From NCBI RefSeq assembly GCF_014191545.1, contig NZ_AP023361.1, positions 248,001 through 312,000 of the forward strand: a stretch of 64,000 nt of DNA. Reading direction: 5' to 3'. Positions 1 to 64,000 of the stretch are shown piece after piece (the stretch's first letter is position 1; each line of letters opens with the position of its first letter). A program made the translations under genes and the position numbers. A model generated the notes under the pieces. That model saw only the letters and a program-made list of their open reading frames with translations, was not told the DNA's origin and did not search any database. This DNA is from Terrihabitans soli. GTDB taxonomy: Bacteria; Pseudomonadota; Alphaproteobacteria; Rhizobiales; Methylopilaceae.

Positions 1-547
1 CGAGGCCGAATTCGAGGTCGCGGCGGTCCTTTTCGGTGATGACGTCGAGCGGCAGAACCGCGCCGACAACGCTGACGCCCTTGCGTTCGGACAGAACGCC
101 GCCGGTGATGATCTTGCCGATCATGTAGTCTTTGCCGTGTTCGGCGACTTCCATGCGGATCTTGCCGTCATCGAGCAGGATCTGAACGCCGGGCTTGGCG
201 GCCGCGAAGATTTCCTTGTGCGGAAGATAGGCGCGCGTTTTGTCGCCGGGCGCAGAGTCAAGATCGAAGCGGAACGTCTCGCCGTTCGCGAGCGTCACCG
301 GGCCGTCCTTGAAGGTACCGACGCGCAGTTTCGGGCCCTGCAGATCGAGCAGGATGCCGATCGCAACACCGGTTTTCTTTTCGAGGGCGCGGATCGCCTC
401 AAAGCGCGCTTTGTGATCTTCATGCGTGCCGTGGCTCATATTGAGGCGGAACATGTCCACCCCGGCATGAAACAGCTTTTCGAGCATTTCGGGGCTCGAT
501 GAAGCAGGCCCGACGGTCGCGACGATTTTGGCTTTGCGGTTGCGCAT
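1..547 (-). CDS. pyk: Pyruvate kinase, N-terminal part (cut by window edge)
   Basis: Reading leftward from the ATG at 547 gives a continuous frame of about 182 residues that runs off the window. It begins MRNRKAKIVATVGPASSS and continues with FRLNMSHGTHEDH, ILLDLQGPKLRVG and a later ILLDDGKI segment, the hallmarks of the pyruvate kinase A domain and the start of the B domain. The full family protein is about 475 residues, so the catalytic lysine, metal site and C-terminal domain lie outside. The enzyme converts phosphoenolpyruvate and ADP to pyruvate and ATP. It lies 36 bp downstream of the glycerate kinase gene on the same strand, so the two steps leading from glycerate to pyruvate are probably co-transcribed. 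Confidence 0.95.
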   Translation of the reverse strand, partial: MRNRKAKIVATVGPASSSPEMLEKLFHAGVDMFRLNMSHGTHEDHKARFEAIRALEKKTGVAIGILLDLQGPKLRVGTFKDGPVTLANGETFRFDLDSAPGDKTRAYLPHKEIFAAAKPGVQILLDDGKIRMEVAEHGKDYMIGKIITGGVLSERKGVSVVGAVLPLDVITEKDRRDLEFGL

Positions 548-583
548 GTTTTTTACAGCGGGCGCGGCGCCCGCTCCCTTCAA

Positions 584-1876
584 TCAGCTGATTATTATTG
601 CACGGAAATCATTGACGTTGGTCAGCGTCGGCCCGGTGACGACGAGGCTGTCGAGCTTGCTAAAGAAGCTGTAGCCGTCATTGTCGGCAAGGGCCGCTTT
701 GGCGCTGACGCCGAGCTTTGCGGCGCGGGCCAGAATATCGTCGAGCGCGATCGCGCCGGCATTGTCCTCGCTGCCGTCGATGCCGTCGGTGTCGGCGGCG
801 ATGGCATGCACGCCCGGCAAGCCGTCGAGGGCGACAGCAAGCGCGAGCAGGAATTCGGCGCAGCGGCCGCCGCGGCCTTTGCCGCGCACCGTCACTGTAG
901 TTTCTCCGCCGGACAGCAGCACGCAGGGGCGTTTTGCCGGCTGTCCGTATTTTTCGACCTGGCGGGCAATGCCGGCCATGACGCGTGCGACTTCGCGCGC
1001 TTCGCCTTCGATGGCATCACCGAGAATGAGGGGCGTATAGCCCGCTTTGCGCGCGACTTCGGCAGCAGCTTCGAGAGAGAGCTGCGGCGTTGCAATCATC
1101 TCCAGGACATTGCCCTCAAGGCTCTTGTCGCCGGGCTTGATGCTTTCTTCCGCGCCCTTCTCCAGATGATCGATCGCGGCTTTCGGCTCGGCGATCTTGT
1201 ATTTGCGGACGATGGACAGCGCGTCGGCGAAAGTCGTCTTGTCGGGCACGGTCGGGCCGGAGCCGATGACGGACGGATCATCGCCCGGAACGTCGGAGAT
1301 CAGCAGCGAGACGACTTCGGCCGGATGGGCGGCCGCCGCAAGGCGCCCGCCTTTGATGGCCGAGAGGTGCTTGCGCACGCAGTTCATCTCATCGATCGAG
1401 GCGCCGGAGGCGAGAAGCGCCTTGTTGATCGCCTGCTTGTCGGCGAGCGTCAGATCGCCGGCGGGAAGCGGCATCAGGGCCGAGGCGCCGCCGGAAATGA
1501 GGGCGATGACGAGGTCGTCTTTGGTCAGTCCCTGCACCTTGGCGAGGATCTTGCGGGCGGCGTCTTCGCCGTTCTTGTCGGGGACCGGGTGCGAACTCTC
1601 GAGAATTTCGATGTGTTTGCACGCAACGGCATGGCCGTAACGAGTGACCACGACGCCCTCAAGCGGGCCCTGCCAATGGTCCTCGACCGCTTTGGCCATG
1701 GCCGCTGAGGCCTTGCCGGCGCCGATCACGATGGTACGGCCCTTGGGGGGCTTGGGGAGGTAATTCGGAACGATCACAGCCGGCAACGCCGCTTTGACCG
1801 CCGCATCGAACATGGACAGCAGCAGGTCTTTTGGGGTCACGGCGAGATCGATTTTTGCGGGCTGGCCCGGTGCCAT
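584..1876 (-). CDS. ttuD: Glycerate 2-kinase (MOFRL family)
   Basis: The 430-residue product matches the GckA/TtuD type of glycerate kinase. It has an N-terminal domain with IVIGAGKASAAMAKA and LISGGASALMPLP and a C-terminal MOFRL domain with LLSGGETTVTVRGKGRGG and AADTDGIDGSEDNAGA. It phosphorylates D-glycerate to 2-phosphoglycerate, which feeds lower glycolysis. The frame is open to a TTG at 1930, but the ATG at 1876 is preferred because GGAAGG lies about five bases before it and family members begin near this point. The gene precedes pyk on the same strand, so the pair forms a logical glycerate-to-pyruvate unit. The gene symbol is by family; members are named ttuD, gckA or glxK in different genomes. 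Confidence 0.92.
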   Translation of the reverse strand: MAPGQPAKIDLAVTPKDLLLSMFDAAVKAALPAVIVPNYLPKPPKGRTIVIGAGKASAAMAKAVEDHWQGPLEGVVVTRYGHAVACKHIEILESSHPVPDKNGEDAARKILAKVQGLTKDDLVIALISGGASALMPLPAGDLTLADKQAINKALLASGASIDEMNCVRKHLSAIKGGRLAAAAHPAEVVSLLISDVPGDDPSVIGSGPTVPDKTTFADALSIVRKYKIAEPKAAIDHLEKGAEESIKPGDKSLEGNVLEMIATPQLSLEAAAEVARKAGYTPLILGDAIEGEAREVARVMAGIARQVEKYGQPAKRPCVLLSGGETTVTVRGKGRGGRCAEFLLALAVALDGLPGVHAIAADTDGIDGSEDNAGAIALDDILARAAKLGVSAKAALADNDGYSFFSKLDSLVVTGPTLTNVNDFRAIIIS

Positions 1877-1973
1877 TTTTGCCTTCCACCAGGGAAGCAG
1901 TTTTGTGGCGGAACTACCCGGCAAATTCAACCGCGGAACCGGGACCGCGGCAAAAAGGCTTCAAACCAATGTT

Positions 1974-2411
1974 TTAACCGGTTACGACAATCCGCGTCGA
2001 TGCCTTGCCGTAGGAAGAGACGAGCCGGAACAGGGTCTTGGCATTGGCAGGGTGAAGCCGGATGCAGCCATGCGAAGCGGGGCGGCCGAGCGCGCCGATC
2101 GAGGTCGTCCCATGGACCGCCCAGCCCTCGGTGAAGAACATCGCATAGGGCATAGGTGCGTTGTCGTATTTGCGCGAATACCACATCGTGTGCATGCGCT
2201 TGATCGAGTAATTGCCGAGCGGCGTCTTATAGCCTTTGGCGGCCGTTGAGACCTTGAACTGATAGGTCAGCTGCTCGCCGACATAGACCCGCATCACCTG
2301 TTCGGCTTTCGAAATGCGGACGGTGACGGCGGCGTCCGCGGGACGGGCGAGGACAAGACCGAGAAATGCGACGGCAAAAGCTGTAAAGCGCAGCATCTTC
2401 AAAAGCCCCAT
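1974..2411 (-). CDS. L,D-transpeptidase (YkuD domain), secreted
   Basis: A 145-residue protein with an N-terminal signal peptide (LRFTAFAVAFLGLVLARPADA) followed by a single YkuD domain. The catalytic signature is present: HG in WAVHGTTSIGALG and SHGCIRL carrying the nucleophilic cysteine. Such enzymes act in the periplasm, making 3-3 peptidoglycan crosslinks or attaching proteins to peptidoglycan. The frame is open upstream to 2555, but the ATG at 2411 puts the signal peptide at the N terminus. No separate substrate-binding or LysM domain is present, so this is a minimal member and its exact linkage specificity cannot be read from sequence. Confidence 0.88.
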   Translation of the reverse strand: MGLLKMLRFTAFAVAFLGLVLARPADAAVTVRISKAEQVMRVYVGEQLTYQFKVSTAAKGYKTPLGNYSIKRMHTMWYSRKYDNAPMPYAMFFTEGWAVHGTTSIGALGRPASHGCIRLHPANAKTLFRLVSSYGKASTRIVVTG

Positions 2412-2582
2412 TCGACCCCGGCAGAATAATTGCCAAAGCCGAATGGCTCGTAAAGGACGCGGGACGCGTCCGCGCATCTTTACATGCCGGATCGGTTGCA
2501 GCGCTGGTTCGGAACCAATGCAGGAGCTCCGGGCTTCCTTAGCCGTGTCATGCACCGTTCACAGACGGCGCGGGGAGGCTTC

Positions 2583-3086
2583 ATGAAAGAGATTTCAATC
2601 CTGTCTTTTGCCGCGCTCGCTTTTGCAGCAACCGGAGCCGATGCGGCCGATGCCGATTTTCTGAAGCGTTTCGGCGGCTCTTTCGCCGGGCAGGGCGGCG
2701 TCCGCACTGCCGCCGACTCGAGCCCCTGGAATGTGAAGTGCAAGGTTTCGGGCTCTTCGACCGAAAGCTCGGTCTCGCTCGACGGCACCTGCACGGCCGC
2801 TGCCGTCGTTACGCGCAAGATCGGCGCGGATCTCAAGGTCGATTCGGCGGGCACCTATACGGGCACCTATACAGGCTCGAAGATCGGGCCGGCCGCGCTC
2901 TCGGGGCGGCGCCAGGGCGATAGTGTTGTTCTGAACGTCACCTGGCCGAAGCCCGTCAATGGCGACACTAAGGCCGTGATGACCATCACCCCGACCGCCA
3001 ATGGCTTCACCTTCGCCGTCGACGATCTCGACCGCCCGGGAGGCAGCAAAGTGCGGATGACCGATATAAGGCTGGCCGCCAACTAG
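2583..3086 (+). CDS. Small secreted protein of unknown function
   Basis: A 167-residue protein with a signal peptide (MKEISILSFAALAFAATG, cleavage near ADA) and a mature part rich in Gly, Thr, Ser and Val. Short alternating hydrophobic stretches suggest a mostly beta-strand fold, with a TYTGTYTGSKIG segment in the middle. The start at 2583 is supported by GGGGAGG six bases upstream; the frame continues upstream to 2484 without a comparable ribosome site. Two cysteines (in NVKCKV and DGTCTA) could form a disulfide in the periplasm. A clear terminator follows. I do not recognise the family. It is transcribed divergently from the L,D-transpeptidase, which may hint at an envelope role, but that is inference. 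Confidence 0.7.
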   Translation: MKEISILSFAALAFAATGADAADADFLKRFGGSFAGQGGVRTAADSSPWNVKCKVSGSSTESSVSLDGTCTAAAVVTRKIGADLKVDSAGTYTGTYTGSKIGPAALSGRRQGDSVVLNVTWPKPVNGDTKAVMTITPTANGFTFAVDDLDRPGGSKVRMTDIRLAAN

Positions 3087-3097
3087 GGCCGAACGAC

Positions 3098-3127
3098 AAA
3101 AGCCGCAGGATGAACCCGCGGCTTTTT
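3098..3127 (+). terminator. Rho-independent terminator after the secreted-protein gene
   Basis: AAAAGCCGC pairs with GCGGCTTTT around a loop of about eleven bases, and the T run follows directly. It begins 12 bp after the stop codon at 3086. Confidence 0.8.
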
Positions 3128-3155
3128 GCGTCTTCAGCGAAGAGAAAGAGGCGAC

Positions 3156-3230
3156 TGGAGCGGGCGAAGGGATTCGAACCCTCGACCCCAACCTTGGCAA
3201 GGTTGTGCTCTACCCCTGAGCTACACCCGC
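3156..3230 (-). tRNA. tRNA-Gly (anticodon GCC), CCA encoded
   Basis: On the minus strand the acceptor stem GCGGGTG pairs with CGCCCGC and the D arm is GCTC/GAGC. The anticodon stem CAACC/GGTTG encloses loop TTGCCAA (anticodon GCC), and the T arm GAGGG/CCCTT encloses TTCGAAT. The discriminator base is T, and CCA is encoded at 3158-3156. All stems close, with one G-T pair in the acceptor and one in the T stem. Confidence 0.97.
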
Positions 3231-3510
3231 ACGCTGCCAGTCAGTCCCGCGGCGGCCGCGCCGCGAGGGGCGTTCTATGCCCCAGAATATCGGCCAATGC
3301 AACGCCGTTCAGGCCCTCACCCGAGAGCAAGTTTAAGGGAAGGACGGCCCCGCCGCATCGTTAACCGGGGCGGACTGCCCTTTCCGGTCAAACGCTTGTG
3401 GCCGATACGCCACGGAGGTGAATTCACCTCCGGGTTCAACCGAATGGCTGACGCGGCGAAGGATTACCCCCGTCATCTTCCACGCGAACCAGGTTGTGGG
3501 GGATGCGGGG

Positions 3511-6201
3511 ATGGTGCGGTTCGGAGCGGTTTCGGGACGGCAGGGGCAGCTCAGGGCGCTGCTGCTGGGGTCGGTCGCGGCCGGTGTCTTTGGGCTGACG
3601 GCGCCGGCCGTGGCCGAGCCGGACGCCTGCGTCATCGTCGCCAATGTCGCGACCTGCAGCGGCAATCAGTCGGGAGGCGTCCGTGAGGCCGAGTTTCCGA
3701 ACACCACCGATACATTGATCATCGAAAATGTGACGAGCGATATCGGATCGACCGGCAACGATAATGGCGTCCGCTGGGCTCCGGGTAACTTGGGCAATAC
3801 CGGGCCCTTCAACGTTATCAGCGATACCGGCGAATTCGCCATCCGCGCGCAGAGCAGCGGCTTCAGCCTTGCCAATGTCGATGGTCAGAACGTGTCGCTC
3901 GATCACACGGGGAATATTTTTGCAGGCGCTAGAGGCGTCGAGGCCTCCTCCAGAGGCTTCATCGCGAATGCGACGTCAGCCGGCGATGTCTCTGTAGCTG
4001 TGGAAGGCAACATTGTCAGCGAAGGCATCGGCATCAGCGCACTCTCGCAGTTCGACGACGGCGATGGCGATAGCGGCGATGCGATCGTGACCTTCTTCGG
4101 TGACATCGTCACCGAAGGCGATGACGCAATTTCCGCCTTGAGTATTGCCAATCACAACGGCGATTCCGGCGACGCCATCATCACCAGCGTCGGCATTATC
4201 GGCGGGGGGATATTCGCGAGCTCCGGCGTCGCCGGGGACGGGAACGCGGGCGATGCGCAGATCCAGTTCAGCGGCCGTCTAACCCAAGGCTCCATCGTTG
4301 CCCGCTCTGTTGTTCTTGGAGCAGGCAACGCAGGAGCGGTAGAGCTTTCGGCCTTCGGAGATATTCAACAAGGGGGATTGAGTGCGGAGTCGGTTGCAAT
4401 AGACGGCATAGCCTCGGCAGTTTCCGTTGAGGCGGATGTAGATATCGCGACAGTCGGCACGGCCATTGTTGCGCGATCACTCGGCACCACAGGTCAGGGA
4501 GATATCGACGTCGCAATTTCCGGCGGACGCGTGAACGGCGCGAGCACCGGGGTTGCGATCGAAGGCGGTGCAGCGAACTCGCTCTCAATCGATACGGATG
4601 CCACGCTGCTGAGCGCCGGAACGGCGATTTTTGGCGGTACCGGCGACGAGAGAATTTTCAATGAAGGGCGCGTGCAAGGAAATGTCGATCTTGGCGCGGG
4701 TCTCAATGATTTCAACAATGGCCTGTCGGGCGTCTTCAATACGGGAACGGTGATCGATCTCGGCGCCGCAGGTTTTCTGAACAATGGCGGGTTTGTCTCG
4801 ATCGGCGGGTCAAATTCCGTGCCGGTGACCGCGGAACTTACCGGCGGTTATGTGCAGGACGGCTTTCTGCGCGTCGACATCGCCGGAGGCACATCCGATC
4901 GTCTGAATGTGTCTGGAAGCGCCACTCTCGACGGCTTCGTGAACGCGACGGTGCATGGACTTATCTCGCAGACTCAGCAGTTCACCATCCTGTCCGCAGT
5001 GGGCGGTATCACCGATAACGGCATCGGCATCGAAGACACATTCGTCTTCGACTTCGATCTTTTCGTGAACGGCAACGATCTCATTCTCGAAGTCTCGGCG
5101 GACTTTACGCCCGCCGATGCCATTCTGACGCCGAACCAGCAGGCGGTGGCGGACCATCTCGACGATGCCCTTACGGCAGGAGGCGGCAATCTCGGCGCCG
5201 TGTTCGCTCATCTCGGCAATCAGCCGGATGCCGCTTCTTTCGCCGCGGCGCTCGACCGTCTGCATCCCGAGCCTTATCTCGCGCAGACTCAGAGCCTTCT
5301 GTTTGCAAATCTCAATTTTGCCGACGGTCTGATGAGCTGCCCCGTCAAGGGCGAGACGGCGGTCAGCAAATATCTGTCCGAAGGCGAATGCGGCTGGATC
5401 CGCTACAATGCCCGCCGCATCGAAGCCGACCGCACGGCGGAAAATATCGGCATCGAAGAGGATGTCTGGGGCGGATCGGCCGGTGCGCAGAAAGAGATCG
5501 CGCCAGGCCGCTTCATCAGCTTTGCCGCCGGCTACGACAAAATCGATCAGACGGTCGATGACCGCGCCTGGGCCGATGGCGATGTCTTCCACGCGGGCGT
5601 CGGCGCAAAATTCGTGCGCGGCAGCTGGCAGCTCTCGGCAGCGATCAGCGGCGGCTATGCGCAATACGACACGACGCGGTTCGATGTCCTGCCGGGCGTG
5701 AACGCCGAGGGCGATGCGCGATATGGTTTTGCGTCCGCGCGCCTGCGGGCCGCCTATCTGTTCGAGCGCGAGAGCTTCTATGTGAAGCCCCTCGTCGATA
5801 TGGACGCGACCGGCATTCATCGCAGCTCGTTCCACGAAGAAGGCGCGGGCGGCGCAGGTCTCGACGTCGAGGGTGGTACCGATATCCTCGTGTCGCTTGC
5901 GCCTGCGGTCGAGATCGGCGGCGAATATGCCGTGGGCGGGAATACCGTGCGGCCGTTCCTGCGCGCCGGAGTGCGCGCGTTCAGCGAGGATGAGCTCTCG
6001 GTGTCGGCGACGTTCTACAGCCTGCCGCAGCTCGAACCTCTGACGGTGACGACGCCGCTCGATCAGGTCATGGGGCAGGTTTCGGCCGGGCTCGATCTCG
6101 TGCGCGATGAGCGCTTCGATGCGCGTGTCAGCTATGACGGCATGTTCGGCGACCGGACGGTGCAGCATGCCGGCAATGTGAAGCTGAGGGTGAAGTTTTG
6201 A
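3511..6201 (+). CDS. Autotransporter (type Va) with beta-helix-like passenger
   Basis: An 896-residue protein. Residues 1 to about 36 form a long signal peptide (MVRFGAVSGRQ, then LRALLLGSVAAGVFGLT, ending near AVAEP). The passenger (about 40-560) is rich in Gly, Asn, Asp and Ser and contains four imperfect strand repeats near residues 185-300 built around DSGDAIVTFFGDI, DSGDAIITSVGII, NAGDAQIQFSGRL and NAGAVELSAFGDI, as expected for a right-handed beta helix. The last 280 or so residues form the autotransporter beta barrel (GCGWIRYNARR, then strands ending VKLRVKF with a terminal aromatic). The start at 3511 follows GTGGGGGA; the frame is open from 3418. A cysteine pair sits just after the signal (DACVIVANVATCS). 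The cargo function is unknown; no protease or lipase triad is evident. Confidence 0.9.
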   Translation: MVRFGAVSGRQGQLRALLLGSVAAGVFGLTAPAVAEPDACVIVANVATCSGNQSGGVREAEFPNTTDTLIIENVTSDIGSTGNDNGVRWAPGNLGNTGPFNVISDTGEFAIRAQSSGFSLANVDGQNVSLDHTGNIFAGARGVEASSRGFIANATSAGDVSVAVEGNIVSEGIGISALSQFDDGDGDSGDAIVTFFGDIVTEGDDAISALSIANHNGDSGDAIITSVGIIGGGIFASSGVAGDGNAGDAQIQFSGRLTQGSIVARSVVLGAGNAGAVELSAFGDIQQGGLSAESVAIDGIASAVSVEADVDIATVGTAIVARSLGTTGQGDIDVAISGGRVNGASTGVAIEGGAANSLSIDTDATLLSAGTAIFGGTGDERIFNEGRVQGNVDLGAGLNDFNNGLSGVFNTGTVIDLGAAGFLNNGGFVSIGGSNSVPVTAELTGGYVQDGFLRVDIAGGTSDRLNVSGSATLDGFVNATVHGLISQTQQFTILSAVGGITDNGIGIEDTFVFDFDLFVNGNDLILEVSADFTPADAILTPNQQAVADHLDDALTAGGGNLGAVFAHLGNQPDAASFAAALDRLHPEPYLAQTQSLLFANLNFADGLMSCPVKGETAVSKYLSEGECGWIRYNARRIEADRTAENIGIEEDVWGGSAGAQKEIAPGRFISFAAGYDKIDQTVDDRAWADGDVFHAGVGAKFVRGSWQLSAAISGGYAQYDTTRFDVLPGVNAEGDARYGFASARLRAAYLFERESFYVKPLVDMDATGIHRSSFHEEGAGGAGLDVEGGTDILVSLAPAVEIGGEYAVGGNTVRPFLRAGVRAFSEDELSVSATFYSLPQLEPLTVTTPLDQVMGQVSAGLDLVRDERFDARVSYDGMFGDRTVQHAGNVKLRVKF

Positions 6202-6245
6202 CGTATCTCCGATGCTTGTCACGCCGCCGCAACGGCGTGCGGCAT

Positions 6246-6299
6246 CGTGGCGACGTGCGGTTCGATAGCCCCCCGCTTCCCACCTCGCACGTCGCCACG
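6246..6299. repeat. 14 bp perfect inverted repeat, 26 nt spacer
   Basis: Arms CGTGGCGACGTGCG (6246-6259) and CGCACGTCGCCACG (6286-6299) are exact reverse complements. The stem would be very stable in RNA. It is not followed by a T run, so it is not a standard terminator. Confidence 0.75.
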
Positions 6300-6361
6300 T
6301 TCATTCGACGAACCGGAAGCCCAGAATGCCGCGCGCAACGCCCATCGGGTGTGCGGCAGCG

Positions 6362-6412
6362 CAGCGGCGTGCACGGCTCGGCGCCCCTATGCCAGGTCGC
6401 TGCACGCCGCTG
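6362..6412. repeat. 12 bp perfect inverted repeat, 27 nt spacer
   Basis: Arms CAGCGGCGTGCA (6362-6373) and TGCACGCCGCTG (6401-6412) are exact reverse complements. Spacer length resembles the neighbouring repeat at 6246-6299, although the arm sequences differ. Confidence 0.7.
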
Positions 6413-6457
6413 TAGCCATAAGGTCTCCAAGCCAAATTTGTGTTTAGCGGTGGATGC

Positions 6458-6497
6458 AATCCGGACTCGACAAACGCTGAGTTTCCGGATTTGTCGA
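6458..6497. promoter_or_regulatory. Two interleaved dyads upstream of the LuxR-type gene
   Basis: AATCCGG (6458-6464) with CCGGATT (6485-6491) and TCGACAAA (6467-6474) with TTTGTCGA (6490-6497) overlap, so only one can fold at a time. They could form alternative RNA hairpins or an operator. No binding protein can be named. Confidence 0.4.
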
Positions 6498-6632
6498 AGG
6501 TCTGGAACGGCGCCCGGGGGTTGAATTATTGGGCGCTGTGTATGTGCGGGGCGGCGTTATTCGATGCGCCGTTAAAACTTACATCGAATACGACTGTTCT
6601 CGGGGGATGGTGGGGACGTCGGGAGAGAAAAA

Positions 6633-7862
6633 GTGCGTAATCCTGGAGAGCTATCAGCCGATTGTCTGACGCAAATAGTGCCTGTGTGCCCGAGCGATAC
6701 GCGGCTTCAACCGAAGAGCGCGTACCGCATGACGACCGAACTGTCCGATCTGATCGGCCGCATTTACGACACTGCGCTTGAACCCGATCTTTGGCCGGAG
6801 GTTCTCGCCGAAGCCGCGCGCTTTCTGCCGGGCTATGCGGCGGCGCTGATGATCAAAGGCGGCGCCGATCAGAGCGGGCTCATCCATTATGACGACGGCG
6901 GCATAGATCCGCATTACAAGCAGCTCTATTTCGACCGATACATTAATTTCGATCCGACGCTGTGCGGTAACTTCTTTGCCGATCCGGATGCACCCGTCGC
7001 GGCAACGGATGTCGTGCCCTATCCCGTATTTACGCAGACCGGCTTTTTCCGCGACTGGGTCGAGCCGCAAGGTCTGGTCGATTTTCTCTGCGCGATGATC
7101 GACAAGTCGCCATCTGGCGCGGCGATCTTCAGCATCTTCCGTACGAAGCAGCAGGGCATGGTCGATGACGGTGCGCGCGAGCGCATGCGTCTTCTGATGC
7201 CGCATATAAGGAGATCTGTTCTGATCGGCCGGACCATCGGCTACGGGATCTCCCGCGCGGAAACCCTGGCCGATACGCTCGATAGCGTCAGTTCGGCGGT
7301 CTTTCTCGTCGGAGCCGGCGGGCGGCTTGTCGAAGCCAATGCGGCCGGCCATGCAATGATCGCGGAAGGATCGGTGCTGCGGGCGGGGACGGGACGACTG
7401 ATCGCGGGGGAAGCTGCCGCGGACCGCTCTTTGCGCGAAGCGTTCAGTGGCGCGGAGACGGGCGATGCGGGTCTCGGCACGCAGGCAATTGCGGTGACAC
7501 TCGTCTCGCAGGACGGGCTGAGTTATATCGCCCATGTTCTGCCGCTGACCTCCGGCGCGCGCCGTTCTGCCGGTGCGGGCTATGCGGCGGTTGCCGCGGT
7601 GTTCCTGCGCCGCGTGCAGCTCGACGGGCCGGCCATGCCCGAGGTCATTTCGAAGATGTACGGACTGACGCCGACGGAGCTGAAAGTGCTTCTGGCTGTG
7701 TTCGAGGCGGCGGGCATCAACGATATCGCCGACGCGCTCAAGGTATCTCCGGCGACGGTGAAGACGCATCTCAGCCGAATTTTCCTGAAGACCGGCACAA
7801 AACGTCAGGCCGATCTCGTCAAACTCGTCGCCGGGTTCGCCGCTTCGACGCGGCTTAGCTGA
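6633..7862 (+). CDS. LuxR-family transcriptional regulator
   Basis: A 409-residue regulator. The last 65 or so residues form a LuxR-type helix-turn-helix (YGLTPTELKVLLAVFE, then IADALKVSPATVKTHLSRIF and KTGTKRQADLVKL). The N-terminal 330 residues are a GAF/PAS-like sensory region found in many rhizobial regulators of this architecture; no response-regulator receiver or acyl-homoserine-lactone domain is seen. The start is GTG at 6633, chosen because GGGAGAG lies five to six bases upstream; an ATG at 6729 has no ribosome site. It is monocistronic and ends 3 bp from the convergent gloB. The ligand and targets are unknown; the adjacent autotransporter upstream is one candidate. Confidence 0.88.
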   Translation: MRNPGELSADCLTQIVPVCPSDTRLQPKSAYRMTTELSDLIGRIYDTALEPDLWPEVLAEAARFLPGYAAALMIKGGADQSGLIHYDDGGIDPHYKQLYFDRYINFDPTLCGNFFADPDAPVAATDVVPYPVFTQTGFFRDWVEPQGLVDFLCAMIDKSPSGAAIFSIFRTKQQGMVDDGARERMRLLMPHIRRSVLIGRTIGYGISRAETLADTLDSVSSAVFLVGAGGRLVEANAAGHAMIAEGSVLRAGTGRLIAGEAAADRSLREAFSGAETGDAGLGTQAIAVTLVSQDGLSYIAHVLPLTSGARRSAGAGYAAVAAVFLRRVQLDGPAMPEVISKMYGLTPTELKVLLAVFEAAGINDIADALKVSPATVKTHLSRIFLKTGTKRQADLVKLVAGFAASTRLS

Positions 7863-7865
7863 AAT

Positions 7866-8624
7866 TCACGCGCGGTTCTTGCGCTCGCGAACCTCGGTAA
7901 AAACGATCTCGGGCTTGGCGCCGGCTTTGCCGACGCCTTCGGCCACCGCCGCTTCATCGGCGCGCAGGAACGGGCTCGTCTTCTTTTCGAGGCCGAGATT
8001 GAACGGGACGGTCGGCTTTCCGCTCGCGCGAAGCTGTTCGATCTCGGCAGCGCGGGTTTTGAGCGCCGGATTATCCGGATCGACGCTCAGAGCAAAGCGC
8101 GCATTGGAGAGCGTATATTCATGGCCGCAATAGACGGTCGTGTCGTCGGGCAGTGCGCGCAGCTTTTTCAGCGAGTTCCACATGGCGGCCGGCGTGTCCT
8201 CGAACAGGCGGCCGCAGCCGAGCGCGAACATCGTGTCGCCGGAGAACAGCAGTTTCTCCTTGGGGAAATGGAAGACGATATGCCCCTTGGTGTGGCCGGG
8301 GGTGTCGTAGACATCGGCGGTGAACGGGCCGACCGTGACCGTGTCGCCCTCGCGCACGGTCTTTGACAGGCCGGGAATGCTGGAGGCTTCCGCCGCCGGG
8401 CCGGTGATCTCGGGTCTATAGGCTTTGGCCAGCGCCGGGATGCCGGCGATGTGGTCGTCGTGCTTGTGGGTGATCAGGATATGGGTCAGCCGCCAGTCCT
8501 CCTTCTCCAGCACGGCCTGGATGGGCGCCGCCTCCGGGGCATCGATCAGAACGACGGTTTCCCCTTCCTTGAGGAGCACGGCGTAATTGTCGGCAAGGCA
8601 GGGGATCAGGCGGATATCCGGCAT
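7866..8624 (-). CDS. gloB: Hydroxyacylglutathione hydrolase (glyoxalase II)
   Basis: A 252-residue metallo-beta-lactamase-fold enzyme that hydrolyses S-lactoylglutathione to lactate and glutathione, the second step of methylglyoxal detoxification. The dinuclear metal motif THKHDDH lies at residues 52-58. Further metal ligands are in DTPGHTKGH, FSGDTMF and CGHEYTLSNARF, the last being typical of glyoxalase II. The C-terminal RKNRA end matches family length. The start at 8624 is preferred over 8690 because GGAGAG precedes it and the next residues MPDIRLIPCL match the usual N terminus. It converges on the LuxR-type gene with a 3 bp gap. Confidence 0.95.
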   Translation of the reverse strand: MPDIRLIPCLADNYAVLLKEGETVVLIDAPEAAPIQAVLEKEDWRLTHILITHKHDDHIAGIPALAKAYRPEITGPAAEASSIPGLSKTVREGDTVTVGPFTADVYDTPGHTKGHIVFHFPKEKLLFSGDTMFALGCGRLFEDTPAAMWNSLKKLRALPDDTTVYCGHEYTLSNARFALSVDPDNPALKTRAAEIEQLRASGKPTVPFNLGLEKKTSPFLRADEAAVAEGVGKAGAKPEIVFTEVRERKNRA

Positions 8625-8709
8625 AGGCTCTCCATGGGGCGAGGGCGGAAATTGGGGGCCTTGCGCGGCGAGGTCAACCGCGCCCGGCAAAGGAAATGTG
8701 CCGGGGCCG

Positions 8710-8735
8710 TGAACCTTCCGGTGCCGCGCGGCGAC
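8710..8735 (+). promoter_or_regulatory. ECF-type promoter element, small secreted protein 1
   Basis: TGAAC at 8710-8714 is followed after 17 bases by CGAC at 8732-8735. The same arrangement occurs at 9139 and 9563, and TGAAC-N17-CGTT occurs before rpoH2. It lies about 60 bp before the start codon. Confidence 0.5.
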
Positions 8736-8793
8736 TGAATGTCAGCGGCCGCAGTCTCAACCTCCTCATGCGGCGCCTGTGAAGGATACCCTC

Positions 8794-9048
8794 ATGTTCC
8801 GTAAAGCAATTCTCGGCCTCTCGGCCGCTGTCATCCTCGGTGCTGCCATCGCCCCGTCCGCTGCGCTCGCTCATGGCGGCAAAGGCAAGGGCAATGGCGG
8901 CCATCACCATCACAAGAAGTGGCATCACTTCGAAAAGTGGAGCAGCGGTTACGGCTATGGTTACGGCGGCAGCTGCTGGACCAAGGCCAAGGTGTGGTCC
9001 GACTATTACGGCGACTTCGTCTGGAAGAAGGTCAATATCTGCTACTGA
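8794..9048 (+). CDS. Tiny secreted Gly/His/Tyr-rich protein, array member 1
   Basis: An 84-residue protein: a signal peptide (MFRKAILGLSAAVILGAAIA, cleaved near ALA), a His/Gly/Lys-rich linker, a GYGYGYGGS stretch and a C-terminal module with two cysteines (C-x21-C) around KVWSDYYGDFVWKKV. The same end module recurs in the next two genes and in a shorter form in the fourth. The ATG at 8794 follows GAAGGA by seven bases; a GTG at 8779 in frame is less likely. An intrinsic terminator follows. No function is known; the paired cysteines suggest a disulfide-closed beta hairpin in the periplasm or outside the cell. Confidence 0.8.
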   Translation: MFRKAILGLSAAVILGAAIAPSAALAHGGKGKGNGGHHHHKKWHHFEKWSSGYGYGYGGSCWTKAKVWSDYYGDFVWKKVNICY

Positions 9049-9069
9049 TCCGACGAGATCGAAGCTTCA

Positions 9070-9098
9070 AAGCCGGCCCCGCAAGGGCCGGCTTTTTT
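9070..9098 (+). terminator. Terminator after array member 1
   Basis: AAGCCGGCCC pairs perfectly with GGGCCGGCTT around a five-base loop, followed by a T run. Confidence 0.92.
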
Positions 9099-9138
9099 CA
9101 TGCGCCCGGCCTGGATGTCCGTACCCGAACGAATCTTT

Positions 9139-9164
9139 TGAACCTGTCTTCGAGGGGCCGCGAC
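9139..9164 (+). promoter_or_regulatory. ECF-type promoter element, small secreted protein 2
   Basis: TGAAC at 9139-9143, 17 bases, CGAC at 9161-9164. The block CGCGACCAATGATCATCGG (9159-9177) matches 17 of 19 bases with 9583-9601 upstream of array member 3. Confidence 0.5.
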
Positions 9165-9228
9165 CAATGATCATCGGGACCGCGACCGGCACTTCGGTCG
9201 GCCCATCAGACAAGAGGAAGACTGAACC

Positions 9229-9489
9229 ATGATCCGCAAAACCCTTCTCGGCCTCGCCGCTGCGTCCACGCTCGCGATCGCCGCTCTCGCTCCGTCCACG
9301 GCTTCGGCCGGCGGACCGAACTTCTCGATCCACCTCGGCGGCTTCGGCGGCGGCTATGGCTACGGCCCGTATTACGGGGCTGGCTATTACGGCGATTACT
9401 ACGGCGGCGGCTGCTACTGGAAGGACGTCAAGGTGTGGTCGAACAAGTGGCAGAAGTTCGTCTGGAAGACGAAGAAGATCTGCTACTAA
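9229..9489 (+). CDS. Tiny secreted Gly/Tyr-rich protein, array member 2
   Basis: An 86-residue protein with a signal peptide (MIRKTLLGLAAASTLAIAAL, cleaved near ASA). A glycine/tyrosine-rich centre (GGGYGYGPYYGAGYYGDYYG) follows, then the C-terminal two-cysteine module (C-x22-C) containing KVWSNKWQKFVWKTKK. It is clearly paralogous to the neighbours on both sides in signal peptide and end module, while the middle differs. AAGAGGAAG lies about nine bases before the ATG. The Gly/Tyr centre resembles low-complexity surface or matrix proteins. The function is unknown. Confidence 0.82.
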   Translation: MIRKTLLGLAAASTLAIAALAPSTASAGGPNFSIHLGGFGGGYGYGPYYGAGYYGDYYGGGCYWKDVKVWSNKWQKFVWKTKKICY

Positions 9490-9524
9490 GATCGACGGGC
9501 GCGAACCCTCAGCGCCGCACAAGG

Positions 9525-9551
9525 AGCCGGTCCGAAAGGGCCGGCTTTTTT
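9525..9551 (+). terminator. Terminator after array member 2
   Basis: AGCCGGTCC pairs with GGGCCGGCT (one G-T) around GAAA, followed by a T run. Confidence 0.9.
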
Positions 9552-9562
9552 GCGTCTTGAAA

Positions 9563-9588
9563 TGAACATTTGTGCGATCGCACGCGAC
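9563..9588 (+). promoter_or_regulatory. ECF-type promoter element, small secreted protein 3
   Basis: TGAAC at 9563-9567, 17 bases, CGAC at 9585-9588, about 50 bp before the start codon. Surrounding bases match those before members 1 and 2, including TCAGCGGCCGCA shared with 8742-8753. Confidence 0.5.
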
Positions 9589-9640
9589 CAAAGATCAGCG
9601 GCCGCATCCACTCTCGCGGCCGGAAATTGGGAGAAAGATG

Positions 9641-9901
9641 ATGATCCGCAAAACCGTGCTCGGCGCGACCGCGCTTGCCGTTCTCGTGACCGGCCTCGCA
9701 TCCGCCCCGGCGCTCGCCGGCGGTGGCGGCAAGGACTACGCCGCCCGTCAGGCCAAGAAGTGGGAGCACCTCCACCTCAACGCCTACCGGAACGGCAATT
9801 CCGGCATTTTCTCGTATGACGAGGAATGCCGCACGATCCGCGTCAAGGCGTGGGACGATTATTACGGCTATGTCTGGACGAAGAAGGTCGTCTGCGGCTG
9901 A
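9641..9901 (+). CDS. Tiny secreted protein, array member 3
   Basis: An 86-residue protein with a signal peptide (MIRKTVLGATALAVLVTGLA, cleaved near ALA) closely similar to that of member 2. The middle is less Gly/Tyr-rich and more charged (DYAARQAKKWEHLHLNAY). The C-terminal two-cysteine module (C-x21-C) contains RVKAWDDYYGYVWTKKV. Two adjacent ATGs (9638, 9641) follow GGGAG; 9641 is chosen because it gives the MIRK start of the paralogue and seven-base spacing. A perfect 11 bp terminator stem follows. The function is unknown. Confidence 0.8.
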   Translation: MIRKTVLGATALAVLVTGLASAPALAGGGGKDYAARQAKKWEHLHLNAYRNGNSGIFSYDEECRTIRVKAWDDYYGYVWTKKVVCG

Positions 9902-9922
9902 GCCGCCAAACTCATAGCCATT

Positions 9923-9954
9923 AAAAAGCCGGCCCCGAACGGAGCCGGCTTTTT
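9923..9954 (+). terminator. Terminator after array member 3
   Basis: AAAAAGCCGGC and GCCGGCTTTTT are exact reverse complements separated by ten bases. Confidence 0.92.
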
Positions 9955-10059
9955 CATGTTTGGGAAAGGAGAAGGCGGTTTAGGTTTGCCCATTGCGCGG
10001 GAACCTGATTGCCTCCTCAGGCCTGTTGAGAAGAAGGCCCCTCCGCCAGGAAGACCGAA

Positions 10060-10317
10060 ATGTTTCGTCTGTCCGCTTTTTGTCTCTCCGCCATCCTCAT
10101 GACCGTGGCGTTCATGCCGGGCAAAGCGGCGGCGCAGTATTCCAATCGGAGCGGCGGCTCTTTCGGCGGCGGAGGCGGCTATCATTCCCAGGAGGCGCCC
10201 CGCCAACTCCAGCGGCCCGGCTATCGCCCCGGCCTGAGGCCCGGCGGGCCGCAATGCTACACGAAGCGGACCAAGGGCCCGAACGGGCAATGGCAATCCG
10301 AGACGGTCTGCGAATAA
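10060..10317 (+). CDS. Tiny secreted protein, array member 4 (divergent)
   Basis: An 85-residue protein with a signal peptide (MFRLSAFCLSAILMTVAFMP, cleaved near AAA), a Gly/Ser-rich stretch (GGSFGGGGGYHSQ), a Pro/Arg-rich linker and a shortened C-terminal two-cysteine module (C-x17-C) with KRTKGPNGQWQSETV. The end module keeps the aromatic and basic pattern of members 1-3 but is four residues shorter. AGGAAG lies seven to eight bases before the ATG. A GGAAC at 10000 lies in the position of the TGAAC of the other members, without a clean minus-10 match. A weak hairpin with a broken T run follows at 10349-10367. Confidence 0.75.
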   Translation: MFRLSAFCLSAILMTVAFMPGKAAAQYSNRSGGSFGGGGGYHSQEAPRQLQRPGYRPGLRPGGPQCYTKRTKGPNGQWQSETVCE

Positions 10318-10430
10318 GCGCCGGTTAACGCTGGCCGGCGAAGGCGGGGGCCGTGCGGCCTTTGTTTAACTCGCCATCTTACTTTCCAGCCTTACTTGTC
10401 AGAGCAACGCGCTCTCACCACTCTTCTCCC

Positions 10431-11186
10431 ATGTCCATGGACGTCGTCGATCTCCGCGCTTTCTATCATGGCCGTCTCGGCCAGGTGGCGCGGCGTATCC
10501 TCAGAGCCAAGCTCCGCGCGCGCTTTGCCGATGTCGCCGGTTTGCGGGTTCTCGGCGCGGGCTTCGCCGCGCCTTTTCTCGGCATCTTTCGTGACGAGGC
10601 GGAACGTGTGCTCGCCTTCATGCCGGCCGAGCAGGGCGTCATGGACTGGCAGTCCGGCCGCGGTGCGGCCTCGGCCCTTGTCGAGGAAGAGATCTGGCCG
10701 CTCCCCGATGCCGCCGTCGATCGCATCGTCCTCATTCATGCGCTGGAGAATGCCGACAATCCGCGCGAGGTTCTGCGCGAATGCTGGCGCTGTCTTGCGC
10801 CCGGCGGCAAGCTCATCGTCGTCGTGCCGAACCGGCAGGGCGCCTGGTCGCGTCTGGAAACGACGCCGTTCGGGCATGGCCGTCCCTACAGCCGCAGCCA
10901 GCTGACCAATCTTCTGCGCGAGGCGCAGTTTGCGCCGGTCAACTGGACGGAAGCTCTGATGTTCCCGCCGATCGATCGCGGCATGGTGGTGCGCTCGGCG
11001 GTGTGGCTCGAGCGTGTCGGCGCATCGCTCTGGGCGCCGTTTGCCGGCGTTCACATGGTCGAGGCGATCAAGCAGGTCTACACGCCGGTGCGCGCCAAGA
11101 AGAAAGCCGCGAAGGTGCGCAAAGTCGAGGTCGCCGATCCCGTGCTCGTGCCGGGCGGCGCCGTCAATACGCGCCAACGCCGATAG
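10431..11186 (+). CDS. Class I SAM-dependent methyltransferase-like protein
   Basis: A 251-residue protein with a Rossmann methyltransferase layout. Motif I is degenerate (GLRVLGAGFAAPFLG lacks the usual acidic residue). An acidic-rich DAAVDRIVLIHALENADNP region matches motif IV and post-I, and CWRCLAPGGKLIVVVPNR matches motif V/VI of methyltransferase family 11. The C-terminal end is basic. Two in-frame ATGs (10431, 10437) are possible and ribosome binding is weak at both. In related genomes a gene of this type sits next to gloB; here the tiny-protein array lies between them. The substrate is unknown, and the weak SAM loop leaves open that it is not a functional methyltransferase. Confidence 0.75.
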   Translation: MSMDVVDLRAFYHGRLGQVARRILRAKLRARFADVAGLRVLGAGFAAPFLGIFRDEAERVLAFMPAEQGVMDWQSGRGAASALVEEEIWPLPDAAVDRIVLIHALENADNPREVLRECWRCLAPGGKLIVVVPNRQGAWSRLETTPFGHGRPYSRSQLTNLLREAQFAPVNWTEALMFPPIDRGMVVRSAVWLERVGASLWAPFAGVHMVEAIKQVYTPVRAKKKAAKVRKVEVADPVLVPGGAVNTRQRR

Positions 11187-11207
11187 GCGCATCTTGAAAG
11201 AGCGGCG

Positions 11208-11897
11208 CTAAGCGCGTTTCAGCAGAAAGATCGCCTGTGCGCCGAAGAGATTCCAGAACCACCAGGGCGCGTTGACGCGCACCGGCTGGCCGGACGGATC
11301 GAGCGCTTCGGCGCGTTCCATCTTGGCGCCGATCTCATCGCACAGATCGACGAAATCGCGGATCGTGCAGAGATGAATGTTCTGCGTCTCGTACCAGCTT
11401 TCCGGCAAAGTCGGCGTCACCGGCATGCGGCCGAACAGGACGAGATGATAGCGCAGGCGCCAATGGCCGAAATTCGGCACCGAAACGATGGCGTGGCGGC
11501 CGATGCGCAGAAGATTTTCCATCACCTTTTTCGGCCGCCGCGTCGCCTGCAGCGTCTGCGAAAGAATGACGTAATCGAACGCGCCGTCCGGATAATTGTC
11601 GAGATCGGTGTCGGCGTCGCCCTGAATGACGGAAAGGCCGTGCGCCACCGAATTGTTGACGCCAGATTGCGACAGCTCGATGCCGCGGCCGTCGACGCCC
11701 TTTTTCGAAATCAGAAGCCGCAGCAATTGCCCGTCGCCGCAGCCGACATCGAGCACGCGCGCGCCGGGCGCCACCATTTCCGAAATCAGAACATGGTCGG
11801 GACGATCAGCCTGCGGCAAGGTGATCGGCGCAGCCTCGATATCGTCGAGCGAGACGGGCGCGCCCTGACGCGCGGAGACCTTGGTGCTCTTCTGCAT
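11208..11897 (-). CDS. metW: Methionine biosynthesis protein MetW
   Basis: A 229-residue methyltransferase-fold protein with motif I VLDVGCGDGQLLRLL, GRGIELSQSGV and the family-specific YVILSQTLQATRRP and VSVPNFGHWRLRYHL segments. MetW partners with MetX and is needed for full homoserine acetyltransferase function in many proteobacteria. Its ATG overlaps the metX stop (ATGA at 11897), so the two are translationally coupled. The C terminus PWWFWNLFGAQAIFLL is the usual MetW ending. It converges on the preceding methyltransferase gene. Confidence 0.94.
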   Translation of the reverse strand: MQKSTKVSARQGAPVSLDDIEAAPITLPQADRPDHVLISEMVAPGARVLDVGCGDGQLLRLLISKKGVDGRGIELSQSGVNNSVAHGLSVIQGDADTDLDNYPDGAFDYVILSQTLQATRRPKKVMENLLRIGRHAIVSVPNFGHWRLRYHLVLFGRMPVTPTLPESWYETQNIHLCTIRDFVDLCDEIGAKMERAEALDPSGQPVRVNAPWWFWNLFGAQAIFLLKRA

Positions 11898-13081
11898 CAG
11901 GCGTCCTTCAGGCCGCGGGCCCGGGCGCAGCCGCCAAGGAAGCCGCGCATGGTCGCGAAGAATTCCGGCTCGTCGAGCAGGAATGCGTCATGACCTTTAT
12001 CGCTTTCGATTTCGACGAAGGAGACGTTGGCGGCAGCCGCGTTGAGCGCATGCACGATGTCGCGCGCATCGCTGGTCGGGAACAGCCAGTCGGAGGTGAA
12101 GCTCATCACGCAAAAGCGCGTCTTCGTGCCGGTGAACGCGTTGGCGAGAACGCCGCCATGGTCGGCGGCGAGGTCGTAATAATCCATCGCCCGCGTGATG
12201 TAGAGATAGGAGTTCGGATCGAAGCGCTCGACGAAACTCGAACCCTGATAACGCAGATAGGATTCCACCTGGAAGTCGGCGTCGAAGGTGAAGGTGCGGC
12301 TTTCGCGGTCCTGCAGTTCGCGGCCGAATTTCCGCTGCAGCGCGGCCTCCGACAGATAGGTGATGTGCGCCTGCATGCGCGCGACGGCAAGGCCCGAGCC
12401 CGGGAAGGTGCCGGTTTCGAGATAGCTGCCTTTGCGCCAGTCGGGATCGGCCATGACGGCCTGCCGTCCGACTTCGTTGAAGGCGATGTTCTGCGCCGAA
12501 TGTTTTGCGGCGCAGGCGATCGGCACCGCGGCGAAAACTTTTTCAGGAAATGAGGCTGCCCATTCGAGCACCTGCATGCCGCCCATCGAGCCGCCGATAA
12601 CAGCGAAGAGCTGGCTGATGCCGAGATGATCGACGAGCATCGCTTGCGCGCGCACCATGTCCTTGATGGTGACGACCGGGAAATCGAGACCCCAGGGCCG
12701 GTTCTTCGCCGAGTTCAGAGAAGAGGGGCCGGTCGTGCCCATGCAGCCGCCGAGCACGTTCGAGCAGATGACGAAATATTTGTCGGTGTCGATCGGCAGG
12801 CCGGGGCCGACCATGGTCTGCCACCAGCCCGGCTTCTTCGTCACCGGGTTCTCATTGGCAACGTGCTGGTCGCCGGTCAGCGCATGGCAGACGAGGATGG
12901 CGTTGGATTTGTCGGCGTTCAGCGCGCCATAGGTCTTGTAGGCGATCTGGAAGGGCTGAAGGTCGAGACCGCAGTCGAGCTTCAGCGGCGCCTCCGGGCC
13001 AAAGCGCACGGTCCGGCTTTCCGGCGTGTCCGCCTGGCGCCGGGCTTCATGCTTTGTTTCGGACAGGGCGACGGGCGCCAT
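11897..13081 (-). CDS. metX: Homoserine O-acetyltransferase
   Basis: A 394-residue alpha/beta hydrolase that acetylates (or, in some members, succinylates) homoserine at the start of methionine synthesis. The nucleophile serine is in GGSMGG (residue 165), the acid lies in [12 protein letters not shown] and the histidine in KGHDAFLL. The N-terminal [16 protein letters not shown] oxyanion segment is intact. The gene is first in a two-gene unit with metW. Its 5' region (13082-13200) shows a foldable leader and a dyad. The acyl donor cannot be told with certainty from the residues seen. Confidence 0.95.
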
Positions 13082-13087
13082 TAACCA

Positions 13088-13136
13088 GTATTCCTCAGTT
13101 AGCCCCGCGTATTCCCGCAGGGCGGACAGCTAAGAT
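13088..13136 (-). promoter_or_regulatory. Structured metX leader just before the ribosome site
   Basis: On the minus strand TTAGC, six bases, CCCTGCG, loop GGAATA, CGCGGGG and CTAA fold into a two-part hairpin, immediately followed by CTGAGGAAT as the ribosome site. Placement could control translation. It lacks the conserved bases of the SAM-II aptamer that often precedes metX in this group. Confidence 0.4.
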
Positions 13137-13149
13137 ATCGCACTTCCAT

Positions 13150-13172
13150 GAAGTCAACGTTTCTTTGACTTC
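13150..13172. promoter_or_regulatory. Perfect 8 bp dyad between metX and chorismate mutase genes
   Basis: GAAGTCAA (13150-13157) and TTGACTTC (13165-13172) are exact inverted repeats around seven bases in the divergent intergenic region. It has the form of a dimeric operator that could serve either unit. The regulator is unknown. Confidence 0.5.
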
Positions 13173-13201
13173 AGGCCGTGGCGGCGTATTGAGTGCGGCC
13201 C

Positions 13202-13987
13202 ATGACCGAGCAGCCCAAAAGCCTCGACGACCTCCGGGCAGAAATCGACCGGCTGGACGAGACGATGCACCGCCTCCTGATCGAGCGGGGCGCGATTATC
13301 GATGCCCTGATCCGGGTCAAGCGGACCGGAGAGACCGGCTCGGCGTTCCGGCCGGGCCGTGAGGCAGATATGATGCGCCGCCTCGTCTCCCGCCATAGCG
13401 GACGCCTGCCCTTCTCTGCGGTTGAGCACATCTGGCGGACGATTATCTCCGGTTTCACCCATGTCCAGGCGCCCTATTCCGTCCACATCGACGGCGCGGG
13501 CGGGGATGCCTCTTTGCGCGATCTCGCCCGATTCCAAATGGGCTTCGACGTGCCGGTTCTGGTCGAGGACAGCCCGGAGAAGGTCATCGAGGCGGTGGCC
13601 GGCTCGCAGGGCAATCTCGGCCTGATTGCGCTCGGCAAATCCCGTTCGGCCTGGTGGGAGGCGCTCGGCAAACCGGGCGGGCCTGTCATCATGGCAAGGC
13701 TGCCTTTCCTGATTTATGCGGGCCGCCCGGCGGCCACCCCCGCCGTCGTCATCGCCAAGCCTCTCGGCGATGCGGCGGTCGATGAGGTTGCGGCCGTCGC
13801 GGCCGATTTCGCCTCCGCCCCGCAGGAGGGGATGTTCGACGTCATGGCCGAGACGTTTACGGACCGCTGGCGCGGACTTGTCGCCGTCCCGTCCGCCAGC
13901 CTGCCCGAAGGCGCCCCGCGGCTGGGCTCCTTCGCCCGGCCGATTGACCTCATGGCAAGGGTCGATGCAGTAGCGGTAGCCGGATGA
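13202..13987 (+). CDS. Chorismate mutase (AroQ class) with extra C-terminal domain
   Basis: A 261-residue protein. Residues 1-90 form an all-helical AroQ chorismate mutase ([47 protein letters not shown] and an [10 protein letters not shown] end). The remaining 165 residues form a separate alpha/beta domain ([43 protein letters not shown]) that may be regulatory. The enzyme makes prephenate from chorismate. The ATG at 13202 is used; a GTG at 13193 is possible. It overlaps hisC by four bases and the dehydrogenase follows, giving three successive steps toward tyrosine. No prephenate dehydratase motif is seen in the C-terminal domain. Confidence 0.87.
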
Positions 13988-15096
13988 CGACGACCCTGCC
14001 GACCCGCCCGGTGCCCCGCCCGGGGATTCTGGAGATAGACCCCTATAAGCCCGGCAAGGCCGGCGCGCCGGGGGTCAATCGCGTGTTCAAGCTGTCGTCC
14101 AACGAGACGCCGCTGGGCCCGAGCCCGCGCGCGCTCGAGGCCTATCAGAAGGCCGCCGACAAGCTTCACATCTATCCGGAAGGCACCTCGCGCATTCTCC
14201 GCGAGGCGATCGGCAAGGCCAACAATCTCGATCCGGCGCGCATCGTCTGCGGCGCGGGCTCGGATGAGCTGCTGAACCTGCTCTCGCATGCATTCGTCGG
14301 CCCGGGCGATGAGGGCATCATCACCGAGCACGGTTTCCTCGTGTACAAGATCGCGATCCTCGGACGCGGCGGCACGCCCGTTGTCGTGCCGGAGACGAGC
14401 TTCACCGCCGATGTCGATGCGATCCTCGCCAATGTCACGGACAAGACGAAGATCGTCTTCATCGCCAATCCGAACAATCCGACCGGCACCTATCTCCCGG
14501 CCGAAGAGATCAAGCGTCTGCATAAGGGGCTGCGCCCCGACATTCTGCTGGTGATCGATGCGGCGTACGGAGAATATGTGACGAAGAACGATTACGCCGA
14601 CGGCCGCGAACTCGTGGACGGCGCGGAGAATGTCGTCGTCACCCACACTTTCTCGAAAATCTTCGGCCTTGCCAATATCCGCATCGGCTGGATGTATGGA
14701 CCGGCCGCCATCGTCGATGCGTTGAACCGCATCCGCGGCCCGTTCAACGTGTCGGGCTCGGCGGTCGCCGCGGGCACCGCTGCGCTGGAAGACCGTGCGC
14801 ATCTTGAAGCGTCGGTCGCGCACAATACGAAATGGCTCGATTGGCTGGATCTGCAGATTTCCGAACTCGGCCTGCATGTGACGCCGAGCGCGGCGAATTT
14901 TCTGCTCATCCATTTCCCGGCCGATAAGGGAAAGACGGCGGCGGATGCCGACGAGTTTCTGACCAAGCGCGGGCTCATCCTGCGGCGGCTGGAAAATTAC
15001 GGCCTTCCGGGTGCGCTGCGCCTCACCGTCGGCAGTGCCGAGGCGAACAAGCTCGTCGTCGAAGCGCTGCGCGATTTCGTAGGGGGCGCGAAGTGA
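13984..15096 (+). CDS. hisC: Histidinol-phosphate / aromatic aminotransferase
   Basis: A 370-residue fold-type I PLP aminotransferase. Typical segments are [52 protein letters not shown] and [17 protein letters not shown], which carries the PLP-binding lysine. HisC enzymes transaminate histidinol phosphate and often aromatic keto acids. Because it is fused by four-base overlaps to chorismate mutase upstream and prephenate dehydrogenase downstream, a role in tyrosine and phenylalanine transamination is likely, with histidine synthesis possible too. Confidence 0.92.
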
Positions 15097-16046
15097 CGGA
15101 ACCTCTGTTCGGGCGTCTCACGCTGATCGGCATCGGGCTTATCGGCTCATCGATCGCGCTTGCCGCCAAGCGTCACGGTCTCGTCTCGGAGATTTCGATC
15201 CAGACGCGCTCCAAGAAAACCCTGGAACGCGCCATCGCGCTCGGCCTCGGCGATACCTACTCGCTCGATCCGGCGGAAGCTGCGAAGGTTGCGGACCTCA
15301 TCATCGTCTGCGTGCCTGTGGGGGCGTCGGAAGAAGTCGCGCAGCAGATCGCACCCTCGCTGAAGCCCGGCGCTATTATTTCGGACGTGGGCTCGGTGAA
15401 AAGCTCGGTCGTCCAGCAGATGCGTCCGCATCTGCCGAACGGCATCCATTTCGTTCCGGCCCATCCTATCGCCGGCACCGAACATTCGGGACCCGATGCC
15501 GGGTTTGCGGAGCTGTTTGAAAACCGCTGGTGTATTCTGACGCCGGAAGAAGGCACGGACAAAGCCGCGGTCGACAAGCTCGCCGCGTTTTGGCGCGCCA
15601 TCGGCGCCAATGTCGAAGTGATGAGCCCCGAGCATCATGATCTCGTGCTCGCCATTACCAGCCATATCCCGCATCTCATTGCCTACAACATCGTCGGCAC
15701 CGCCGCCGATATGGAAGAGAATGTGCGCCAGGAAGTGATCAAATTCTCGGCCTCGGGCTTCCGCGATTTCACCCGCATCGCCGCCTCCGATCCGACCATG
15801 TGGCGCGACATTTTCCTGCACAACAAGGATGCGGTGCTGGAAATGCTGGGCCGCTTCACCGAGGATCTGACCTCGCTGCAGCGCGCCATCCGGAGAGGCG
15901 ATGGCGATACGTTGTTTGAGCTTTTCACCCGCACCCGCGCCATCCGCCGGAATATTCTCGATGCTGGCCAGGATACGGCGGTGCCGGATTTCGGCCGCAC
16001 CCCCGCCGCCAAAGGCCACGGGACGACGGAAAAGAACGGGGCCTGA
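15093..16046 (+). CDS. tyrC: Prephenate/arogenate (cyclohexadienyl) dehydrogenase
   Basis: A 317-residue NAD-dependent TyrA-family enzyme. The Rossmann motif [19 protein letters not shown] is at the N terminus, followed by [22 protein letters not shown], the active-site [13 protein letters not shown] and [14 protein letters not shown]. It oxidatively decarboxylates prephenate or arogenate. The start is GTG overlapping the hisC stop (GTGA at 15093), so the operon is translationally coupled. No ACT or chorismate mutase domain is fused; the mutase is the separate first gene of the operon. Confidence 0.93.
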
Positions 16047-16123
16047 AGCCATTGTTCCTGCCCCGTCCGCCCCTTAGGCTCCATGGCGAGGCCGGATGGG
16101 CAGACCCGGCCGCTGTCGGATAG

Positions 16124-16681
16124 ATGGACGCGTCCCAAGATCTCTGGATTTTCGGCTATGGCTCGCTGATGTGGCGGCCGGGCTTTTCCTACGAAGAAAG
16201 CCGCCCGGCTTTGCTCGACGGCTGGCATCGCGAACTCTGCGTCTATTCCCATCACTGGCGCGGCACGGCGGAAAGCCCGGGCCTTGTGCTCGGCCTCGAC
16301 AAAGGCGGCACCTGCCGGGGCGTTGCGTTCCGTGTCGCACCGACCGAGGCTGCCGGCGTGCGCGCCTATCTGCACGAACGGGAAATGCGCGGCTCGGTCT
16401 ATCTTGAGCTCACCGAGAAGATCGTCTTCTCCGACCGCACAGATGCGATGGCGCTGGCTTATGTTTCGGATGCGGCGCATCCGCAATATGCCGGTGCTCT
16501 GACGCGCGAAGACCGGCTGAAGATCATTGAGAATTCGCATGGCGAGGGCGGGCCGAACCGCGACTATGTCATCAACACCGTGCTGCATCTCCGGCAGCTC
16601 GGCGTGCACGATGCCGAACTCGAATGGCTGCACGAGCGGCTCGGCGGCGAGAAGTTCAACGATCAGATGGCCGGCATATGA
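16124..16681 (+). CDS. Glutathione-specific gamma-glutamylcyclotransferase (ChaC-like)
   Basis: A 185-residue protein opening with the ChaC signature FGYGSLMWRPGFSYEE and later LCVYSHHWRGTAESPG, GLVLGLDKGGTCRGVAFRV and a conserved YLHEREM. The catalytic glutamate is expected in this last region. Such enzymes cleave the gamma-glutamyl bond of glutathione to 5-oxoproline and Cys-Gly in the cytosol. The terminal NTVLHLRQLGVHDAELEWL segment fits family length. The ATG of the next gene overlaps its stop. Confidence 0.9.
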   Translation: MDASQDLWIFGYGSLMWRPGFSYEESRPALLDGWHRELCVYSHHWRGTAESPGLVLGLDKGGTCRGVAFRVAPTEAAGVRAYLHEREMRGSVYLELTEKIVFSDRTDAMALAYVSDAAHPQYAGALTREDRLKIIENSHGEGGPNRDYVINTVLHLRQLGVHDAELEWLHERLGGEKFNDQMAGI

Positions 16682-17187
16682 GCGAGGACATTTCCTGGCA
16701 TCTCCTGCGCCTCAAAGCGATGAGCGGCCCGGATGTCTATGACATGCTGGCACTGCGCCAGGCGGTGTTCATGCTCGAGCAGAGTATTCCGGTGCTCGAT
16801 GCCGACGGGCGCGATATTGACGCGCTGCATCTGTGCGGACGCGGTGCCGAGGGGCTTCTCGCCTATGCGCGCATTTTTGCGCCGGGCGAAGACCATGACG
16901 AAGTGAAGATCGGCCGCGTCGTCGTTGCGGCATCAGTGCGCGGGCAGGGGCTTGGCCGCGAACTCATGGAGCAGGCACTCGATTGCGCCGCCGATCTTGC
17001 GCCAGATGCGCCGGTCCTCGTTTCAGCGCAGGCGCATCTCGCCGCGTTCTACGAAAGCCTTGGATTTACCGTCGACGGTGAGATCTACGACGATCACGGC
17101 GTGCCGCATGTCGATATGGTGCGTTACCCGCCCGAGGATGACCGCGAAGAGGAAGACCTAGCGGACGGGCCTATTTCGGAGGCTTGA
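16678..17187 (+). CDS. GNAT-family N-acetyltransferase (ElaA-like)
   Basis: A 169-residue protein with the ElaA layout: MLALRQAVFMLEQSIPVLDAD, CGRGAEGLLAYARIF, then the acetyl-CoA loop GRVVVAASVRGQGLGRELM and a closing AAFYESLGFTVDGEIYDDHG and PHVDMV. Substrate is unknown. It starts at the ATGA overlap with the ChaC gene at 16678. Its C-terminal acidic tail (DDREEEDLADG) overlaps the end of the convergent plsC gene by 17 bp. Confidence 0.9.
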   Translation: MSEDISWHLLRLKAMSGPDVYDMLALRQAVFMLEQSIPVLDADGRDIDALHLCGRGAEGLLAYARIFAPGEDHDEVKIGRVVVAASVRGQGLGRELMEQALDCAADLAPDAPVLVSAQAHLAAFYESLGFTVDGEIYDDHGVPHVDMVRYPPEDDREEEDLADGPISEA

Positions 17188-17926
17188 TCTTGTGCGGCGG
17201 GATGCCTTCGCCGCGTGCGCGCGCTTCGGCCATCAGCCGGTTGCTTGCCTCTTCGATCACCGTTTCGAGCCTTTCCTTGAACGCTTCGCCGTCAAGGCCC
17301 GGCGGGATCGGATCGAGGAACTCCAGCACCGCCGTTCCCGGATAGCGCAGGAAAGAGCGGCGCGGCCAATAAAGTCCTGTATTGACGGCAACCGGCACGA
17401 CAACGGTATCGAGCTGCGAATAAAGATGCACCGGACCGAATTTATAGGCGGGCGGTGCGCCGGGCGGGCGGCGTGTGCCTTCCGGGTAGATGATGATCTG
17501 CCGGCCGTTGGCGATGGCTTTCTTCGCCTCGACCGTCATATCGCGCAGCGCCTGCGAGCGGGCGCCGCGATTGACGCCGATCATGCCGGCACGCGTTGTG
17601 TACCAGCCGAACAGTGGAATCCAGTTCAATTCGCGTTTCAGGATGAACGCGAAATCGCCGACGAAGGGCACGATGCCGAACGTCTCGAGCGCCGATTGAT
17701 GTTTTGCCGCAATGATGCAGCCGCCCTTGGGCAGCTTCTCGCGTCCGCGCACTTCGAGTGTGATGCCGCCAATGGTCTTCAAGAGCCAAAGATTGATCGT
17801 CGCCCAGATGCGCGCGACCATGAGCGCGCCTTTCGGCGCGATGAGGAAGGGAAGGCCGAGGATCGCGGCGACCAGAAAGAAGGCATAGAACGCCGTGTTG
17901 AGGGCGATCGAACGAAAGAAGGTCAT
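17171..17926 (-). CDS. plsC: 1-acyl-sn-glycerol-3-phosphate acyltransferase
   Basis: A 251-residue membrane-anchored acyltransferase with an N-terminal hydrophobic helix (FYAFFLVAAILGLPFLIAP). The catalytic box appears as AAKHQSALETFG (H-x4-E, the alphaproteobacterial variant of H-x4-D), the glycerol-phosphate site as AGMIGVNRG, and the third motif as IIYPEGTRRPPG, followed by VPVAVNTGLYWP. It makes phosphatidic acid from lysophosphatidic acid. It is the last gene of a four-gene overlapping operon with ftsE, ftsX and the YdcF-like gene (ATGA overlap at 17923). Confidence 0.93.
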   Translation of the reverse strand: MTFFRSIALNTAFYAFFLVAAILGLPFLIAPKGALMVARIWATINLWLLKTIGGITLEVRGREKLPKGGCIIAAKHQSALETFGIVPFVGDFAFILKRELNWIPLFGWYTTRAGMIGVNRGARSQALRDMTVEAKKAIANGRQIIIYPEGTRRPPGAPPAYKFGPVHLYSQLDTVVVPVAVNTGLYWPRRSFLRYPGTAVLEFLDPIPPGLDGEAFKERLETVIEEASNRLMAEARARGEGIPPHKIKPPK

Positions 17927-18609
17927 TTTTTGGAAGCGTGTTCTTTAGGAGCGGGATCTTCGTCGGAAATGCGCGGGGCGATGCGGACTTCGACGAGCGC
18001 GGCGAGATATTTCACATATTCTCCGACAAGAAGGCGAAGCTTGCCGGGCTTCAGCCACCAGTTTTCTTCCTCGGCCCCCTCGGTGATGACGGGGTAAGGC
18101 ACAAGGATCACTTCGGGAATAGCGCGTTCCAGCTCAAGAAGCGAGCGCCGCATATGCCAGCCCGAAGTTACGACGATGACGGCCTGGAAGCCGTGGCGGC
18201 GCACCCATTGCCGTGTCTCGAGCGCATTGCCGGCGGTGTTGAGCGCGCGGAAGCCGAGATCGACGCAGCAATCGAACAGGCGCTTATGCTGCGGATGAAG
18301 GCGGGCAAGCTGCGCTTCCGAGGTGTCGGGATTGACGCCCGAAATCAGAAGCCGCTTGGCGCGTCCGTCCGCAAGCAGCGCAAAGGCATCGGCGAGACGG
18401 TCCGCACCGCCGGTCAGAACGACAATACCGTCGCCGGAGATTTTTGTGTCGGGTTCGACGCGCGGAATGGTCGAGACAAAGACGAAAAAGCCCGCGACAA
18501 GAAGGCCGGCTGCGATCACCGCTACGGTCGCGAATGTGCGCGCCATCCGTGCGATGAACGAAGGCTCGCCGCTGGGGCGCCGCCGCGGGGTTTGAGGATC
18601 CTCGGTCAA
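17923..18609 (-). CDS. YdcF-family protein (DUF218)
   Basis: A 228-residue protein with one N-terminal membrane helix (FATVAVIAAGLLVAGFFVFV) and a DUF218 domain: IVVLTGGADRLADAFALL, KRLLISGVNPDTS, TAGNALETRQWV and VIVVTSGWHMRRSLLELER. YdcF and relatives are linked to envelope and peptidoglycan or lipid-carrier metabolism, but the reaction is not established. It is the third gene of the ftsE-ftsX operon and overlaps both neighbours by four bases. Confidence 0.88.
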   Translation of the reverse strand: MTEDPQTPRRRPSGEPSFIARMARTFATVAVIAAGLLVAGFFVFVSTIPRVEPDTKISGDGIVVLTGGADRLADAFALLADGRAKRLLISGVNPDTSEAQLARLHPQHKRLFDCCVDLGFRALNTAGNALETRQWVRRHGFQAVIVVTSGWHMRRSLLELERAIPEVILVPYPVITEGAEEENWWLKPGKLRLLVGEYVKYLAALVEVRIAPRISDEDPAPKEHASKK

Positions 18610-19553
18610 TCGAGCCGCCTCAGATGGGCCATTACCGTCAGCCGTGAGGTGACGGTGGTCAGCACTGCAATAAAAATGCCGACAAGCAGGATTGCGCCAT
18701 AGCCGGCAAGGCTCATATCGATGCGGCCGAGCAGGGCTTCCGAGCCCGGCTGACCGGCGGCCCCGCTCGACCAGTCGGCGAAGGCGAAAAGAAGAACGGC
18801 AAGCCCGCCGCCGATCAGGCCGCCGCGCAGGCCAAGACCTAAAAAGCGCCGCCCGAAGGCGCGGGCGATATAGCCGTCGCGCGCGCCGACGACATGCAGA
18901 ACCTCGACGACATCGCGATTGCCGGAGACGGCGCTGCGCGTCGCAAAAAGTACGGACAAAGCGGTGGCGAACAGAACGAGCAGCAGAATGGCAAGGCCAA
19001 AGCCCGACAGCGCATTGCCGGTGATGCGCAGCTTTTCCAGCCAGGCTCTATGGTCGTCGAGGCTCGCGCCCGGCACATCGCGCGCAAGGCGCGTCGACAG
19101 CGCATTGAAATCCGGCGTCTTGCCTTCCTCGATGCGTACGACGATGAGGCGCGGCGCCGGCAATTCATCGAGCGCGATGTTCTTGCCGAGCCAGGGCTCA
19201 AGCAGGCGCATGATATCGGCGTCCGTATAAGGAACGGCATTGGCGATGCCGGGCGTCGAGCGCGCGATCTCGACGGCCTTGTTTACGGCCGCCTTCATAT
19301 CGCGGCCTTCGGCTGAGGCGATCTGGATCGTCACTTCGCGCAGCACCTGACCCTGCCAGCTGGACGCGGCCTCGCGCACGACGCCGACCGCGCCGACCGT
19401 CAACGATGCGAGAAAGCTCATGATCGCGATGATGACCGTCAGCGCATTGCCGGCCAGCGAGGCGCGCGGCACGAGCGAAGGCGGCCTTCGCTTTTCCGTT
19501 GCGGGCTGAGGCGGCTTCGCGCCGGGACGTGGACGGGGTTGTGCCTGCATCAA
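18606..19553 (-). CDS. ftsX: Cell division protein FtsX (ABC permease)
   Basis: A 315-residue permease with four membrane helices: ALTVIIAIMSFLASLTVGAV after a Pro/Arg-rich cytoplasmic N terminus, FGLAILLLVLFATALSVLF, a GLRGGLIGGGLAVLLFAFAD region and a C-terminal LAGYGAILLVGIFIAVLTTV. The large periplasmic loop lies between helices 1 and 2. FtsX pairs with FtsE to control peptidoglycan hydrolases during division. The ftsE stop and ftsX start overlap by four bases. The extended N terminus of about 30 residues is longer than in the E. coli core region. Confidence 0.92.
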   Translation of the reverse strand: MMQAQPRPRPGAKPPQPATEKRRPPSLVPRASLAGNALTVIIAIMSFLASLTVGAVGVVREAASSWQGQVLREVTIQIASAEGRDMKAAVNKAVEIARSTPGIANAVPYTDADIMRLLEPWLGKNIALDELPAPRLIVVRIEEGKTPDFNALSTRLARDVPGASLDDHRAWLEKLRITGNALSGFGLAILLLVLFATALSVLFATRSAVSGNRDVVEVLHVVGARDGYIARAFGRRFLGLGLRGGLIGGGLAVLLFAFADWSSGAAGQPGSEALLGRIDMSLAGYGAILLVGIFIAVLTTVTSRLTVMAHLRRLD

Positions 19554-20209
19554 TCGTAGATGTGCAGCCGGCCATCGGCGAGAACGAGGCGGCGGGCGTC
19601 GTAAAGATCCATCAAGGCGATGTCGTGGGTGGCGATTAAGACGGAGGTGCCGGATTTGTGCAATTCGATGAACAGGCGCAGCAACCTTTTGGCGAGGTGC
19701 GGGTCGACGTTACCCGTCGGCTCGTCGGCCAGGAGAAATTCCGGACGGCTGATGACGGCGCGGGCGATGGCGGCGCGCTGCTTCTCACCGCCCGAGAGCA
19801 CCTTCGGAAAGGCGTGGATGCGGTCGCCGAGGCCGACCCAGCGCAAAAGCTCGGTCACCTCGGCGCGGTAATTGGCCTCCTCGCGGCCGAGGACCCGCAG
19901 CGGCAGCGCCACATTCTCGAACGTCGTCAGATGGTCGAGAAGGCGGAAATCCTGGAAGACGATGCCGATGCGGCGGCGGATATCCGGCAGTTCGGCCCGG
20001 GTCAAAGCGGCGGTGTCGCGGCCGAACACGCCGATCAGGCCCCGTGTCGGCTTGAGGGCGAGGAACAGAAGGCGCAACAGCGAGGTCTTGCCCGCGCCCG
20101 AGGGGCCGGTCAGGAACTGGAAGGAGTTCGGGTCGATCCTGAACGTCAGGTCCTTCAGGACCTCAGGTCCCGGACCGTAACGCAGGCCGACATTTTCAAA
20201 GCGGACCAA
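19550..20209 (-). CDS. ftsE: Cell division ATP-binding protein FtsE
   Basis: A 219-residue ABC ATPase. Walker A is GPSGAGKTSLLRLL, the Q-loop is IGIVFQDFRLLDHLT, the signature is LSGGEKQRAAIARAV and Walker B is FLLADEPTGNVD, with the switch histidine in IATHDIALM. The N terminus VRFENVGLRYGPGPEVLKDL is typical of FtsE. First gene of the ftsE-ftsX-YdcF-plsC operon; it diverges from the zinc-ribbon gene across 122 bp. Confidence 0.95.
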   Translation of the reverse strand: MVRFENVGLRYGPGPEVLKDLTFRIDPNSFQFLTGPSGAGKTSLLRLLFLALKPTRGLIGVFGRDTAALTRAELPDIRRRIGIVFQDFRLLDHLTTFENVALPLRVLGREEANYRAEVTELLRWVGLGDRIHAFPKVLSGGEKQRAAIARAVISRPEFLLADEPTGNVDPHLAKRLLRLFIELHKSGTSVLIATHDIALMDLYDARRLVLADGRLHIYD

Positions 20210-20331
20210 AGCCTGTCCTCATACCGGCGTCCCTGCCATCTTAACCGGTAATTAACTCTGGTGGGGCGGGATGGGCGGTGCGGCGCGGATGCCGCGCAAT
20301 GGTTTCATGGGCAAGGTGATTCGCGGCAAGC

Positions 20332-21171
20332 ATGCTTATCATTTGTCCCGATTGCACGACCTCCTATGAGGTCGAGCCGGCCGATCTCGGCCCGACCGGC
20401 CGCAAGGTGCGTTGTACCTCATGCGGCTCGATCTGGCGCGCCGAGCCGCCGGAGGCCGATCCCGACGAAATCTCATTCGATTCTATAGACGAGGCGCCCG
20501 ACGCGCACGAAGCCGAGCCTATGCTCGGCCCCGAAGATATGGCGGCGCCCTCCAGGGACATCACATTCGACGCCATGATCGGCGACGACGACGCGACCGC
20601 AGAGGCGGACGAGATCGAATATATCGAGGATGTGGAGTCGTCGGCCGCCGCCGAACCTGCGCCGTCCAAATCCCGGCGCCGCGGCCGGGGAACGGCGCCG
20701 CGCAGCGCGCTCGCGCTTGCGCATCCGAGCCGCCTCGCCTTCGCCTCGGCGCTCGGTCTTGCCTTTATCTTCGGCGCCGGCATCTGGCGCGACACCGTGG
20801 TCTCTTATGTCCCCGATCTCGCGGGGCTTTATTCCCTGGTCGGGTTGCCGGTCAATCTGAGGGGTCTCGAATTCCGCGATATGGAAACGGTCGAGACGAC
20901 GGATGACGGCATTCCGCAGCTTATCGTGCGCGGCACGATCGAGAACGTAACCGAGGATAAAGTCGCCGTGCCCCGTCTTCGCCTTGCTGTGCGCGGAATA
21001 TCGGGCCGTGAAATCTTCGTCTGGACGGCGGTGCCGGCAAAGCCGGAGCTGAATGCCGGGGAGAGCCTGCCCTTTCTGGCCCAGCTTGCCTCGCCGCCGG
21101 CGGAAGGACGCGAAATCGCCGTGCGCTTCGTCAGCCAGCGCGACGGAAGACAGACTGTGGCGGTGCAATGA
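20332..21171 (+). CDS. MJ0042-type zinc-ribbon membrane protein
   Basis: A 279-residue protein. Residues 1-37 are a zinc ribbon with two Cys pairs (CPDCTTSYEVEPADLG and VRCTSCGSIW). An acidic, low-complexity region (about 45-105) follows, then a basic patch, a membrane helix (LAFASALGLAFIFGAGIW) and a C-terminal DUF3426-like beta domain (LIVRGTIENVTEDKVAVP, LRLAVRGISGREIF). Zinc-ribbon/DUF3426 proteins are widespread in this group without an assigned function. Its stop overlaps the hpt start by four bases. The ribosome site is weak (GGCAAGC). Confidence 0.85.
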   Translation: MLIICPDCTTSYEVEPADLGPTGRKVRCTSCGSIWRAEPPEADPDEISFDSIDEAPDAHEAEPMLGPEDMAAPSRDITFDAMIGDDDATAEADEIEYIEDVESSAAAEPAPSKSRRRGRGTAPRSALALAHPSRLAFASALGLAFIFGAGIWRDTVVSYVPDLAGLYSLVGLPVNLRGLEFRDMETVETTDDGIPQLIVRGTIENVTEDKVAVPRLRLAVRGISGREIFVWTAVPAKPELNAGESLPFLAQLASPPAEGREIAVRFVSQRDGRQTVAVQ

Positions 21172-21731
21172 AGCATAAGGTCGGAGTTCTTTTCGGTGTC
21201 GAGGATATCGCCAAGCGCAATACCGCGCTTGCGGGCGAGATCGCGGCGACCAAGTTCGAAAACCTTCTTGTCGTCGCGGTGCTGCGCGGCAGTTTCGTGT
21301 TCGCCGCCGATCTGATCCGCGCGCTGCATCATGCCGGCATGTCGCCGCAGATCGAGTTCATCCAGCTGTCGAGCTACCGGAAGGGAACCACATCTTCGGG
21401 GCAGGTCGATATCGTCCGCGATATCGACTCGGATGTGAAAGGCCGCGACGTGATGCTGATCGACGATATTTTGGAGTCGGGCCGCACTTTGGCTTTTGCG
21501 AAAGACCTTCTGATGGCGCGCGGCGCCAAAAACGTGCGCACCTGTGTTCTTCTGGACAAGAAGAACAAGCGCGCGGTGAATTTCGAGGCGGATTATGTCG
21601 GCTTCGACTGTCCCGATCTGTTCGTTGTCGGCTATGGCATGGATGTCGCGCATTCGTTCCGCGAGCTGCCTTTTGTCGGCGTTGTCGAGCATTCGAGTTC
21701 CAAACCTTCAGATGATCCGGGGAGGCTTTGA
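21168..21731 (+). CDS. hpt: Hypoxanthine phosphoribosyltransferase
   Basis: A 187-residue purine salvage enzyme that converts hypoxanthine and PRPP to IMP. The PRPP-binding motif is VMLIDDILESGRTLAFA, with LLVVAVLRGSFVFAADLIRA and the conserved SSYRKGTTSSGQV flexible loop before it, and a C-terminal VDFxC-type region FEADYVGFDCPDLFVVGYGM contacting the base. It overlaps the zinc-ribbon gene (ATGA) and its stop overlaps the start of the response-regulator gene by one base. Confidence 0.93.
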   Translation: MKHKVGVLFGVEDIAKRNTALAGEIAATKFENLLVVAVLRGSFVFAADLIRALHHAGMSPQIEFIQLSSYRKGTTSSGQVDIVRDIDSDVKGRDVMLIDDILESGRTLAFAKDLLMARGAKNVRTCVLLDKKNKRAVNFEADYVGFDCPDLFVVGYGMDVAHSFRELPFVGVVEHSSSKPSDDPGRL

Positions 21732-22102
21732 TGGCACGTATTCTGGTCGTCGATGACGAAGAGTCGATCCGCGGTTTTGTTGAACGCGCGCTCACTCTGG
21801 ATGGGCATTATGTGAAAATGGCGGGCGACGGCGCCGAGGCGCTCGATGTTCTCGCCTGCGAGAATTTCGATCTCATGCTGTCGGATATCCGCATGCCGCT
21901 GATGGACGGCATTGCGCTGGCTTTGCAGGCGGCGCGCGATGTGCCGGATATGACGATCCTGCTCATGACCGGCTTTGCCGATCAGCGCGAGCGCACCGTC
22001 GATCTGGAAGCTCTGATCCACGATGTGGTGACGAAGCCGTTCAGCCTGACGCAGCTGCGCGATGCGGTGACCGGGGCGATCGCGGCACGCAAAGCCGCTT
22101 AG
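21731..22102 (+). CDS. Single-domain response regulator (CpdR-like)
   Basis: A 123-residue receiver domain alone. Phosphorylation residues are all present: the acidic pair in VVDDEE, Asp52 in LMLSDIRMPLMDG, Thr80 in LLMTGFA and Lys102 in VVTKPF. The ATG at 21731 has GGGGAGG five bases upstream. Stand-alone receivers with MTGFA-type ends resemble CpdR, which controls ClpXP proteolysis of cell-cycle regulators in Caulobacter and rhizobia. The match in the first half is moderate, so CpdR orthology is an inference. No kinase gene is nearby. Confidence 0.85.
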   Translation: MARILVVDDEESIRGFVERALTLDGHYVKMAGDGAEALDVLACENFDLMLSDIRMPLMDGIALALQAARDVPDMTILLMTGFADQRERTVDLEALIHDVVTKPFSLTQLRDAVTGAIAARKAA

Positions 22103-24642
22103 TCGCGCAGCAGGCGTTCCAGATAATCGAGTTCGAGCTGCGGGCGTGACGGATCGCCGATGCGGCGGCGCAGTTCTTCCAGAACACGGCGGGCGCGCTG
22201 CGCCTCGATCTCACCGGGAATACGTACATTGGACCCCGGATCGTAGCGGCGGGCGCGCGTCGGCCGGCCGAGCGGATCGGTGTCTTCCTGGGCCGAGGGC
22301 TGGCCGCGCGAGCCGGGCTGGCCTGCTTGTCCCTGACCCTGGCCTTGCTGGCCCTGCATCATCTTGTCGGCCATGCCCTGCGCGCCCTTGCGCAGAGCTT
22401 CCAGCGCGCGACCCTGCGCATTGAAGGCGCGGTTCGCATCGCCCTTGCCGAGATGGCCTTCGGCGGCGCCCATTTCCTCGCCGGCATCGCCGAGCGACGG
22501 ATCGCCTTCGAGGCCCTTGCCTTCGAGCTCTTTCAGCAATTCTTCGAGCCGCGATTTCAGCCCGCCCTGCTCCTTGCCAAGGTCGCCGAGCTGCGAGGGA
22601 TTGCTTCCATCGGCTTTATTTCCCGGTTCCTGCTGGCCGGGCTGGCGCTGGCGGAAGGTCTTGTCGCGTAGTTCGCTCTGCTCGCGGATCATCTTGCCGA
22701 GTTCATCGAGCGCTTTGGCGGCGGCTTCCGAACCTTCGTCCATTTCGCCGCCGGGCTGCGCCGTCTGCAGATTGTTCAGCATCTCGCGCAGTTCGGACAG
22801 AAGGTTCTGCGCGGCCTGCTTGTTGCCGCCGCGGGCGAGATCTTCCATGCGGTCGAGCATGCGCTTCAGATCGTCGGGCGTCAGAAGTTTTGCGCCGGGC
22901 GGCAGCTGCGCCTGCATGCCGGGCTGCTGCTGCATGCGGCGCGCCATCTCCTCCATGAACTTGCCGAGCGCCGCGCGCAGCTCGTCCATCAGCTTCTTGA
23001 TCTCTTCGTCCGAGGCGTTGCGTTCCAGCGCATCGCGCAGATTCTGCTCGGCCTGTTTCAATTCGCTCTGCAGGCCCGGAAGATCGCCGTCTTCAAGCGT
23101 AATTGCGATTTCCCACAGATAGTCGACAACCCCGCGCATATCGTCGTCCGAGCTCGCGTAGAAGAGGCGCGAGTGCGCGGTGCGGAGGCCAAGATAGGCG
23201 CCGGCATCGGTGGTGAAGCGGTCGGGATAGAGTGACAGCGCATCGAGCGCGTTCAGAACATCGGCTCTGCGTTCGGCATCGAGCGCGAGATGGCGCCGCT
23301 GTTCGATCAGCGCGCGGGCGAGCGGCTGGGTGAAGCGGCGCGCCGGCAGAACGGTGTCGAGAGCTTCCGAGCGGCCTTCCTGTCCCGGCTCGTCGCGCGC
23401 AAGAAGCGTCATCGCGACCGGCGTTCCCGCCCAGGGATGTTCGACAAGATCGAGATTGGTCAGAGCATCGCCCGAACGCGCACGGCCCTGCGGCAGCGCA
23501 AGCTTGATCTCGGGCGGGCCGTAAAGCGGCCGCGGCGCATGATCGATCGTTTTCGATACGTCGCGACGTGTGACGAGCGCCCGCGCATTGGCGACGCCGT
23601 AGTCGTCTTCCATGTTGTAGTCGAGAACGAGCGCGCCGTTCTGATTGGTGCGCGGCGGCGCGCGGAAAGCGATCTGCGGCGGCGCGTCGGCCAGAACGGT
23701 AAAGCGCCAGATGCGGTCTTCGCCGCCCGCCGGATCGACCGTGACGGTGGTGTCGCGCTCCAGAACGAAGCGGCGTTCGCTGACGCCCTCGCCCGGAGTC
23801 GAGCGCGGCGCGCCCGGTGCTGTCGGCGCTTTCTCGTCGGCTTTCAGAAGGCGGGCGCCCGGCGCCATGATGTCGGCTTCACCGCCGGAGGTACGGACGA
23901 CGAGGACGCTCCCGAAAGGAACCGTATGGACGGTGTCTGCCTCATTGTCCTCAAGTGCGGCGGCGCCGTCTTCCGGCCGCGTCTGCGTCAGGAAAACCGG
24001 CGGCCGCCCAGTATAGGGCGGCGGGGCGATCCAGGCGTCGAGGCGCGGCGGCACGCCGCCTGCGGGTGAGCGCCAGTCGAAGGCAGAAAGCGTGCGCGTG
24101 CCGCGGTCTTCGCCGGCGGAAACGAAAGCAACGAAGGCAAGGAGGATAGCCAGGAAGCGCAGCGCGCGCGGATCGCGCTCGGCGAGATGCGGGGCGGCAT
24201 AGCCGGCGCGCAAATCCTCGGCGTCGCGCTGAACGCGATTGCGGTGCGCAGCCCACAGCGCACGCGTGACGCTGTCGTCGGATGTGTTGGCGAGCGGGTC
24301 GGTGAGGGCGGTCGCCGGCCGGTGACGGGCGGCGCTTTCGCGGTCGATGCGGGCGAGCGCCTCCCGGCGTTCGGGAAGGGCGAGTTTGACCAGCGGGAAG
24401 AGCGTCGCGAAGAGGCCGGCGCCGAACAGGAACACCGCGACGACGCGCAGGAGGGGCGGAAGTTCGACGAAAAGGCCGAGCCAGGACAGGGTCAGGAAAA
24501 CAAGAAGGACGACGCCTGTCGCGGCGAGAGGCGGCCAGATGCCTTCCCAGAGCAGAGCAGCCTGGGCGCGGCGCACCACATCGTCCAGAAAGCGTGTGCC
24601 TTCCGGTTTTGGGGTGGGGGCGGGACCGGTACGGCCGGTCAC
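22099..24642 (-). CDS. Large DUF4175 / TIGR02302-type membrane protein
   Basis: An 847-residue protein. Two membrane helices lie near the N terminus (LAATGVVLLVFLTLSWLGLF and VVAVFLFGAGLFATLFPLV), and a third at about residue 160 (LRFLAILLAFVAFVSAG). A beta-rich extracytoplasmic part (about 190-480) follows. The C-terminal third is charged, Gln/Gly-rich and likely coiled-coil (for example KKLMDELRAALGKFMEEMAR, MMQGQQGQGQGQAGQPGSRG). The architecture is conserved in alphaproteobacteria without a known function. It converges on and overlaps the response regulator by 4 bp. A long-chain envelope or stress role is plausible but unproven. Confidence 0.85.
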   Translation of the reverse strand: MTGRTGPAPTPKPEGTRFLDDVVRRAQAALLWEGIWPPLAATGVVLLVFLTLSWLGLFVELPPLLRVVAVFLFGAGLFATLFPLVKLALPERREALARIDRESAARHRPATALTDPLANTSDDSVTRALWAAHRNRVQRDAEDLRAGYAAPHLAERDPRALRFLAILLAFVAFVSAGEDRGTRTLSAFDWRSPAGGVPPRLDAWIAPPPYTGRPPVFLTQTRPEDGAAALEDNEADTVHTVPFGSVLVVRTSGGEADIMAPGARLLKADEKAPTAPGAPRSTPGEGVSERRFVLERDTTVTVDPAGGEDRIWRFTVLADAPPQIAFRAPPRTNQNGALVLDYNMEDDYGVANARALVTRRDVSKTIDHAPRPLYGPPEIKLALPQGRARSGDALTNLDLVEHPWAGTPVAMTLLARDEPGQEGRSEALDTVLPARRFTQPLARALIEQRRHLALDAERRADVLNALDALSLYPDRFTTDAGAYLGLRTAHSRLFYASSDDDMRGVVDYLWEIAITLEDGDLPGLQSELKQAEQNLRDALERNASDEEIKKLMDELRAALGKFMEEMARRMQQQPGMQAQLPPGAKLLTPDDLKRMLDRMEDLARGGNKQAAQNLLSELREMLNNLQTAQPGGEMDEGSEAAAKALDELGKMIREQSELRDKTFRQRQPGQQEPGNKADGSNPSQLGDLGKEQGGLKSRLEELLKELEGKGLEGDPSLGDAGEEMGAAEGHLGKGDANRAFNAQGRALEALRKGAQGMADKMMQGQQGQGQGQAGQPGSRGQPSAQEDTDPLGRPTRARRYDPGSNVRIPGEIEAQRARRVLEELRRRIGDPSRPQLELDYLERLLRD

Positions 24643-24749
24643 GGGAAAACCGTCTCCATCGTCATGAGCTTAGCACTGAGATTGCGGCGTGCGAGGGGCA
24701 TGGCGCAGTTGTGAACGTCACATAGCCCCGATCCGGGTCGGAGAGCGCG

Positions 24750-26009
24750 TCACAGCCAGGGGGCGGGGGTGTCCATGGCGATAATGGCGTCGGGATCGAG
24801 CCGGGGCCGGACCACGGCCATATCCCGCCCCTTCACCAGCACTTCAGCCACGAGAGCGCGGGTGTTGTAGGTCGAGGCCTGGGTAGCGCCATAGGCGCCG
24901 GCGGTCATCACCGCCAGAAGATCGCCCGGCTGCGGCGTTGCGATGGAACGGCCGAGCGCCAGATAATCGCCCGTCTCGCAGACCGGGCCGACAATATCGG
25001 CCGTCACATGCTCGGCCTTTGTCTCGTGGACCGGCCAGATATCGTGATGGGCGTCATAGAGGGTCGGGCGGATGAGATCGTTCATGCCCGCATCGACGAC
25101 GATGAAGGTTTTTGCGCCGCCGGTCTTCACGTAAAGAACGCGCGTCAGCAGAATGCCGGCATTGCCGGCGATCAGGCGGCCCGGTTCGAGCACGAGCTTG
25201 ACCTTCAGCGGGCCGATATGGCGTCGCACCACCTCGGCATAAGCGTCCGGCAGCGGCGGCGGTTCGTTGTCGAGGCGATAGGGAATGCCGAGCCCGCCGC
25301 CGACATCGACGTGATCGATCTCGTGGCCGTCCTGGCGCAGCGTATGGACAAGTTCCGCGAGCAGCGTGAACGCCGCATCGAACGGCCCGACTTCGGTGAT
25401 CTGGCTGCCGATATGCATGTCGACGCCGGTCACCTTGATGCCGGGCAGTTTTGCGGCTTCCGCGTAGACGGCGCGGGCGCGCTCGAACGGAATGCCGAAT
25501 TTGTTTTCCGATTTGCCGGTCGAGATCTTGGCGTGCGTCTTCGCATCGACATCCGGATTGACGCGCAGCGAAACGCGCGCCGTTGCACCACGCGCGGCGG
25601 CGATCTCCGAGAGAAGCTCAAGCTCGGGTTCGGATTCGACGTTGAAGCAGAGAATATCGGCTTCGAGCGCATCCTCGATCTCGTCCGCCGTCTTGCCGAC
25701 GCCGGAGAAGGTGATGCGGCTGCCGGGAACGCCCGCCGTCAGCGCGCGCAGAAGCTCACCGCCCGAGACGACATCCATGCCCGAGCCGAGCTTGGCCAAA
25801 GTCTTCAGCACCGACTGATTGGAGTTCGCCTTCATCGCATAGCAGACGAGCGCATCCATGCCGGCGAAAGCCTCCGAGAAGACGCGAAAGTGCCGATCGA
25901 GCGTTGCCGTCGAATAGACGTAAGCAGGCGTGCCGACCTCGTCCGCGAGTACGGCTAGGCTGACATCCTCGGCATGAAGGACGCCGTCACGATAAGCGAA
26001 GTGATGCAT
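24750..26009 (-). CDS. lysA: Diaminopimelate decarboxylase
   Basis: A 419-residue fold-type III PLP enzyme that makes lysine from meso-diaminopimelate. PLP-binding Lys60 lies in CYAMKANSNQ. Other marks are GMDVVSGGELLRAL, the phosphate-binding HVDVGGGLGIPY, LEPGRLIAGNAG and GPVCETGDYLALGR with the catalytic cysteine, plus AGAYGATQASTYN near the end. It follows the LptM-type lipoprotein gene by 15 bp in an operon with argH. Confidence 0.95.
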   Translation of the reverse strand: MHHFAYRDGVLHAEDVSLAVLADEVGTPAYVYSTATLDRHFRVFSEAFAGMDALVCYAMKANSNQSVLKTLAKLGSGMDVVSGGELLRALTAGVPGSRITFSGVGKTADEIEDALEADILCFNVESEPELELLSEIAAARGATARVSLRVNPDVDAKTHAKISTGKSENKFGIPFERARAVYAEAAKLPGIKVTGVDMHIGSQITEVGPFDAAFTLLAELVHTLRQDGHEIDHVDVGGGLGIPYRLDNEPPPLPDAYAEVVRRHIGPLKVKLVLEPGRLIAGNAGILLTRVLYVKTGGAKTFIVVDAGMNDLIRPTLYDAHHDIWPVHETKAEHVTADIVGPVCETGDYLALGRSIATPQPGDLLAVMTAGAYGATQASTYNTRALVAEVLVKGRDMAVVRPRLDPDAIIAMDTPAPWL

Positions 26010-26024
26010 GGGGAGCCGTCCGGC

Positions 26025-26333
26025 TCACTTCACGAGAGAGTCGAGGAAGAAGGGTTTGTCGGGTTTGTTCGGATCGACCGGCGGGGCTTCGACCTTGACC
26101 TGATCGGTCTGGCCGGAACGCGTGCCGGGGTTCGCAAACTGCGCCGGGTCGTCAAGGCTGCTATCGGGCGTCGTCGCCTGGGCCATCGGCGCGATCATGC
26201 GGTCGGAGGCGGCGGGCTTGGGTGCGACGCTGGCGCCGACAGGCGCTTCGAGCGGGCCTCTGCGGCCGCAGCCGGCCATCGTAACGAGCACGGCCGTCAG
26301 CACCGCGCCCATGATCAGGGTGCGGCGGTTCAC
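26025..26333 (-). CDS. lptM: LptM-type lipoprotein (LPS translocon maturation)
   Basis: A 102-residue lipoprotein with a lipobox ending VTMAGC at residue 22, directly followed by GRRGPLEAP, the signature of the LptM/YifL family that stabilises the LptD-LptE lipopolysaccharide translocon. The rest is Pro/Ala-rich and likely disordered (AQATTPDSSLDDPAQFANPG). The GTG at 26333 is used because CGGAG precedes it and the signal peptide then starts at residue 1; the frame is open from 26402. It sits between argH and lysA, a common arrangement. Confidence 0.85.
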   Translation of the reverse strand: MNRRTLIMGAVLTAVLVTMAGCGRRGPLEAPVGASVAPKPAASDRMIAPMAQATTPDSSLDDPAQFANPGTRSGQTDQVKVEAPPVDPNKPDKPFFLDSLVK

Positions 26334-26408
26334 GGCTGAGTCTCCGGAGCGAAAGGCGCGTTCATCGGGCCGCACTTTCGGGGAACAGGCGGCTTTGCGC
26401 AAGTGCTG

Positions 26409-27800
26409 TCACGCCACGCCCTTTCCCAGCTTTTTGAGCCATCCCCTCGCCTGCTTTCGGACGTTCGGCGGGGCGGTGCCTCCGTAGGAGGTGCGGCTGC
26501 GGACGGATTTTTCGACGCCGAGAACCGAAAACACCTGATCGGTAATTTTCGGCTCGATGGCGGTGAGGTCCTCGAGCCTGAGCTTTTCGAGGGCGATGCC
26601 CTGTTCGGAGGCCCGGGCGACGATGCGGCCGGTGACGTGATGGGCCTCGCGGAAGGGCAGCTTCAGCTCACGCACCAGCCAGTCGGCAAGATCGGTCGCG
26701 GTGGCATAGCCGGCGCCGGCCGCTTTGCGCATGACTTTCGAATTGGGCTCCATGTCGCGCACCATGCCGGTCATGGCGGCAAGGCACACAGAGAGTGTGT
26801 CGAGCGCGTCGAAGGTGCCCTCCTTGTCTTCCTGCATGTCCTTCGAATAGGCGAGCGGCAGGCCCTTGATGACGGTGAGAAGGCCGACCAGCGCGCCGAT
26901 GACGCGCCCGGTCTTGCCGCGTACGAGCTCGGCGGCATCGGGATTGCGCTTTTGCGGCATGATCGAGGAGCCGGTCGTGAACTTGTCCGACAGCTTCACG
27001 AAGCCGAATTGCGGCGTCGTCCAGATGACGATCTCTTCGGCAAGCCGCGACAGATGGGTCGAGGCGATTGCGGCGGCGGCCAGAACTTCGAGCACGAAAT
27101 CGCGCGCCGAAACGGCATCGAGCGAATTGGCCATCGGCCGCGCGAAATCGAGCGCTTTGGCTGTGGCGAAGCGGTCGATCGGAAAGCCGGTGCCGGCGAG
27201 CGCCGCGGCGCCAAGCGGGTTTTCGTTCATGCGGTTCCGCGCATCGGTAAAGCGGCCGCGGTCGCGCCCGAGCATTTCGACATAAGCGAGGAGATGATGG
27301 CCGAAGGTGACCGGCTGGGCGCTCTGCAGATGAGTGAAGCCGGGCATCACGGTGGCGGAATGCGTCAGCGCCTTTTCGGCGAGAGCCGCCTGCAAGCCGG
27401 CGAGCTGCTCATCGAGCGCATCGACCGCATCGCGGACATAGAGACGGAAATCGGTCGCGACCTGATCGTTGCGCGAGCGGGCGGTGTGCAGGCGTCCGGC
27501 GGCAGGGCCGATGATCTCGGCAAGGCGGGACTCGATGTTGAGGTGGATGTCTTCGAGCGCCCGCGAAAATGTGAATGTGCCGCCTTCGATCTCGTCCAGG
27601 ACCTTGCCGAGGCCCTCGGAAATGGCCCGGGCGTCATCCTTCGAGACGATGCCGTTATCGGCCAGCATGGCGACATGGGCTTGCGAGCCGCGGATATCCT
27701 GAGCATAGAAGCGCCGGTCGAAATCGATCGAGGCATTGATGGCCTCGAGCGCGGCATCGGGGCCTTCGGCAAAGCGACCGCCCCACATCTTGTTGCTCAT
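26409..27800 (-). CDS. argH: Argininosuccinate lyase
   Basis: A 463-residue fumarase/aspartase-superfamily enzyme that cleaves argininosuccinate to arginine and fumarate. The superfamily signature [12 protein letters not shown] is intact, together with MWGGRF near the N terminus, [30 protein letters not shown] and the [16 protein letters not shown] region. The start at 27800 ([10 protein letters not shown]) follows AGGGGTG; the frame opens at 27839. First gene of the argH-lptM-lysA unit, diverging from tlpA. Confidence 0.96.
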
Positions 27801-27841
27801 AATCACCCCTTCACTGTCGCCCTGGGCGGTTTTCGCCAAAA

Positions 27842-28492
27842 ATGCCAGAAAACACTAAAAAACCTGCCTCCGTCCCCCGGAAATTGGCGATTTTTGCGAT
27901 TTTTGGCGCTTTTGCCGGTATTGTGGGGGTGTACCTGATAAAGGGCGGCCTCGGCAATGACGGCGCCCAATTTTGTTCGGCCGACCGCACGATGACCGAC
28001 CGGCTGAAGCCGCTGGCCCGTGGCGAGGTGGCGGCGGTGCTGGTGCCTGACCGGCCGCGCAAACTGCCCGAGCTCGGCTTCAAGGACGCCAGCGGCAAGT
28101 CGCTGAGTCTGAAGGATTTTGCCGGAAAGACGCTGCTTGTGAACATGTGGGCGACCTGGTGCGCGCCCTGCCGTGAGGAAATGCCGGCGCTCGACTCCCT
28201 TCAGGGCGAGCTTGGCGGGCCGGACTTTCAGGTCGTGGCGGTGTCGATCGACACCCAGCAGCCGGACAAGGCCAAAGCCTTCCTCAACGAGCTGAAGATC
28301 GCAAAGCTCGGCTTCTTCCAGGACGCCTCGGGCAAGCTCTTTCAGGATCTGAAGCTCGTGGGGCGGGCGGTCGGTCTGCCGACGACGCTGTTGATCGACA
28401 AAGAGGGATGCGAGATCGGCTATCTGCCGGGGCCGGCCCATTGGGCAAGCGAGGATGCGAAGAAAATGATCCGCGCTGCGATCGGGCGCTGA
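27842..28492 (+). CDS. tlpA: TlpA-type membrane-anchored thiol:disulfide reductase
   Basis: A 216-residue protein: short basic N terminus, one membrane anchor ([19 protein letters not shown]) and a periplasmic thioredoxin domain with active site WCAPC (residues 106-110) and cis-proline in [13 protein letters not shown]. Other marks are LVNMWATWC and [17 protein letters not shown]. TlpA reduces copper-binding proteins for cytochrome oxidase assembly in Bradyrhizobium; here the partner is not in the window. Divergent from argH with about 40 bp between starts. Confidence 0.93.
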
Positions 28493-28495
28493 ACG

Positions 28496-28765
28496 TCAGA
28501 TCGTGACGTCGAGTCCGGCTTTGGCCTGGGCGAGCTTTTTAGAGAAATCGGCCTGCAGGCGCGCTGTGGTGATCTTGGTGGTGATCTCCATCATGCCGGA
28601 TGTCTGATCGCCCATGGCCGAAAAGAAATTACCGCCGAGGGCAGAAGCGTTGGCGTAGTAGCTGTCGGCGGCGGCCTTGTTGGCGGCCTTCATCGCGGCG
28701 CCCGGGTTCATCTGCCAGGTCGGGACATACATCCGCATGCCGTTCTTGGCGACGCCGAAGGGCAT
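28496..28765 (-). CDS. Small protein of unknown function, downstream of yjfB-like gene
   Basis: An 89-residue protein (MPFGVAKNGMRMYVPTWQMN onward), Ala/Met/Lys-rich and probably helical in its second half (ITTKITTARLQADFSKKLAQ). The start is one base after the stop of the YjfB-like gene, so the genes are co-transcribed and probably co-translated. No signal peptide or membrane helix is seen. I do not recognise the family. Its C-terminal AKAGLDVTI loosely recalls the G-x-x-D end of the two genes upstream. Confidence 0.7.
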   Translation of the reverse strand: MPFGVAKNGMRMYVPTWQMNPGAAMKAANKAAADSYYANASALGGNFFSAMGDQTSGMMEITTKITTARLQADFSKKLAQAKAGLDVTI

Positions 28766-28766
28766 G

Positions 28767-28964
28767 TCAGGCCACCTTGTCGACGTTGCCGCCGACACCT
28801 TCCGCCAGCAGAGCCTTGCCCGCTTCCGCTGCCTGCGTCAGCAGATTGGCGGCGACCTGTGCCATCTCATTGGCGTTCTTCACGGCAAGCAGCGAGAACT
28901 GCTGGGCGCGTCCGGCGGCCTGCATGGAAACAAGGGTCGTTGCGAGGGCGGACGAATCCATCAT
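28767..28964 (-). CDS. YjfB-family putative motility protein
   Basis: A 65-residue helical protein matching the YjfB pattern: an N-terminal MDSSALATTLVSMQAAGRA, a central QQFSLLAVKNANEMAQVAAN and the closing GGNVDKVA. The family is annotated as putative motility proteins from its genomic association with flagellar loci; biochemical function is unknown. Two ATGs (28964 and 28961) follow CGGAG. It is the middle gene of a three-gene minus-strand unit. A chemoreceptor gene lies 4 kb away, but no flagellar structural genes are in the window. Confidence 0.75.
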   Translation of the reverse strand: MMDSSALATTLVSMQAAGRAQQFSLLAVKNANEMAQVAANLLTQAAEAGKALLAEGVGGNVDKVA

Positions 28965-29025
28965 TTAACTCCGGACGGGAGTCTCGCTGCTGCGTGTAAA
29001 GCGAGGGTTAATTTACGTTGATAAA

Positions 29026-29232
29026 TCAGACCTTGCGGTCTATGCGCTCACCGGTTCCGGCGAGCCGCGGCGCAAGACCCTGAGCATGCTCCGTCGCATT
29101 TTCGACAATTTCAGTGAGCGTGAGTGATGTGTCGCGCGGTTCTTGCGCGGCGATCGACTCTGAGCGCGCCATGGCTCTGCGATACCCTTCAAGGATCGCG
29201 GAGGCGGAAGCGTCGGCTGCAACTGGGTTCAC
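29026..29232 (-). CDS. Small helical protein, first gene of the yjfB-like unit
   Basis: A 68-residue protein starting at GTG (29232), with AAAGGA about eight bases before it. It is Ala/Glu-rich and predicted helical (ASAILEGYRRAMARSESIAA, LTEIVENATEHAQGLAPRL) and ends in GERIDRKV, which recalls the GGNVDKVA end of the YjfB-like gene 61 bp downstream. It may therefore be a diverged relative. No known domain recognised. Confidence 0.65.
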   Translation of the reverse strand: MNPVAADASASAILEGYRRAMARSESIAAQEPRDTSLTLTEIVENATEHAQGLAPRLAGTGERIDRKV

Positions 29233-29405
29233 GGCATAGTCCTTTAGTGCAACAATGCCGCACTATCGGGCGAAGCTCCCGCACAAAATTTCCCAGAGTC
29301 AACAATTCGTTACGACTAAATTTGCTCCGCCGGGCAAAAAAAGCTTGCATTCCGGTATGTACTTACTAGAAGAGGCCCGGTTAATCCGAAAAAAGGGAAA
29401 CCCCA

Positions 29406-29654
29406 ATGGCTCGTAAACCCGCCAAGAAGACTGCACGCAAGGCGCCGAAGGCAAAGCGTCCGGCCGCCAAGAAGAAGGCCACCAAGCGCGTAAGCGCCAA
29501 GAAGGGCGGCCTCTCGTCTCTCTTCAAGCCGGTCAAGCAGTCTGTGACGATCCGCCTCGACTCCGATGTCGTGTCCTGGTTCAAGAAGCAGGCCGACAAG
29601 TATCAGACCGAGATCAACAGCGTCCTGCGCAAGCACATGCTGAAGCGCGGCTAA
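29406..29654 (+). CDS. Ribbon-helix-helix (BrnA-like) protein with histone-H1-like tail
   Basis: An 82-residue protein. Residues 1-34 are almost only Lys, Ala, Arg and Pro (MARKPAKKTARKAPKAKR, then AAKKKATKRVSAKK), like histone H1-type tails. Residues 45-82 form a BrnA-like ribbon-helix-helix fold (SVTIRLDSDVVSWFKKQADK, then YQTEINSVLRKHM). BrnA is the antitoxin of BrnTA systems, but no BrnT toxin gene is adjacent on either side. A nucleoid-associated DNA-binding role is more likely. AGGGA precedes the ATG and a strong terminator follows, so it is a monocistronic gene. Confidence 0.85.
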   Translation: MARKPAKKTARKAPKAKRPAAKKKATKRVSAKKGGLSSLFKPVKQSVTIRLDSDVVSWFKKQADKYQTEINSVLRKHMLKRG

Positions 29655-29692
29655 TTCATACTGATGGCGGACCCGAGCGTTCGCCTCAATGA

Positions 29693-29735
29693 AAAATCCC
29701 GGGCAACGCCGCTGCGTTGTCCGGGATTTTCTTTT
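29693..29735 (+). terminator. Strong terminator after the ribbon-helix-helix gene
   Basis: AAAATCCCGGGCAACG pairs over 16 bp (one G-T) with CGTTGTCCGGGATTTT, followed by CTTTT. It could also terminate the opposing 3-hydroxyacyl-CoA dehydrogenase gene, which ends at 29741. Confidence 0.92.
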
Positions 29736-29740
29736 CGCCT

Positions 29741-30619
29741 TTAGCGCGTCGGGACAGGCTTCTCGCCGCGATAGTCGTAGAAGCCGCGCTGCGCCTTGCG
29801 CCCGAGCCAGCCTGCTTCGACATATTTCACGAGCAGCGGGCAGGGCCGGTATTTCGGATCGGCGAGCCCATCATGCAGTACCTGCATGATCGAAAGGCAT
29901 GTATCTAGTCCGATAAAGTCTGCAAGTTGCAGAGGCCCCATCGGATGATTGGCGCCGAGGCGCATCGCGGTATCGATGCTGTCGACCGTACCGACGCCCT
30001 CGTAAAGCGTGTAGATCGCTTCATTGATCGTCGACATCAGGATGCGATTGACGATGAAGGCCGGAAAATCTTCGGCGACAGTCGCGGTCTTGCCGATTTT
30101 TCCGACAAATGTCTTCACCGCCTCAAAGGTCGGCTCGCCGGTGGCAATGCCGCGCACAAGCTCGACGAGCTGCATCAGCGGCACCGGATTCATGAAGTGA
30201 ATGCCGATGAATTGTTCGGGCCGGTCGGTCGCCGACGCAAGGCGCGTGATCGGGATCGATGACGAATTCGATGCGATGATCGCGCCCGGCTTCAAGTGCG
30301 GACACAGCGCGCGAAGCAGATCTTGTTTGACCTCTTCGCTTTCCGTCGCCGTTTCGATAACAAGATCGGACGGTGCGAGATCGCTCAAGTCTTTCGCAGG
30401 CTTGATGCGCGCGAGCGCAGCGCTGCGGTCTCTTTCGGAGATCGTGCCTTTTGCCGCTTGTTTTGCCGTATTGGCAGAAACCGCTTCAAGCGCGGCTGCG
30501 ATCTTTTCGTCGTCGACATCGTTGAGAAGAACGTCATAGCCCGCAAGCGCACACACATGCGCAATGCCCGCGCCCATCTGGCCGGCACCGATTACGCCTA
30601 CGGTCCTGATCTCAGCCAT
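29741..30619 (-). CDS. 3-hydroxybutyryl-CoA dehydrogenase
   Basis: A 292-residue NAD-dependent enzyme with the N-terminal Rossmann motif VGVIGAGQMGAGIAHVCALA, the catalytic histidine in GIHFMNPVPLMQLVE and the C-terminal dimer domain (GFIVNR-like FPAFIVNRILMSTINEA, LGANHPMGPLQLADFIGLD). It oxidises (S)-3-hydroxybutyryl-CoA and related 3-hydroxyacyl-CoAs in butyrate, polyhydroxybutyrate or aromatic degradation routes. It is a stand-alone gene here; the electron-transfer flavoprotein genes often found next to it are absent. Names in use are hbd, hbdA and paaH. Confidence 0.93.
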   Translation of the reverse strand: MAEIRTVGVIGAGQMGAGIAHVCALAGYDVLLNDVDDEKIAAALEAVSANTAKQAAKGTISERDRSAALARIKPAKDLSDLAPSDLVIETATESEEVKQDLLRALCPHLKPGAIIASNSSSIPITRLASATDRPEQFIGIHFMNPVPLMQLVELVRGIATGEPTFEAVKTFVGKIGKTATVAEDFPAFIVNRILMSTINEAIYTLYEGVGTVDSIDTAMRLGANHPMGPLQLADFIGLDTCLSIMQVLHDGLADPKYRPCPLLVKYVEAGWLGRKAQRGFYDYRGEKPVPTR

Positions 30620-30684
30620 TACACTTGGTCCGGAACAGCCGCCTCACGAGCGGAGGGGGACCGTAGTCATACGGTCCCGGTGGG

Positions 30685-31422
30685 TCAACGCGGAAGCGTC
30701 GGCGGTGCGATGGTTTTGGCCGAGATGGTTTTAGGAGCCCGGCCAAACCACGGCACATCGGTCCGTTTGAACAGCGCAATGAGCAGGCCACCGGCCACAA
30801 AGCCGCCGAGATGTGCCCACCAGCCGGTCGCCTCGTCGATCCCGGTCCAGAGGCTCGCACCCTGGACGAGGATCCATATCGCGATAATCCAGACGGCGGT
30901 GAGCCGCAGCGGTATGCGCGCGAACAGCATGATCCAGACTTTCACGCGCGGATGCAGCAAGAGATAAGCGGCGATCACACCGGCAATTGAACTTGAGGCG
31001 CCGATCAGCGGCGCCTCCGATGCGGGCATTGCAAACGCGTGTGCGAGCCCGCCGGCCGCGCCGCACAGCAAATAGAAGACGATGAAGCGCCAATGCCCCA
31101 TCGAGTCTTCGATATTGTCGGCAAAGACGAAGATGAAGAGCAGATTGCCGATCAGATGGATCGGGTCGCCGTGTAAAAAAAGCGATGTGAAGAGTGTCGC
31201 CCAGGCCGGCGCGCCGGAAATATCGTCCGGCAAAGCGGCATCGCCGAACAACAGCGCCGGGATCATGCCGTAGCCGATCGTGATATCGAGATTGGTGTCG
31301 GAGGAGAGCCCGAAACGCATCGCGCAGAAGATCAAGGCGTTCAGCGCGATCAGCCCCCACGAAACGTATGGCGTGCGGATGACAAGACGCGGATTGTCAT
31401 CGCTGAAAGGGACGAAGACCAT
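30685..31422 (-). CDS. Rhomboid-family intramembrane serine protease
   Basis: A 245-residue protein with six or seven membrane helices. The catalytic serine lies in LIGASSSIAGVIAAYLL (G-x-S motif) and the partner histidine in WWAHLGGFVAGGLL. The L1 region FTSLFLHGDPIHLIGNLLF is typical of rhomboids. The residue after the nucleophile is Ser instead of the usual Gly, a variant often seen in alphaproteobacterial members. It is expected to cleave membrane-protein helices; the substrate is unknown. The Arg/Lys-rich C-terminal tail is cytoplasmic. Confidence 0.9.
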   Translation of the reverse strand: MVFVPFSDDNPRLVIRTPYVSWGLIALNALIFCAMRFGLSSDTNLDITIGYGMIPALLFGDAALPDDISGAPAWATLFTSLFLHGDPIHLIGNLLFIFVFADNIEDSMGHWRFIVFYLLCGAAGGLAHAFAMPASEAPLIGASSSIAGVIAAYLLLHPRVKVWIMLFARIPLRLTAVWIIAIWILVQGASLWTGIDEATGWWAHLGGFVAGGLLIALFKRTDVPWFGRAPKTISAKTIAPPTLPR

Positions 31423-31460
31423 CTCAGATGCTTACGCGGTTCTGAACCGCGTGCGGCTGC

Positions 31461-32057
31461 TCAGAACCGATAGCCGATGCGGGCGCCGGCTTCGGTGATG
31501 CCGCGATTGGCATCGCACAGACCGGCATTCGACAAATGCTCGACCGTACCGATGACGCTCCAGTTCTCGTTGAAGCGGAAGCCGAGAGAGGCGCTCTCGC
31601 GGAACAGCACGCTGCAGCCGAGCGCGCTTTCCCCAACGGGCGCGTCCGCGCCGGTGTCCCCGTCATGGACGCCGCCGCCGAAGGTTGCTTCGACGAACAC
31701 CTTGTCCAGGACATCGACCGTCCAGGTGAGGCCGGCATAGCCGTGGCTCGGAGCGTCGTCCGTGTTGATGGTCGCGCCGACATGAAGGCGCGGCACAAAC
31801 CAGGCCTGTCCGCCGATCGGCAGGCGGCTGGTGAGAAGTTCGAGATTGACGCTGACCGACTGACCCTCCGGCGGATCGTCGACGCCATAAGCGTAGATGC
31901 CGCCGCGGACCTCATCGAGGACGCGCCAGGAATAGGCGGGTTCGGCGACATAAGCCTCGGCCGCGGGCGATGGCGCCACGAGATCGGCTGCATGCGCTGC
32001 ACCGCACAGCAAAGCGGCGGCCGGAATGGCCGCGAATATATGGGTACTGATCCGCAT
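31461..32057 (-). CDS. PagL-like lipid A 3-O-deacylase (outer membrane)
   Basis: A 198-residue outer-membrane protein with a signal peptide (MRISTHIFAAIPAAALLCGA, cleaved near AHA) and an eight-strand barrel pattern. The catalytic motif EHLSNAGLCDANRG near the C terminus carries the H-x-S pair of PagL, and the protein ends GARIGYRF with a terminal aromatic. DEVRGGIYAYGVDDPPEGQS and VSVNLELL are typical first strands. PagL removes the 3-position acyl chain of lipid A. Activity is inferred from the motif; many relatives are annotated only as acyloxyacyl hydrolase. The start at 32057 gives the signal peptide. Confidence 0.85.
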   Translation of the reverse strand: MRISTHIFAAIPAAALLCGAAHAADLVAPSPAAEAYVAEPAYSWRVLDEVRGGIYAYGVDDPPEGQSVSVNLELLTSRLPIGGQAWFVPRLHVGATINTDDAPSHGYAGLTWTVDVLDKVFVEATFGGGVHDGDTGADAPVGESALGCSVLFRESASLGFRFNENWSVIGTVEHLSNAGLCDANRGITEAGARIGYRF

Positions 32058-32178
32058 CTGGCCCCCGGCCCCTTGTCGGGAGGAATTTAAGCAGCGCTCA
32101 AAGCGCAAATAAACGGGAGTCTGTACGCATGTGCAAAACTGCACGCTATCGCTTTGCACTTGTGGCATTCCGGCCACG

Positions 32179-32367
32179 TTATCGGCCCATCGTCCACAAC
32201 GCGAGCATGATAACGCCGATGGCTACAGCCTGAAGCAGTACGCGCCAGCGCATCAGGTTCTGCGAGCGGCTCGGCGAGCCGCCTTTCATCATGTTGATGA
32301 GACCCAGCAGAAGGACGATCGCCACCGCTGCAATGGCGACAATGACAAAGATTTTAGACAGATCCAT
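32179..32367 (-). CDS. HIG1-domain twin-transmembrane protein
   Basis: A 62-residue protein with two membrane helices (IFVIVAIAAVAIVLLLGL and VLLQAVAIGVIMLALW) separated by INMMKGGSPSRSQNLMRWR. The MKGG and QxLMRWRVLLQ elements match the HIG1 (hypoxia-induced) domain. HIG1 proteins bind and support cytochrome oxidase and respiratory supercomplexes in mitochondria and probably in alphaproteobacteria. The ATG at 32367 lies six bases after the tspO stop at 32373, so the two form one transcription unit. Confidence 0.85.
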   Translation of the reverse strand: MDLSKIFVIVAIAAVAIVLLLGLINMMKGGSPSRSQNLMRWRVLLQAVAIGVIMLALWTMGR

Positions 32368-32372
32368 GTGGC

Positions 32373-32876
32373 TCACGCGTTCAGCCGCCAGATCGCGGCA
32401 TTGAGGATGGCCGCATAAGTCACCCAAACAAGATAGGGCGCAAGCAGCCAGGCCGCGAGCGCGTCCTTCCGGCGAAAGGCGAGGATCGTCCAGACGATCG
32501 CGGGAATAAGAAGGACGATCACGGCAAAGCCGGCCGCCGGGCTCTGATGACCGAAGAAGGCAAACGACCAGACGACGTTCAGGCAGAGCTGGATGGCGAA
32601 GGGGATCAGCGCACGGTTGCCGGCGATCCAGCCGCCCGATGCGGCAACGACCCGCCAGAGCGAGATTGCCATCAGTGCGAACAGGATCGTCCAAGCGACC
32701 GGAAAGGCCCAATTGGGCGGTGTGAAACCCGGTTTGGCGAGTGTTTCGTACCAACCGAGACCCGGAACGGTTGCGATCGAGCCGAGCCGGGCGGCAAGAA
32801 AGCAGATCAGAAAGCTGAGCAGCAAAGCGAGCGGGGAGCGCAATCTCGCCACACGGAAACTCTTGGTAACATTCAT
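32373..32876 (-). CDS. tspO: TspO/MBR-family tryptophan-rich sensory protein
   Basis: A 167-residue protein with five membrane helices. TspO hallmarks are WYETLAKPGFTPPNWAFPVA, WTILFALMAISLWRV and IQLCLNVVWSFAFFG, with conserved tryptophans and a C-terminal YLVWVTYAAILNAAIW. TspO binds tetrapyrroles (protoporphyrin, haem) in the outer membrane and regulates photopigment or stress genes in Rhodobacter and rhizobia. It precedes the HIG1 gene in a two-gene unit, which may link porphyrin sensing with respiration (inference). Confidence 0.93.
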   Translation of the reverse strand: MNVTKSFRVARLRSPLALLLSFLICFLAARLGSIATVPGLGWYETLAKPGFTPPNWAFPVAWTILFALMAISLWRVVAASGGWIAGNRALIPFAIQLCLNVVWSFAFFGHQSPAAGFAVIVLLIPAIVWTILAFRRKDALAAWLLAPYLVWVTYAAILNAAIWRLNA

Positions 32877-33036
32877 GTTTTTAATTCCACGATAGATGAA
32901 TGGGGTTAGCGAGGATTCCTTGAAAAATGAACGGTTTCCGAGGCGACCAGCAACCTCCTGTTAAGTCAAAGCACCTACTTTCATCCTCATGAAGCAGGGC
33001 TAAACCTGCACATATTTCGGGGCCTTGGGGGAATAG

Positions 33037-35049
33037 ATGCTGTCTCGTTTGCGCAATGCATTGCTGTCGGTGCGGGTTCCGGCGGCGCTGACCTCCGTCC
33101 GCGTGCGCATCGCGCTGCTGTCGATTGCCCCGCTGACCGCGCTCCTGATTACGGCTGCAACCTATTTCGTCGGCCAGCGCAATGTCACTGAAGCCGTCGA
33201 GCGCGCCGACCGCTATTCCGAAATCGCCTCAGAGGTCGAGCGCTTCCGCGGCCAGCTGGCCACCATGGCCTCGTCCGTTGCCGAATTCCGCCTGAAGGCC
33301 TCCGACAGCGGCAAGCGTTCCTTCGAGCAGGCCGCCAAGGAAGCAACGCGCGCCATCGAGGCGATCCGCGAGAATACCGATGACGAAAATCTCCTCGCCA
33401 ATGTGGCGACTTTGGCGGACGGTCTGACCCAGACCTCCGATGCGTTTGCGCGCATTGTCAAAGCCCAGGGCGTGCTCGGCACCAGCAAGACGCCCGGCGT
33501 CGATGCGCGTCTTGCCTCGACCGGCGATGAACTCGACGTCAAGCTCGATCAGGAACTCAATACGCTCGGCGAAGAGAGCTATGCGATCTCCAAGACCGCG
33601 CAGGAAGCGCTGAAGGACCAGAAGAGCTTCATGATCACCGGCAGCGCTGCGCTGGCCGATGCCTTCACCGCTAAAACCGCGCTGCTGATCGAACAGATCA
33701 AGGGCAGCCTGCTCGACGAAGCCAAGAAGGACGAACTCGTCACGGCGATCGAAGCGTATCAGATCCTCTTCAAGGAATGGCGCGCTGCCAAAGCCGAGCA
33801 GGCGTCCGCCGCGCTCGTGACCGGCGACGTGCTCGAAACCGTTTCGCTCAACACATCCTCGCTTCTTGCTTTCGCGCGCGATGGCCGCACGGCAACCGTC
33901 GAGCAGCGTCACGCCGCTGAACAGCAGACCAATATGATTGCGCTCGGCATCATCGCGGTCGCGGTTCTTCTCTGCTCCACGATGGGCTTCCTCATCGGCC
34001 GCGCGGTGACGCGCCCGATCGGCCAGCTCACCGATGCGATGCGCCGCCTTGCTGACGGCGATACGCAGATCAAGGTCGATTCCAGCGGCCGTGACGAACT
34101 CGCCGCGATGGCGCGCGCCGTCCTCGTCTTCCGCGACAATGCGATCGAACGCGAACGTCTTGCCAATGAGCAGGCCGCCGCGCAGACGCAGCGCGAAGCG
34201 CGGGCTCGCGCGGTTGAAGAACTGGTGCGCGGCTTTGAAGCGCGCGCCGACTCGGCGATCGCCGGCGTACGTGCAGCCGCAACCCAGCTCGAAGGTACCG
34301 CCGCAGGCCTTGTCGATGCGTCGAGCAAAGTCTCCGAAGAAGCGCGTCAGGCCGGCACCGCCGCCTCCAGCGCGTCCGCCAACGTCACCGCGGCCGCGGG
34401 CGGCGCCGAAGAACTCGCTTTGTCGATCCAGGAGATCGATCAGCAGGCCTCGAAGTCGACGGAAGTGTCCTCGCGCGCCGTCACCGAAGCCAACAAGACG
34501 GTTCAGACCATGTCCTCGCTCGCCGGCGCCGCAACGCGCATCGGCGAAGTCGTGAACCTCATCCAGGCGATCGCCGCGCAGACCAATTTGCTCGCGCTGA
34601 ACGCCACGATCGAAGCCGCGCGCGCCGGCGAAGCCGGCAAGGGCTTTGCGGTCGTCGCCCAGGAAGTGAAGAGCCTTGCATCGCAGACGGCGAACGCGAC
34701 GGAAGAAATCGCACGCCAGATCGGCGCCATCCAGGAAGCGTCCGGCGAAGCCGGCGTCGCCATGGAACGCGTGTCGAACATCATCGAGGAAATGTCCCAG
34801 ATCGCCGCCGCGGTTGCCGGCGCGGTCGAGGAGCAGAACGCAGCGGTCCGCTCGATCGCCGGCAACGTCGCCCGCGCTTCGGGCGAGGCCCAGTCCGGCG
34901 CCGAGGCCATGGAATCGGTCGAAGGCGCGGCGGAAAGTGCCCGTGCGGTGGCTGACGATGTGGCCGAACTCGCCTCCGGCCTGTCGCGCGAAGCCGGCCA
35001 GCTCGAAGAGGCGGTCCGCGACTTCCTCAAGGGCGTCCAGGCCGCCTGA
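33037..35049 (+). CDS. Methyl-accepting chemotaxis protein
   Basis: A 670-residue chemoreceptor. A first membrane helix (about 25-45, [20 protein letters not shown]) follows a basic N terminus. A helical periplasmic sensor runs to about residue 298, and the second helix lies at 301-322 ([20 protein letters not shown]). A HAMP domain ([20 protein letters not shown]) precedes the signalling coil, whose hairpin tip is [20 protein letters not shown]. Several Ala-rich Glu/Gln pairs are methylation candidates. There is no C-terminal CheR-binding pentapeptide. GGGGGAAT precedes the ATG and a strong terminator follows. The ligand is unknown. Confidence 0.94.
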
Positions 35050-35096
35050 TTAAAAATTACTCGCCTCGAACCTCCGGGGCGGCTATCTGAATTCTG

Positions 35097-35129
35097 AACG
35101 GACGGGCGCTTTTCGCGTCCGTCCGTTTT
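35097..35129 (+). terminator. Terminator after the chemoreceptor gene
   Basis: AACGGACGGGCGC pairs with GCGTCCGTCCGTT over 13 bp (one G-T) around five bases, followed by TT. Because it covers the TTG at 35128, it helps to place the start of the next gene further right. Confidence 0.85.
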
Positions 35130-35148
35130 GGTATCGCGAGGTCTCGAC

Positions 35149-36129
35149 TTGGCTCTCGGCCGCCTGAAATCCCTTTGGGCCATCTGTTACGACGTCTATG
35201 TGCGGTTCGCCGCCCATGACGCCTGGGCGATTTCGAGCCATGTGGCCCTGTCGGTCCTTTTGGCTCTCTTCCCCTTTTTGATCGTCGTCACCTCGATCGC
35301 CTCGCTGATCGGCACCGATGAAATTGCCGCCCAGGTGGTGAGTCTTGCCTTCGAAGGCTGGCCGCCGGCTTTGTCGGGGCCGCTCGCCGGCGAGATCACC
35401 CGCGTTCTCACCGGCCGCCGCCTCGACCTTCTGACCGTCGGTGTCGTGCTTTTGCTCTGGACCTCGTCCTCGGCGGTGGAGGCGATGCGGGTCGCGCTCG
35501 TGCGCGCCTATGGCGTGCCGGATATGAGGTGGTGGTATTGGACCCGCCTGCAGAGCATCGGCTTCATGCTGCTGGGCGCGGTCGGCATGTTCCTGCTCGC
35601 CTTCGCCGTCGTGCTGTGGGGTCCGATCTGGAACACGGCCACGGCCTATATCCCCGATCTCGGCGCTGCGACCTGGAATGCGCTCGCCTTCCGCTACATC
35701 TCGACCAGTCTTTTCCTCATGGGCGGGCTGATGCTCGCCCATTTGTGGCTGCCGCCACAGCGCATCCCGGTTCTTGCGACGCTGCCGGGCACGTTCCTGA
35801 CCATGCTGCTGTGGCTCGTCGGTGCCGCGGTGTTCGGCTACTGGCTGTCGCGCTGGGCGAACTATGCGTCGACCTATGCCGGCCTCGGCTCGATTATGGC
35901 CGTCATTTTCTTCCTCTACATCAACTCCGTCGCCTTCATTCTCGGCGGCGAGCTGAATGCGGTTCTGGCGACGCGCCGCAGAACCCGCGAAGCGCGTGAG
36001 GCTTCCGAAGCCGAGGAACAAGCAGGGAAAGAAGACGTTGTTTCCTCAAAAGAGGAGACAGCGCGTGACACATCAGGATCGGGACGGCCCGCTCGTCGAA
36101 ACAGCAAACGAAACAAGGCAGGGTCCTAA
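35149..36129 (+). CDS. YihY/BrkB-family inner-membrane protein
   Basis: A 326-residue protein with six membrane helices, for example AISSHVALSVLLALFPFLIV, DLLTVGVVLLLWTSSSAV and IGFMLLGAVGMFLLAFAVVL. The family-defining segments SSHVALSVLLALFPFL, TSSSAVEAMRVAL and YASTYAGLGSIMAVIFFLYI are present, with GGELNAVLA near the end. The C-terminal tail of about 50 residues is charged and disordered. The TTG at 35149 is chosen over the TTG at 35128, which lies inside the preceding terminator; GCGAGG sits about eight bases before 35149. Family function (once called ribonuclease BN) is unknown. Confidence 0.87.
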   Translation: MALGRLKSLWAICYDVYVRFAAHDAWAISSHVALSVLLALFPFLIVVTSIASLIGTDEIAAQVVSLAFEGWPPALSGPLAGEITRVLTGRRLDLLTVGVVLLLWTSSSAVEAMRVALVRAYGVPDMRWWYWTRLQSIGFMLLGAVGMFLLAFAVVLWGPIWNTATAYIPDLGAATWNALAFRYISTSLFLMGGLMLAHLWLPPQRIPVLATLPGTFLTMLLWLVGAAVFGYWLSRWANYASTYAGLGSIMAVIFFLYINSVAFILGGELNAVLATRRRTREAREASEAEEQAGKEDVVSSKEETARDTSGSGRPARRNSKRNKAGS

Positions 36130-36280
36130 AGGCACGCCGGTTCTGTGGGTGCTGATCGTCGGCCTTTCGCTCGCAGTCCTGTCGCTGTTCTATTTCATGT
36201 CGACGAGCGTCGAGGATCCGCCGGGTCCGGGCACGGGCGTTCCGGCGACCGAAGCGGCGCCGCCGGTTACTCCGAAATAA
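36065..36280 (+). CDS. Small single-helix membrane protein overlapping the BrkB gene
   Basis: A 71-residue protein starting at GTG (36065), with AGAGGAG at 36051-36057, seven bases upstream. It overlaps the last 65 bp of the BrkB-type gene in another frame. The layout is a hydrophilic N terminus (VTHQDRDGPLVETANETR), a membrane helix (VLWVLIVGLSLAVLSLFYFM) and a Pro/Gly-rich end. No family recognised. The strong ribosome site and clean membrane helix make it a real coding gene rather than a shadow. Confidence 0.72.
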   Translation: MTHQDRDGPLVETANETRQGPKGTPVLWVLIVGLSLAVLSLFYFMSTSVEDPPGPGTGVPATEAAPPVTPK

Positions 36281-36326
36281 TCAGCGATGATTAGCGGCGT
36301 TCGGACTGAACCGGCTGTTGCCGGGT

Positions 36327-36611
36327 TCAGCGACGTTCCTCATTGGCCGGATCTGGCGGCAGGACTTCGTAATCCGTCGTAATGACGGTCTCGCGCGGTC
36401 CGGGCTGCGGAACGTTGGGGCGCGTCTTGCCGCGCCGCCAGCGGTAGAACCAGTCGATCGCCAGAATCGCCGGGAAGGCGAACAGGAAAACGGCGAAGGA
36501 AAATACCGCCAGCGATACGACGAGCGCGGCCGCCAGCGCGCCGATAATGGCGACCTGCCAGGCCGGAAGCTTGAGCGTCCGGAAAGTGCCGAAGGGATAG
36601 CGTTCGTTCAT
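36327..36611 (-). CDS. Small membrane protein of unknown function
   Basis: A 94-residue protein with two adjacent hydrophobic helices (VAIIGALAAALVVSLAVFSF and AVFLFAFPAILAIDWFYRW) and a hydrophilic C terminus with a Pro-rich stretch (RPNVPQPGPRETVITTDYEV). The middle resembles a short TM hairpin. It converges on the small protein ending at 36280; a hairpin (CTGAACCGGC with GCCGGGTTCAG) lies between them near 36307-36330 but lacks a T run. The family was not recognised. Confidence 0.75.
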   Translation of the reverse strand: MNERYPFGTFRTLKLPAWQVAIIGALAAALVVSLAVFSFAVFLFAFPAILAIDWFYRWRRGKTRPNVPQPGPRETVITTDYEVLPPDPANEERR

Positions 36612-36716
36612 GGGGCGGAACTATTCATCGCGATAAAGGCTACTCCAAGACGGAAACTCATGAGTCCTGATGAGCGTTAATGTCACGGGGGCGCCGGGAT
36701 CTTGGGAGAGATCGCC

Positions 36717-36986
36717 ATGCCGTCCACCGCCATCGGACGTATCGCCTATTTGGCCTCAGATCGTGAACTCGACGTTACTTTTGTCGGTTCGGGCCATACC
36801 TACACCTATATCGGGGTCGAACCGGAGATCCATGAGGAGTTCCGGCGGGCACCCTCCAAGGGCCGGTTCTTCAACTCAAGGATCAAGGACCGCTACCCGT
36901 TCCGCCGCTGGGGCGTGGGTCCGGCCTTCACGCCCCCTGAGCTTCGATCGCCAGGGCATGCACCCGCTCGGCGAGCTCCGCACTGA
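36717..36986 (+). CDS. KTSC-domain protein
   Basis: An 89-residue protein whose first 65 residues match the KTSC domain: IGRIAYLASDRELDVTFV, YTYIGVEPEIHEEFRRAPSK and GRFFNSRIKDRYPFRR. KTSC is found alone or fused to lysyl-tRNA synthetase and phage proteins and is thought to bind nucleic acid or protein. GGGAGAG lies six bases before the ATG at 36717. The last 20 or so residues (SPGHAPARRAPH) lie antisense within the end of bolA and are probably a read-through extension without function. Confidence 0.85.
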   Translation: MPSTAIGRIAYLASDRELDVTFVGSGHTYTYIGVEPEIHEEFRRAPSKGRFFNSRIKDRYPFRRWGVGPAFTPPELRSPGHAPARRAPH

Positions 36987-37188
36987 GGACCTGATTGATC
37001 GCCCGATGGGTCTCGACCCGGCTCTTGCCGGCAAAGGCCGCCGAGGCGATCCGAACCCGGAAATGGGTCTGGCCGCCCTCCTGCCAGCCGCCATGGCCGG
37101 CATGGTTCTGGCTCTCGTCGATGACCTCAAGACGTGCCGGATCGAAGGCCGCCCTCAATTTGGTCTCGATCCTCGCTTTGAAATCCAT
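36928..37188 (-). CDS. bolA: BolA-family protein
   Basis: An 86-residue BolA-type protein beginning MDFKARIETKLRAAFDPARL. It contains the diagnostic ESQNHAGHGGWQEGGQTHFR and SRVETHRAINQVLSAELAER. BolA proteins pair with monothiol glutaredoxins and iron-sulfur clusters and also bind DNA to control stationary-phase and envelope genes. The ATG at 37188 was chosen from family length; the frame extends far upstream as a shadow. It overlaps the convergent KTSC gene by 59 bp and diverges from the DnaJ-type gene. The bolA-dnaJ-cobS-cobT order is common in this group. Confidence 0.92.
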   Translation of the reverse strand: MDFKARIETKLRAAFDPARLEVIDESQNHAGHGGWQEGGQTHFRVRIASAAFAGKSRVETHRAINQVLSAELAERVHALAIEAQGA

Positions 37189-37314
37189 GCCTGAAAGCTC
37201 TCGCAGTTTTGGGCCTTTGCACCCATATAGGAACTCGACGTCAACCCCTTCAACCGAGACTAAGATACGCGGCCAGCTTCGCTTGTCGGGGCCGGACGGC
37301 GCGCTCATAATCGA

Positions 37315-37935
37315 ATGATGAAACTCGACTCGCCCTGGTTCGACGGTATCCGCGCCGCCAAAAAGCCTTCTCAAGCAGAGGCTAAGGCGATCCCGGGCGG
37401 CTGCGACCATCCCGGCTGCGCCCAAAAGGGCGAGTTCAAGGCTCCCAAGGGCCGGGACCGGGAAGGCCAGTATTTCAACTTCTGCGTACAGCATGTCCGG
37501 GAGTACAACCAGTCCTATAATTACTTCCGGAACATGGACGATGATCAGATCCAGGCCTGGCAGAAGGACAGCCTGACCGGCCACCGGCCGACCTGGACCA
37601 TGGGCGTGAACAAGCAGGGCTCGGCCCGGCCGCATTCGACCCATCCGCGCTACGCCAACTGGAACTTCGCCGACCCCTATAATCTGTTCGGCAAGGAACC
37701 GGGCCGCCCCGCGGAGCCCCAGAAGGCGTCCCGCACCCTGAAAAAGGTCGAGTTGAACGCACTTCAGGAGCTCGGGGTCGAGGAGACGGCCACGGCCGAG
37801 GAGATCAAGACGAGGTTCAAAACGCTGGTGAAACGGCTGCATCCCGATGCCAATGGCGGGGACCGCGGCACAGAGGACAAATTGCGCGCCGTCATCCAGG
37901 CGTATAATTACCTGAAACAAGCCGGTCTCTGCTGA
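37315..37935 (+). CDS. J-domain (DnaJ-like) protein
   Basis: A 206-residue protein with a C-terminal J domain (about 150-206): [20 protein letters not shown], then [16 protein letters not shown] with the HPD tripeptide that stimulates Hsp70. The N-terminal part is unusual for DnaJ: C30-x4-C35 and C57-x2-H60 suggest a small zinc site (GGCDHPGC and FCVQH), followed by aromatic-rich [20 protein letters not shown]. No G/F region or type I zinc-finger domain exists. The frame has ATG ATG at 37315/37318. It lies directly before cobS. The partner Hsp70 is not in the window. Confidence 0.9.
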
Positions 37936-37997
37936 GGCCGCCGCCCGTGCGGGGTGTCACTGCGGTTTCGCCCGCGGTTCCCAGGAGAATGAGTTCA

Positions 37998-38987
37998 ATG
38001 GCAGTTGCAGCTGAGAAGGCGTCCGGCCTCCCGGATATGAAAGTGTCCGTGCGTCAGGTGTTCGGCATCGATTCCGATATGGAAGTGCCGGCCTATTCGG
38101 AAGTCGACGAGCATGTTCCGGATATCGATCCGGATTATCTGTTCGACAGGACAACGACGCTTGCGATCCTTGCCGGCTTTGCCAAGAACCGCCGCGTGAT
38201 GGTCTCGGGCTATCACGGCACCGGCAAATCCACGCATATCGAACAGGTCGCCGCGCGCCTCAACTGGCCGTGCGTGCGCATCAACCTCGACAGCCATGTC
38301 TCGCGCATCGATCTCGTCGGCAAGGACGCGATCGTCATGAAGGACGGCTTCCAGGTCACCGAATTCAAGGACGGCATGCTGCCTTGGGCGCTGCAGAACA
38401 ATATCGCCCTCGTCTTCGACGAATACGATGCTGGCCGTCCGGACGTGATGTTCGTGATCCAGCGCGTGCTGGAAGTCTCGGGCCGCCTGACACTGCTCGA
38501 TCAGAAGCGCGTCATCCGTCCGCATCCGGCGTTCCGTCTGTTCGCCACCGCCAATACGATCGGCCTCGGCGACACGTCGGGCCTTTATCACGGCACGCAG
38601 CAGATCAATCAGGGCCAGATGGACCGCTGGTCGATCGTGACCACGCTCAACTATCTGCCGCACGACAGCGAAGTGGATATCGTTCTCGCGAAATCGCCGC
38701 ATCTGAAAGGCAAGCCCGAAGGCCGCGACCTCGTCTCGAAAATGGTGCGCGTTGCCGATCTGACGCGTTCGGCGTTCATCAATGGCGATCTGTCGACCGT
38801 GATGAGCCCGCGTACCGTTATCACCTGGTCCGAGAATTCGGACATTTTCGGCGATATCGGTTTTGCGTTCCGGCTGACCTTCCTCAACAAATGCGACGAG
38901 CTCGAACGTGCTCTGGTGGCCGAGTTCTACCAGCGCTGCTTCGGCCAGGATCTGCCGGAAAGCGCGGTCAACGTCGCGCTGAGCTGA
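37998..38987 (+). CDS. cobS: Aerobic cobaltochelatase subunit CobS
   Basis: A 329-residue MoxR-type AAA+ ATPase. Walker A is [18 protein letters not shown], Walker B is [20 protein letters not shown] and the sensor region is [19 protein letters not shown]. With CobT and CobN it inserts cobalt into hydrogenobyrinic acid diamide in aerobic B12 synthesis. The ATG at 37998 has AGGAGA nine bases upstream; an ATG at 37989 is too close to that site. cobT follows after one base. No cobN is present in the window. Confidence 0.95.
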
Positions 38988-38988
38988 G

Positions 38989-40875
38989 ATGATCTCCAAT
39001 ACCGGCCCCGGCAAACCGAATAAGGAACCGCCGAGCGAGCCCTTAAAGCGCGCGGTGTCCGGAACGCTGCGCGCGATTTCGGGCAAGCCGGAGCTCGACA
39101 TCACATTCGCATCCGAGCGCGCCCAGCTTGTTGCGGGCGCAGCGCGTTTGCCCGAGCCGCCGCGCCGCATGTCGAAAAAAGACGCGGCGATCCTGCGCGG
39201 CCAGGCCGATGCGCTGGCACTGAAACTTGCCTGCCACGATCCGAAGGTTCATTCGCATCTTCTGCCGAAAAGCACCGATGCAAAGGCGGTGTTTGAAGCC
39301 GTCGAACAGGCGCGCTGCGAAGCCATCGGCGCGCGCCGCATGACGGGCGTTGCGCAAAATCTCACGGCGATGCTCGACGAGCGCTACACCAAAGCCAGTT
39401 ACACGGACATTGCCGATCGCGAGGAAGCGCCGATCGAAGATGCGCTTGCGCTGATGGTGCGCCAGCGTCTCACCGGTCTTGAGCCGCCGCCGAGCGCAAA
39501 GAAGGTCGTCGATTTGTGGCGCCCCTGGATCGAGGAACGCGCCGGCAAAAATCTCGAACGGCTCGATCTTCTTCTGAACGATCAGAAGGCGTTCGCACGC
39601 ACGATCCACGAAATGCTGAGCCAGCTCGAAATGGGCGATGAGCTCGCGGGCTATCTCGACGACGATCTGTCGGATGATCAGGACCCCGACTCGGACCAGG
39701 ATCCCGGTCAGGAAGAGGGCGGCGAGCGCGGCGACGACGAGTCGGAGGGCATGCAGTCGACGGAAGCGGAAGCCTCCGATGACGAACCCGACTTCGGCGA
39801 GATGGAAAAGGCCGATGCGCCGCCGTCGGAAATGCCGGACGAGGCCGATGCGGAAGATGCAAAAGACATCACCGAGCCGCCGCGCCGTTCGCTTTCCAAC
39901 AGCGAAAGCCGTGGCTTCGATTATCGCGCCTATACGAACAAATTCGATGAGATGCTGAACGCGGAAGATCTGTGCGAGCCGGAAGAACTGGCTCGTCTCA
40001 GATCCTATCTCGACAAGCAGCTGACCAATCTTCAGGGCGTTGTCGGCCGTCTCGCCAACCGTCTGCAGCGGCGTCTTCTGGCGCAGCAGAACCGCGCCTG
40101 GGAGTTCGATCTCGAAGAGGGCATGCTCGATCCGGCGCGCCTGTCGCGCGTCATCACCGATCCGATGCAGCCGCTGTCTTTCATGCGTGAGCGCGACACC
40201 GATTTCCGCGATACGGTCGTCACGCTTCTGCTCGACAATTCCGGCTCGATGCGCGGACGTCCCATCACCGTGGCCGCAACCTGCGCCGACATCCTCGCCC
40301 GCACGCTCGAGCGCTGCGGTGTGAAGGTCGAGATTCTGGGCTTTACGACGCGCGCCTGGAAGGGTGGCGCCTCGCGCGAAGCCTGGCTGCAAGCCGGCAA
40401 GCCGCCCAATCCCGGACGGCTCAACGATCTGCGTCACATTATCTACAAGTCTGCCGATGCACCCTGGCGCCGCGCCCGGAAAAATCTCGGACTGATGATG
40501 CGCGAAGGTCTGCTCAAGGAAAACATCGACGGCGAAGCGCTCGAATGGGCGCATGACCGGCTGCTCGGCCGCCCGGAAAACCGGCGCATATTGATGATGA
40601 TTTCCGACGGCGCGCCGGTCGATGACTCAACTCTGTCGGTCAATGCTGGCAACTATCTTGAACGGCATCTGCGCGCGGTGATCGACAAGATCGAAAACCG
40701 CTCGCCGGTCGAACTCGTCGCCATTGGCATCGGCCATGACGTGACGCGCTATTATCGCCGCGCGGTGACGATTGTGGATGCGGAAGAGCTCGGCGGTGCG
40801 ATGACGGAAAAGCTCGCCGAACTCTTCGAGGAAGACTCGGGCGCAAAATCCGGAAAGACGCGCGCCCGCGCATGA
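38989..40875 (+). CDS. cobT: Aerobic cobaltochelatase subunit CobT
   Basis: A 628-residue subunit. An N-terminal helical CobT domain runs to about 230. A highly acidic low-complexity linker ([20 protein letters not shown] onward, about 225-300) comes next. A C-terminal von Willebrand A domain begins near residue 415 with the metal-binding [11 protein letters not shown] and a later [14 protein letters not shown]. CobT forms a chaperone-like two-ring complex with CobS that drives cobalt insertion by CobN. It overlaps the next gene by four bases. Confidence 0.95.
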
Positions 40876-41849
40876 ATCGCGCGGCTTTTGTATTCTTTGC
40901 GCTGCTGGCCGCGCCCGCGGCCGCCGAACCCATCGCTGTCAAAGCTCAGCCGCTTTCCTATTTCTCTGCCGCAAATCCCGGTCAGAATGTCTTTGGCGCG
41001 CTGACCTTCCGCGGCGGGCTGGTGCTGACATCCGACAACAAGGATTTCGGCGGCATATCCGGCGTGCGCCTGGCTGCCGATGGAAAGCTCGTCGCCGTCA
41101 CCGATCGCGGCCAATGGCTCACCGGCAAGCTCACCTATGACGGCGCAAAGCCGCTAGCGCTTGAGGGCGCCGAGCTTGCGCCGATGCTCAACGCAAATGG
41201 CAAAGCGCTGCGCGGCGGCGGCGCGGATGTGGAATCGCTGGAGGTTTCCGGTAACACCGCCTTTGCCGGCATCGAGCGTGTGCATCAGGTGCTGCGCTAC
41301 GATTTATCGAAAGGCGTGAGCGCGGCCAAAGGCACAGGCGTCACTGTTCCGCGCGAGGCAAAGAGTTTTCCGTCGAATGGCGGCATTGAAGGCCTCGCCC
41401 TTGTGCCGGGCGGCGCGGAAAAGGACACGCTATTGATCGTCACCGAGGAAGCCTATGACGCGAAGGGCGATCATCTCGGTTTTCTTCTGCCCGGCCGCAC
41501 CAAGAAGAAGATCAGACCTCTGACTTTGAAGCGCCGCGACAATTACGCGGTGACCGATCTGGCCTTTCTTCCGGGCGGCGATCTGATCGTGCTGGAACGG
41601 CGCTATGTGCCGCCGTTCTCGCTCAGCACAAGGCTGCGCCGTATTGTGCAAAGCTCAATTACCGAGGGCGCGCTGCTCGACGGCGAGGTTCTGCTCGAGG
41701 GCTTTTTCCCGGCGGACCAGATCGACAATATGGAAGCCGTGTCCGCTCATAAAGCCGCGGACGGGGCGAGCGTGATTACGCTGATGTCGGACGATAATTT
41801 CAGCCAGAGGCAGCGAACGATTTTGCTGCAGTTCGGAATCGCGGATTAG
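40872..41849 (+). CDS. Secreted phytase-like esterase domain protein
   Basis: A 325-residue protein with a signal peptide ([20 protein letters not shown]) and an esterase-like/phytase-type propeller: [46 protein letters not shown] and [17 protein letters not shown], with [20 protein letters not shown] near the end. The family is calcium-dependent in some members and the substrate is unknown. The ATG overlaps the cobT stop, so it is likely transcribed with cobS and cobT although functionally unrelated. It converges on yhhQ with a 4 bp overlap. Confidence 0.87.
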
Positions 41850-42460
41850 CGACCCGCGCGCGCCGTCTCGAACGGGCGGATAATGCTCATCAGCGCGCCA
41901 TAGGGCACGAGCAGCAGCAGCGCCATCGCGACCTTCACGCAGAAATCGAAGAAGCCGAGGCCCATCCAGAGCGGCACGGTGATGCCGCCCGCGTAAGTGA
42001 CGGGATCGGACATCGAAAGATCGCCGGCAAAAGCGAGCGTGAAGAAGATGATCGTGTCGAGCGCCGAACCGAGAAGGCTGCCGGCAAGCGGCGCACGCCA
42101 CCAGGTCTGACGGCGCAGCCAGTTGAACACGGTGACGTCGAGAAGCTGGCCGACCATGAAGGCCGTGCCCGAAGCGAGTGCGATGCGCGGCGTCGCAAGA
42201 ACGATGGACAGAACGACGGCGATGGCAAAACCGGCATAGACGACGCGGCGCGTCATCTTGGGGCCGAAGCGGCGGTTCGTCAGATCGTTGACGAGGAAGG
42301 CGACCGGATAGGTCAGCGCGCCCCAGGTCAGGTAATCCGCAAGGCCGAAAGCCTGGATCGGATACTGGACGGCGAAATTCGACAGCGCGACGACGCCCGT
42401 CATCGCGAGGATTGGCAGAACGAGGTCTTTCGCCTCGAAGCGGATGCGGGAGGTGGTCAC
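41846..42460 (-). CDS. yhhQ: Queuosine precursor transporter (YhhQ/VUT family)
   Basis: A 204-residue membrane protein with six helices. The VUT/YhhQ signature TWGALTYPVAFLVNDLTNRR is present, followed by ASGTAFMVGQLLDVTVFNWL, LLGSALDTIIFFTLAF and GLGFFDFCVKVAMALLLLVP. YhhQ imports 7-cyano-7-deazaguanine and 7-aminomethyl-7-deazaguanine for tRNA queuosine. It lies downstream of rpmB by 8 bp on the same strand. Confidence 0.9.
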   Translation of the reverse strand: MTTSRIRFEAKDLVLPILAMTGVVALSNFAVQYPIQAFGLADYLTWGALTYPVAFLVNDLTNRRFGPKMTRRVVYAGFAIAVVLSIVLATPRIALASGTAFMVGQLLDVTVFNWLRRQTWWRAPLAGSLLGSALDTIIFFTLAFAGDLSMSDPVTYAGGITVPLWMGLGFFDFCVKVAMALLLLVPYGALMSIIRPFETARAGR

Positions 42461-42468
42461 GGCGCCTC

Positions 42469-42762
42469 TCAGGCGGCCGCGGACTCGCCGGCCTTGCGGA
42501 TCTTGCGGCGCAGTTCCTTGGCCTTCTGCGACAGGTCCGCTTCCGAAGATTTCAGAAGAAACGCGTCGAGGCCGCCGCGATGCTCGACCGAGCGCAGGGC
42601 GTTGGCGGAAATGCGCAGGCGCACCGACTGGCCGAGCGCGTCGGACAGGAGCGTCACCTTGAGCAGGTTCGGCAGGAACCGCGTCTTGGTCTTGCGGTTC
42701 GAATGGCTGACCAGGTGGCCAACGAGGACGGACTTACCGGTCAGTTCGCAGCGCCGCGACAT
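42469..42762 (-). CDS. rpmB: 50S ribosomal protein L28
   Basis: A 97-residue ribosomal protein starting [20 protein letters not shown], with [20 protein letters not shown] and [20 protein letters not shown] typical of L28. The C-terminal Lys/Arg-rich extension ([20 protein letters not shown]) is the usual alphaproteobacterial form. The start at 42762 was chosen by family alignment (GGAGCC before it). It diverges from the DUF3108 gene and is followed by yhhQ. Confidence 0.96.
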
Positions 42763-43047
42763 CGCAGGCTCCATAAAACTCTAGAATTGCGGGACGAGCA
42801 GGCCGGAGCCGTCACTATCTTTCGGAAAAGAAGGATGGCCCACGAGCAAACCGCTCGAAGGTCGGGGTGTATAGGCTCCAAGCGCCCCAAAGGTCAAGGA
42901 AAAGGGTATCCCCCGGACGGCAGGTGAGTCCCGGCGGCAACGCCCCGGGCTAATCGCTTTGGCCCGTCTCGACGGAGAACCAATCCTGCCCCATTCTAAA
43001 GTGAATATGAATCGCCGGTTTTTCGGCGTGTCGAGAGGCAGTTTGAG
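42763..43047. other. Divergent rpmB/DUF3108 intergenic region, no gene seen
   Basis: The stretch between the two divergent starts contains no frame with a good ribosome site. Promoters for rpmB and the DUF3108 gene must lie here; no confident minus-35/minus-10 pair was identified. Confidence 0.6.
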
Positions 43048-43959
43048 GTGAAGCCGACCCGGACCCAGGTTTCCGGCGCCCGCCGCTTGGGGCGATTGGG
43101 CGGGGTCCTTGCTGTGCTCAGCGCACCCCTTTTTGCCGGTGCGGCGCAGGCCGGCGACACCGAATTCAACGCCCGCTACACGGTCCGCCTGGCCATCCTG
43201 CCGCTGACCTTCGCGACCGGCAATCTGAAGGCGACGATCCCCGAAAAGGGCCGCTATACGGTCGATTTCTCGGCCACCGGCACCGGCTTCAAGATGAGCG
43301 GCAAATCGGCCGGTGTCGTGCAGGCCAATATGCTGTGGCCGGTCAGCTCCGCGATGGACACCTCCGACAGCGAGGAAACCCGCAAAATCCGCCTCGCTTT
43401 GTCGCGGGGCCGGGTGCGCCAGGAAACGGTGACCCCGCCGATCCCCTACCGGCCGGACCGCATTCCGATCACCCAGGAACACCGCAAAAACGTCATTGAC
43501 CCGATTTCGGCGCTGTTCATGCCGGTCATCAGCAAGAACGGACCGGCGGAGCCCAGCAATTGCGACCGGAACCTGCCCATTTTCGAGGGCACCGAGCGCT
43601 TCGATATCAAGATGTCCTATCTCAGGATCGAGATGGTGAAGACGGATAAGGGCTATGCCGGCCCCGCCGTCGTCTGCCGGGCGACCTATAAGGCGATTTC
43701 CGGCCACCGGCCGAAAAGCTCGGTCCAGTTCATGGAGCAGAACCGCACCATTGAGGCGTGGCTCGCCCCGGTCGAGGGGACGAACATGCTGGCCCCCTGG
43801 CGGGTCTCCATGTCGACCAAGGTCGGCACGCTCATTCTGCAGGCGACCGAGTTCAAGACGGCCGCGGCCGAGACCTCAGGCTCCACCGCCGCGCCGACCA
43901 AACAGGCCGATGCCCGTGCTGTCGCCCCGGCTGTGTCCGAAACCGGGACACCGCGTTAA
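43048..43959 (+). CDS. DUF3108-domain secreted protein
   Basis: A 303-residue protein with a Sec signal peptide (RRLGRLGGVLAVLSAPLFAG, cleaved near AQA) and a beta-rich DUF3108 domain (TEFNARYTVRLAILPLTFAT, YTVDFSATGTGFKMSGKSAG, RFDIKMSYLRIEMVKTDKGY). The C terminus is disordered and Ala/Thr-rich. The start is GTG at 43048 with GAGAGG nine bases upstream. DUF3108 proteins are periplasmic and unassigned. The rpmB-DUF3108-helicase neighbourhood is conserved in this group. Confidence 0.85.
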   Translation: MKPTRTQVSGARRLGRLGGVLAVLSAPLFAGAAQAGDTEFNARYTVRLAILPLTFATGNLKATIPEKGRYTVDFSATGTGFKMSGKSAGVVQANMLWPVSSAMDTSDSEETRKIRLALSRGRVRQETVTPPIPYRPDRIPITQEHRKNVIDPISALFMPVISKNGPAEPSNCDRNLPIFEGTERFDIKMSYLRIEMVKTDKGYAGPAVVCRATYKAISGHRPKSSVQFMEQNRTIEAWLAPVEGTNMLAPWRVSMSTKVGTLILQATEFKTAAAETSGSTAAPTKQADARAVAPAVSETGTPR

Positions 43960-44284
43960 CCGCGTTCTTCGAGTTTTCCACAAAACCGCTGAAAGCCGAT
44001 TCAGCATCATGTAGCCGCCTTGGCGCCGGGCACATGATCTTGCGGGGGCAGAACAGGAACATCGGCCATGGGCCGATTCGGTCAGGCTCTGTTCCCCATC
44101 TGGCCGAACGTTAACGGCACAGTCCGGCACACCGCGAGGAACGAACCGGGATTCTGTCCGAGTCAGCGATTCGGGCCGGGTTTGTTCGGCGCGTGTTCCC
44201 GCATAACCGGTGTTAAGGAAAACGGCGGCGGGCCGCGCCAATCTGTGGTAAACCGCCGTCTCTCCCACACATAGCGCCAGACCG
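43960..44284. other. 325 bp non-coding stretch before the Suv3-like helicase gene
   Basis: No open frame with ribosome site or family match. It contains loosely symmetrical GC-rich segments (for example around 44144-44190) but no strong terminator with a T run. It presumably contains the helicase promoter. Confidence 0.5.
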
Positions 44285-47200
44285 ATGTTGCGCCCTCGCA
44301 CCCTTTTGCCCGCAGAGCGCGGACGTAACGTCACCGCCGTTCTCGGGCCGACCAATACCGGCAAGACCCATCTCGCCATCGAGCGGATGGTAGCGCAGGG
44401 CTCGGGCCTGATCGGCCTGCCGCTGCGGCTGCTTGCGCGCGAGGTCTATCAGCGCATCGTCGACAAGGTCGGCACTGAAAAGGTCGCGCTGATCACCGGT
44501 GAAGAGAAGATCACCCCGAAGAACGCGCGCTTCTTCGTCTCGACCATCGAAGCGATGCCGCAGGATCTCGAGGTCGATTTCGTCGCCATCGACGAAATCC
44601 AGATCGCCTCCGATCTCGATCGCGGCCATGTCTTTACGGACCGCCTGCTCAACCGGCGCGGCCGACACGAGACGCTGCTCCTCGGCGCGTCGACCATGCG
44701 CGGGCTCGTCGAGCGGCTTCTGCCCGGCGCCAACATTGTCGGGCGGCCGCGCCTGTCCAATCTCACCTTCGCCGGCGAGAAGAAGATCACGCGCCTGCCG
44801 CGGCGCTCGGCGATCGTCGCCTTCTCGGCCGACGAGGTCTACGCGATCGCCGAACTCATCCGCCGGCAAAGGGGAGGTGCCGCCGTTGTCCTCGGTGCAT
44901 TGTCGCCGCGCACGCGAAATGCGCAGGTCGAGCTCTATCAGTCGGGCGATGTCGAATATCTCGTAGCGACCGATGCCATCGGCATGGGGCTCAATCTCGA
45001 CGTCGATCACATCGCCTTTGCCGGCGACCGCAAATTCGACGGATTCCAGTTCCGCCGCCTTAACCCCTCGGAATTCGGCCAGATCGCCGGCCGCGCCGGC
45101 CGCTACATGAACGACGGCACATTCGGCACGACGGGCCGCTGCCCGCCATTCGAAAAGGAGCTGGTGGAGCGCCTCGAAGGGCACAATTTCGAGTCTGTAC
45201 GCCTCATGCAGTGGAGGAATACCGATCTCGATTTCTCCTCTGTGGCGATGCTGCAGCTGAGCCTTGCGGTTGCACCCACGGAATCCGGCCTCACGCGCGC
45301 GCCGACCGGTGAGGACGTCACCGCGCTCGAATATGCGGTGCGCGATCCGGATGTGCGGGATGTGGCAAACGGGCGCGATGCCATCGCGCGGTTGTGGGAT
45401 GTGTGCCAGGTGCCGGACTACCGAAAGGTCTCTCCGGCCGCTCATGCCGAACTTGTCACGTCCCTCTATGGATTTTTGATGCGGGAGGGTAAAATCCCCG
45501 ACGACTGGTTTGCCCGGCAGGTGTCGCTGGGCGATCGCACGGACGGAGACATCGACACACTCTCGGCACGGATTGCACATATCCGTACCTGGACCTTCGT
45601 CGCCAACAGGCCGGATTGGCTCAAAGATCCGGAACATTGGCAGGGGGTCGCTCGCGGTGTCGAAGATAAATTGTCGGACGCGCTGCATGAGAGACTCACG
45701 CAACGCTTCGTCGACCGCCGCTCATCGGTTCTGATGCGGCGTCTCAGGGACAAGGACATGCTTGACGCGGAAGTGACGGATAAGGGCGATGTGCTGGTCG
45801 AAGGCCAGCACGTAGGACGTCTTGCGGCGTTCCGCTTCACGGCGGATCAAAGCGCCGAGGGCGAGGACGGGCGCGCGCTGCGCGCCGCCGCGGTCAAAGC
45901 TTTGGCGGGCGAATTTACGCGGCGTGCAGACAAGCTTGCATCCGCCGCCGACGCCGACATCGTTCTGTCGTCCGATGGCACGCTGCGCTGGCTCGGGGAG
46001 CCCGCGGGCAAGCTCGCGGCGGGCGAACATATCCTGCGTCCGCGGTCGCGCATTCTGGCCGACGACACGCTTGCCGGTCCCGATCGCGAAAAAGCGGAAA
46101 CGCGTCTGCAGCTCTGGATCGATGCGCATGTGAAGCGCCTTCTTGGTCCGCTCTTCGATCTCGAAGCGAGCGAAGCGCTGACCGGCATCGCGCGCGGCCT
46201 TGCCTTCCAGGTGGCCGAACATCTCGGCGTGCTCGACCGCACGCGCGTCGCCGACGACGTGAAGGGCCTTGAACAGGACGCGCGCGCAAGCTTGCGCAAG
46301 CTCGGCATCCGCTTCGGCGCCTATCACATCTATCTTCCGCTGCTCCTGAAACCCGCGCCGCGGGCGCTTGCCGCCCAGCTCTGGGCGCTGAAGCAGGAGA
46401 CCGCGGTTGCGGGCCTCGACGACGTTCCGGCCCTTGCTGCAAGCGGCCGCACGAGTTTCAAGGCCGATCCTGCGGTGTCGCAGGATCTTTATCGCGCACT
46501 CGGTTATCGCCTGTGCCAGGACCGCGCGGTGCGCGTCGATATTCTCGAGCGCCTTGCCGATCTCATCCGTCCGGCGATTGCCTATCGTGCCGGCGTGACG
46601 CCGGGCGATCCGCCGGCGGGCGCTGCCGACGGCAACGGATTTACCGTTACCGTTGCGATGACATCGCTGACAGGATGCTCGGGCGAGGATTTCAGCGCCA
46701 TCCTGCGCTCACTCGGCTATAGACTCGACCGCCGTCCGGCGCCGAAGCCGGAAGCCGTCCCCGCGCTTGCCGCGGATGTACCTACAGAGACAGTGCCGGA
46801 GCCCGTCGAGGCGAGCCCGGAGACGGACGCGCCGATTGCCGATGCGGTGATCGAAGCCCCGGCTGAGACGCCGGCCGAAGCGATCCTTGCCGAATTTGCC
46901 GCCGGCACGCCGGGCGATAGCTCGGGCGCAACGACCGCCGCCGCCGAACCGGTGATGATCGATATCTGGCGCCCCGGCCGGCAGGACCATCATCGCCGCC
47001 CCGATCAGCAGCAGCGCCGTCCGGACAACAGAAAGCGCTTCGAGAATCGCGAGGGCGGCCGTGAAGGTGCGGGAGCGCCGGACGGTAAACCGCGTCCCCA
47101 GCGCCGCCCCGATCGCGACGGCAAGACGAATTTCAAAGGCGGGTTCAAGGGCGGGCAAAAGGGCCCGCGCCGCGATGACGGCGCCGGCAAGCCTCAGCGT

Positions 47201-47305
47201 CAGGCTCCGCCGCCGCGCCGCGAAAAGCCGCTCGACCCGAACTCGCCCTTTGCGGCTCTGGCCGGTCTGAAGGCCCAGCTCGAGGGCGACAAGACGAAAA
47301 CGTGA
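44285..47305 (+). CDS. Suv3-like DEAD/DEAH-box RNA helicase
   Basis: A 1006-residue helicase of the mitochondrial Suv3 type. Motif I is VLGPTNTGKTHLAIERM, motif II reads FVAIDEIQIASD (DEIQ), motif III region is LLLGASTMRGLVERLLPG, and motifs V/VI lie in YLVATDAIGMGLNLDVDHIA and FGQIAGRAGRYMNDG. A central Suv3 C-domain follows. From about residue 820 the protein is Ala/Glu-rich. It ends in an Arg/Gly/Gln-rich tail (about 895-990) and a short hydrophobic end SPFAALAGLKAQLEG. It probably unwinds RNA with exoribonucleases in RNA decay. The S4 gene overlaps its stop (GTGA at 47302). Confidence 0.9.
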   Translation: MLRPRTLLPAERGRNVTAVLGPTNTGKTHLAIERMVAQGSGLIGLPLRLLAREVYQRIVDKVGTEKVALITGEEKITPKNARFFVSTIEAMPQDLEVDFVAIDEIQIASDLDRGHVFTDRLLNRRGRHETLLLGASTMRGLVERLLPGANIVGRPRLSNLTFAGEKKITRLPRRSAIVAFSADEVYAIAELIRRQRGGAAVVLGALSPRTRNAQVELYQSGDVEYLVATDAIGMGLNLDVDHIAFAGDRKFDGFQFRRLNPSEFGQIAGRAGRYMNDGTFGTTGRCPPFEKELVERLEGHNFESVRLMQWRNTDLDFSSVAMLQLSLAVAPTESGLTRAPTGEDVTALEYAVRDPDVRDVANGRDAIARLWDVCQVPDYRKVSPAAHAELVTSLYGFLMREGKIPDDWFARQVSLGDRTDGDIDTLSARIAHIRTWTFVANRPDWLKDPEHWQGVARGVEDKLSDALHERLTQRFVDRRSSVLMRRLRDKDMLDAEVTDKGDVLVEGQHVGRLAAFRFTADQSAEGEDGRALRAAAVKALAGEFTRRADKLASAADADIVLSSDGTLRWLGEPAGKLAAGEHILRPRSRILADDTLAGPDREKAETRLQLWIDAHVKRLLGPLFDLEASEALTGIARGLAFQVAEHLGVLDRTRVADDVKGLEQDARASLRKLGIRFGAYHIYLPLLLKPAPRALAAQLWALKQETAVAGLDDVPALAASGRTSFKADPAVSQDLYRALGYRLCQDRAVRVDILERLADLIRPAIAYRAGVTPGDPPAGAADGNGFTVTVAMTSLTGCSGEDFSAILRSLGYRLDRRPAPKPEAVPALAADVPTETVPEPVEASPETDAPIADAVIEAPAETPAEAILAEFAAGTPGDSSGATTAAAEPVMIDIWRPGRQDHHRRPDQQQRRPDNRKRFENREGGREGAGAPDGKPRPQRRPDRDGKTNFKGGFKGGQKGPRRDDGAGKPQRQAPPPRREKPLDPNSPFAALAGLKAQLEGDKTKT

Positions 47306-47706
47306 TCCTCGTCAGAAAAGAGGGTCCCGGGCCCGGAGGACGCCAGCGCATCGACAAATGGCTCTGGCATGCGCGGGTCGGGAAGACCCGCAGTCTTGTC
47401 CAGAAACTCGTCTTGTCGGGTCATGTCCGGCTGAACGGGACGCGGATCACGGCGTCGAGCCAGGCCGTGAAAACAGGCGATGTTCTGACGATCGCCCTGG
47501 AGAACCACGTCCGCATTCTCGAAGTGAAGGGATTTTCGGAGCGGCGGGGCAGCGCTCCGGCGGCGGCGCTCCTATATGGAGATCTCAGCCCGCCGCCTGT
47601 CCCGGCCGAACCCAAACCGCCGTCCGGCCTTAGCCGCGAAAAGGGGGCGGGGAGGCCCACCAAACGGGACCTCCGGGCCATCAATCTGATAAGGGGCCGC
47701 GACTAG
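47302..47706 (+). CDS. S4-domain RNA-binding protein (HslR-like)
   Basis: A 134-residue protein with an N-terminal S4 domain: QRIDKWLWHARVGKTRSLVQ, KLVLSGHVRLNGTRITASSQ and VKTGDVLTIALENHVRILEV. The C-terminal tail is Pro- and Lys-rich. The family includes HslR/Hsp15, which binds free 50S subunits with nascent chains. The start is GTG overlapping the helicase stop, so the two RNA-related proteins are translationally coupled. Confidence 0.88.
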   Translation: MILVRKEGPGPGGRQRIDKWLWHARVGKTRSLVQKLVLSGHVRLNGTRITASSQAVKTGDVLTIALENHVRILEVKGFSERRGSAPAAALLYGDLSPPPVPAEPKPPSGLSREKGAGRPTKRDLRAINLIRGRD

Positions 47707-47772
47707 GTGTGGCTTGCGCCCCGCCCAAGCCTCGACTAGGCAAACACTGGAAATCGACCAAAAAGGCCCGCA

Positions 47773-48108
47773 ATGCCCTACGTAGTCACCGAAAACTGCA
47801 TCAAGTGCAAATACATGGACTGCGTGGAGGTGTGTCCGGTCGACTGCTTTTATGAGGGCGAGAACATGCTCGTCATCCACCCCGACGAATGCATCGATTG
47901 CGGGGTGTGCGAGCCGGAATGCCCGGCCGAGGCCATCAAGCCGGATACCCAGCCCGGCCTTGAGAGCTGGCTGGAGCTGAATGCCCAGTATTCGAAGACC
48001 TGGCCCAATATTTCCGAGAAGGGCGAGGCTCCTGCCGACGGCAAGGAATGGGACGGAAAGCCCGGCAAGCTTGAGCTGTTTTCGGCCGAGCCCGGTGAAG
48101 GTAGCTAA
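47773..48108 (+). CDS. fdxA: Seven-iron ferredoxin FdxA
   Basis: A 111-residue ferredoxin holding one 3Fe-4S and one 4Fe-4S cluster. By family numbering Cys9, Cys17 and Cys50 bind the 3Fe cluster and Cys21, Cys40, Cys43 and Cys46 the 4Fe cluster (in [20 protein letters not shown] and [14 protein letters not shown]). A C-terminal extension ([20 protein letters not shown]) is typical of this subtype. It transfers low-potential electrons; the partner is unknown. Confidence 0.95.
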
Positions 48109-48166
48109 AGTCTTAACCTTCCCCCGGCCGGGACCGTGGCCGATTTGCCATAAGCAAAGCGAAGAT

Positions 48167-48195
48167 TTGCGGAAATGACATTTTTGTGGTAGGGT
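48167..48195 (+). promoter_or_regulatory. Candidate carD promoter
   Basis: TTGCGG (48167-48172) and TAGGGT (48190-48195) are separated by 17 bases, a good fit to the housekeeping sigma factor of this group. It lies about 160 bp before the carD start and just upstream of an intrinsic terminator. Confidence 0.55.
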
Positions 48196-48228
48196 CAATA
48201 CAGGCTCGGAGAACCACTCCGGGCGGGG

Positions 48229-48255
48229 GGCTCCGTAGAAAACGGGGCCTTTTTT
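48229..48255 (+). terminator. Intrinsic terminator in the carD leader
   Basis: GGCTCCGT pairs with ACGGGGCC over 8 bp (one G-T) around AGAAA, followed by six Ts. It lies 120 bp after fdxA and about 100 bp before carD, downstream of the candidate promoter at 48167-48195. It could end fdxA transcription or act as a carD attenuator. Confidence 0.75.
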
Positions 48256-48356
48256 CTCGACCAGCTTTCAGAATCCGAAGCATGGCCGACCGTCGTTCCC
48301 CCAATCTGGAACGGCCAGACCGTCCGCCCCAGAGGCGGAGAGAAAGGGACCCCAAC

Positions 48357-49460
48357 ATGCCGGCCAAAAAACCGGTCAAAAAGGCTGCCAAGGCCAAGTC
48401 AGGGAAGTCGGCGTCGGAAGTTAAGGCCAATAAGGCGAAAGCCAAGGCCAAGGTCGCCAGCAAGGCGGCCACGAAGACTGCAAAGACGGCCAAATCCAAA
48501 TCGGCAAAGCCGAAGGCGCCTGCGAAAGCAAAGGCCCCGAAAGCTGTTGCCAAACCGGCCAAGGCCGCAGCCAAGCCCGTATCGGGCAAAGCAGCTGCGC
48601 CGGCCGTAAAGCCCGCGGCCAAACCGGCCGTGCAGGCAAAGCCCGTCGCGTCGCCGAAAGCGGCTGCGCCGGTGGTCAAGCCGGCCACTGTCGAGGCGAA
48701 ACCCGTTGTTCAGGCAAAGCCGGCGGCTCCCGCCCTGGCCCAGCCGAAGCCCGTGATCAAACCGGCGTCCGTTGCGCCGGCAAAACCGGCGGCCGAGGCC
48801 CGCCCCGCAGATGGAGTGCGCAATAACATTATGAGTGATGCGGCAAAGAAGACCACGACGAAGCAGCACGGTTTCAAAACCAACGAGCACATCGTCTATC
48901 CGGCGCACGGCGTCGGCCAGATTGTGGCTATCGAAGAACAGGAAATCGCGGGCTACAAGCTCGAGCTTTTCGTGATCACCTTCGCCAAGGACAAGATGAC
49001 CCTGCGCGTTCCGATCTCCAAGATCGCGAGCGTGGGCATGCGCAAGCTGTCGGCAGGCGATGTCATGACCCGCGCGCTCGACACCCTGAAGGGCCGTGCC
49101 CGCGTCAAGCGCACGATGTGGTCGCGCCGCGCCCAGGAATACGAAGCGAAGATCAATTCGGGCGATCTCGTCGCGATTGCCGAAGTCGTGCGCGACCTTC
49201 ACCGCGCCGAAACGCAGCCGGAGCAGTCCTATTCGGAACGTCAGCTTTATGAAGCGGCGCTCGACCGGATGGCGCGCGAGCTCGCAGCCGTCGAAAAGCT
49301 GACGGACAGCGAGGCGATCAAGAAGATCGAAGCCATGCTGGCCAAGGGTCCGAAGCGCGGCCCGGCCAAGGCGGAAGACGCCGAAGGCGAGGCGGATGCG
49401 GAAGCTGAGCCGGAAGCCGAAGCCGAAGCGACCGACGGCGATGAGGCAGAAGCCGCCTAA
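48357..49460 (+). CDS. carD: CarD-family regulator with histone-H1-like N terminus and acidic C terminus
   Basis: A 367-residue protein, about twice the usual CarD length. Residues 1-158 are a Lys/Ala/Pro-rich repeat region (MPAKKPVKKAAKAKSGKSAS, later KPAKAAAKPVSGKAAAPAVK). Residues 159 to about 325 are the CarD core with the RNA-polymerase-binding Tudor-like part (HIVYPAHGVGQIVAIEEQEI, TLRVPISKIASVGMRKLS) and the helical DNA-interaction part (QLYEAALDRMARELAAVEKL). The last 40 residues are acidic (EGEADAEAEPEAEAEATDGD). CarD stabilises promoter open complexes. The start at 48357 has a good ribosome site (AGAAAGGGA). An in-frame ATG at 48831 (MSDAAKKTTTK) would give a standard short CarD, so two forms are possible. 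Confidence 0.88.
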   Translation: MPAKKPVKKAAKAKSGKSASEVKANKAKAKAKVASKAATKTAKTAKSKSAKPKAPAKAKAPKAVAKPAKAAAKPVSGKAAAPAVKPAAKPAVQAKPVASPKAAAPVVKPATVEAKPVVQAKPAAPALAQPKPVIKPASVAPAKPAAEARPADGVRNNIMSDAAKKTTTKQHGFKTNEHIVYPAHGVGQIVAIEEQEIAGYKLELFVITFAKDKMTLRVPISKIASVGMRKLSAGDVMTRALDTLKGRARVKRTMWSRRAQEYEAKINSGDLVAIAEVVRDLHRAETQPEQSYSERQLYEAALDRMARELAAVEKLTDSEAIKKIEAMLAKGPKRGPAKAEDAEGEADAEAEPEAEAEATDGDEAEAA

Positions 49461-49484
49461 TTTCGCTGATATTTCAGGAGATTG

Positions 49485-49515
49485 AAAAAGCCCGGCCGCA
49501 GTGCCGGGCTTTTTT
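49485..49515 (+). terminator. Terminator after carD
   Basis: AAAAAGCCCGGC pairs perfectly with GCCGGGCTTTTT around six bases, and one further T follows. It separates carD from rpoH2. Confidence 0.93.
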
Positions 49516-49540
49516 ATTGGCTCCCGTTTAGGGCGCGATC

Positions 49541-49566
49541 TGAACCCTTCAAGGCCTTGGCGCGTT
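49541..49566 (+). promoter_or_regulatory. EcfG-type (general stress) promoter of rpoH2
   Basis: TGAAC (49541-49545), 17 bases, CGTT (49563-49566). This fits the consensus GGAAC-N16/17-CGTT of the alphaproteobacterial general-stress sigma factor EcfG/RpoE2 at eight of nine defined positions. It lies 57 bp before the rpoH2 start. In Sinorhizobium meliloti rpoH2 is an RpoE2 target, which supports the assignment. Confidence 0.65.
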
Positions 49567-49622
49567 ACTTTCGACGGCCCCGGCGTGAAAGGGGGGCGAT
49601 CCATGGCACTCGGGAGGTTCAC

Positions 49623-50495
49623 ATGACGACCGACGGAAGCGTGCGGCACGGCCTTGTCCGTGCGGCGATGGATGCGCCTTTTCTGGAGCGCGAAGAGGAG
49701 CACCTTCTCGCGGTGCGTTGGAAAAGCGATTGCGATGAGGCGGCGCTGCACAAACTCGCCGCGGCGCATATGCGCCTTGTGATTTCGATCGCCGCGAAAT
49801 TCCGTCATTACGGATTGCCGATGGCCGATCTCATTCAGGAAGGCCATGTCGGTTTGCTGGAAGCGGCGGCGCGTTTCGACCCCGACCGTGAAGTGCGTTT
49901 TTCCACCTATGCGACCTGGTGGATCCGCGCGGCGATCCAGGATCACATCCTGCGCAATTGGTCGATCGTGCGCGGCGGTACATCGTCGACGCAGAAAGCT
50001 CTGTTTTTCAGCCTGCGCCGTCTGCGCTGGCGGCTCGGCCGCACACATGGCGATCTCACCACCGCCGACATCAATCGCAAGATCGCCGCCGCCATCGGCG
50101 TTTCCGAGAAGGATGTGGCGCTGATGGATTCGCGCCTGTCCGGCCCCGATCTGTCGCTGAATGCGCCGCTGACGGAATCGGATGCCGACAATACGGCGGA
50201 GCGAATGGACTTTCTCGTCGACGATGCGCCGCTGCCCGATCAGACGGTGAGCGAACGCATCGATGAAGAGCGCCGTTCGAAATGCCTGAAACAGGCGATG
50301 CTCGTTCTGACCGATCGCGAGCTGAAGATCATTCGCGCCCGCAAGCTTTCGGAAGAGACGGCAACGCTCGAATCCCTCGGCGCGATGCTCGGCATTTCGA
50401 AGGAGCGCGTGCGACAGATCGAGAACCGCGCGCTGGAGAAACTGCGCCGCGCGCTCAGCGAAGCCGATCCCATGTTCGAAGTACGGGCGGCCTAA
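49623..50495 (+). CDS. rpoH2: RNA polymerase sigma-32-type factor RpoH2
   Basis: A 290-residue sigma-70-family protein of RpoH type. Region 2 reads LVISIAAKFRHYGLPMADLI, QEGHVGLLEAAARFDPDREV and RFSTYATWWIRAAIQDHILR, followed by the RpoH box STQKALFFSLRRLR. Region 4 has ESLGAMLGISKERVRQIENR. The ATG at 49623 is chosen because GGGAGG lies five bases before it. The upstream frame to 49482 runs into a terminator. The protein probably directs part of the oxidative or heat stress response, downstream of the general stress sigma factor. The RpoH2 rather than RpoH1 name rests on the promoter and family resemblance. Confidence 0.9.
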   Translation: MTTDGSVRHGLVRAAMDAPFLEREEEHLLAVRWKSDCDEAALHKLAAAHMRLVISIAAKFRHYGLPMADLIQEGHVGLLEAAARFDPDREVRFSTYATWWIRAAIQDHILRNWSIVRGGTSSTQKALFFSLRRLRWRLGRTHGDLTTADINRKIAAAIGVSEKDVALMDSRLSGPDLSLNAPLTESDADNTAERMDFLVDDAPLPDQTVSERIDEERRSKCLKQAMLVLTDRELKIIRARKLSEETATLESLGAMLGISKERVRQIENRALEKLRRALSEADPMFEVRAA

Positions 50496-50496
50496 A

Positions 50497-51957
50497 TTAT
50501 TCGACGATAAGCTTCACGCGGTCGCCGGCTTTCAGATTTTGCTCGGGCCCGAGCCCGTTCAGCACCTGGAAGCGTTCGATATTGCGGTTCGGCACCGCCA
50601 TGCGCTCGGCGAGCGACAGAATGGAATCGCCGGGCTTTACCGTGACGACGGCCAGACGCTGCGGACGAACCTCGGTCGATTCCGATGAGGTAAGGCGGCG
50701 GAAGGACAGAATTGACGAGCGGAAGATCAGATCCTGTTCCGGCGTCAGATTCTTCGCCGCATACACGATCCGGTAGACGTTCGATCCGAAGCGGATGCCG
50801 GCAATCCGGAAACTCCAGTCGCGCCCTTTGGCGATGGCGATGGCCGCCGGAAAACCGTTGATGCTGGTTTCCTCGACATTGGAGATCGCAACGCCTTCCA
50901 TCAGATCGTTCGCAAGATGCTGGCCGAGCGGCTGGCCGTTCGGCACGAGCACGGTGTCGAGCCGTAGCGCCGTGTCGCTCGGACCGATGCCGACAATGCT
51001 TTCGGAGGCATTTTCGAGCGTGAAATTGTCCGGCGCGGTGAAGGAGAAGCCGATCACCGGATGGATGAAGCGGTTGCCGCGTACATATCCTTGCGCCGGA
51101 TCGTCGCCATAGACCATGCCTTCGACGGCGGTGAGGAAGCGCCCGCGATCGTGTTCGCCTTGGCCGGCGCGGCCGCTCTCCTGCGCGGTGCGCGTTGCGA
51201 TCTCGACGCGCTCGGGCGTTGCCGGATGGGTCGACATGAAGTCGATGGTTTCATTCTCGCTCGCGCCGCCAAAGCCCGTGGCGCGCAAAGTCGCGTTCTT
51301 GCCCATATTGGCGAGGAAATGCGCCGAGCCGAGCGGATCGAACCCGGCGCGGGCGAGATTTGCGACGCCCATACGATCGGCTTCCAGCTCCTGTTCGCGC
51401 GAGAAGCGGGCCAGCGCGATCTTGCTTTTGGCGAGTGTCGTGGCGCCGGCTTCCGCATCCCCGAGTACGTCGGTGACGATGCGCGAGACGAGAACCGCCT
51501 GGCGTTCCTTGTCGGCGCGGGCAAAAGCGTGGCGCGCCGTGACATGCGCCATTTCATGCGCAAGGACCGCGGCAACCTCGGATGTGTCGTTGGCAAGCGC
51601 AAGAAGGCCGCGCGTCACGTAGAGATCGCCGGTCGGCAGCGCGAAGGCGTTGATCGAAGGCGAATTCAGAACGGTGATGCGATAGGCGACGTCCGGCTGA
51701 TCGGAGGCTTTTGAGATGCGCGCTGAAATGCCGGCAAGGAGAATGTCGAGCGCGGGATCGGCATAGGCGCCGCCATAGGCGGTCAGGATGCGGTTATGCT
51801 CGCGGCGCGAGGCGGTATCGGCGCCGACCGTGCGCGGGGCGGCCGAGGGCACAAGCCCGCTTTCCGGCTCCGTCGCCTTCTCGAATCCGGCGCAGCCCGC
51901 AGCGGCCAGAGCCGCGGCGAAGATGGCGCCCCGGCGAAACACGTCCAGTGGACTCAC
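50497..51957 (-). CDS. M48-family metalloprotease with LysM domain (lipoprotein)
   Basis: A 486-residue envelope protease. A lipobox ends LAAAGC at residue 22. The zinc site is AVLAHEMAHVTARHAFARAD (HExxH) with the downstream glutamate in SREQELEADRMGVANLARAG. The last 50 residues form a LysM peptidoglycan-binding domain (VTVKPGDSILSLAERMAVPN, LKAGDRVKLIVE). The GTG at 51957 (AAAGGA nine bases upstream) gives a compact lipoprotein signal; a GTG at 51993 is in frame. It probably cleaves misfolded or outer-membrane proteins as BepA does. It ends 1 bp from the convergent rpoH2. Confidence 0.9.
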   Translation of the reverse strand: MSPLDVFRRGAIFAAALAAAGCAGFEKATEPESGLVPSAAPRTVGADTASRREHNRILTAYGGAYADPALDILLAGISARISKASDQPDVAYRITVLNSPSINAFALPTGDLYVTRGLLALANDTSEVAAVLAHEMAHVTARHAFARADKERQAVLVSRIVTDVLGDAEAGATTLAKSKIALARFSREQELEADRMGVANLARAGFDPLGSAHFLANMGKNATLRATGFGGASENETIDFMSTHPATPERVEIATRTAQESGRAGQGEHDRGRFLTAVEGMVYGDDPAQGYVRGNRFIHPVIGFSFTAPDNFTLENASESIVGIGPSDTALRLDTVLVPNGQPLGQHLANDLMEGVAISNVEETSINGFPAAIAIAKGRDWSFRIAGIRFGSNVYRIVYAAKNLTPEQDLIFRSSILSFRRLTSSESTEVRPQRLAVVTVKPGDSILSLAERMAVPNRNIERFQVLNGLGPEQNLKAGDRVKLIVE

Positions 51958-52004
51958 AGCCCCATATCCTTTGCACCGCTCCTTCGGGCTCACGTCTTTC
52001 GACC

Positions 52005-52715
52005 TCAGGGCAAAATCTCGATCCGGTCGTCCGCTCCGGCAAGGATCGCCGGACCGTTCCGGTATTCCAGCCGGCCCCGGGCGCGCAGGCGTTTTCCGGC
52101 AATAGCTTCAACAGCCGCCCCACCGGAGAAGTGAGGCCAGTCCTTTTCGGCAATGATGAGGCTAAGCCCGCTTTTCCAGTATCGCGCAAAATTCAGATAG
52201 ACGCGACCCTTGGACAGGCGGGCGGACTGGACCATGCCTTCGGCGAGAACATGCCGTCCAAGATGCTCGGTGAGGGCGGCTCCGTTAGCTGCGCCAAGGA
52301 CATAACCGGGCTCCGCCCAGATTCCGATCCGCGCTTTGCGCGCCTTCTCTTCGGTAACCAAAAGCTCCGATAGGCAGGCGCCTTTCGCCTGGGCGGCGGC
52401 ATGGCCGAGGCCTTTCTCGATCAGATTTTGTTCTACGTCCTCGATATGCGCCGGTTGCCTGTTCCAGCGGTCGGGCTTTCCAGTGGGCCGGAGCGTCAGG
52501 CGCTCGTCTTTGAGGAGGCCGGGCAAAGCGGCGCGGCCTGAATCCGCGAGCTCGACACCGGCGAGCTTTATCTCACGCCGGTCCGTGAGCTGGATCGTGC
52601 CGTCCGGGCGGACCGAGAGCACATCGGCTGTCTCGGCGGGCAGATCGCAGGCGGCAAGAACAGGCCCCGCCCATAAGAGGATCAGCGCTGCCGCGCCGAG
52701 GTTTTGAACAGGCAT
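52005..52715 (-). CDS. Secreted nuclease-like (SNase-fold) protein, probably inactive
   Basis: A 236-residue protein with a signal peptide (ALILLWAGPVLA, cleaved near ACD) and a fold like staphylococcal nuclease: ADVLSVRPDGTIQLTDRREI, KLAGVELADSGRAALPG and ARIGIWAEPGYVLGA. The active-site DGDT element appears as DGTI, and the Arg and Glu that normally follow are not in the expected places, so catalysis is doubtful. A C-terminal OB-like part (GRVYLNFARYWKSGLSLIIA) is retained. It may have become a binding protein. It sits 47 bp before the M48 protease on the same strand. Confidence 0.75.
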   Translation of the reverse strand: MPVQNLGAAALILLWAGPVLAACDLPAETADVLSVRPDGTIQLTDRREIKLAGVELADSGRAALPGLLKDERLTLRPTGKPDRWNRQPAHIEDVEQNLIEKGLGHAAAQAKGACLSELLVTEEKARKARIGIWAEPGYVLGAANGAALTEHLGRHVLAEGMVQSARLSKGRVYLNFARYWKSGLSLIIAEKDWPHFSGGAAVEAIAGKRLRARGRLEYRNGPAILAGADDRIEILP

Positions 52716-52783
52716 TCCGCCAGTCTAGGCAGGACCTTCGCCGGGCTGCAAAGCGCATTCTCTTATGTTACCGAGGGCGTGGC

Positions 52784-52860
52784 GGTCCCGTAGCTCAGCT
52801 GGACAGAGCGGCGGTTTCCTAAACCGTAGGTCGGAGGTTCGAGCCCTCCCGGGATCACCA
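52784..52860 (+). tRNA. tRNA-Arg (anticodon CCT), CCA encoded
   Basis: The acceptor stem GGTCCCG pairs with CGGGATC (one G-T). The D arm is GCTC/GAGC, the anticodon stem GCGGT/ACCGT encloses loop TTCCTAA (anticodon CCT), and the T arm contains GTTCGAGC. CCA is encoded at 52858-52860. Confidence 0.96.
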
Positions 52861-52903
52861 CCCATCCTAAAAGTCGGAATGCTTCAGGATCGGATCAGGA
52901 AAC

Positions 52904-54541
52904 ATGCCTCTCGCTCGCGACACCCGCCGCTCTCAGCTCGATCCCACGCTCGAGCCGCATGAGATCGAGCGGCTGCGCCGGTTCGGCACAGCGCGCGATT
53001 TCGATCCCGGCGCGGCGCTGATTTCGGCCGGCCAGACCGGCATCGGCCTTGCCGTCGTGCTGAAAGGCCATGTCGAGATCAGCCAGCAAGGGCCGAGCGG
53101 TGAGGCCGAGCCGCTTCTCACGCATCTCCCCGGCGCCTTTATCGGCGAACTCGCGCAGCTCTCGGGCCGACCGGCGCTGGTCGATGCGTTTGCCGTCGAT
53201 GCGGTCGAAGTCCTCGAAATCACGCCGGAGCGGCTTCGGGCCCTGCTCATCGCCGAGGCCGAACTTGGCGAGCGCATCATGCGCGCGCTCATTCTGCGCC
53301 GCGTCGATCTTCTCGAAACCGGACGCGGCGGCCCGATCATCATCGGCAATTCGGACAGCGGCGATGTGCTGCGTCTCGAAAATTTCCTGGCGCGCAACGC
53401 TCATCCTCATCAGCGGTTCGATCCGGACAGGGATGCGGATGCGCAAATGCTCGTCGAGCGCTTCGGCGTCGCGTCCGAGCGCCTGCCCCTCGTGCTCTGT
53501 CCCGGAGGACAGGTTCTGCACAATCCGAGCGAAACCGAGCTCGCACGCTGCATTGGCCTTGTGGGGCCGATCGATGCGGACAAGATCTACGACGTTGTCG
53601 TTGTCGGCGCGGGTCCCGCCGGTCTTGCGGCGTCGGTCTATGCGGGCTCGGAAGGATTGTCCGTACTTGTTCTGGATTGCCGCGCATTCGGCGGTCAGGC
53701 GGGAGCGTCGGCGCGCATCGAAAACTATCTCGGTTTTCCGACCGGGATTACCGGCATGGCGCTGATGGGCCGCGCCTACAGCCAGGCGCAGAAATTCGGT
53801 GTCGAATTTGCGATCCCCGATGAAGTCGTCCGCCTCGAGCAGAACGGCGATGGTCTGTCGACGCTCGTCATCGGAAGCGATGAGCGCGTTCGCGCCCGCA
53901 CGGTCGTTCTCGCCTGCGGCGCAAAATATCGCCGTCTCGATGTCGCAGCCATCGAAGGTTACGAAGGCGCCTGCGTGCATTATTGGGCCTCGCCGCTGGA
54001 AGCCAGCCTGTGTACGGCGCGCGAGGTCGCGCTTGTGGGCGGCGGCAATTCGGCCGGTCAGGCTGCGGTCTATCTCGCAGGCCATGCCGAAAAAGTCTGG
54101 CTCATCATCCGCGGCCCAAGCCTCGAAGCGACGATGTCGAAATATCTGATCGAGCGCATCGAAAGCCTTCCCAATGTCGAGCTTGTCGCGAACACCGAAG
54201 TCACGGCGGTGACCGGCGAAGATAGTGCGCTCTGCAATATTTCCTGGAAAAACCGCAAGACCGGCGAAGAGGCATCGAAGCCGGTGAGCCAGCTGTTTCT
54301 GTTTATCGGCGCCGCACCCAATACCAATTGGCTCGCCTCAAGCGGCCTGACACGAGACGACAAAGGCTTCATCGTCACGGGCCAAACCATCGACCGCGAA
54401 TGTCACGCTCTGGAGACGAACCTGCGTGGCGTGTTCGCCATCGGTGACGTGCGCGCGGGTTCGGTCAAGCGTGTCGCTGCGGCGGTTGGCGAAGGCGCGC
54501 AGGTCGTTGCCGCCGTGCATGCGTTTCTGGCGAAGAGCTAG
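52904..54541 (+). CDS. Cyclic-nucleotide-binding domain fused to thioredoxin-reductase fold
   Basis: A 545-residue protein. Residues 15-140 form a CAP-type cyclic-nucleotide-binding domain (FDPGAALISAGQTGIGLAVV, GEAEPLLTHLPGAFIGELAQ). Residues 150-220 form a linker with a thioredoxin-like segment. Residues 227-540 form a pyridine-nucleotide disulfide oxidoreductase: FAD motif VVVGAGPAGLAASVYAGSEG, NAD(P)H motif VALVGGGNSAGQAAVYLAGH and GVFAIGDVRAGSVKRVAAAV near the end. The redox CxxC pair of true thioredoxin reductases is missing: the site reads YEGACVHYWAS. It likely carries electrons from NAD(P)H to an unknown acceptor under control of a nucleotide signal. The gene begins 43 bp after tRNA-Arg. 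Confidence 0.87.
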   Translation: MPLARDTRRSQLDPTLEPHEIERLRRFGTARDFDPGAALISAGQTGIGLAVVLKGHVEISQQGPSGEAEPLLTHLPGAFIGELAQLSGRPALVDAFAVDAVEVLEITPERLRALLIAEAELGERIMRALILRRVDLLETGRGGPIIIGNSDSGDVLRLENFLARNAHPHQRFDPDRDADAQMLVERFGVASERLPLVLCPGGQVLHNPSETELARCIGLVGPIDADKIYDVVVVGAGPAGLAASVYAGSEGLSVLVLDCRAFGGQAGASARIENYLGFPTGITGMALMGRAYSQAQKFGVEFAIPDEVVRLEQNGDGLSTLVIGSDERVRARTVVLACGAKYRRLDVAAIEGYEGACVHYWASPLEASLCTAREVALVGGGNSAGQAAVYLAGHAEKVWLIIRGPSLEATMSKYLIERIESLPNVELVANTEVTAVTGEDSALCNISWKNRKTGEEASKPVSQLFLFIGAAPNTNWLASSGLTRDDKGFIVTGQTIDRECHALETNLRGVFAIGDVRAGSVKRVAAAVGEGAQVVAAVHAFLAKS

Positions 54542-54556
54542 GAGCGGGCGACGTCC

Positions 54557-55297
54557 TCAGAGCGGGCCGAGCCCGGCGCTGCGGAACGGCCCGAACGGAA
54601 TGCGGCAGCCTTCGGTGAAATCGCCGAGGCGGGCCTGCAGGGACGCCATATCCGAAGGTGCTATCCGGACCACCTCCACACATTCATGCCCGGCCGCGAG
54701 CGCCTCGACCGCGCGGAGGTGCCGCGGCGTTTTCATCGACAGGCTGTCGATCAGCACCGCGACGAGACGCGTGCCTGTCCAGAAGACGACATCGAAGGGG
54801 ATGAAATCGCCGCGCCATTGCAGATGCGCGTTGGGCAGCGGAAGAAACGCCGAGAAGAACCAGTCGCGATAGTCCGGAAACGCCGCGCCGGGATCGAATC
54901 CAGCTTCGGCAAGCTTGAGTTCCAGCGCATCCCGCCGGCGCTCGATTTCCTCATCGACGAAGTCGAAATAGCTCGACACAAAACGTTCGAGCGGCCGGGA
55001 AAACAACGGCACCGCGCGCTGAAGTGCACGCCGGCAAAATCGCTTCCGGTCGTCGTGGCTGTTCAGCTGGGAGGCCGATTGCGGCGGCAGGTCGAGCCAG
55101 CCGGACGAATTGAGCCGCAACGCAGCATCGCCCGCACCGATGGTTGCGGCGCGCGGGCTGAGCGCGCCTGCGGCGGCAGAACCGTGCTTGTGGGCGAGCG
55201 CGGCGACGTGCTTGTCGATTTTTCCGAACAGGACAAAGAAGCGTGCATCGCCGGAAGGGCCGGCCGGTTGCTTTCGCGGTTTTGTCCCGGCCGGCAT
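54557..55297 (-). CDS. Protein of unknown function, coupled to the LVIVD gene
   Basis: A 246-residue protein with no signal peptide or clear membrane helix. The middle is helical and charged (SRPLERFVSSYFDFVDEEIE, RRRDALELKLAEAGFDPGAA). The C-terminal half contains FIPFDVVFWTGTRLVAVLID and SLSMKTPRHLRAVEALAAGH. This half has a strand-acid-strand-lysine pattern that resembles the PD-(D/E)XK nuclease core, although this is only a pattern match. Its ATG overlaps the stop of the LVIVD gene (ATGA at 55297), so the two are translationally coupled. I do not recognise the family. Confidence 0.7.
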   Translation of the reverse strand: MPAGTKPRKQPAGPSGDARFFVLFGKIDKHVAALAHKHGSAAAGALSPRAATIGAGDAALRLNSSGWLDLPPQSASQLNSHDDRKRFCRRALQRAVPLFSRPLERFVSSYFDFVDEEIERRRDALELKLAEAGFDPGAAFPDYRDWFFSAFLPLPNAHLQWRGDFIPFDVVFWTGTRLVAVLIDSLSMKTPRHLRAVEALAAGHECVEVVRIAPSDMASLQARLGDFTEGCRIPFGPFRSAGLGPL

Positions 55298-56529
55298 CAG
55301 ATATCGGCCTCAAGACAATAAAGGCCGCCCGTCCAGCGGTCGCCGGTGTAAATAATGCCGCGTTCGTCGACGTGAAGATCGTTCATCTGCGCGGTTGCAA
55401 CGCGCGAATCCTTCGGCGCGGGTGGAATGAAATAGGCGATGGTTTCGGGGCGGTAGGGATCCTTGATGTCGTAGATGCGCACGCCCGCATTAAAGAACGC
55501 ACCGAAAATGATCTCTTCGCTGCGGAAGGACGGGCCGGGCCGGTTCTCGTGGATGTTGTGCGATCCGAAGCGTCCGCCTTTGCGGCCGTATTCCTCGAAC
55601 GACGGCAGCGGGAATGTGCTGATCGGAACGAGATTGGTTTCCAGCCGCGCATCGACCATCCAGGTCAGTTTAGGCCAATCCGCGCCGTCATCCAGAATGC
55701 TCTCATCGGTCACGACAAGAAGATCGCGCTCAAACAGCGGCATGACGGTATGGGTGAAGCCCGGATAGGGCGGATGCGGGTTCCAGGAACTGACCACTTT
55801 CGGCGCCGATTTGTCGGCGATATCGAGAATGAACGCGCCGCCGTCGATATAGCCGATATATGCGCGGTCCGGGCGCTCCGGATAGACATTGGCGTTGTGG
55901 AGCCTGTACGCATCGGGACCGCGCATTTCATGGAGCGGCTGCGGATTGAGCCGCGGCGGCAGCGGTTCGGCATCGCCTTCGCGTGTTCCAGGATACCACC
56001 AGCGCCCGACTTCGCGGGGCTTTGTCGGATCGCGGACATCGATGATCTGATAAAACTGATCGTCGCGCGGATGCCGCGGCTGGAAATCCGGCGCGCCGCT
56101 GGAGCAATGTATGTATTCCCCGTCGACAAACCACAGGCAGTGGCAGCCGCGGGAATAGGGACCTGAAGCATCGTAGAAGCCGATCGAGCGCGGATTTTCG
56201 GGAACTGAAATATCGAACAGCTCGACGCCGGCCGGTTTGTCGCCGGGAGTCCAGACCTGATAGGCGACGGCGAGGATGTTGCCGCAGGTCTCGAGCGAAT
56301 TCGACCGCATGTTTCCGTGCGCGAGCTCGGTTTGGCAGACGACTTTCGGCTTTCGCGGATCGCTGACATCGACCCCGGTAAAGTTCTTCGGCGCGCCTTC
56401 ATGCGCGATCCAGAGAATGCGCCGCCCGTCCGGCGCAATCTGCAGGCTCATTCCCTCACCGACCGTGCCGAAGCCGCGCAGAGTGTCCTGGGAAAGCAGC
56501 TTGATGTTCTTCGAAAGCGCGCCTTGCAT
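55297..56529 (-). CDS. LVIVD-repeat beta-propeller protein
   Basis: A 410-residue protein built of repeats containing an LxIxDVSxPxxP-type core: NFTGVDVSDPRKPKVV, GVELFDISVPENPRSIGF, YQIIDVRDPTKPREVGRW, GAFILDIADKSAPKVVSSW and GVRIYDIKDPYRPETIAYF. This gives a predicted six- or seven-blade propeller. Many histidines and aspartates (SGAPDFQPRHPRDDQF, ENRPGPSFRSEE) could coordinate metal. There is no signal peptide with the chosen ATG at 56529, which has GAGGCGAG upstream; the frame is open to 56577. It diverges from the CobW-type gene. The function is unknown. Confidence 0.83.
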   Translation of the reverse strand: MQGALSKNIKLLSQDTLRGFGTVGEGMSLQIAPDGRRILWIAHEGAPKNFTGVDVSDPRKPKVVCQTELAHGNMRSNSLETCGNILAVAYQVWTPGDKPAGVELFDISVPENPRSIGFYDASGPYSRGCHCLWFVDGEYIHCSSGAPDFQPRHPRDDQFYQIIDVRDPTKPREVGRWWYPGTREGDAEPLPPRLNPQPLHEMRGPDAYRLHNANVYPERPDRAYIGYIDGGAFILDIADKSAPKVVSSWNPHPPYPGFTHTVMPLFERDLLVVTDESILDDGADWPKLTWMVDARLETNLVPISTFPLPSFEEYGRKGGRFGSHNIHENRPGPSFRSEEIIFGAFFNAGVRIYDIKDPYRPETIAYFIPPAPKDSRVATAQMNDLHVDERGIIYTGDRWTGGLYCLEADI

Positions 56530-56565
56530 ATCTCGCCTCTCCACGGGACTGATGAGGCGGAAACC

Positions 56566-56640
56566 TATAATGTACAAATATACGGCCTAGGAAGTGATAT
56601 TTTATAAAATCATTGACTTGAGCCTTCCCGCTCCTATTTT
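56566..56640 (+). promoter_or_regulatory. Promoter/operator region of the cobW-gntR-aldehyde dehydrogenase unit
   Basis: TTGACT (56613-56618) and TATTTT (56635-56640) are 16 bases apart. Just upstream lies the 12 bp perfect palindrome ATTTTATAAAAT (56599-56610), and TATAAT stands at 56566-56571. The GATATTT start (56596) and TTGACT keep the same 17-base spacing as at 60064-60086 before tctC. Confidence 0.55.
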
Positions 56641-56709
56641 GGCCGGTGAAGAGGAGGGCGGCCCGGCCGCGGCCGGCAGCGTGCCGTTCTGAAGGCCGGC
56701 AGGATTGAG

Positions 56710-57777
56710 ATGATCTCGACCAGCACGATGTCGCGTTCCCGGACGCCTGAAGCAATTCCGGTGTTCCTGATCACGGGCGCTTTGGGGAGCGGAAAAACAA
56801 CGCTTCTGCGGCAGGTGATGGCGTGCCCGGGCATGCAGGACACGGCTTTGATCATCAACGAGTTCGGCGCCATCGGGCTCGATCAGATGCTCGTGCAGTC
56901 GGCCATCGAGAACATTCTCCTGATGGGAGACGGCTGCCTTTGCTGTTCGATCCGCGGCGATCTCATCGACACGATCAGCGGCTTGTTCGCCCGCGCCGAA
57001 CTCGGCGAAATCCCGTCCTTCGGGCGCATCATCATCGAGACGACCGGCCTCGCCGATCCGCGGCAAATCATTCAGGATCTCGTCACCGCGCGCGGCATCT
57101 CAGGCCGCATTAGGCTGGCGAAAGTGATCACCGCTGTCGACGGCGTGTTCGGGCTTTCGCAGCTCGGCCAGAACGATGAAGTGCTGCAGCAGGTCATTCA
57201 CGCGGATCTGTGCATGATCACCAAATGCGATCTGATCGAAGGCGAGACGCTCGGCCTTCTCACTCAGGCGATTTCGGGCCTCAATCCCACCGCCGAGATC
57301 GTGCGGTCGCACGATTTTTCCGGCAAGGCCGAGGGGATTCTCGACGACACAGGCTGGCAAAAGCCGCGGCGCGCCTCGGGCTCCTCATTCCGGTGCGATG
57401 CAAAATCGGTTCACGATGCGGTGCAAAGCTGGTCGGTCCGGCACGAGGCGCCGCTCGCCTGGTCGAAGATTCTGGAATGGCTCGATGCGCTGTATTCGAT
57501 GCGGCCCGCAAATATCCTGCGGATGAAGGGGATTTTGCAGGTTGCGGGACAGGAAAGCCCGGTCGTGGTTCAGGGGGTCGGCGCTATGATCTATCCGCCG
57601 GCTCGCCTCGATGCGTGGCCGTGGCCGGCGCGGGGGTCTGAAATCGTTGTCATAACAAGGGGCCTTGATGCGCGGTCGGTTGGCCGGTCGTTCGATGCGA
57701 TCGTTCTCGGCGGGCAATTGCCGCGCGCGCAGAGGGACGGTATCGATGGCCGGGTTCTGGCCTCAAGCGCAGTTTGA
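56710..57777 (+). CDS. CobW-type (G3E) GTPase metal chaperone
   Basis: A 355-residue protein. Walker A is LITGALGSGKTTLLRQVM (residues 21-38), followed by LIINEFGAIGLDQML and the metal-binding C-x-C-C motif in MGDGCLCCSIRGDLID. The G4 site is MITKCDLIEG. The C-terminal domain (ANILRMKGILQVAGQESPVV) is the CobW-C type. G3E GTPases deliver zinc, cobalt or other metals to target enzymes. The window has no obvious metal-dependent enzyme next to it; the histidine-rich LVIVD protein is one candidate client. First gene of the unit with gntR and aldehyde dehydrogenase. Confidence 0.9.
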   Translation: MISTSTMSRSRTPEAIPVFLITGALGSGKTTLLRQVMACPGMQDTALIINEFGAIGLDQMLVQSAIENILLMGDGCLCCSIRGDLIDTISGLFARAELGEIPSFGRIIIETTGLADPRQIIQDLVTARGISGRIRLAKVITAVDGVFGLSQLGQNDEVLQQVIHADLCMITKCDLIEGETLGLLTQAISGLNPTAEIVRSHDFSGKAEGILDDTGWQKPRRASGSSFRCDAKSVHDAVQSWSVRHEAPLAWSKILEWLDALYSMRPANILRMKGILQVAGQESPVVVQGVGAMIYPPARLDAWPWPARGSEIVVITRGLDARSVGRSFDAIVLGGQLPRAQRDGIDGRVLASSAV

Positions 57778-57795
57778 TCGGTCGACGGATTGACG

Positions 57796-58575
57796 ATGGC
57801 ACCACAGAAGACAGTACAAGCCCCGGACGAGAAGCCAGTCTCTCTGGCGGCGCTTGCCTATCAGAAACTCCACGCCGACATCACGAGCGGCCAGCTCGCG
57901 CCGGGCCAGAAGCTGCTCGTCGCCGATCTCAACGAGCGTTACGGAATTGGCCTCAGCCCTCTGCGCGATGCCCTCAACCGGCTCTGCGCCGACGGCCTTG
58001 CGGTGAAGCGCGAGCAGAAAGGCTTTTTCGTCGCCGCGCTCGATGAAGCCGCGTTTCTCGAGATCACCAACGCCCGCCTTGTCATGGAGGAAGCGGCGCT
58101 GCGCCTGTCGATCGCCAATGGCGATACTGCGTGGGAGGAATCGGTTGTCCTCGCATTCTACCGTCTCGCGAAGGTCGCTTCGGGCGGCGGCACGTTCATG
58201 CTGACGCCGGAATGGTCGGCCGCTCACCAGGACTTTCATACGGTGCTGTGGGCGGCGTGCGAGAACGAGTGGCTGCTCGGCTTTTGCAACAAACTTTTCG
58301 AACAGACCACACGCTATCGCGCGCGCCGCCGTCTTTTGTTCGCCGACAGCCCGCTGCACCGCGAAAATGTGGTCCAGGGGCACAAAGATATTATGGAGGC
58401 GTGCATCGCACGCGATGCCGATCTCGCCGGCGACCTTCTGGTCAATCACTACAAGGATTCATTCGAGTTCGTCATGGGGATCGAATGCAAGCTGCTCGAC
58501 AATCCCCGCCGGCTCGTCCCGCTGCCCGGCGCAGTATCCGATAAGGCCAAGGCCAAGACTGTCGGTACAGTCTAA
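57796..58575 (+). CDS. GntR-family (FCD/FadR subfamily) transcriptional regulator
   Basis: A 259-residue regulator. A winged helix-turn-helix runs from about residue 15 to 75 (LAALAYQKLHADITSGQLAP, GIGLSPLRDALNRLCADGLA) and an all-helical FCD ligand-binding domain fills the rest, with metal-type histidines in SAAHQDFHTVLWAACENEW and the later VVQGHKDIMEACIARDA. FCD regulators usually sense small carboxylic acids. The ATG at 57796 is used; a TTG at 57790 is possible. It probably controls the aldehyde dehydrogenase and TctCBA genes beside it. Confidence 0.92.
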   Translation: MAPQKTVQAPDEKPVSLAALAYQKLHADITSGQLAPGQKLLVADLNERYGIGLSPLRDALNRLCADGLAVKREQKGFFVAALDEAAFLEITNARLVMEEAALRLSIANGDTAWEESVVLAFYRLAKVASGGGTFMLTPEWSAAHQDFHTVLWAACENEWLLGFCNKLFEQTTRYRARRRLLFADSPLHRENVVQGHKDIMEACIARDADLAGDLLVNHYKDSFEFVMGIECKLLDNPRRLVPLPGAVSDKAKAKTVGTV

Positions 58576-58619
58576 AACTATCATCGCGTCCTCAAGGGCC
58601 GCCAAGGAAAAGGTGCATC

Positions 58620-59993
58620 ATGATTGTCTCCGTCAACCCCGCCACCGGGCTCGAAATCGCGCGCTACGAGACGCATACCGACGCGCAGGTCGAGGAGGCG
58701 CTCGGCCGTGCATCTGCCGCGCAGAAAGACTGGCGCAAGCAGAAACTGGCGGTGCGCCTTGCAGCGCTCCGCCGTGTCGCGGCAACGCTCCGCGCCAACA
58801 AGGAACATCTTGCCCGGCTGATTACGCAGGAAATGGGCAAACCCATCGTCGAAGCGGAAGCCGAGATCGAGAAGAGCGCCTGGAATTGCGACTTCTACGC
58901 TGAGCACGCCCCACGCTTTCTCGCCGACAGCATTGTCCCGAGCAATGCGACGGAGAGCCGTGTGGTGTTCGATCCGCTCGGCGTTGTCCTCGCGGTGATG
59001 CCGTGGAACTACCCGTTCTGGCAGTTCTTCCGCTTTTTCGCGCCGGCAATGGCGGCCGGCAACGGCGCCATTCTGAAGCATGCGTCGAACGTGCCGGGCT
59101 GTGCACTGGCGATTGAGGATGTTCTCAGGAAAGCAAATGTTCCGGACGGGCTGTCGCGCTCTCTTTTGATCCCGTCGTCGCGTGTTGCCGGCCTCATCGC
59201 CGATCCGCGCATCGCCGCCATTACGCTGACCGGCTCGACGCCGGTGGGTGCGTCCGTTGCGGCGGAGGCCGGCAAGCATCTTAAAAAGCAGGTGCTTGAA
59301 CTCGGGGGCACGGATCCGTTCATCGTGCTTGCCGATGCCGATATCGAACTGGCGGCGCAGACCGGCGCCCGCGCCCGTTTCCAGAATGTCGGCCAGAGCT
59401 GCATTGCGGCAAAGCGCTTTATCGTCGAGGAGAAAGTCGCCGACAAATTTGTCGCCGCGCTGTCGAAGCACGTTTCCGCGCTGAAGGTCGGCGATCCGAT
59501 GGACCGCAGCACGCAGATCGGTCCGATCGCCCGCGCCGATCTGCGCGCCGATCTGCACAAGCAGGTGGAGCAATCTTTGTCGGAAGGCGCGACTTTGCTC
59601 CTGGGCGGCAAGGAGCTGGAGGGCGCAGGAGCCTTCTATGCGCCGACCCTCGTCGACAATGTGACGAGCGATATGACCGCCTGCCGCGAAGAAATCTTCG
59701 GCCCCGTCGCGCCGGTCATCCGCGTGCGTGACGTGGAGACCGCCATCGCCGTTGCGAACGATACGGAATACGGCCTTGGCGCGGCGTTGTGGACGCAGGA
59801 CATCAGCCGGGCCCACGTCCTCTCGCACGAGATCGAAGCCGGCGCGGTGTTCATCAACGGAATGGTCGGCTCGGACCCCCGTATCCCGTTCGGCGGCATC
59901 AAAAAGTCGGGTTACGGGCGTGAGCTCGGCGAGTTCGGGATCCGGGAATTCACCAACATCAAAACGGTCTGGGTCGGACCCGCTCAGGTCTGA
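58620..59993 (+). CDS. NAD(P)-dependent succinate-semialdehyde-type dehydrogenase
   Basis: A 457-residue aldehyde dehydrogenase of the GabD/YneI group. The catalytic cysteine is Cys261 (FQNVGQSCIAAKRFIVEE) and the general base Glu227 (VLELGGTDPFIVLADADIEL). Cofactor motifs are LAVMPWNYPFWQFFRFFAPA and TLTGSTPVGASVAAEAG. It oxidises an aldehyde, most likely succinic or a related semialdehyde, to the acid. It follows the GntR regulator by 44 bp. The short N terminus lacks the extra beta strands of longer aldehyde dehydrogenases. Confidence 0.9.
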   Translation: MIVSVNPATGLEIARYETHTDAQVEEALGRASAAQKDWRKQKLAVRLAALRRVAATLRANKEHLARLITQEMGKPIVEAEAEIEKSAWNCDFYAEHAPRFLADSIVPSNATESRVVFDPLGVVLAVMPWNYPFWQFFRFFAPAMAAGNGAILKHASNVPGCALAIEDVLRKANVPDGLSRSLLIPSSRVAGLIADPRIAAITLTGSTPVGASVAAEAGKHLKKQVLELGGTDPFIVLADADIELAAQTGARARFQNVGQSCIAAKRFIVEEKVADKFVAALSKHVSALKVGDPMDRSTQIGPIARADLRADLHKQVEQSLSEGATLLLGGKELEGAGAFYAPTLVDNVTSDMTACREEIFGPVAPVIRVRDVETAIAVANDTEYGLGAALWTQDISRAHVLSHEIEAGAVFINGMVGSDPRIPFGGIKKSGYGRELGEFGIREFTNIKTVWVGPAQV

Positions 59994-60063
59994 ACTGTAA
60001 CCGGGAAGGGTGCCGTATCCGGCTGCCTGCAGGTAAAAAATATAAAATCACAATGCCAGAGAA

Positions 60064-60109
60064 GATATTTATGAAATTTCTTGACTCGTTAGGGCGTTGA
60101 GAGAAGATT
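60064..60109 (+). promoter_or_regulatory. Promoter/operator region of the tct operon
   Basis: TTGACT (60081-60086) is followed after 17 bases by AAGATT (60104-60109). The 17 bases before TTGACT (GATATTTATGAAATTTC) match those at 56596-56612 in 11 positions. A further AT-rich stretch (TATAAAATCAC) lies at 60040-60050. Confidence 0.5.
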
Positions 60110-60219
60110 GCCCCGACCGGAGCGGCGAACCTCGTTCACCTCCTCCGTCTGCTCAAAACGAGCGGTCGATCAGAATTCAGAGACCGGCAAGCAAAAACGC
60201 CGGCTTTGGGGAGGGAACT

Positions 60220-61212
60220 ATGGTTCGCGTTACTCGAAAAACAGTTGTGTGCGCGCTGCTCTCAGCCGCGATGATCTCCTTGGCTCCGGGTTTTGCGTCG
60301 GCCCAGGATTATCCGACTAAGACTGTACGTATTATCGTTCCGGTTCCGCCCGGAGGTCCGACCGACTTCATCGCGCGTGTCGTCGCCGAGCGGCTGAACG
60401 CCATGTGGGGCCAGCCGGTCATCGTCGAAAGCAAAGCCGGCGCGACGGGCGCCATCGCCAACGATGCGGTCTCGAATGCTGAGCCGGACGGTTACACGAT
60501 CCTGATCGGCAATGTGTCGACCAATGCCATCAACTTCGCGGCCATTCCGAAAAAGCGCGAAGGCGTGAAGCTGACGCCGGTGACGAACCTCATTCAGGTT
60601 CCCGGGGTTCTCACCGGGAGCAAAGAGCTGGAGGCCAAATCGGCCGAGGATCTCGTTGCGAAGATGAAATCCGGCGAGCTGAAGGGCATCAAATTCGGCT
60701 CGACCGGCATCGGCACCTATTCGCAGATCGATATGCTGCGCTTCCTGAAGCAGAACAATCTCGAAGCCACACACATCGCCTATAAGGGCGCCGCACAGGC
60801 GCTGCCGGCGCTGCTGGGCAATGAGATCCAGCTCGAATTCCTGAACCTGTCGACCGGCCTCCCGCTGGTCAAAGACGGCCGCCTCAAGGCGTTCGCAACC
60901 ACCTGGCCCGAGCGAGTCCCCGAGCTTCCGGATGTACCGACGCTCAAGGAGCTCGGCTATGGCGATGTCGGCACTTCCGCCTGGCACGGAATGTTCGTGA
61001 CGGAGGGAACGCCCCAGCCGGTCATCGACAAGATCTATGCGTCGGTGAAGTCGATCTATGAGCAGCCGGACATTCAGAAAAAGATCGCCGACCAGAATTC
61101 GAAAGCCACGCTCAGCAAGTCTCCCGCCGAGTTCGCGACCTTTGTCGAATCCGAGATCGTCAAGTGGACGAAGCTGATCAAGGACAACGACATCAAGGTC
61201 ACTGCGGACTAA
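60220..61212 (+). CDS. tctC: Tripartite tricarboxylate transporter substrate-binding protein (TctC)
   Basis: A 330-residue periplasmic binding protein with a signal peptide (VVCALLSAAMISLAPG, cleaved near FASA). It belongs to the Bug/TctC family: TVRIIVPVPPGGPTDFIARV, IVESKAGATGAIANDAV, ADPDGYT-like AEPDGYTILIGNVSTNAI and KPGTHIAYKG-like THIAYKGAAQALPALLGNE. GGGGAGGGA precedes the ATG at 60220; the frame is open to 60097. The bound carboxylate is unknown. It comes after the aldehyde dehydrogenase and before the membrane subunits, with its own promoter region. Confidence 0.93.
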   Translation: MVRVTRKTVVCALLSAAMISLAPGFASAQDYPTKTVRIIVPVPPGGPTDFIARVVAERLNAMWGQPVIVESKAGATGAIANDAVSNAEPDGYTILIGNVSTNAINFAAIPKKREGVKLTPVTNLIQVPGVLTGSKELEAKSAEDLVAKMKSGELKGIKFGSTGIGTYSQIDMLRFLKQNNLEATHIAYKGAAQALPALLGNEIQLEFLNLSTGLPLVKDGRLKAFATTWPERVPELPDVPTLKELGYGDVGTSAWHGMFVTEGTPQPVIDKIYASVKSIYEQPDIQKKIADQNSKATLSKSPAEFATFVESEIVKWTKLIKDNDIKVTAD

Positions 61213-61239
61213 CCGCGTTCGACGCCACAGACATGAACG

Positions 61240-61271
61240 AAACCCGGGCGCCGTAGCGGCGTCCGGGTTTT
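61240..61271 (+). terminator. Hairpin between tctC and tctB
   Basis: AAACCCGGGCGCC pairs over 13 bp (one G-T) with GGCGTCCGGGTTT around five bases, followed by a single further T. It could stabilise or attenuate the tctC transcript so that more binding protein than membrane protein is made. Confidence 0.75.
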
Positions 61272-61288
61272 GATCTCGGAGACGGATC

Positions 61289-61759
61289 ATGACGACCGAA
61301 AGCGGGCAACGCCGCCACTATGTAAAGGACAAGCCGCTTTTCCTGTCCGGCCTGATGTTTGCGGCGATCGGTGCTCTGGTCCTTGTGCTCGTGCGCGATT
61401 ACCCGATGGGAAAAGCATCGAATATGGGGCCGGGATACTTTCCGGCTGCGCTCGCTCTGCTGCTGTGCTGCATCGGCCTCCTGTCGGTCGTTCTTTCGAT
61501 CAAGAGCGCCAAGCAGCAGGACATTCCCGAATGGCCGGCGCTTCCCGCGATTGCAATTGCAGCCGGTGTGCTCGCGTTCGGTCTTCTGGTCACAAAGTTC
61601 GGTCTCGTGATCGCGTCCACGGTGCTGCTGCTGATTCTCAGCTACAACCGGATCACCACGCGACCCATCGAGTTCATCCTGCTCACGATAGGGCTCGTCG
61701 CTTTCGCCTCGTTCCTTTTCGTAAAGGCATTGGGAATCCCGCTGGATCTGTGGCCGTAG
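61289..61759 (+). CDS. tctB: Tripartite tricarboxylate transporter small membrane subunit (TctB)
   Basis: A 156-residue protein with four membrane helices (FLSGLMFAAIGALVLVLVRD, AALALLLCCIGLLSVVLSI, AIAIAAGVLAFGLLV and EFILLTIGLVAFASFLFVKA). The MGPGYFP element between the first two helices is typical of TctB. With TctA it forms the sodium-coupled permease that receives substrate from TctC. It lies 76 bp after tctC and 34 bp before tctA. Confidence 0.9.
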   Translation: MTTESGQRRHYVKDKPLFLSGLMFAAIGALVLVLVRDYPMGKASNMGPGYFPAALALLLCCIGLLSVVLSIKSAKQQDIPEWPALPAIAIAAGVLAFGLLVTKFGLVIASTVLLLILSYNRITTRPIEFILLTIGLVAFASFLFVKALGIPLDLWP

Positions 61760-61793
61760 CCTGTCGCGCTGAATGCGTTGTTGAGGAATTGCG

Positions 61794-63305
61794 ATGAGTG
61801 TTTTTGATCAGCTCGCGGTCGGCTTCCAGGTCGCACTGACCCTGGAAAATTTCGGCTACTGCCTGCTGGGCGCGGCAATCGGCACGATGGTCGGCGTTTT
61901 GCCGGGCATCAGCCCGGTGACGACGATCGCGATGCTGCTGCCGATCACCTTTCAGATTCCGGCAGTGTCGGCCCTCATCATGCTGTCGGGCATTTATTAC
62001 GGCGCCCATCACGCGGGCTCGACGACCGCGATCATTCTGAATATGCCGGGTGAACCAAGCTCGGTCGTCGTATGTATCGACGGGCATCCAATGGCGCGTC
62101 AGGGACGGGCCGGTGTTGCTCTCGCCATCTCCGCGATAGGCTCGTTCTTTGCGGGATGCGTCGGCATCATCGTCATCACATTCTTCTCGCCGGTGCTTGC
62201 AGATGTCGGACTTCTGTTCGGCGCGCCTGAATACACCGCGCTCGTCGCCGTGGCGCTGATGACCGCGTCCGTCATGTCCGCCGGCTCCGCCCTGTCGACG
62301 TTTGGGATGGCGATCCTCGGGCTTCTGATCGGCACGGTGGGCACCGATGTCGGCACGGGATTCGAGCGCTTTACCTTCGACAGCACGCATCTTGCGGACG
62401 GCGTCGATTTCGTTGCGGTCGCCGTCGGTCTGTTCGCATTTTCCGAAGTTGCGCAGCATGTGAAAGCGCCGGACCTGCACAAGACCTTTGCGGTCAAGTT
62501 CTCCGAGCTGTTTCCGCGGATGAAAGATCTCAAGCAAGCATTTCCGGCAATCCTGCGCGGTACGGGTCTTGGCGCGGCTCTGGGCATCCTGCCGGGGACC
62601 GGACCGCTCGTCTCCGCCTTCGCCGCCTATGCTCTTGAGCGTCAGGTTGCGAAGGACAAATCCCGTTTCGGCAAAGGCGCGATTGAAGGCGTTGCTGCGC
62701 CGGAAGCTGCCGACAACGCCGCTGCGATGACGCACTTCATTCCGATGCTGGGTCTTGGCATTCCCGCCGGCGCGGCAATGGCCATGCTGCTTGGCGCGCT
62801 GACCATTCAGGGCGTGCAGCCCGGCCCGCAGCTGATGGCGACCCATCCCGAACTCTTCTGGGGCGTCGTGTGCAGCATGTGGATCGGCAATCTGATGCTC
62901 CTGGTGCTGAACCTTCCGATGATCGGCGTCTGGATCAAGATGCTCTCGATCCCGTACCGGCTTCTCTATCCAGGCATCATTCTGTTCTGCTGCATCGGCG
63001 TCTACAGTGTCAGAAACTCCGCGTTCGACGTGTTGCTGGCGGCGGGCATCGGTCTGTTCGGAATAACCGCGCGGCAGTTCAATTGTTCGCCGGCGCCGCT
63101 CGTCCTCGGGCTGATCCTCGGTCCGATCTTCGAAGAGAATTTCCGGCGCTCGCTCACGCTATCGGGTGGCGATCCGACGATTTTCTTCACCCGGCCGATC
63201 TCCGCCGCGCTTCTCGTGCTCTTCGTCGTGTTCGCCTTCGGCGTCACGATGTCCGGCGCCAGGAGCCGCAAGCAGGAAATCGAGCACGAAGCGGAAGCGG
63301 TCTGA
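61794..63305 (+). CDS. tctA: Tripartite tricarboxylate transporter large membrane subunit (TctA)
   Basis: A 503-residue permease with about twelve membrane helices. Family marks are IGTMVGVLPGISPVTTIAML, YYGAHHAGSTTAIILNMPGE with PSSVVVCIDGHPMARQGRAG, and the second repeat GALGILPGTGPLVSAFAAYA-like LGAALGILPGTGPLVSAFAA and GVAAPEAADNAAAMTHFIPM. It moves the substrate with cations across the inner membrane. It closes the TctCBA set; the MFS gene follows about 80 bp later. Confidence 0.94.
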   Translation: MSVFDQLAVGFQVALTLENFGYCLLGAAIGTMVGVLPGISPVTTIAMLLPITFQIPAVSALIMLSGIYYGAHHAGSTTAIILNMPGEPSSVVVCIDGHPMARQGRAGVALAISAIGSFFAGCVGIIVITFFSPVLADVGLLFGAPEYTALVAVALMTASVMSAGSALSTFGMAILGLLIGTVGTDVGTGFERFTFDSTHLADGVDFVAVAVGLFAFSEVAQHVKAPDLHKTFAVKFSELFPRMKDLKQAFPAILRGTGLGAALGILPGTGPLVSAFAAYALERQVAKDKSRFGKGAIEGVAAPEAADNAAAMTHFIPMLGLGIPAGAAMAMLLGALTIQGVQPGPQLMATHPELFWGVVCSMWIGNLMLLVLNLPMIGVWIKMLSIPYRLLYPGIILFCCIGVYSVRNSAFDVLLAAGIGLFGITARQFNCSPAPLVLGLILGPIFEENFRRSLTLSGGDPTIFFTRPISAALLVLFVVFAFGVTMSGARSRKQEIEHEAEAV

Positions 63306-63388
63306 TCCCACGGGGTAGCTTTGAACCGGAGGTCCGGTACGGAAGTCCTATTGGCGGCGGAGCTTCTCCGCTGCTAGACGCGGCCATT

Positions 63389-64000
63389 GTGATTGCAGAC
63401 GAAGATCAGGGCCTTCCCGCGCCCAAACGGCATATCGCGCTCGCGGCGCTCCTCATCACCATTGCCATCGGCGTGATCGATGCGAGCAGCATCAATGTCG
63501 TGCTGCCGCATATTGCGCGCACATTCGGTGTTTCGCCGGCCGAAGCCATTCTGGCGGTCACCGCCAATCAGATCGCCATGGTAGCGATGCTGCTGCCCTG
63601 CGCATCGCTCGCCGAAAAAATCGGTCTGCGCCGCATGCTGACGATCGGCCTTGTCCTGTTTGTCGTCTCGTCCATTGTCTGTTTCTTTGCGCGCTCGATG
63701 CCGGAATTGCTGATTGCCCGCACGGCCGCAGGTTTTTCCGGCGCGTGCATTTTTGCGACGACGACGGCGCTGGTGCGCATCAGCCAACCGGTCAAAAGAT
63801 TCGGCCGCACCATGGGCACGGTCGCAACCGTCGTCGCCGTCTCGACGGGGCTTGGCCCTGCCATTGCAACCGCGATCGTCGCAAAGGCCGACTGGATCTG
63901 GATCTTCGCGCCCAACATCGTCTTCGGGCTCATCGCTCTCGTGATGGTGCGCAGCCTTCCGGTCGTGCGCGACCGGCTGCGTCCCGTCAATCTCGTCAGT
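63389..64000 (+). CDS. MFS transporter, DHA2/EmrB-like (N-terminal part, cut by window edge)
   Basis: A 204-residue open frame running off the right end. Reading from GTG at 63389 gives a hydrophilic start (VIADEDQGLPAPKRHIALAA) and then six membrane helices, including the family helix IAIGVIDASSINVVLPHIAR, MVAMLLPCASLAEKIGLRRM and LLIARTAAGFSGACIFATTT. The motif ASLAEKIGLRRM is motif A of DHA-type exporters. The ribosome site is weak and the frame is open upstream to the end of tctA without another good start, so the exact start is uncertain. The exported compound is unknown. Confidence 0.8.
   Translation, partial: MIADEDQGLPAPKRHIALAALLITIAIGVIDASSINVVLPHIARTFGVSPAEAILAVTANQIAMVAMLLPCASLAEKIGLRRMLTIGLVLFVVSSIVCFFARSMPELLIARTAAGFSGACIFATTTALVRISQPVKRFGRTMGTVATVVAVSTGLGPAIATAIVAKADWIWIFAPNIVFGLIALVMVRSLPVVRDRLRPVNLVS

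Follow-up and report, generated by a model that had tools for sequence, protein, structure and literature searches.

What are the four very small genes that lie in a row beside gloB in Terrihabitans soli, and what do they have in common besides their size? Exported proteins that are small and of low complexity count among the most poorly understood components of alphaproteobacterial genomes. In this work the window is the whole stretch of DNA that was analysed (64,000 nucleotides) and the genes are numbered 1 to 4 in the order in which they are read. To judge from their sequences and surroundings, the array most likely represents an ECF envelope-stress regulon that has expanded locally.

A row of small exported proteins

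The first-pass annotation described a row of four tiny genes with export signals, and this description was borne out with its coordinates correct (Table 1). All four genes are on the + strand and are divergent from gloB. Their export signals are of the n/h/c type and end in ALA, ASA, ALA or AAA, as judged by eye and with a simple hydrophobicity rule. The mature part of each protein contains exactly two cysteines with one residue beyond the second, and the residues between the cysteines number 21, 22, 21, and 17 in genes 1, 2, 3, and 4, respectively. The terminators claimed after the first three genes, on which their reading as independent units was based, were recovered as a stem plus T-run in each case and no shuffled sequence was as good; a terminator was looked for downstream of gene 4 and was not found. 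No Sigma-70 consensus promoters were found in the array region.

Table 1. Coordinates of the array features in the window and of the ECF sigma gene in the same genome.
Feature	Coordinates	Strand	Details
Gene 1 ECF-type promoter element	8710..8735	+	TGAAC-N17-CGAC, then TGAA; near match
Gene 1	8794..9048	+	84 aa exported protein, His/Gly/Tyr-rich middle
Gene 1 module, Cys61-Cys83	8974..9042	+	array-free profile, shuffle test
Gene 1 intrinsic terminator stem-loop	9069..9095	+	-21.7 kcal/mol, z -3.6
Gene 2 ECF-type promoter element	9139..9167	+	exact TGAAC-N17-CGACCAA
Gene 2	9229..9489	+	86 aa exported protein, Gly/Tyr-rich middle
Gene 2 module, Cys62-Cys85	9412..9483	+	AlphaFold2 hairpin, array-free profile, shuffle test
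Gene 2 intrinsic terminator stem-loop	9521..9550	+	-21.9 kcal/mol, z -4.8
Gene 3 ECF-type promoter element	9563..9591	+	exact TGAAC-N17-CGACCAA
Gene 3	9641..9901	+	86 aa exported protein, charged middle; alternative start 9638 gives 87 aa
Gene 3 module, Cys63-Cys85	9827..9895	+	array-free profile, shuffle test
Gene 3 intrinsic terminator stem-loop	9923..9954	+	-20.4 kcal/mol, z -4.8
Gene 4	10060..10317	+	85 aa exported protein, Gly/Pro-rich middle
Gene 4 short two-Cys segment, Cys66-Cys84	10255..10311	+	profile, shuffle test
ECF sigma gene	C1:1623763-1624329 (own genome)		putative anti-sigma gene next

A C-terminal module with two invariant cysteines

It had been proposed that all four proteins share a two-cysteine end module. 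The module profile was built from 50 modules outside the array, which avoids circularity. When all ORFs of the window were searched with this profile, genes 1-3 scored 42, 40, and 32 bits (E = 4e-12, 2e-11, and 6e-9), gene 4 scored 15.5 bits (E = 8e-4), and the best frame outside the array scored 8.0 bits. The residues between the cysteines were also shuffled in 3000 trials per gene and the real score was reached in 0/3000; for gene 4 the best of the 3000 shuffles scored 16.5 compared to 18.7 for the real segment. Because its profile and shuffle scores are weak, gene 4 appears to be a marginal member of the module family, and the proposal of a common module stands for genes 1-3.

When 53 modules were aligned, no column was invariant except those of the two cysteines; the modules carry a mean net charge of +4.9 and a mean of 4.7 aromatic residues (F/W/Y). 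Beyond the signal region, all of the relatives that were checked (60/60) contain exactly two cysteines, and in 45 of these 60 the second cysteine is followed by one final residue. The earlier suggestion that a constant end module is joined to a varying middle holds among the eight paralogs of the genus, with mean pairwise identities of 0.53 for the signal, 0.25 for the middle, and 0.51 for the module. The middles of the relatives are His/Gly-rich, Tyr/Arg-rich, or a hydrophobic Gly-zipper-like stretch. The first-pass annotation likened the module to a shared anchor that carries different cargo. Since the last type of middle occurs in several relatives, it is the middle that may be the anchor and the hairpin that may be the working head of the protein.

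Structure prediction, which had been suggested at the outset, was carried out with AlphaFold2 on an alignment of short sequences and gave a beta-hairpin with strands 10-19 and 24-33, a four-residue turn and a pLDDT of about 90. Cys10 and Cys33 face each other across the paired ends of the hairpin in this model, and a cross-strand disulfide between them is therefore predicted. The full-length model is confident in the module part only. Comparison of the module model with PDB folds gave no significant match, and single-disulfide hairpins are structurally uninformative in such a comparison; no solved structure was found among the relatives by sequence search.

Searches of Pfam-A, NCBIfam, and PHROGs returned no family above the curated cut-off (in PHROGs, no match at E 0.1), so that membership of a named family is rejected and the initial impression that no named family applies is upheld for these three libraries. 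A weak likeness to NCBIfam NF040554 (mini_HHHH, HHHH-motif protein) was seen in the signal-peptide region and the His run, but the scores were 14.9 and 9.9 bits vs a cut-off of 40 and the matched part excludes the cysteine module. A literature search did not find a paper on this module.

The search of Hyphomicrobiales genomes that had been proposed as a check was done with a profile of the module only, which matched 47/397 genomes and 17/141 genera, often several times per genome; the module is not confined to one strain, and the idea of a strain-specific curiosity is rejected. Dispersed paralogs reach up to 6-7 per genome. When 385 genomes of the class and 299 of the phylum were added, the convincing module matches all fell within Hyphomicrobiales. 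A spread beyond this order is unsupported, as one of the two extra matches has a stop in its frame and the other is partial, over 18 positions. No plasmid-borne relatives were found, and scans of genome contigs gave only two relatives, both metagenome-assembled.

The T. soli genome has a fifth module gene that adjoins recG and the ECF sigma operon described below. The congeners G001 and G003 have one copy instead of four at the gloB - methyltransferase - metW - metX site, and the recG site of G003 holds two. With one copy at the gloB site in the congeners, it is most simply supposed that a single gene expanded in the lineage of the window. The array had been described as separating gloB and a methyltransferase gene that are usually adjacent; the two are indeed direct neighbours in some relatives, in divergent orientation, but only in 3/15 other genomes of the family. 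In G001 the single hairpin gene at this site is separated from the methyltransferase gene by a sensor histidine kinase-like gene (L028 6532-8067). Tandem copies are also found elsewhere; L041, for example, has a run of three, and in G003 two copies are accompanied by a decayed module. This third, decayed copy (L009 1355-1570, G003 C23; NCVLRKVRVRTPIRASDWVWTTKKICD) is without its own gene start and lies directly behind the tandem pair.

An ECF-type promoter element and its probable sigma factor

Upstream of genes 1-3 is an ECF-type promoter element that the first-pass annotation missed. The element, [T/C]GAAC-N17-CGAC, is located 78-94 bases before the start of genes 1-3, of the recG-locus paralog and of all the congeneric copies, one of which has the CGAAC variant. 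It was found by pattern search and the upstream regions of homologous genes are non-independent. Gene 4 lacks the element, with only GGAAC-N17-CCTG at 10000.

The T. soli genome contains 8 exact TGAAC-N17-CGACCAA sites, and behind each of them is a correctly oriented ORF. Three of these ORFs are module genes (gene 2, gene 3, and the recG-locus copy) and one is the ECF sigma gene; the others encode an exported protein that ends in CWKEKRKKKIVTVCMED, a response-regulator protein, a CPBP intramembrane protease, and a small membrane protein that is followed by a DUF3828 protein. Allowing up to one mismatch gave 26 sites vs 5 when the pattern was reversed. Gene 1 is among the near matches, as is an exported protein that ends in CWKEKHKGQVVLICEE. 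In 14 other genomes of the family there were 26 exact sites vs 1 control site. An exported protein gene with a C-terminal cysteine pair lies behind 14 of the 34 exact sites in the 15 family genomes vs 0.9% of control positions, and the corresponding binomial p of 2e-20 is too small as some of the sites are related by descent. The consensus of 16 aligned sites is TGAACC-N16-CGACCAA. A CA dinucleotide, outside the query positions, occurs in 14 of these 16 about ten bases after CGAC begins and is likely to be the transcription start. The literature search did not find an ECF promoter of the TGAAC-N17-CGAC type.

A sister class of proteins is also found behind the element (L102 and L110 at C1:574032 and 576909 in T. 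soli, L156, L157, L158, and L166). These are exported proteins that have a hydrophobic segment rich in Gly and Ala and, at the C-terminus, a short cysteine pair (CWxEx..VTVC) with about 12 residues separating the cysteines; the two that were tested had no Pfam match. Additionally, a Gly-rich exported protein with several cysteines (L113, T. soli C1:877061, - strand) has a one-mismatch element upstream.

The ECF sigma factor is a member of NCBIfam NF009168 (PRK12515), with 329 bits vs a cut-off of 236; the library gives this subfamily neither a functional name nor a regulon. The following gene has weak NCBIfam matches and no domain named by Pfam, and it looks like a membrane anti-sigma factor. 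The element is found upstream of the ECF gene, with the anti-sigma gene next in line, across four Hyphomicrobiales families, and its presence before the sigma factor's own gene is as expected of autoregulation. In the family of the window all 8 of 8 ECF orthologs have the element, at -42 to -54. Orthologs fetched from three further families (f35, f20, and f28) have it in 22 of 26 cases, at -51 to -65 and mostly as CGAAC in f35, and the f35 hairpin genes of the CYVTRRVLTPYGFRWRTVNVCY type have a matching CGAACC-N16-CGAC upstream. From these occurrences we infer that this ECF sigma factor reads the element. The T/CGAAC half resembles several ECF promoters, and another sigma factor could therefore read it.

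In the family of the window 7 genomes share the ECF gene and the module (each present in 8), for a Fisher p of 0.003 that ignores kinship. The exceptions are G010, with a module gene and no ECF ortholog, and G002, with the ECF gene and a short-hairpin protein in place of the long module. The module gene adjoins the ECF operon in T. soli, G003, G011, G014, and G016. In eight other families the element was found before 0 of about 28 hairpin genes, and no ECF ortholog was found at E 1e-50 in the f18, f41, and f50 genomes. Since many hairpin genes in other parts of the order are without the element, the ECF link is not universal for the protein family.

Autoregulated ECF regulons of this general type are known. 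Sinorhizobium meliloti RpoE1/3/4/6 belong to ECF26, with the promoter consensus -35 GGAATA / -10 GT (PMC6180224), and Bradyrhizobium EcfF-OsrA belongs to ECF16, with the EcfF promoter GTAAC-N14-15-CG (PMC3420878). The system described here resembles both in that an autoregulated sigma operon is followed by the anti-sigma gene, the promoter is bipartite, and the regulon is small and includes proteins of unknown function. It differs in its element, [T/C]GAACC-N16-CGAC, and in having exported hairpin proteins as the commonest gene class at its sites. Membership of the ECF26 regulon was rejected on comparing the 16 aligned sites with GGAATA/GT. The hairpin protein family lies outside every named family tested.

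Proposed function and alternatives

We propose that genes 1-3 arose by local tandem expansion and belong to a Hyphomicrobiales family, so far without a name, of small Sec-exported proteins. The mature protein would consist of a disordered low-complexity segment that ends in a beta-hairpin, which is basic and aromatic and would be closed by a single disulfide. Envelope stress, the presumed signal of the ECF system, would free the sigma factor from its membrane anti-sigma factor. The sigma factor would then transcribe its own operon, the hairpin genes and the genes of other membrane or secreted proteins from TGAAC-N17-CGAC promoters, and the hairpin proteins would be exported and then oxidised in the periplasm. 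The basic hairpin would bind the anionic envelope (LPS or peptidoglycan), and the Gly/His/Tyr-rich part may coat or patch it. Gene 4 would be a neighbour that has diverged or is unrelated, and it would lie outside the regulon. This explanation as a whole, with the expansion, the autoregulated ECF regulon and the envelope-binding role, seems to us somewhat probable. A coat or patch protein bound to the envelope through a basic hairpin on an anionic surface is the most likely job for these proteins, although this last step is by itself less likely than not.

Part of this evidence may be read differently. The gene copies are homologous and common descent may account for the conservation of their upstream regions, so that the proteins might be constitutive structural proteins of the envelope whose upstream element was only carried along when the gene was duplicated and is no ECF promoter. 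This is quite improbable, as the element is also found upstream of non-homologous genes, above all the ECF sigma gene in several families, and is strongly enriched vs the reversed pattern. The hairpin proteins could instead take part in the signalling loop by reporting on periplasmic folding in an oxidation-dependent manner and feeding back on the anti-sigma factor. Such a role would explain the position of hairpin genes beside the sigma operon in several genomes and agrees with the two invariant cysteines, but many hairpin genes are located elsewhere and those of other families are without the element, which makes it very improbable.

Arenicin-type antimicrobial peptides are single-disulfide beta-hairpins of about 20 residues that are basic and aromatic. 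The likeness is a resemblance only, as the hairpin here is the C-terminal module of a longer exported bacterial protein whose genes appear to have a stress-sigma-type promoter element. Export as antimicrobial peptides against competitors, with a basic aromatic single-disulfide hairpin as in animal peptides, would suit the charge and aromatic content of the module, the predicted hairpin, and the fast divergence of the middle with tandem duplication. We consider it unlikely, since no obvious immunity, transporter or processing gene lies beside the array, the module is at the extreme C-terminus without a leader-peptide boundary, the genes have their promoter element in common with an anti-sigma-controlled sigma factor and with membrane proteins, and the paralogs are dispersed. 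A role as periplasmic binders of copper, nickel or zinc, in which His-rich middles chelate the metal and the hairpin only stabilises the protein, is also improbable: the His clusters of gene 1 and many relatives are in its favour, but gene 2, gene 3, and many relatives keep the module and have few His clusters or none, conservation lies in the hairpin rather than in the His run, and no metal-transport gene was recognised behind the promoter element.

The module unites small exported proteins of low complexity across many families of one order, and the element and sigma factor appear to control them in at least two families. A set of 'hypothetical proteins' thereby becomes a defined, testable regulon, with a predicted output for an ECF subfamily present in 117/397 sampled Hyphomicrobiales genomes. 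A broader proposal would be a conserved Hyphomicrobiales ECF regulon whose commonest output is modular secreted disulfide-hairpin proteins, long (17-26 residues) and short (about 12 residues), which are tandem-expanded and form or repair an envelope coat, and in which the oxidation state of the hairpin may in turn act on the anti-sigma factor; in this breadth it is doubtful.

Two further observations concern regulation. The element is also located upstream of a stretch without a convincing ORF in T. soli (L135, C1:3105244, + strand), G001 (L171), and G003 (L178). The stretch contains a C-rich segment that is conserved (GCCGCTGTCCCCTCCCCGGC) and resembles a terminator at its end, and it is a candidate ECF-controlled small RNA; L171 compared with Rfam ar14 scored below threshold (35 bits, gathering 58.8). 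Finally, TGTGAC...GTCAC-like palindromes were seen by eye upstream of hairpin genes in families without the ECF element (L011, L032, and L039), which suggests a different regulator for these genes.
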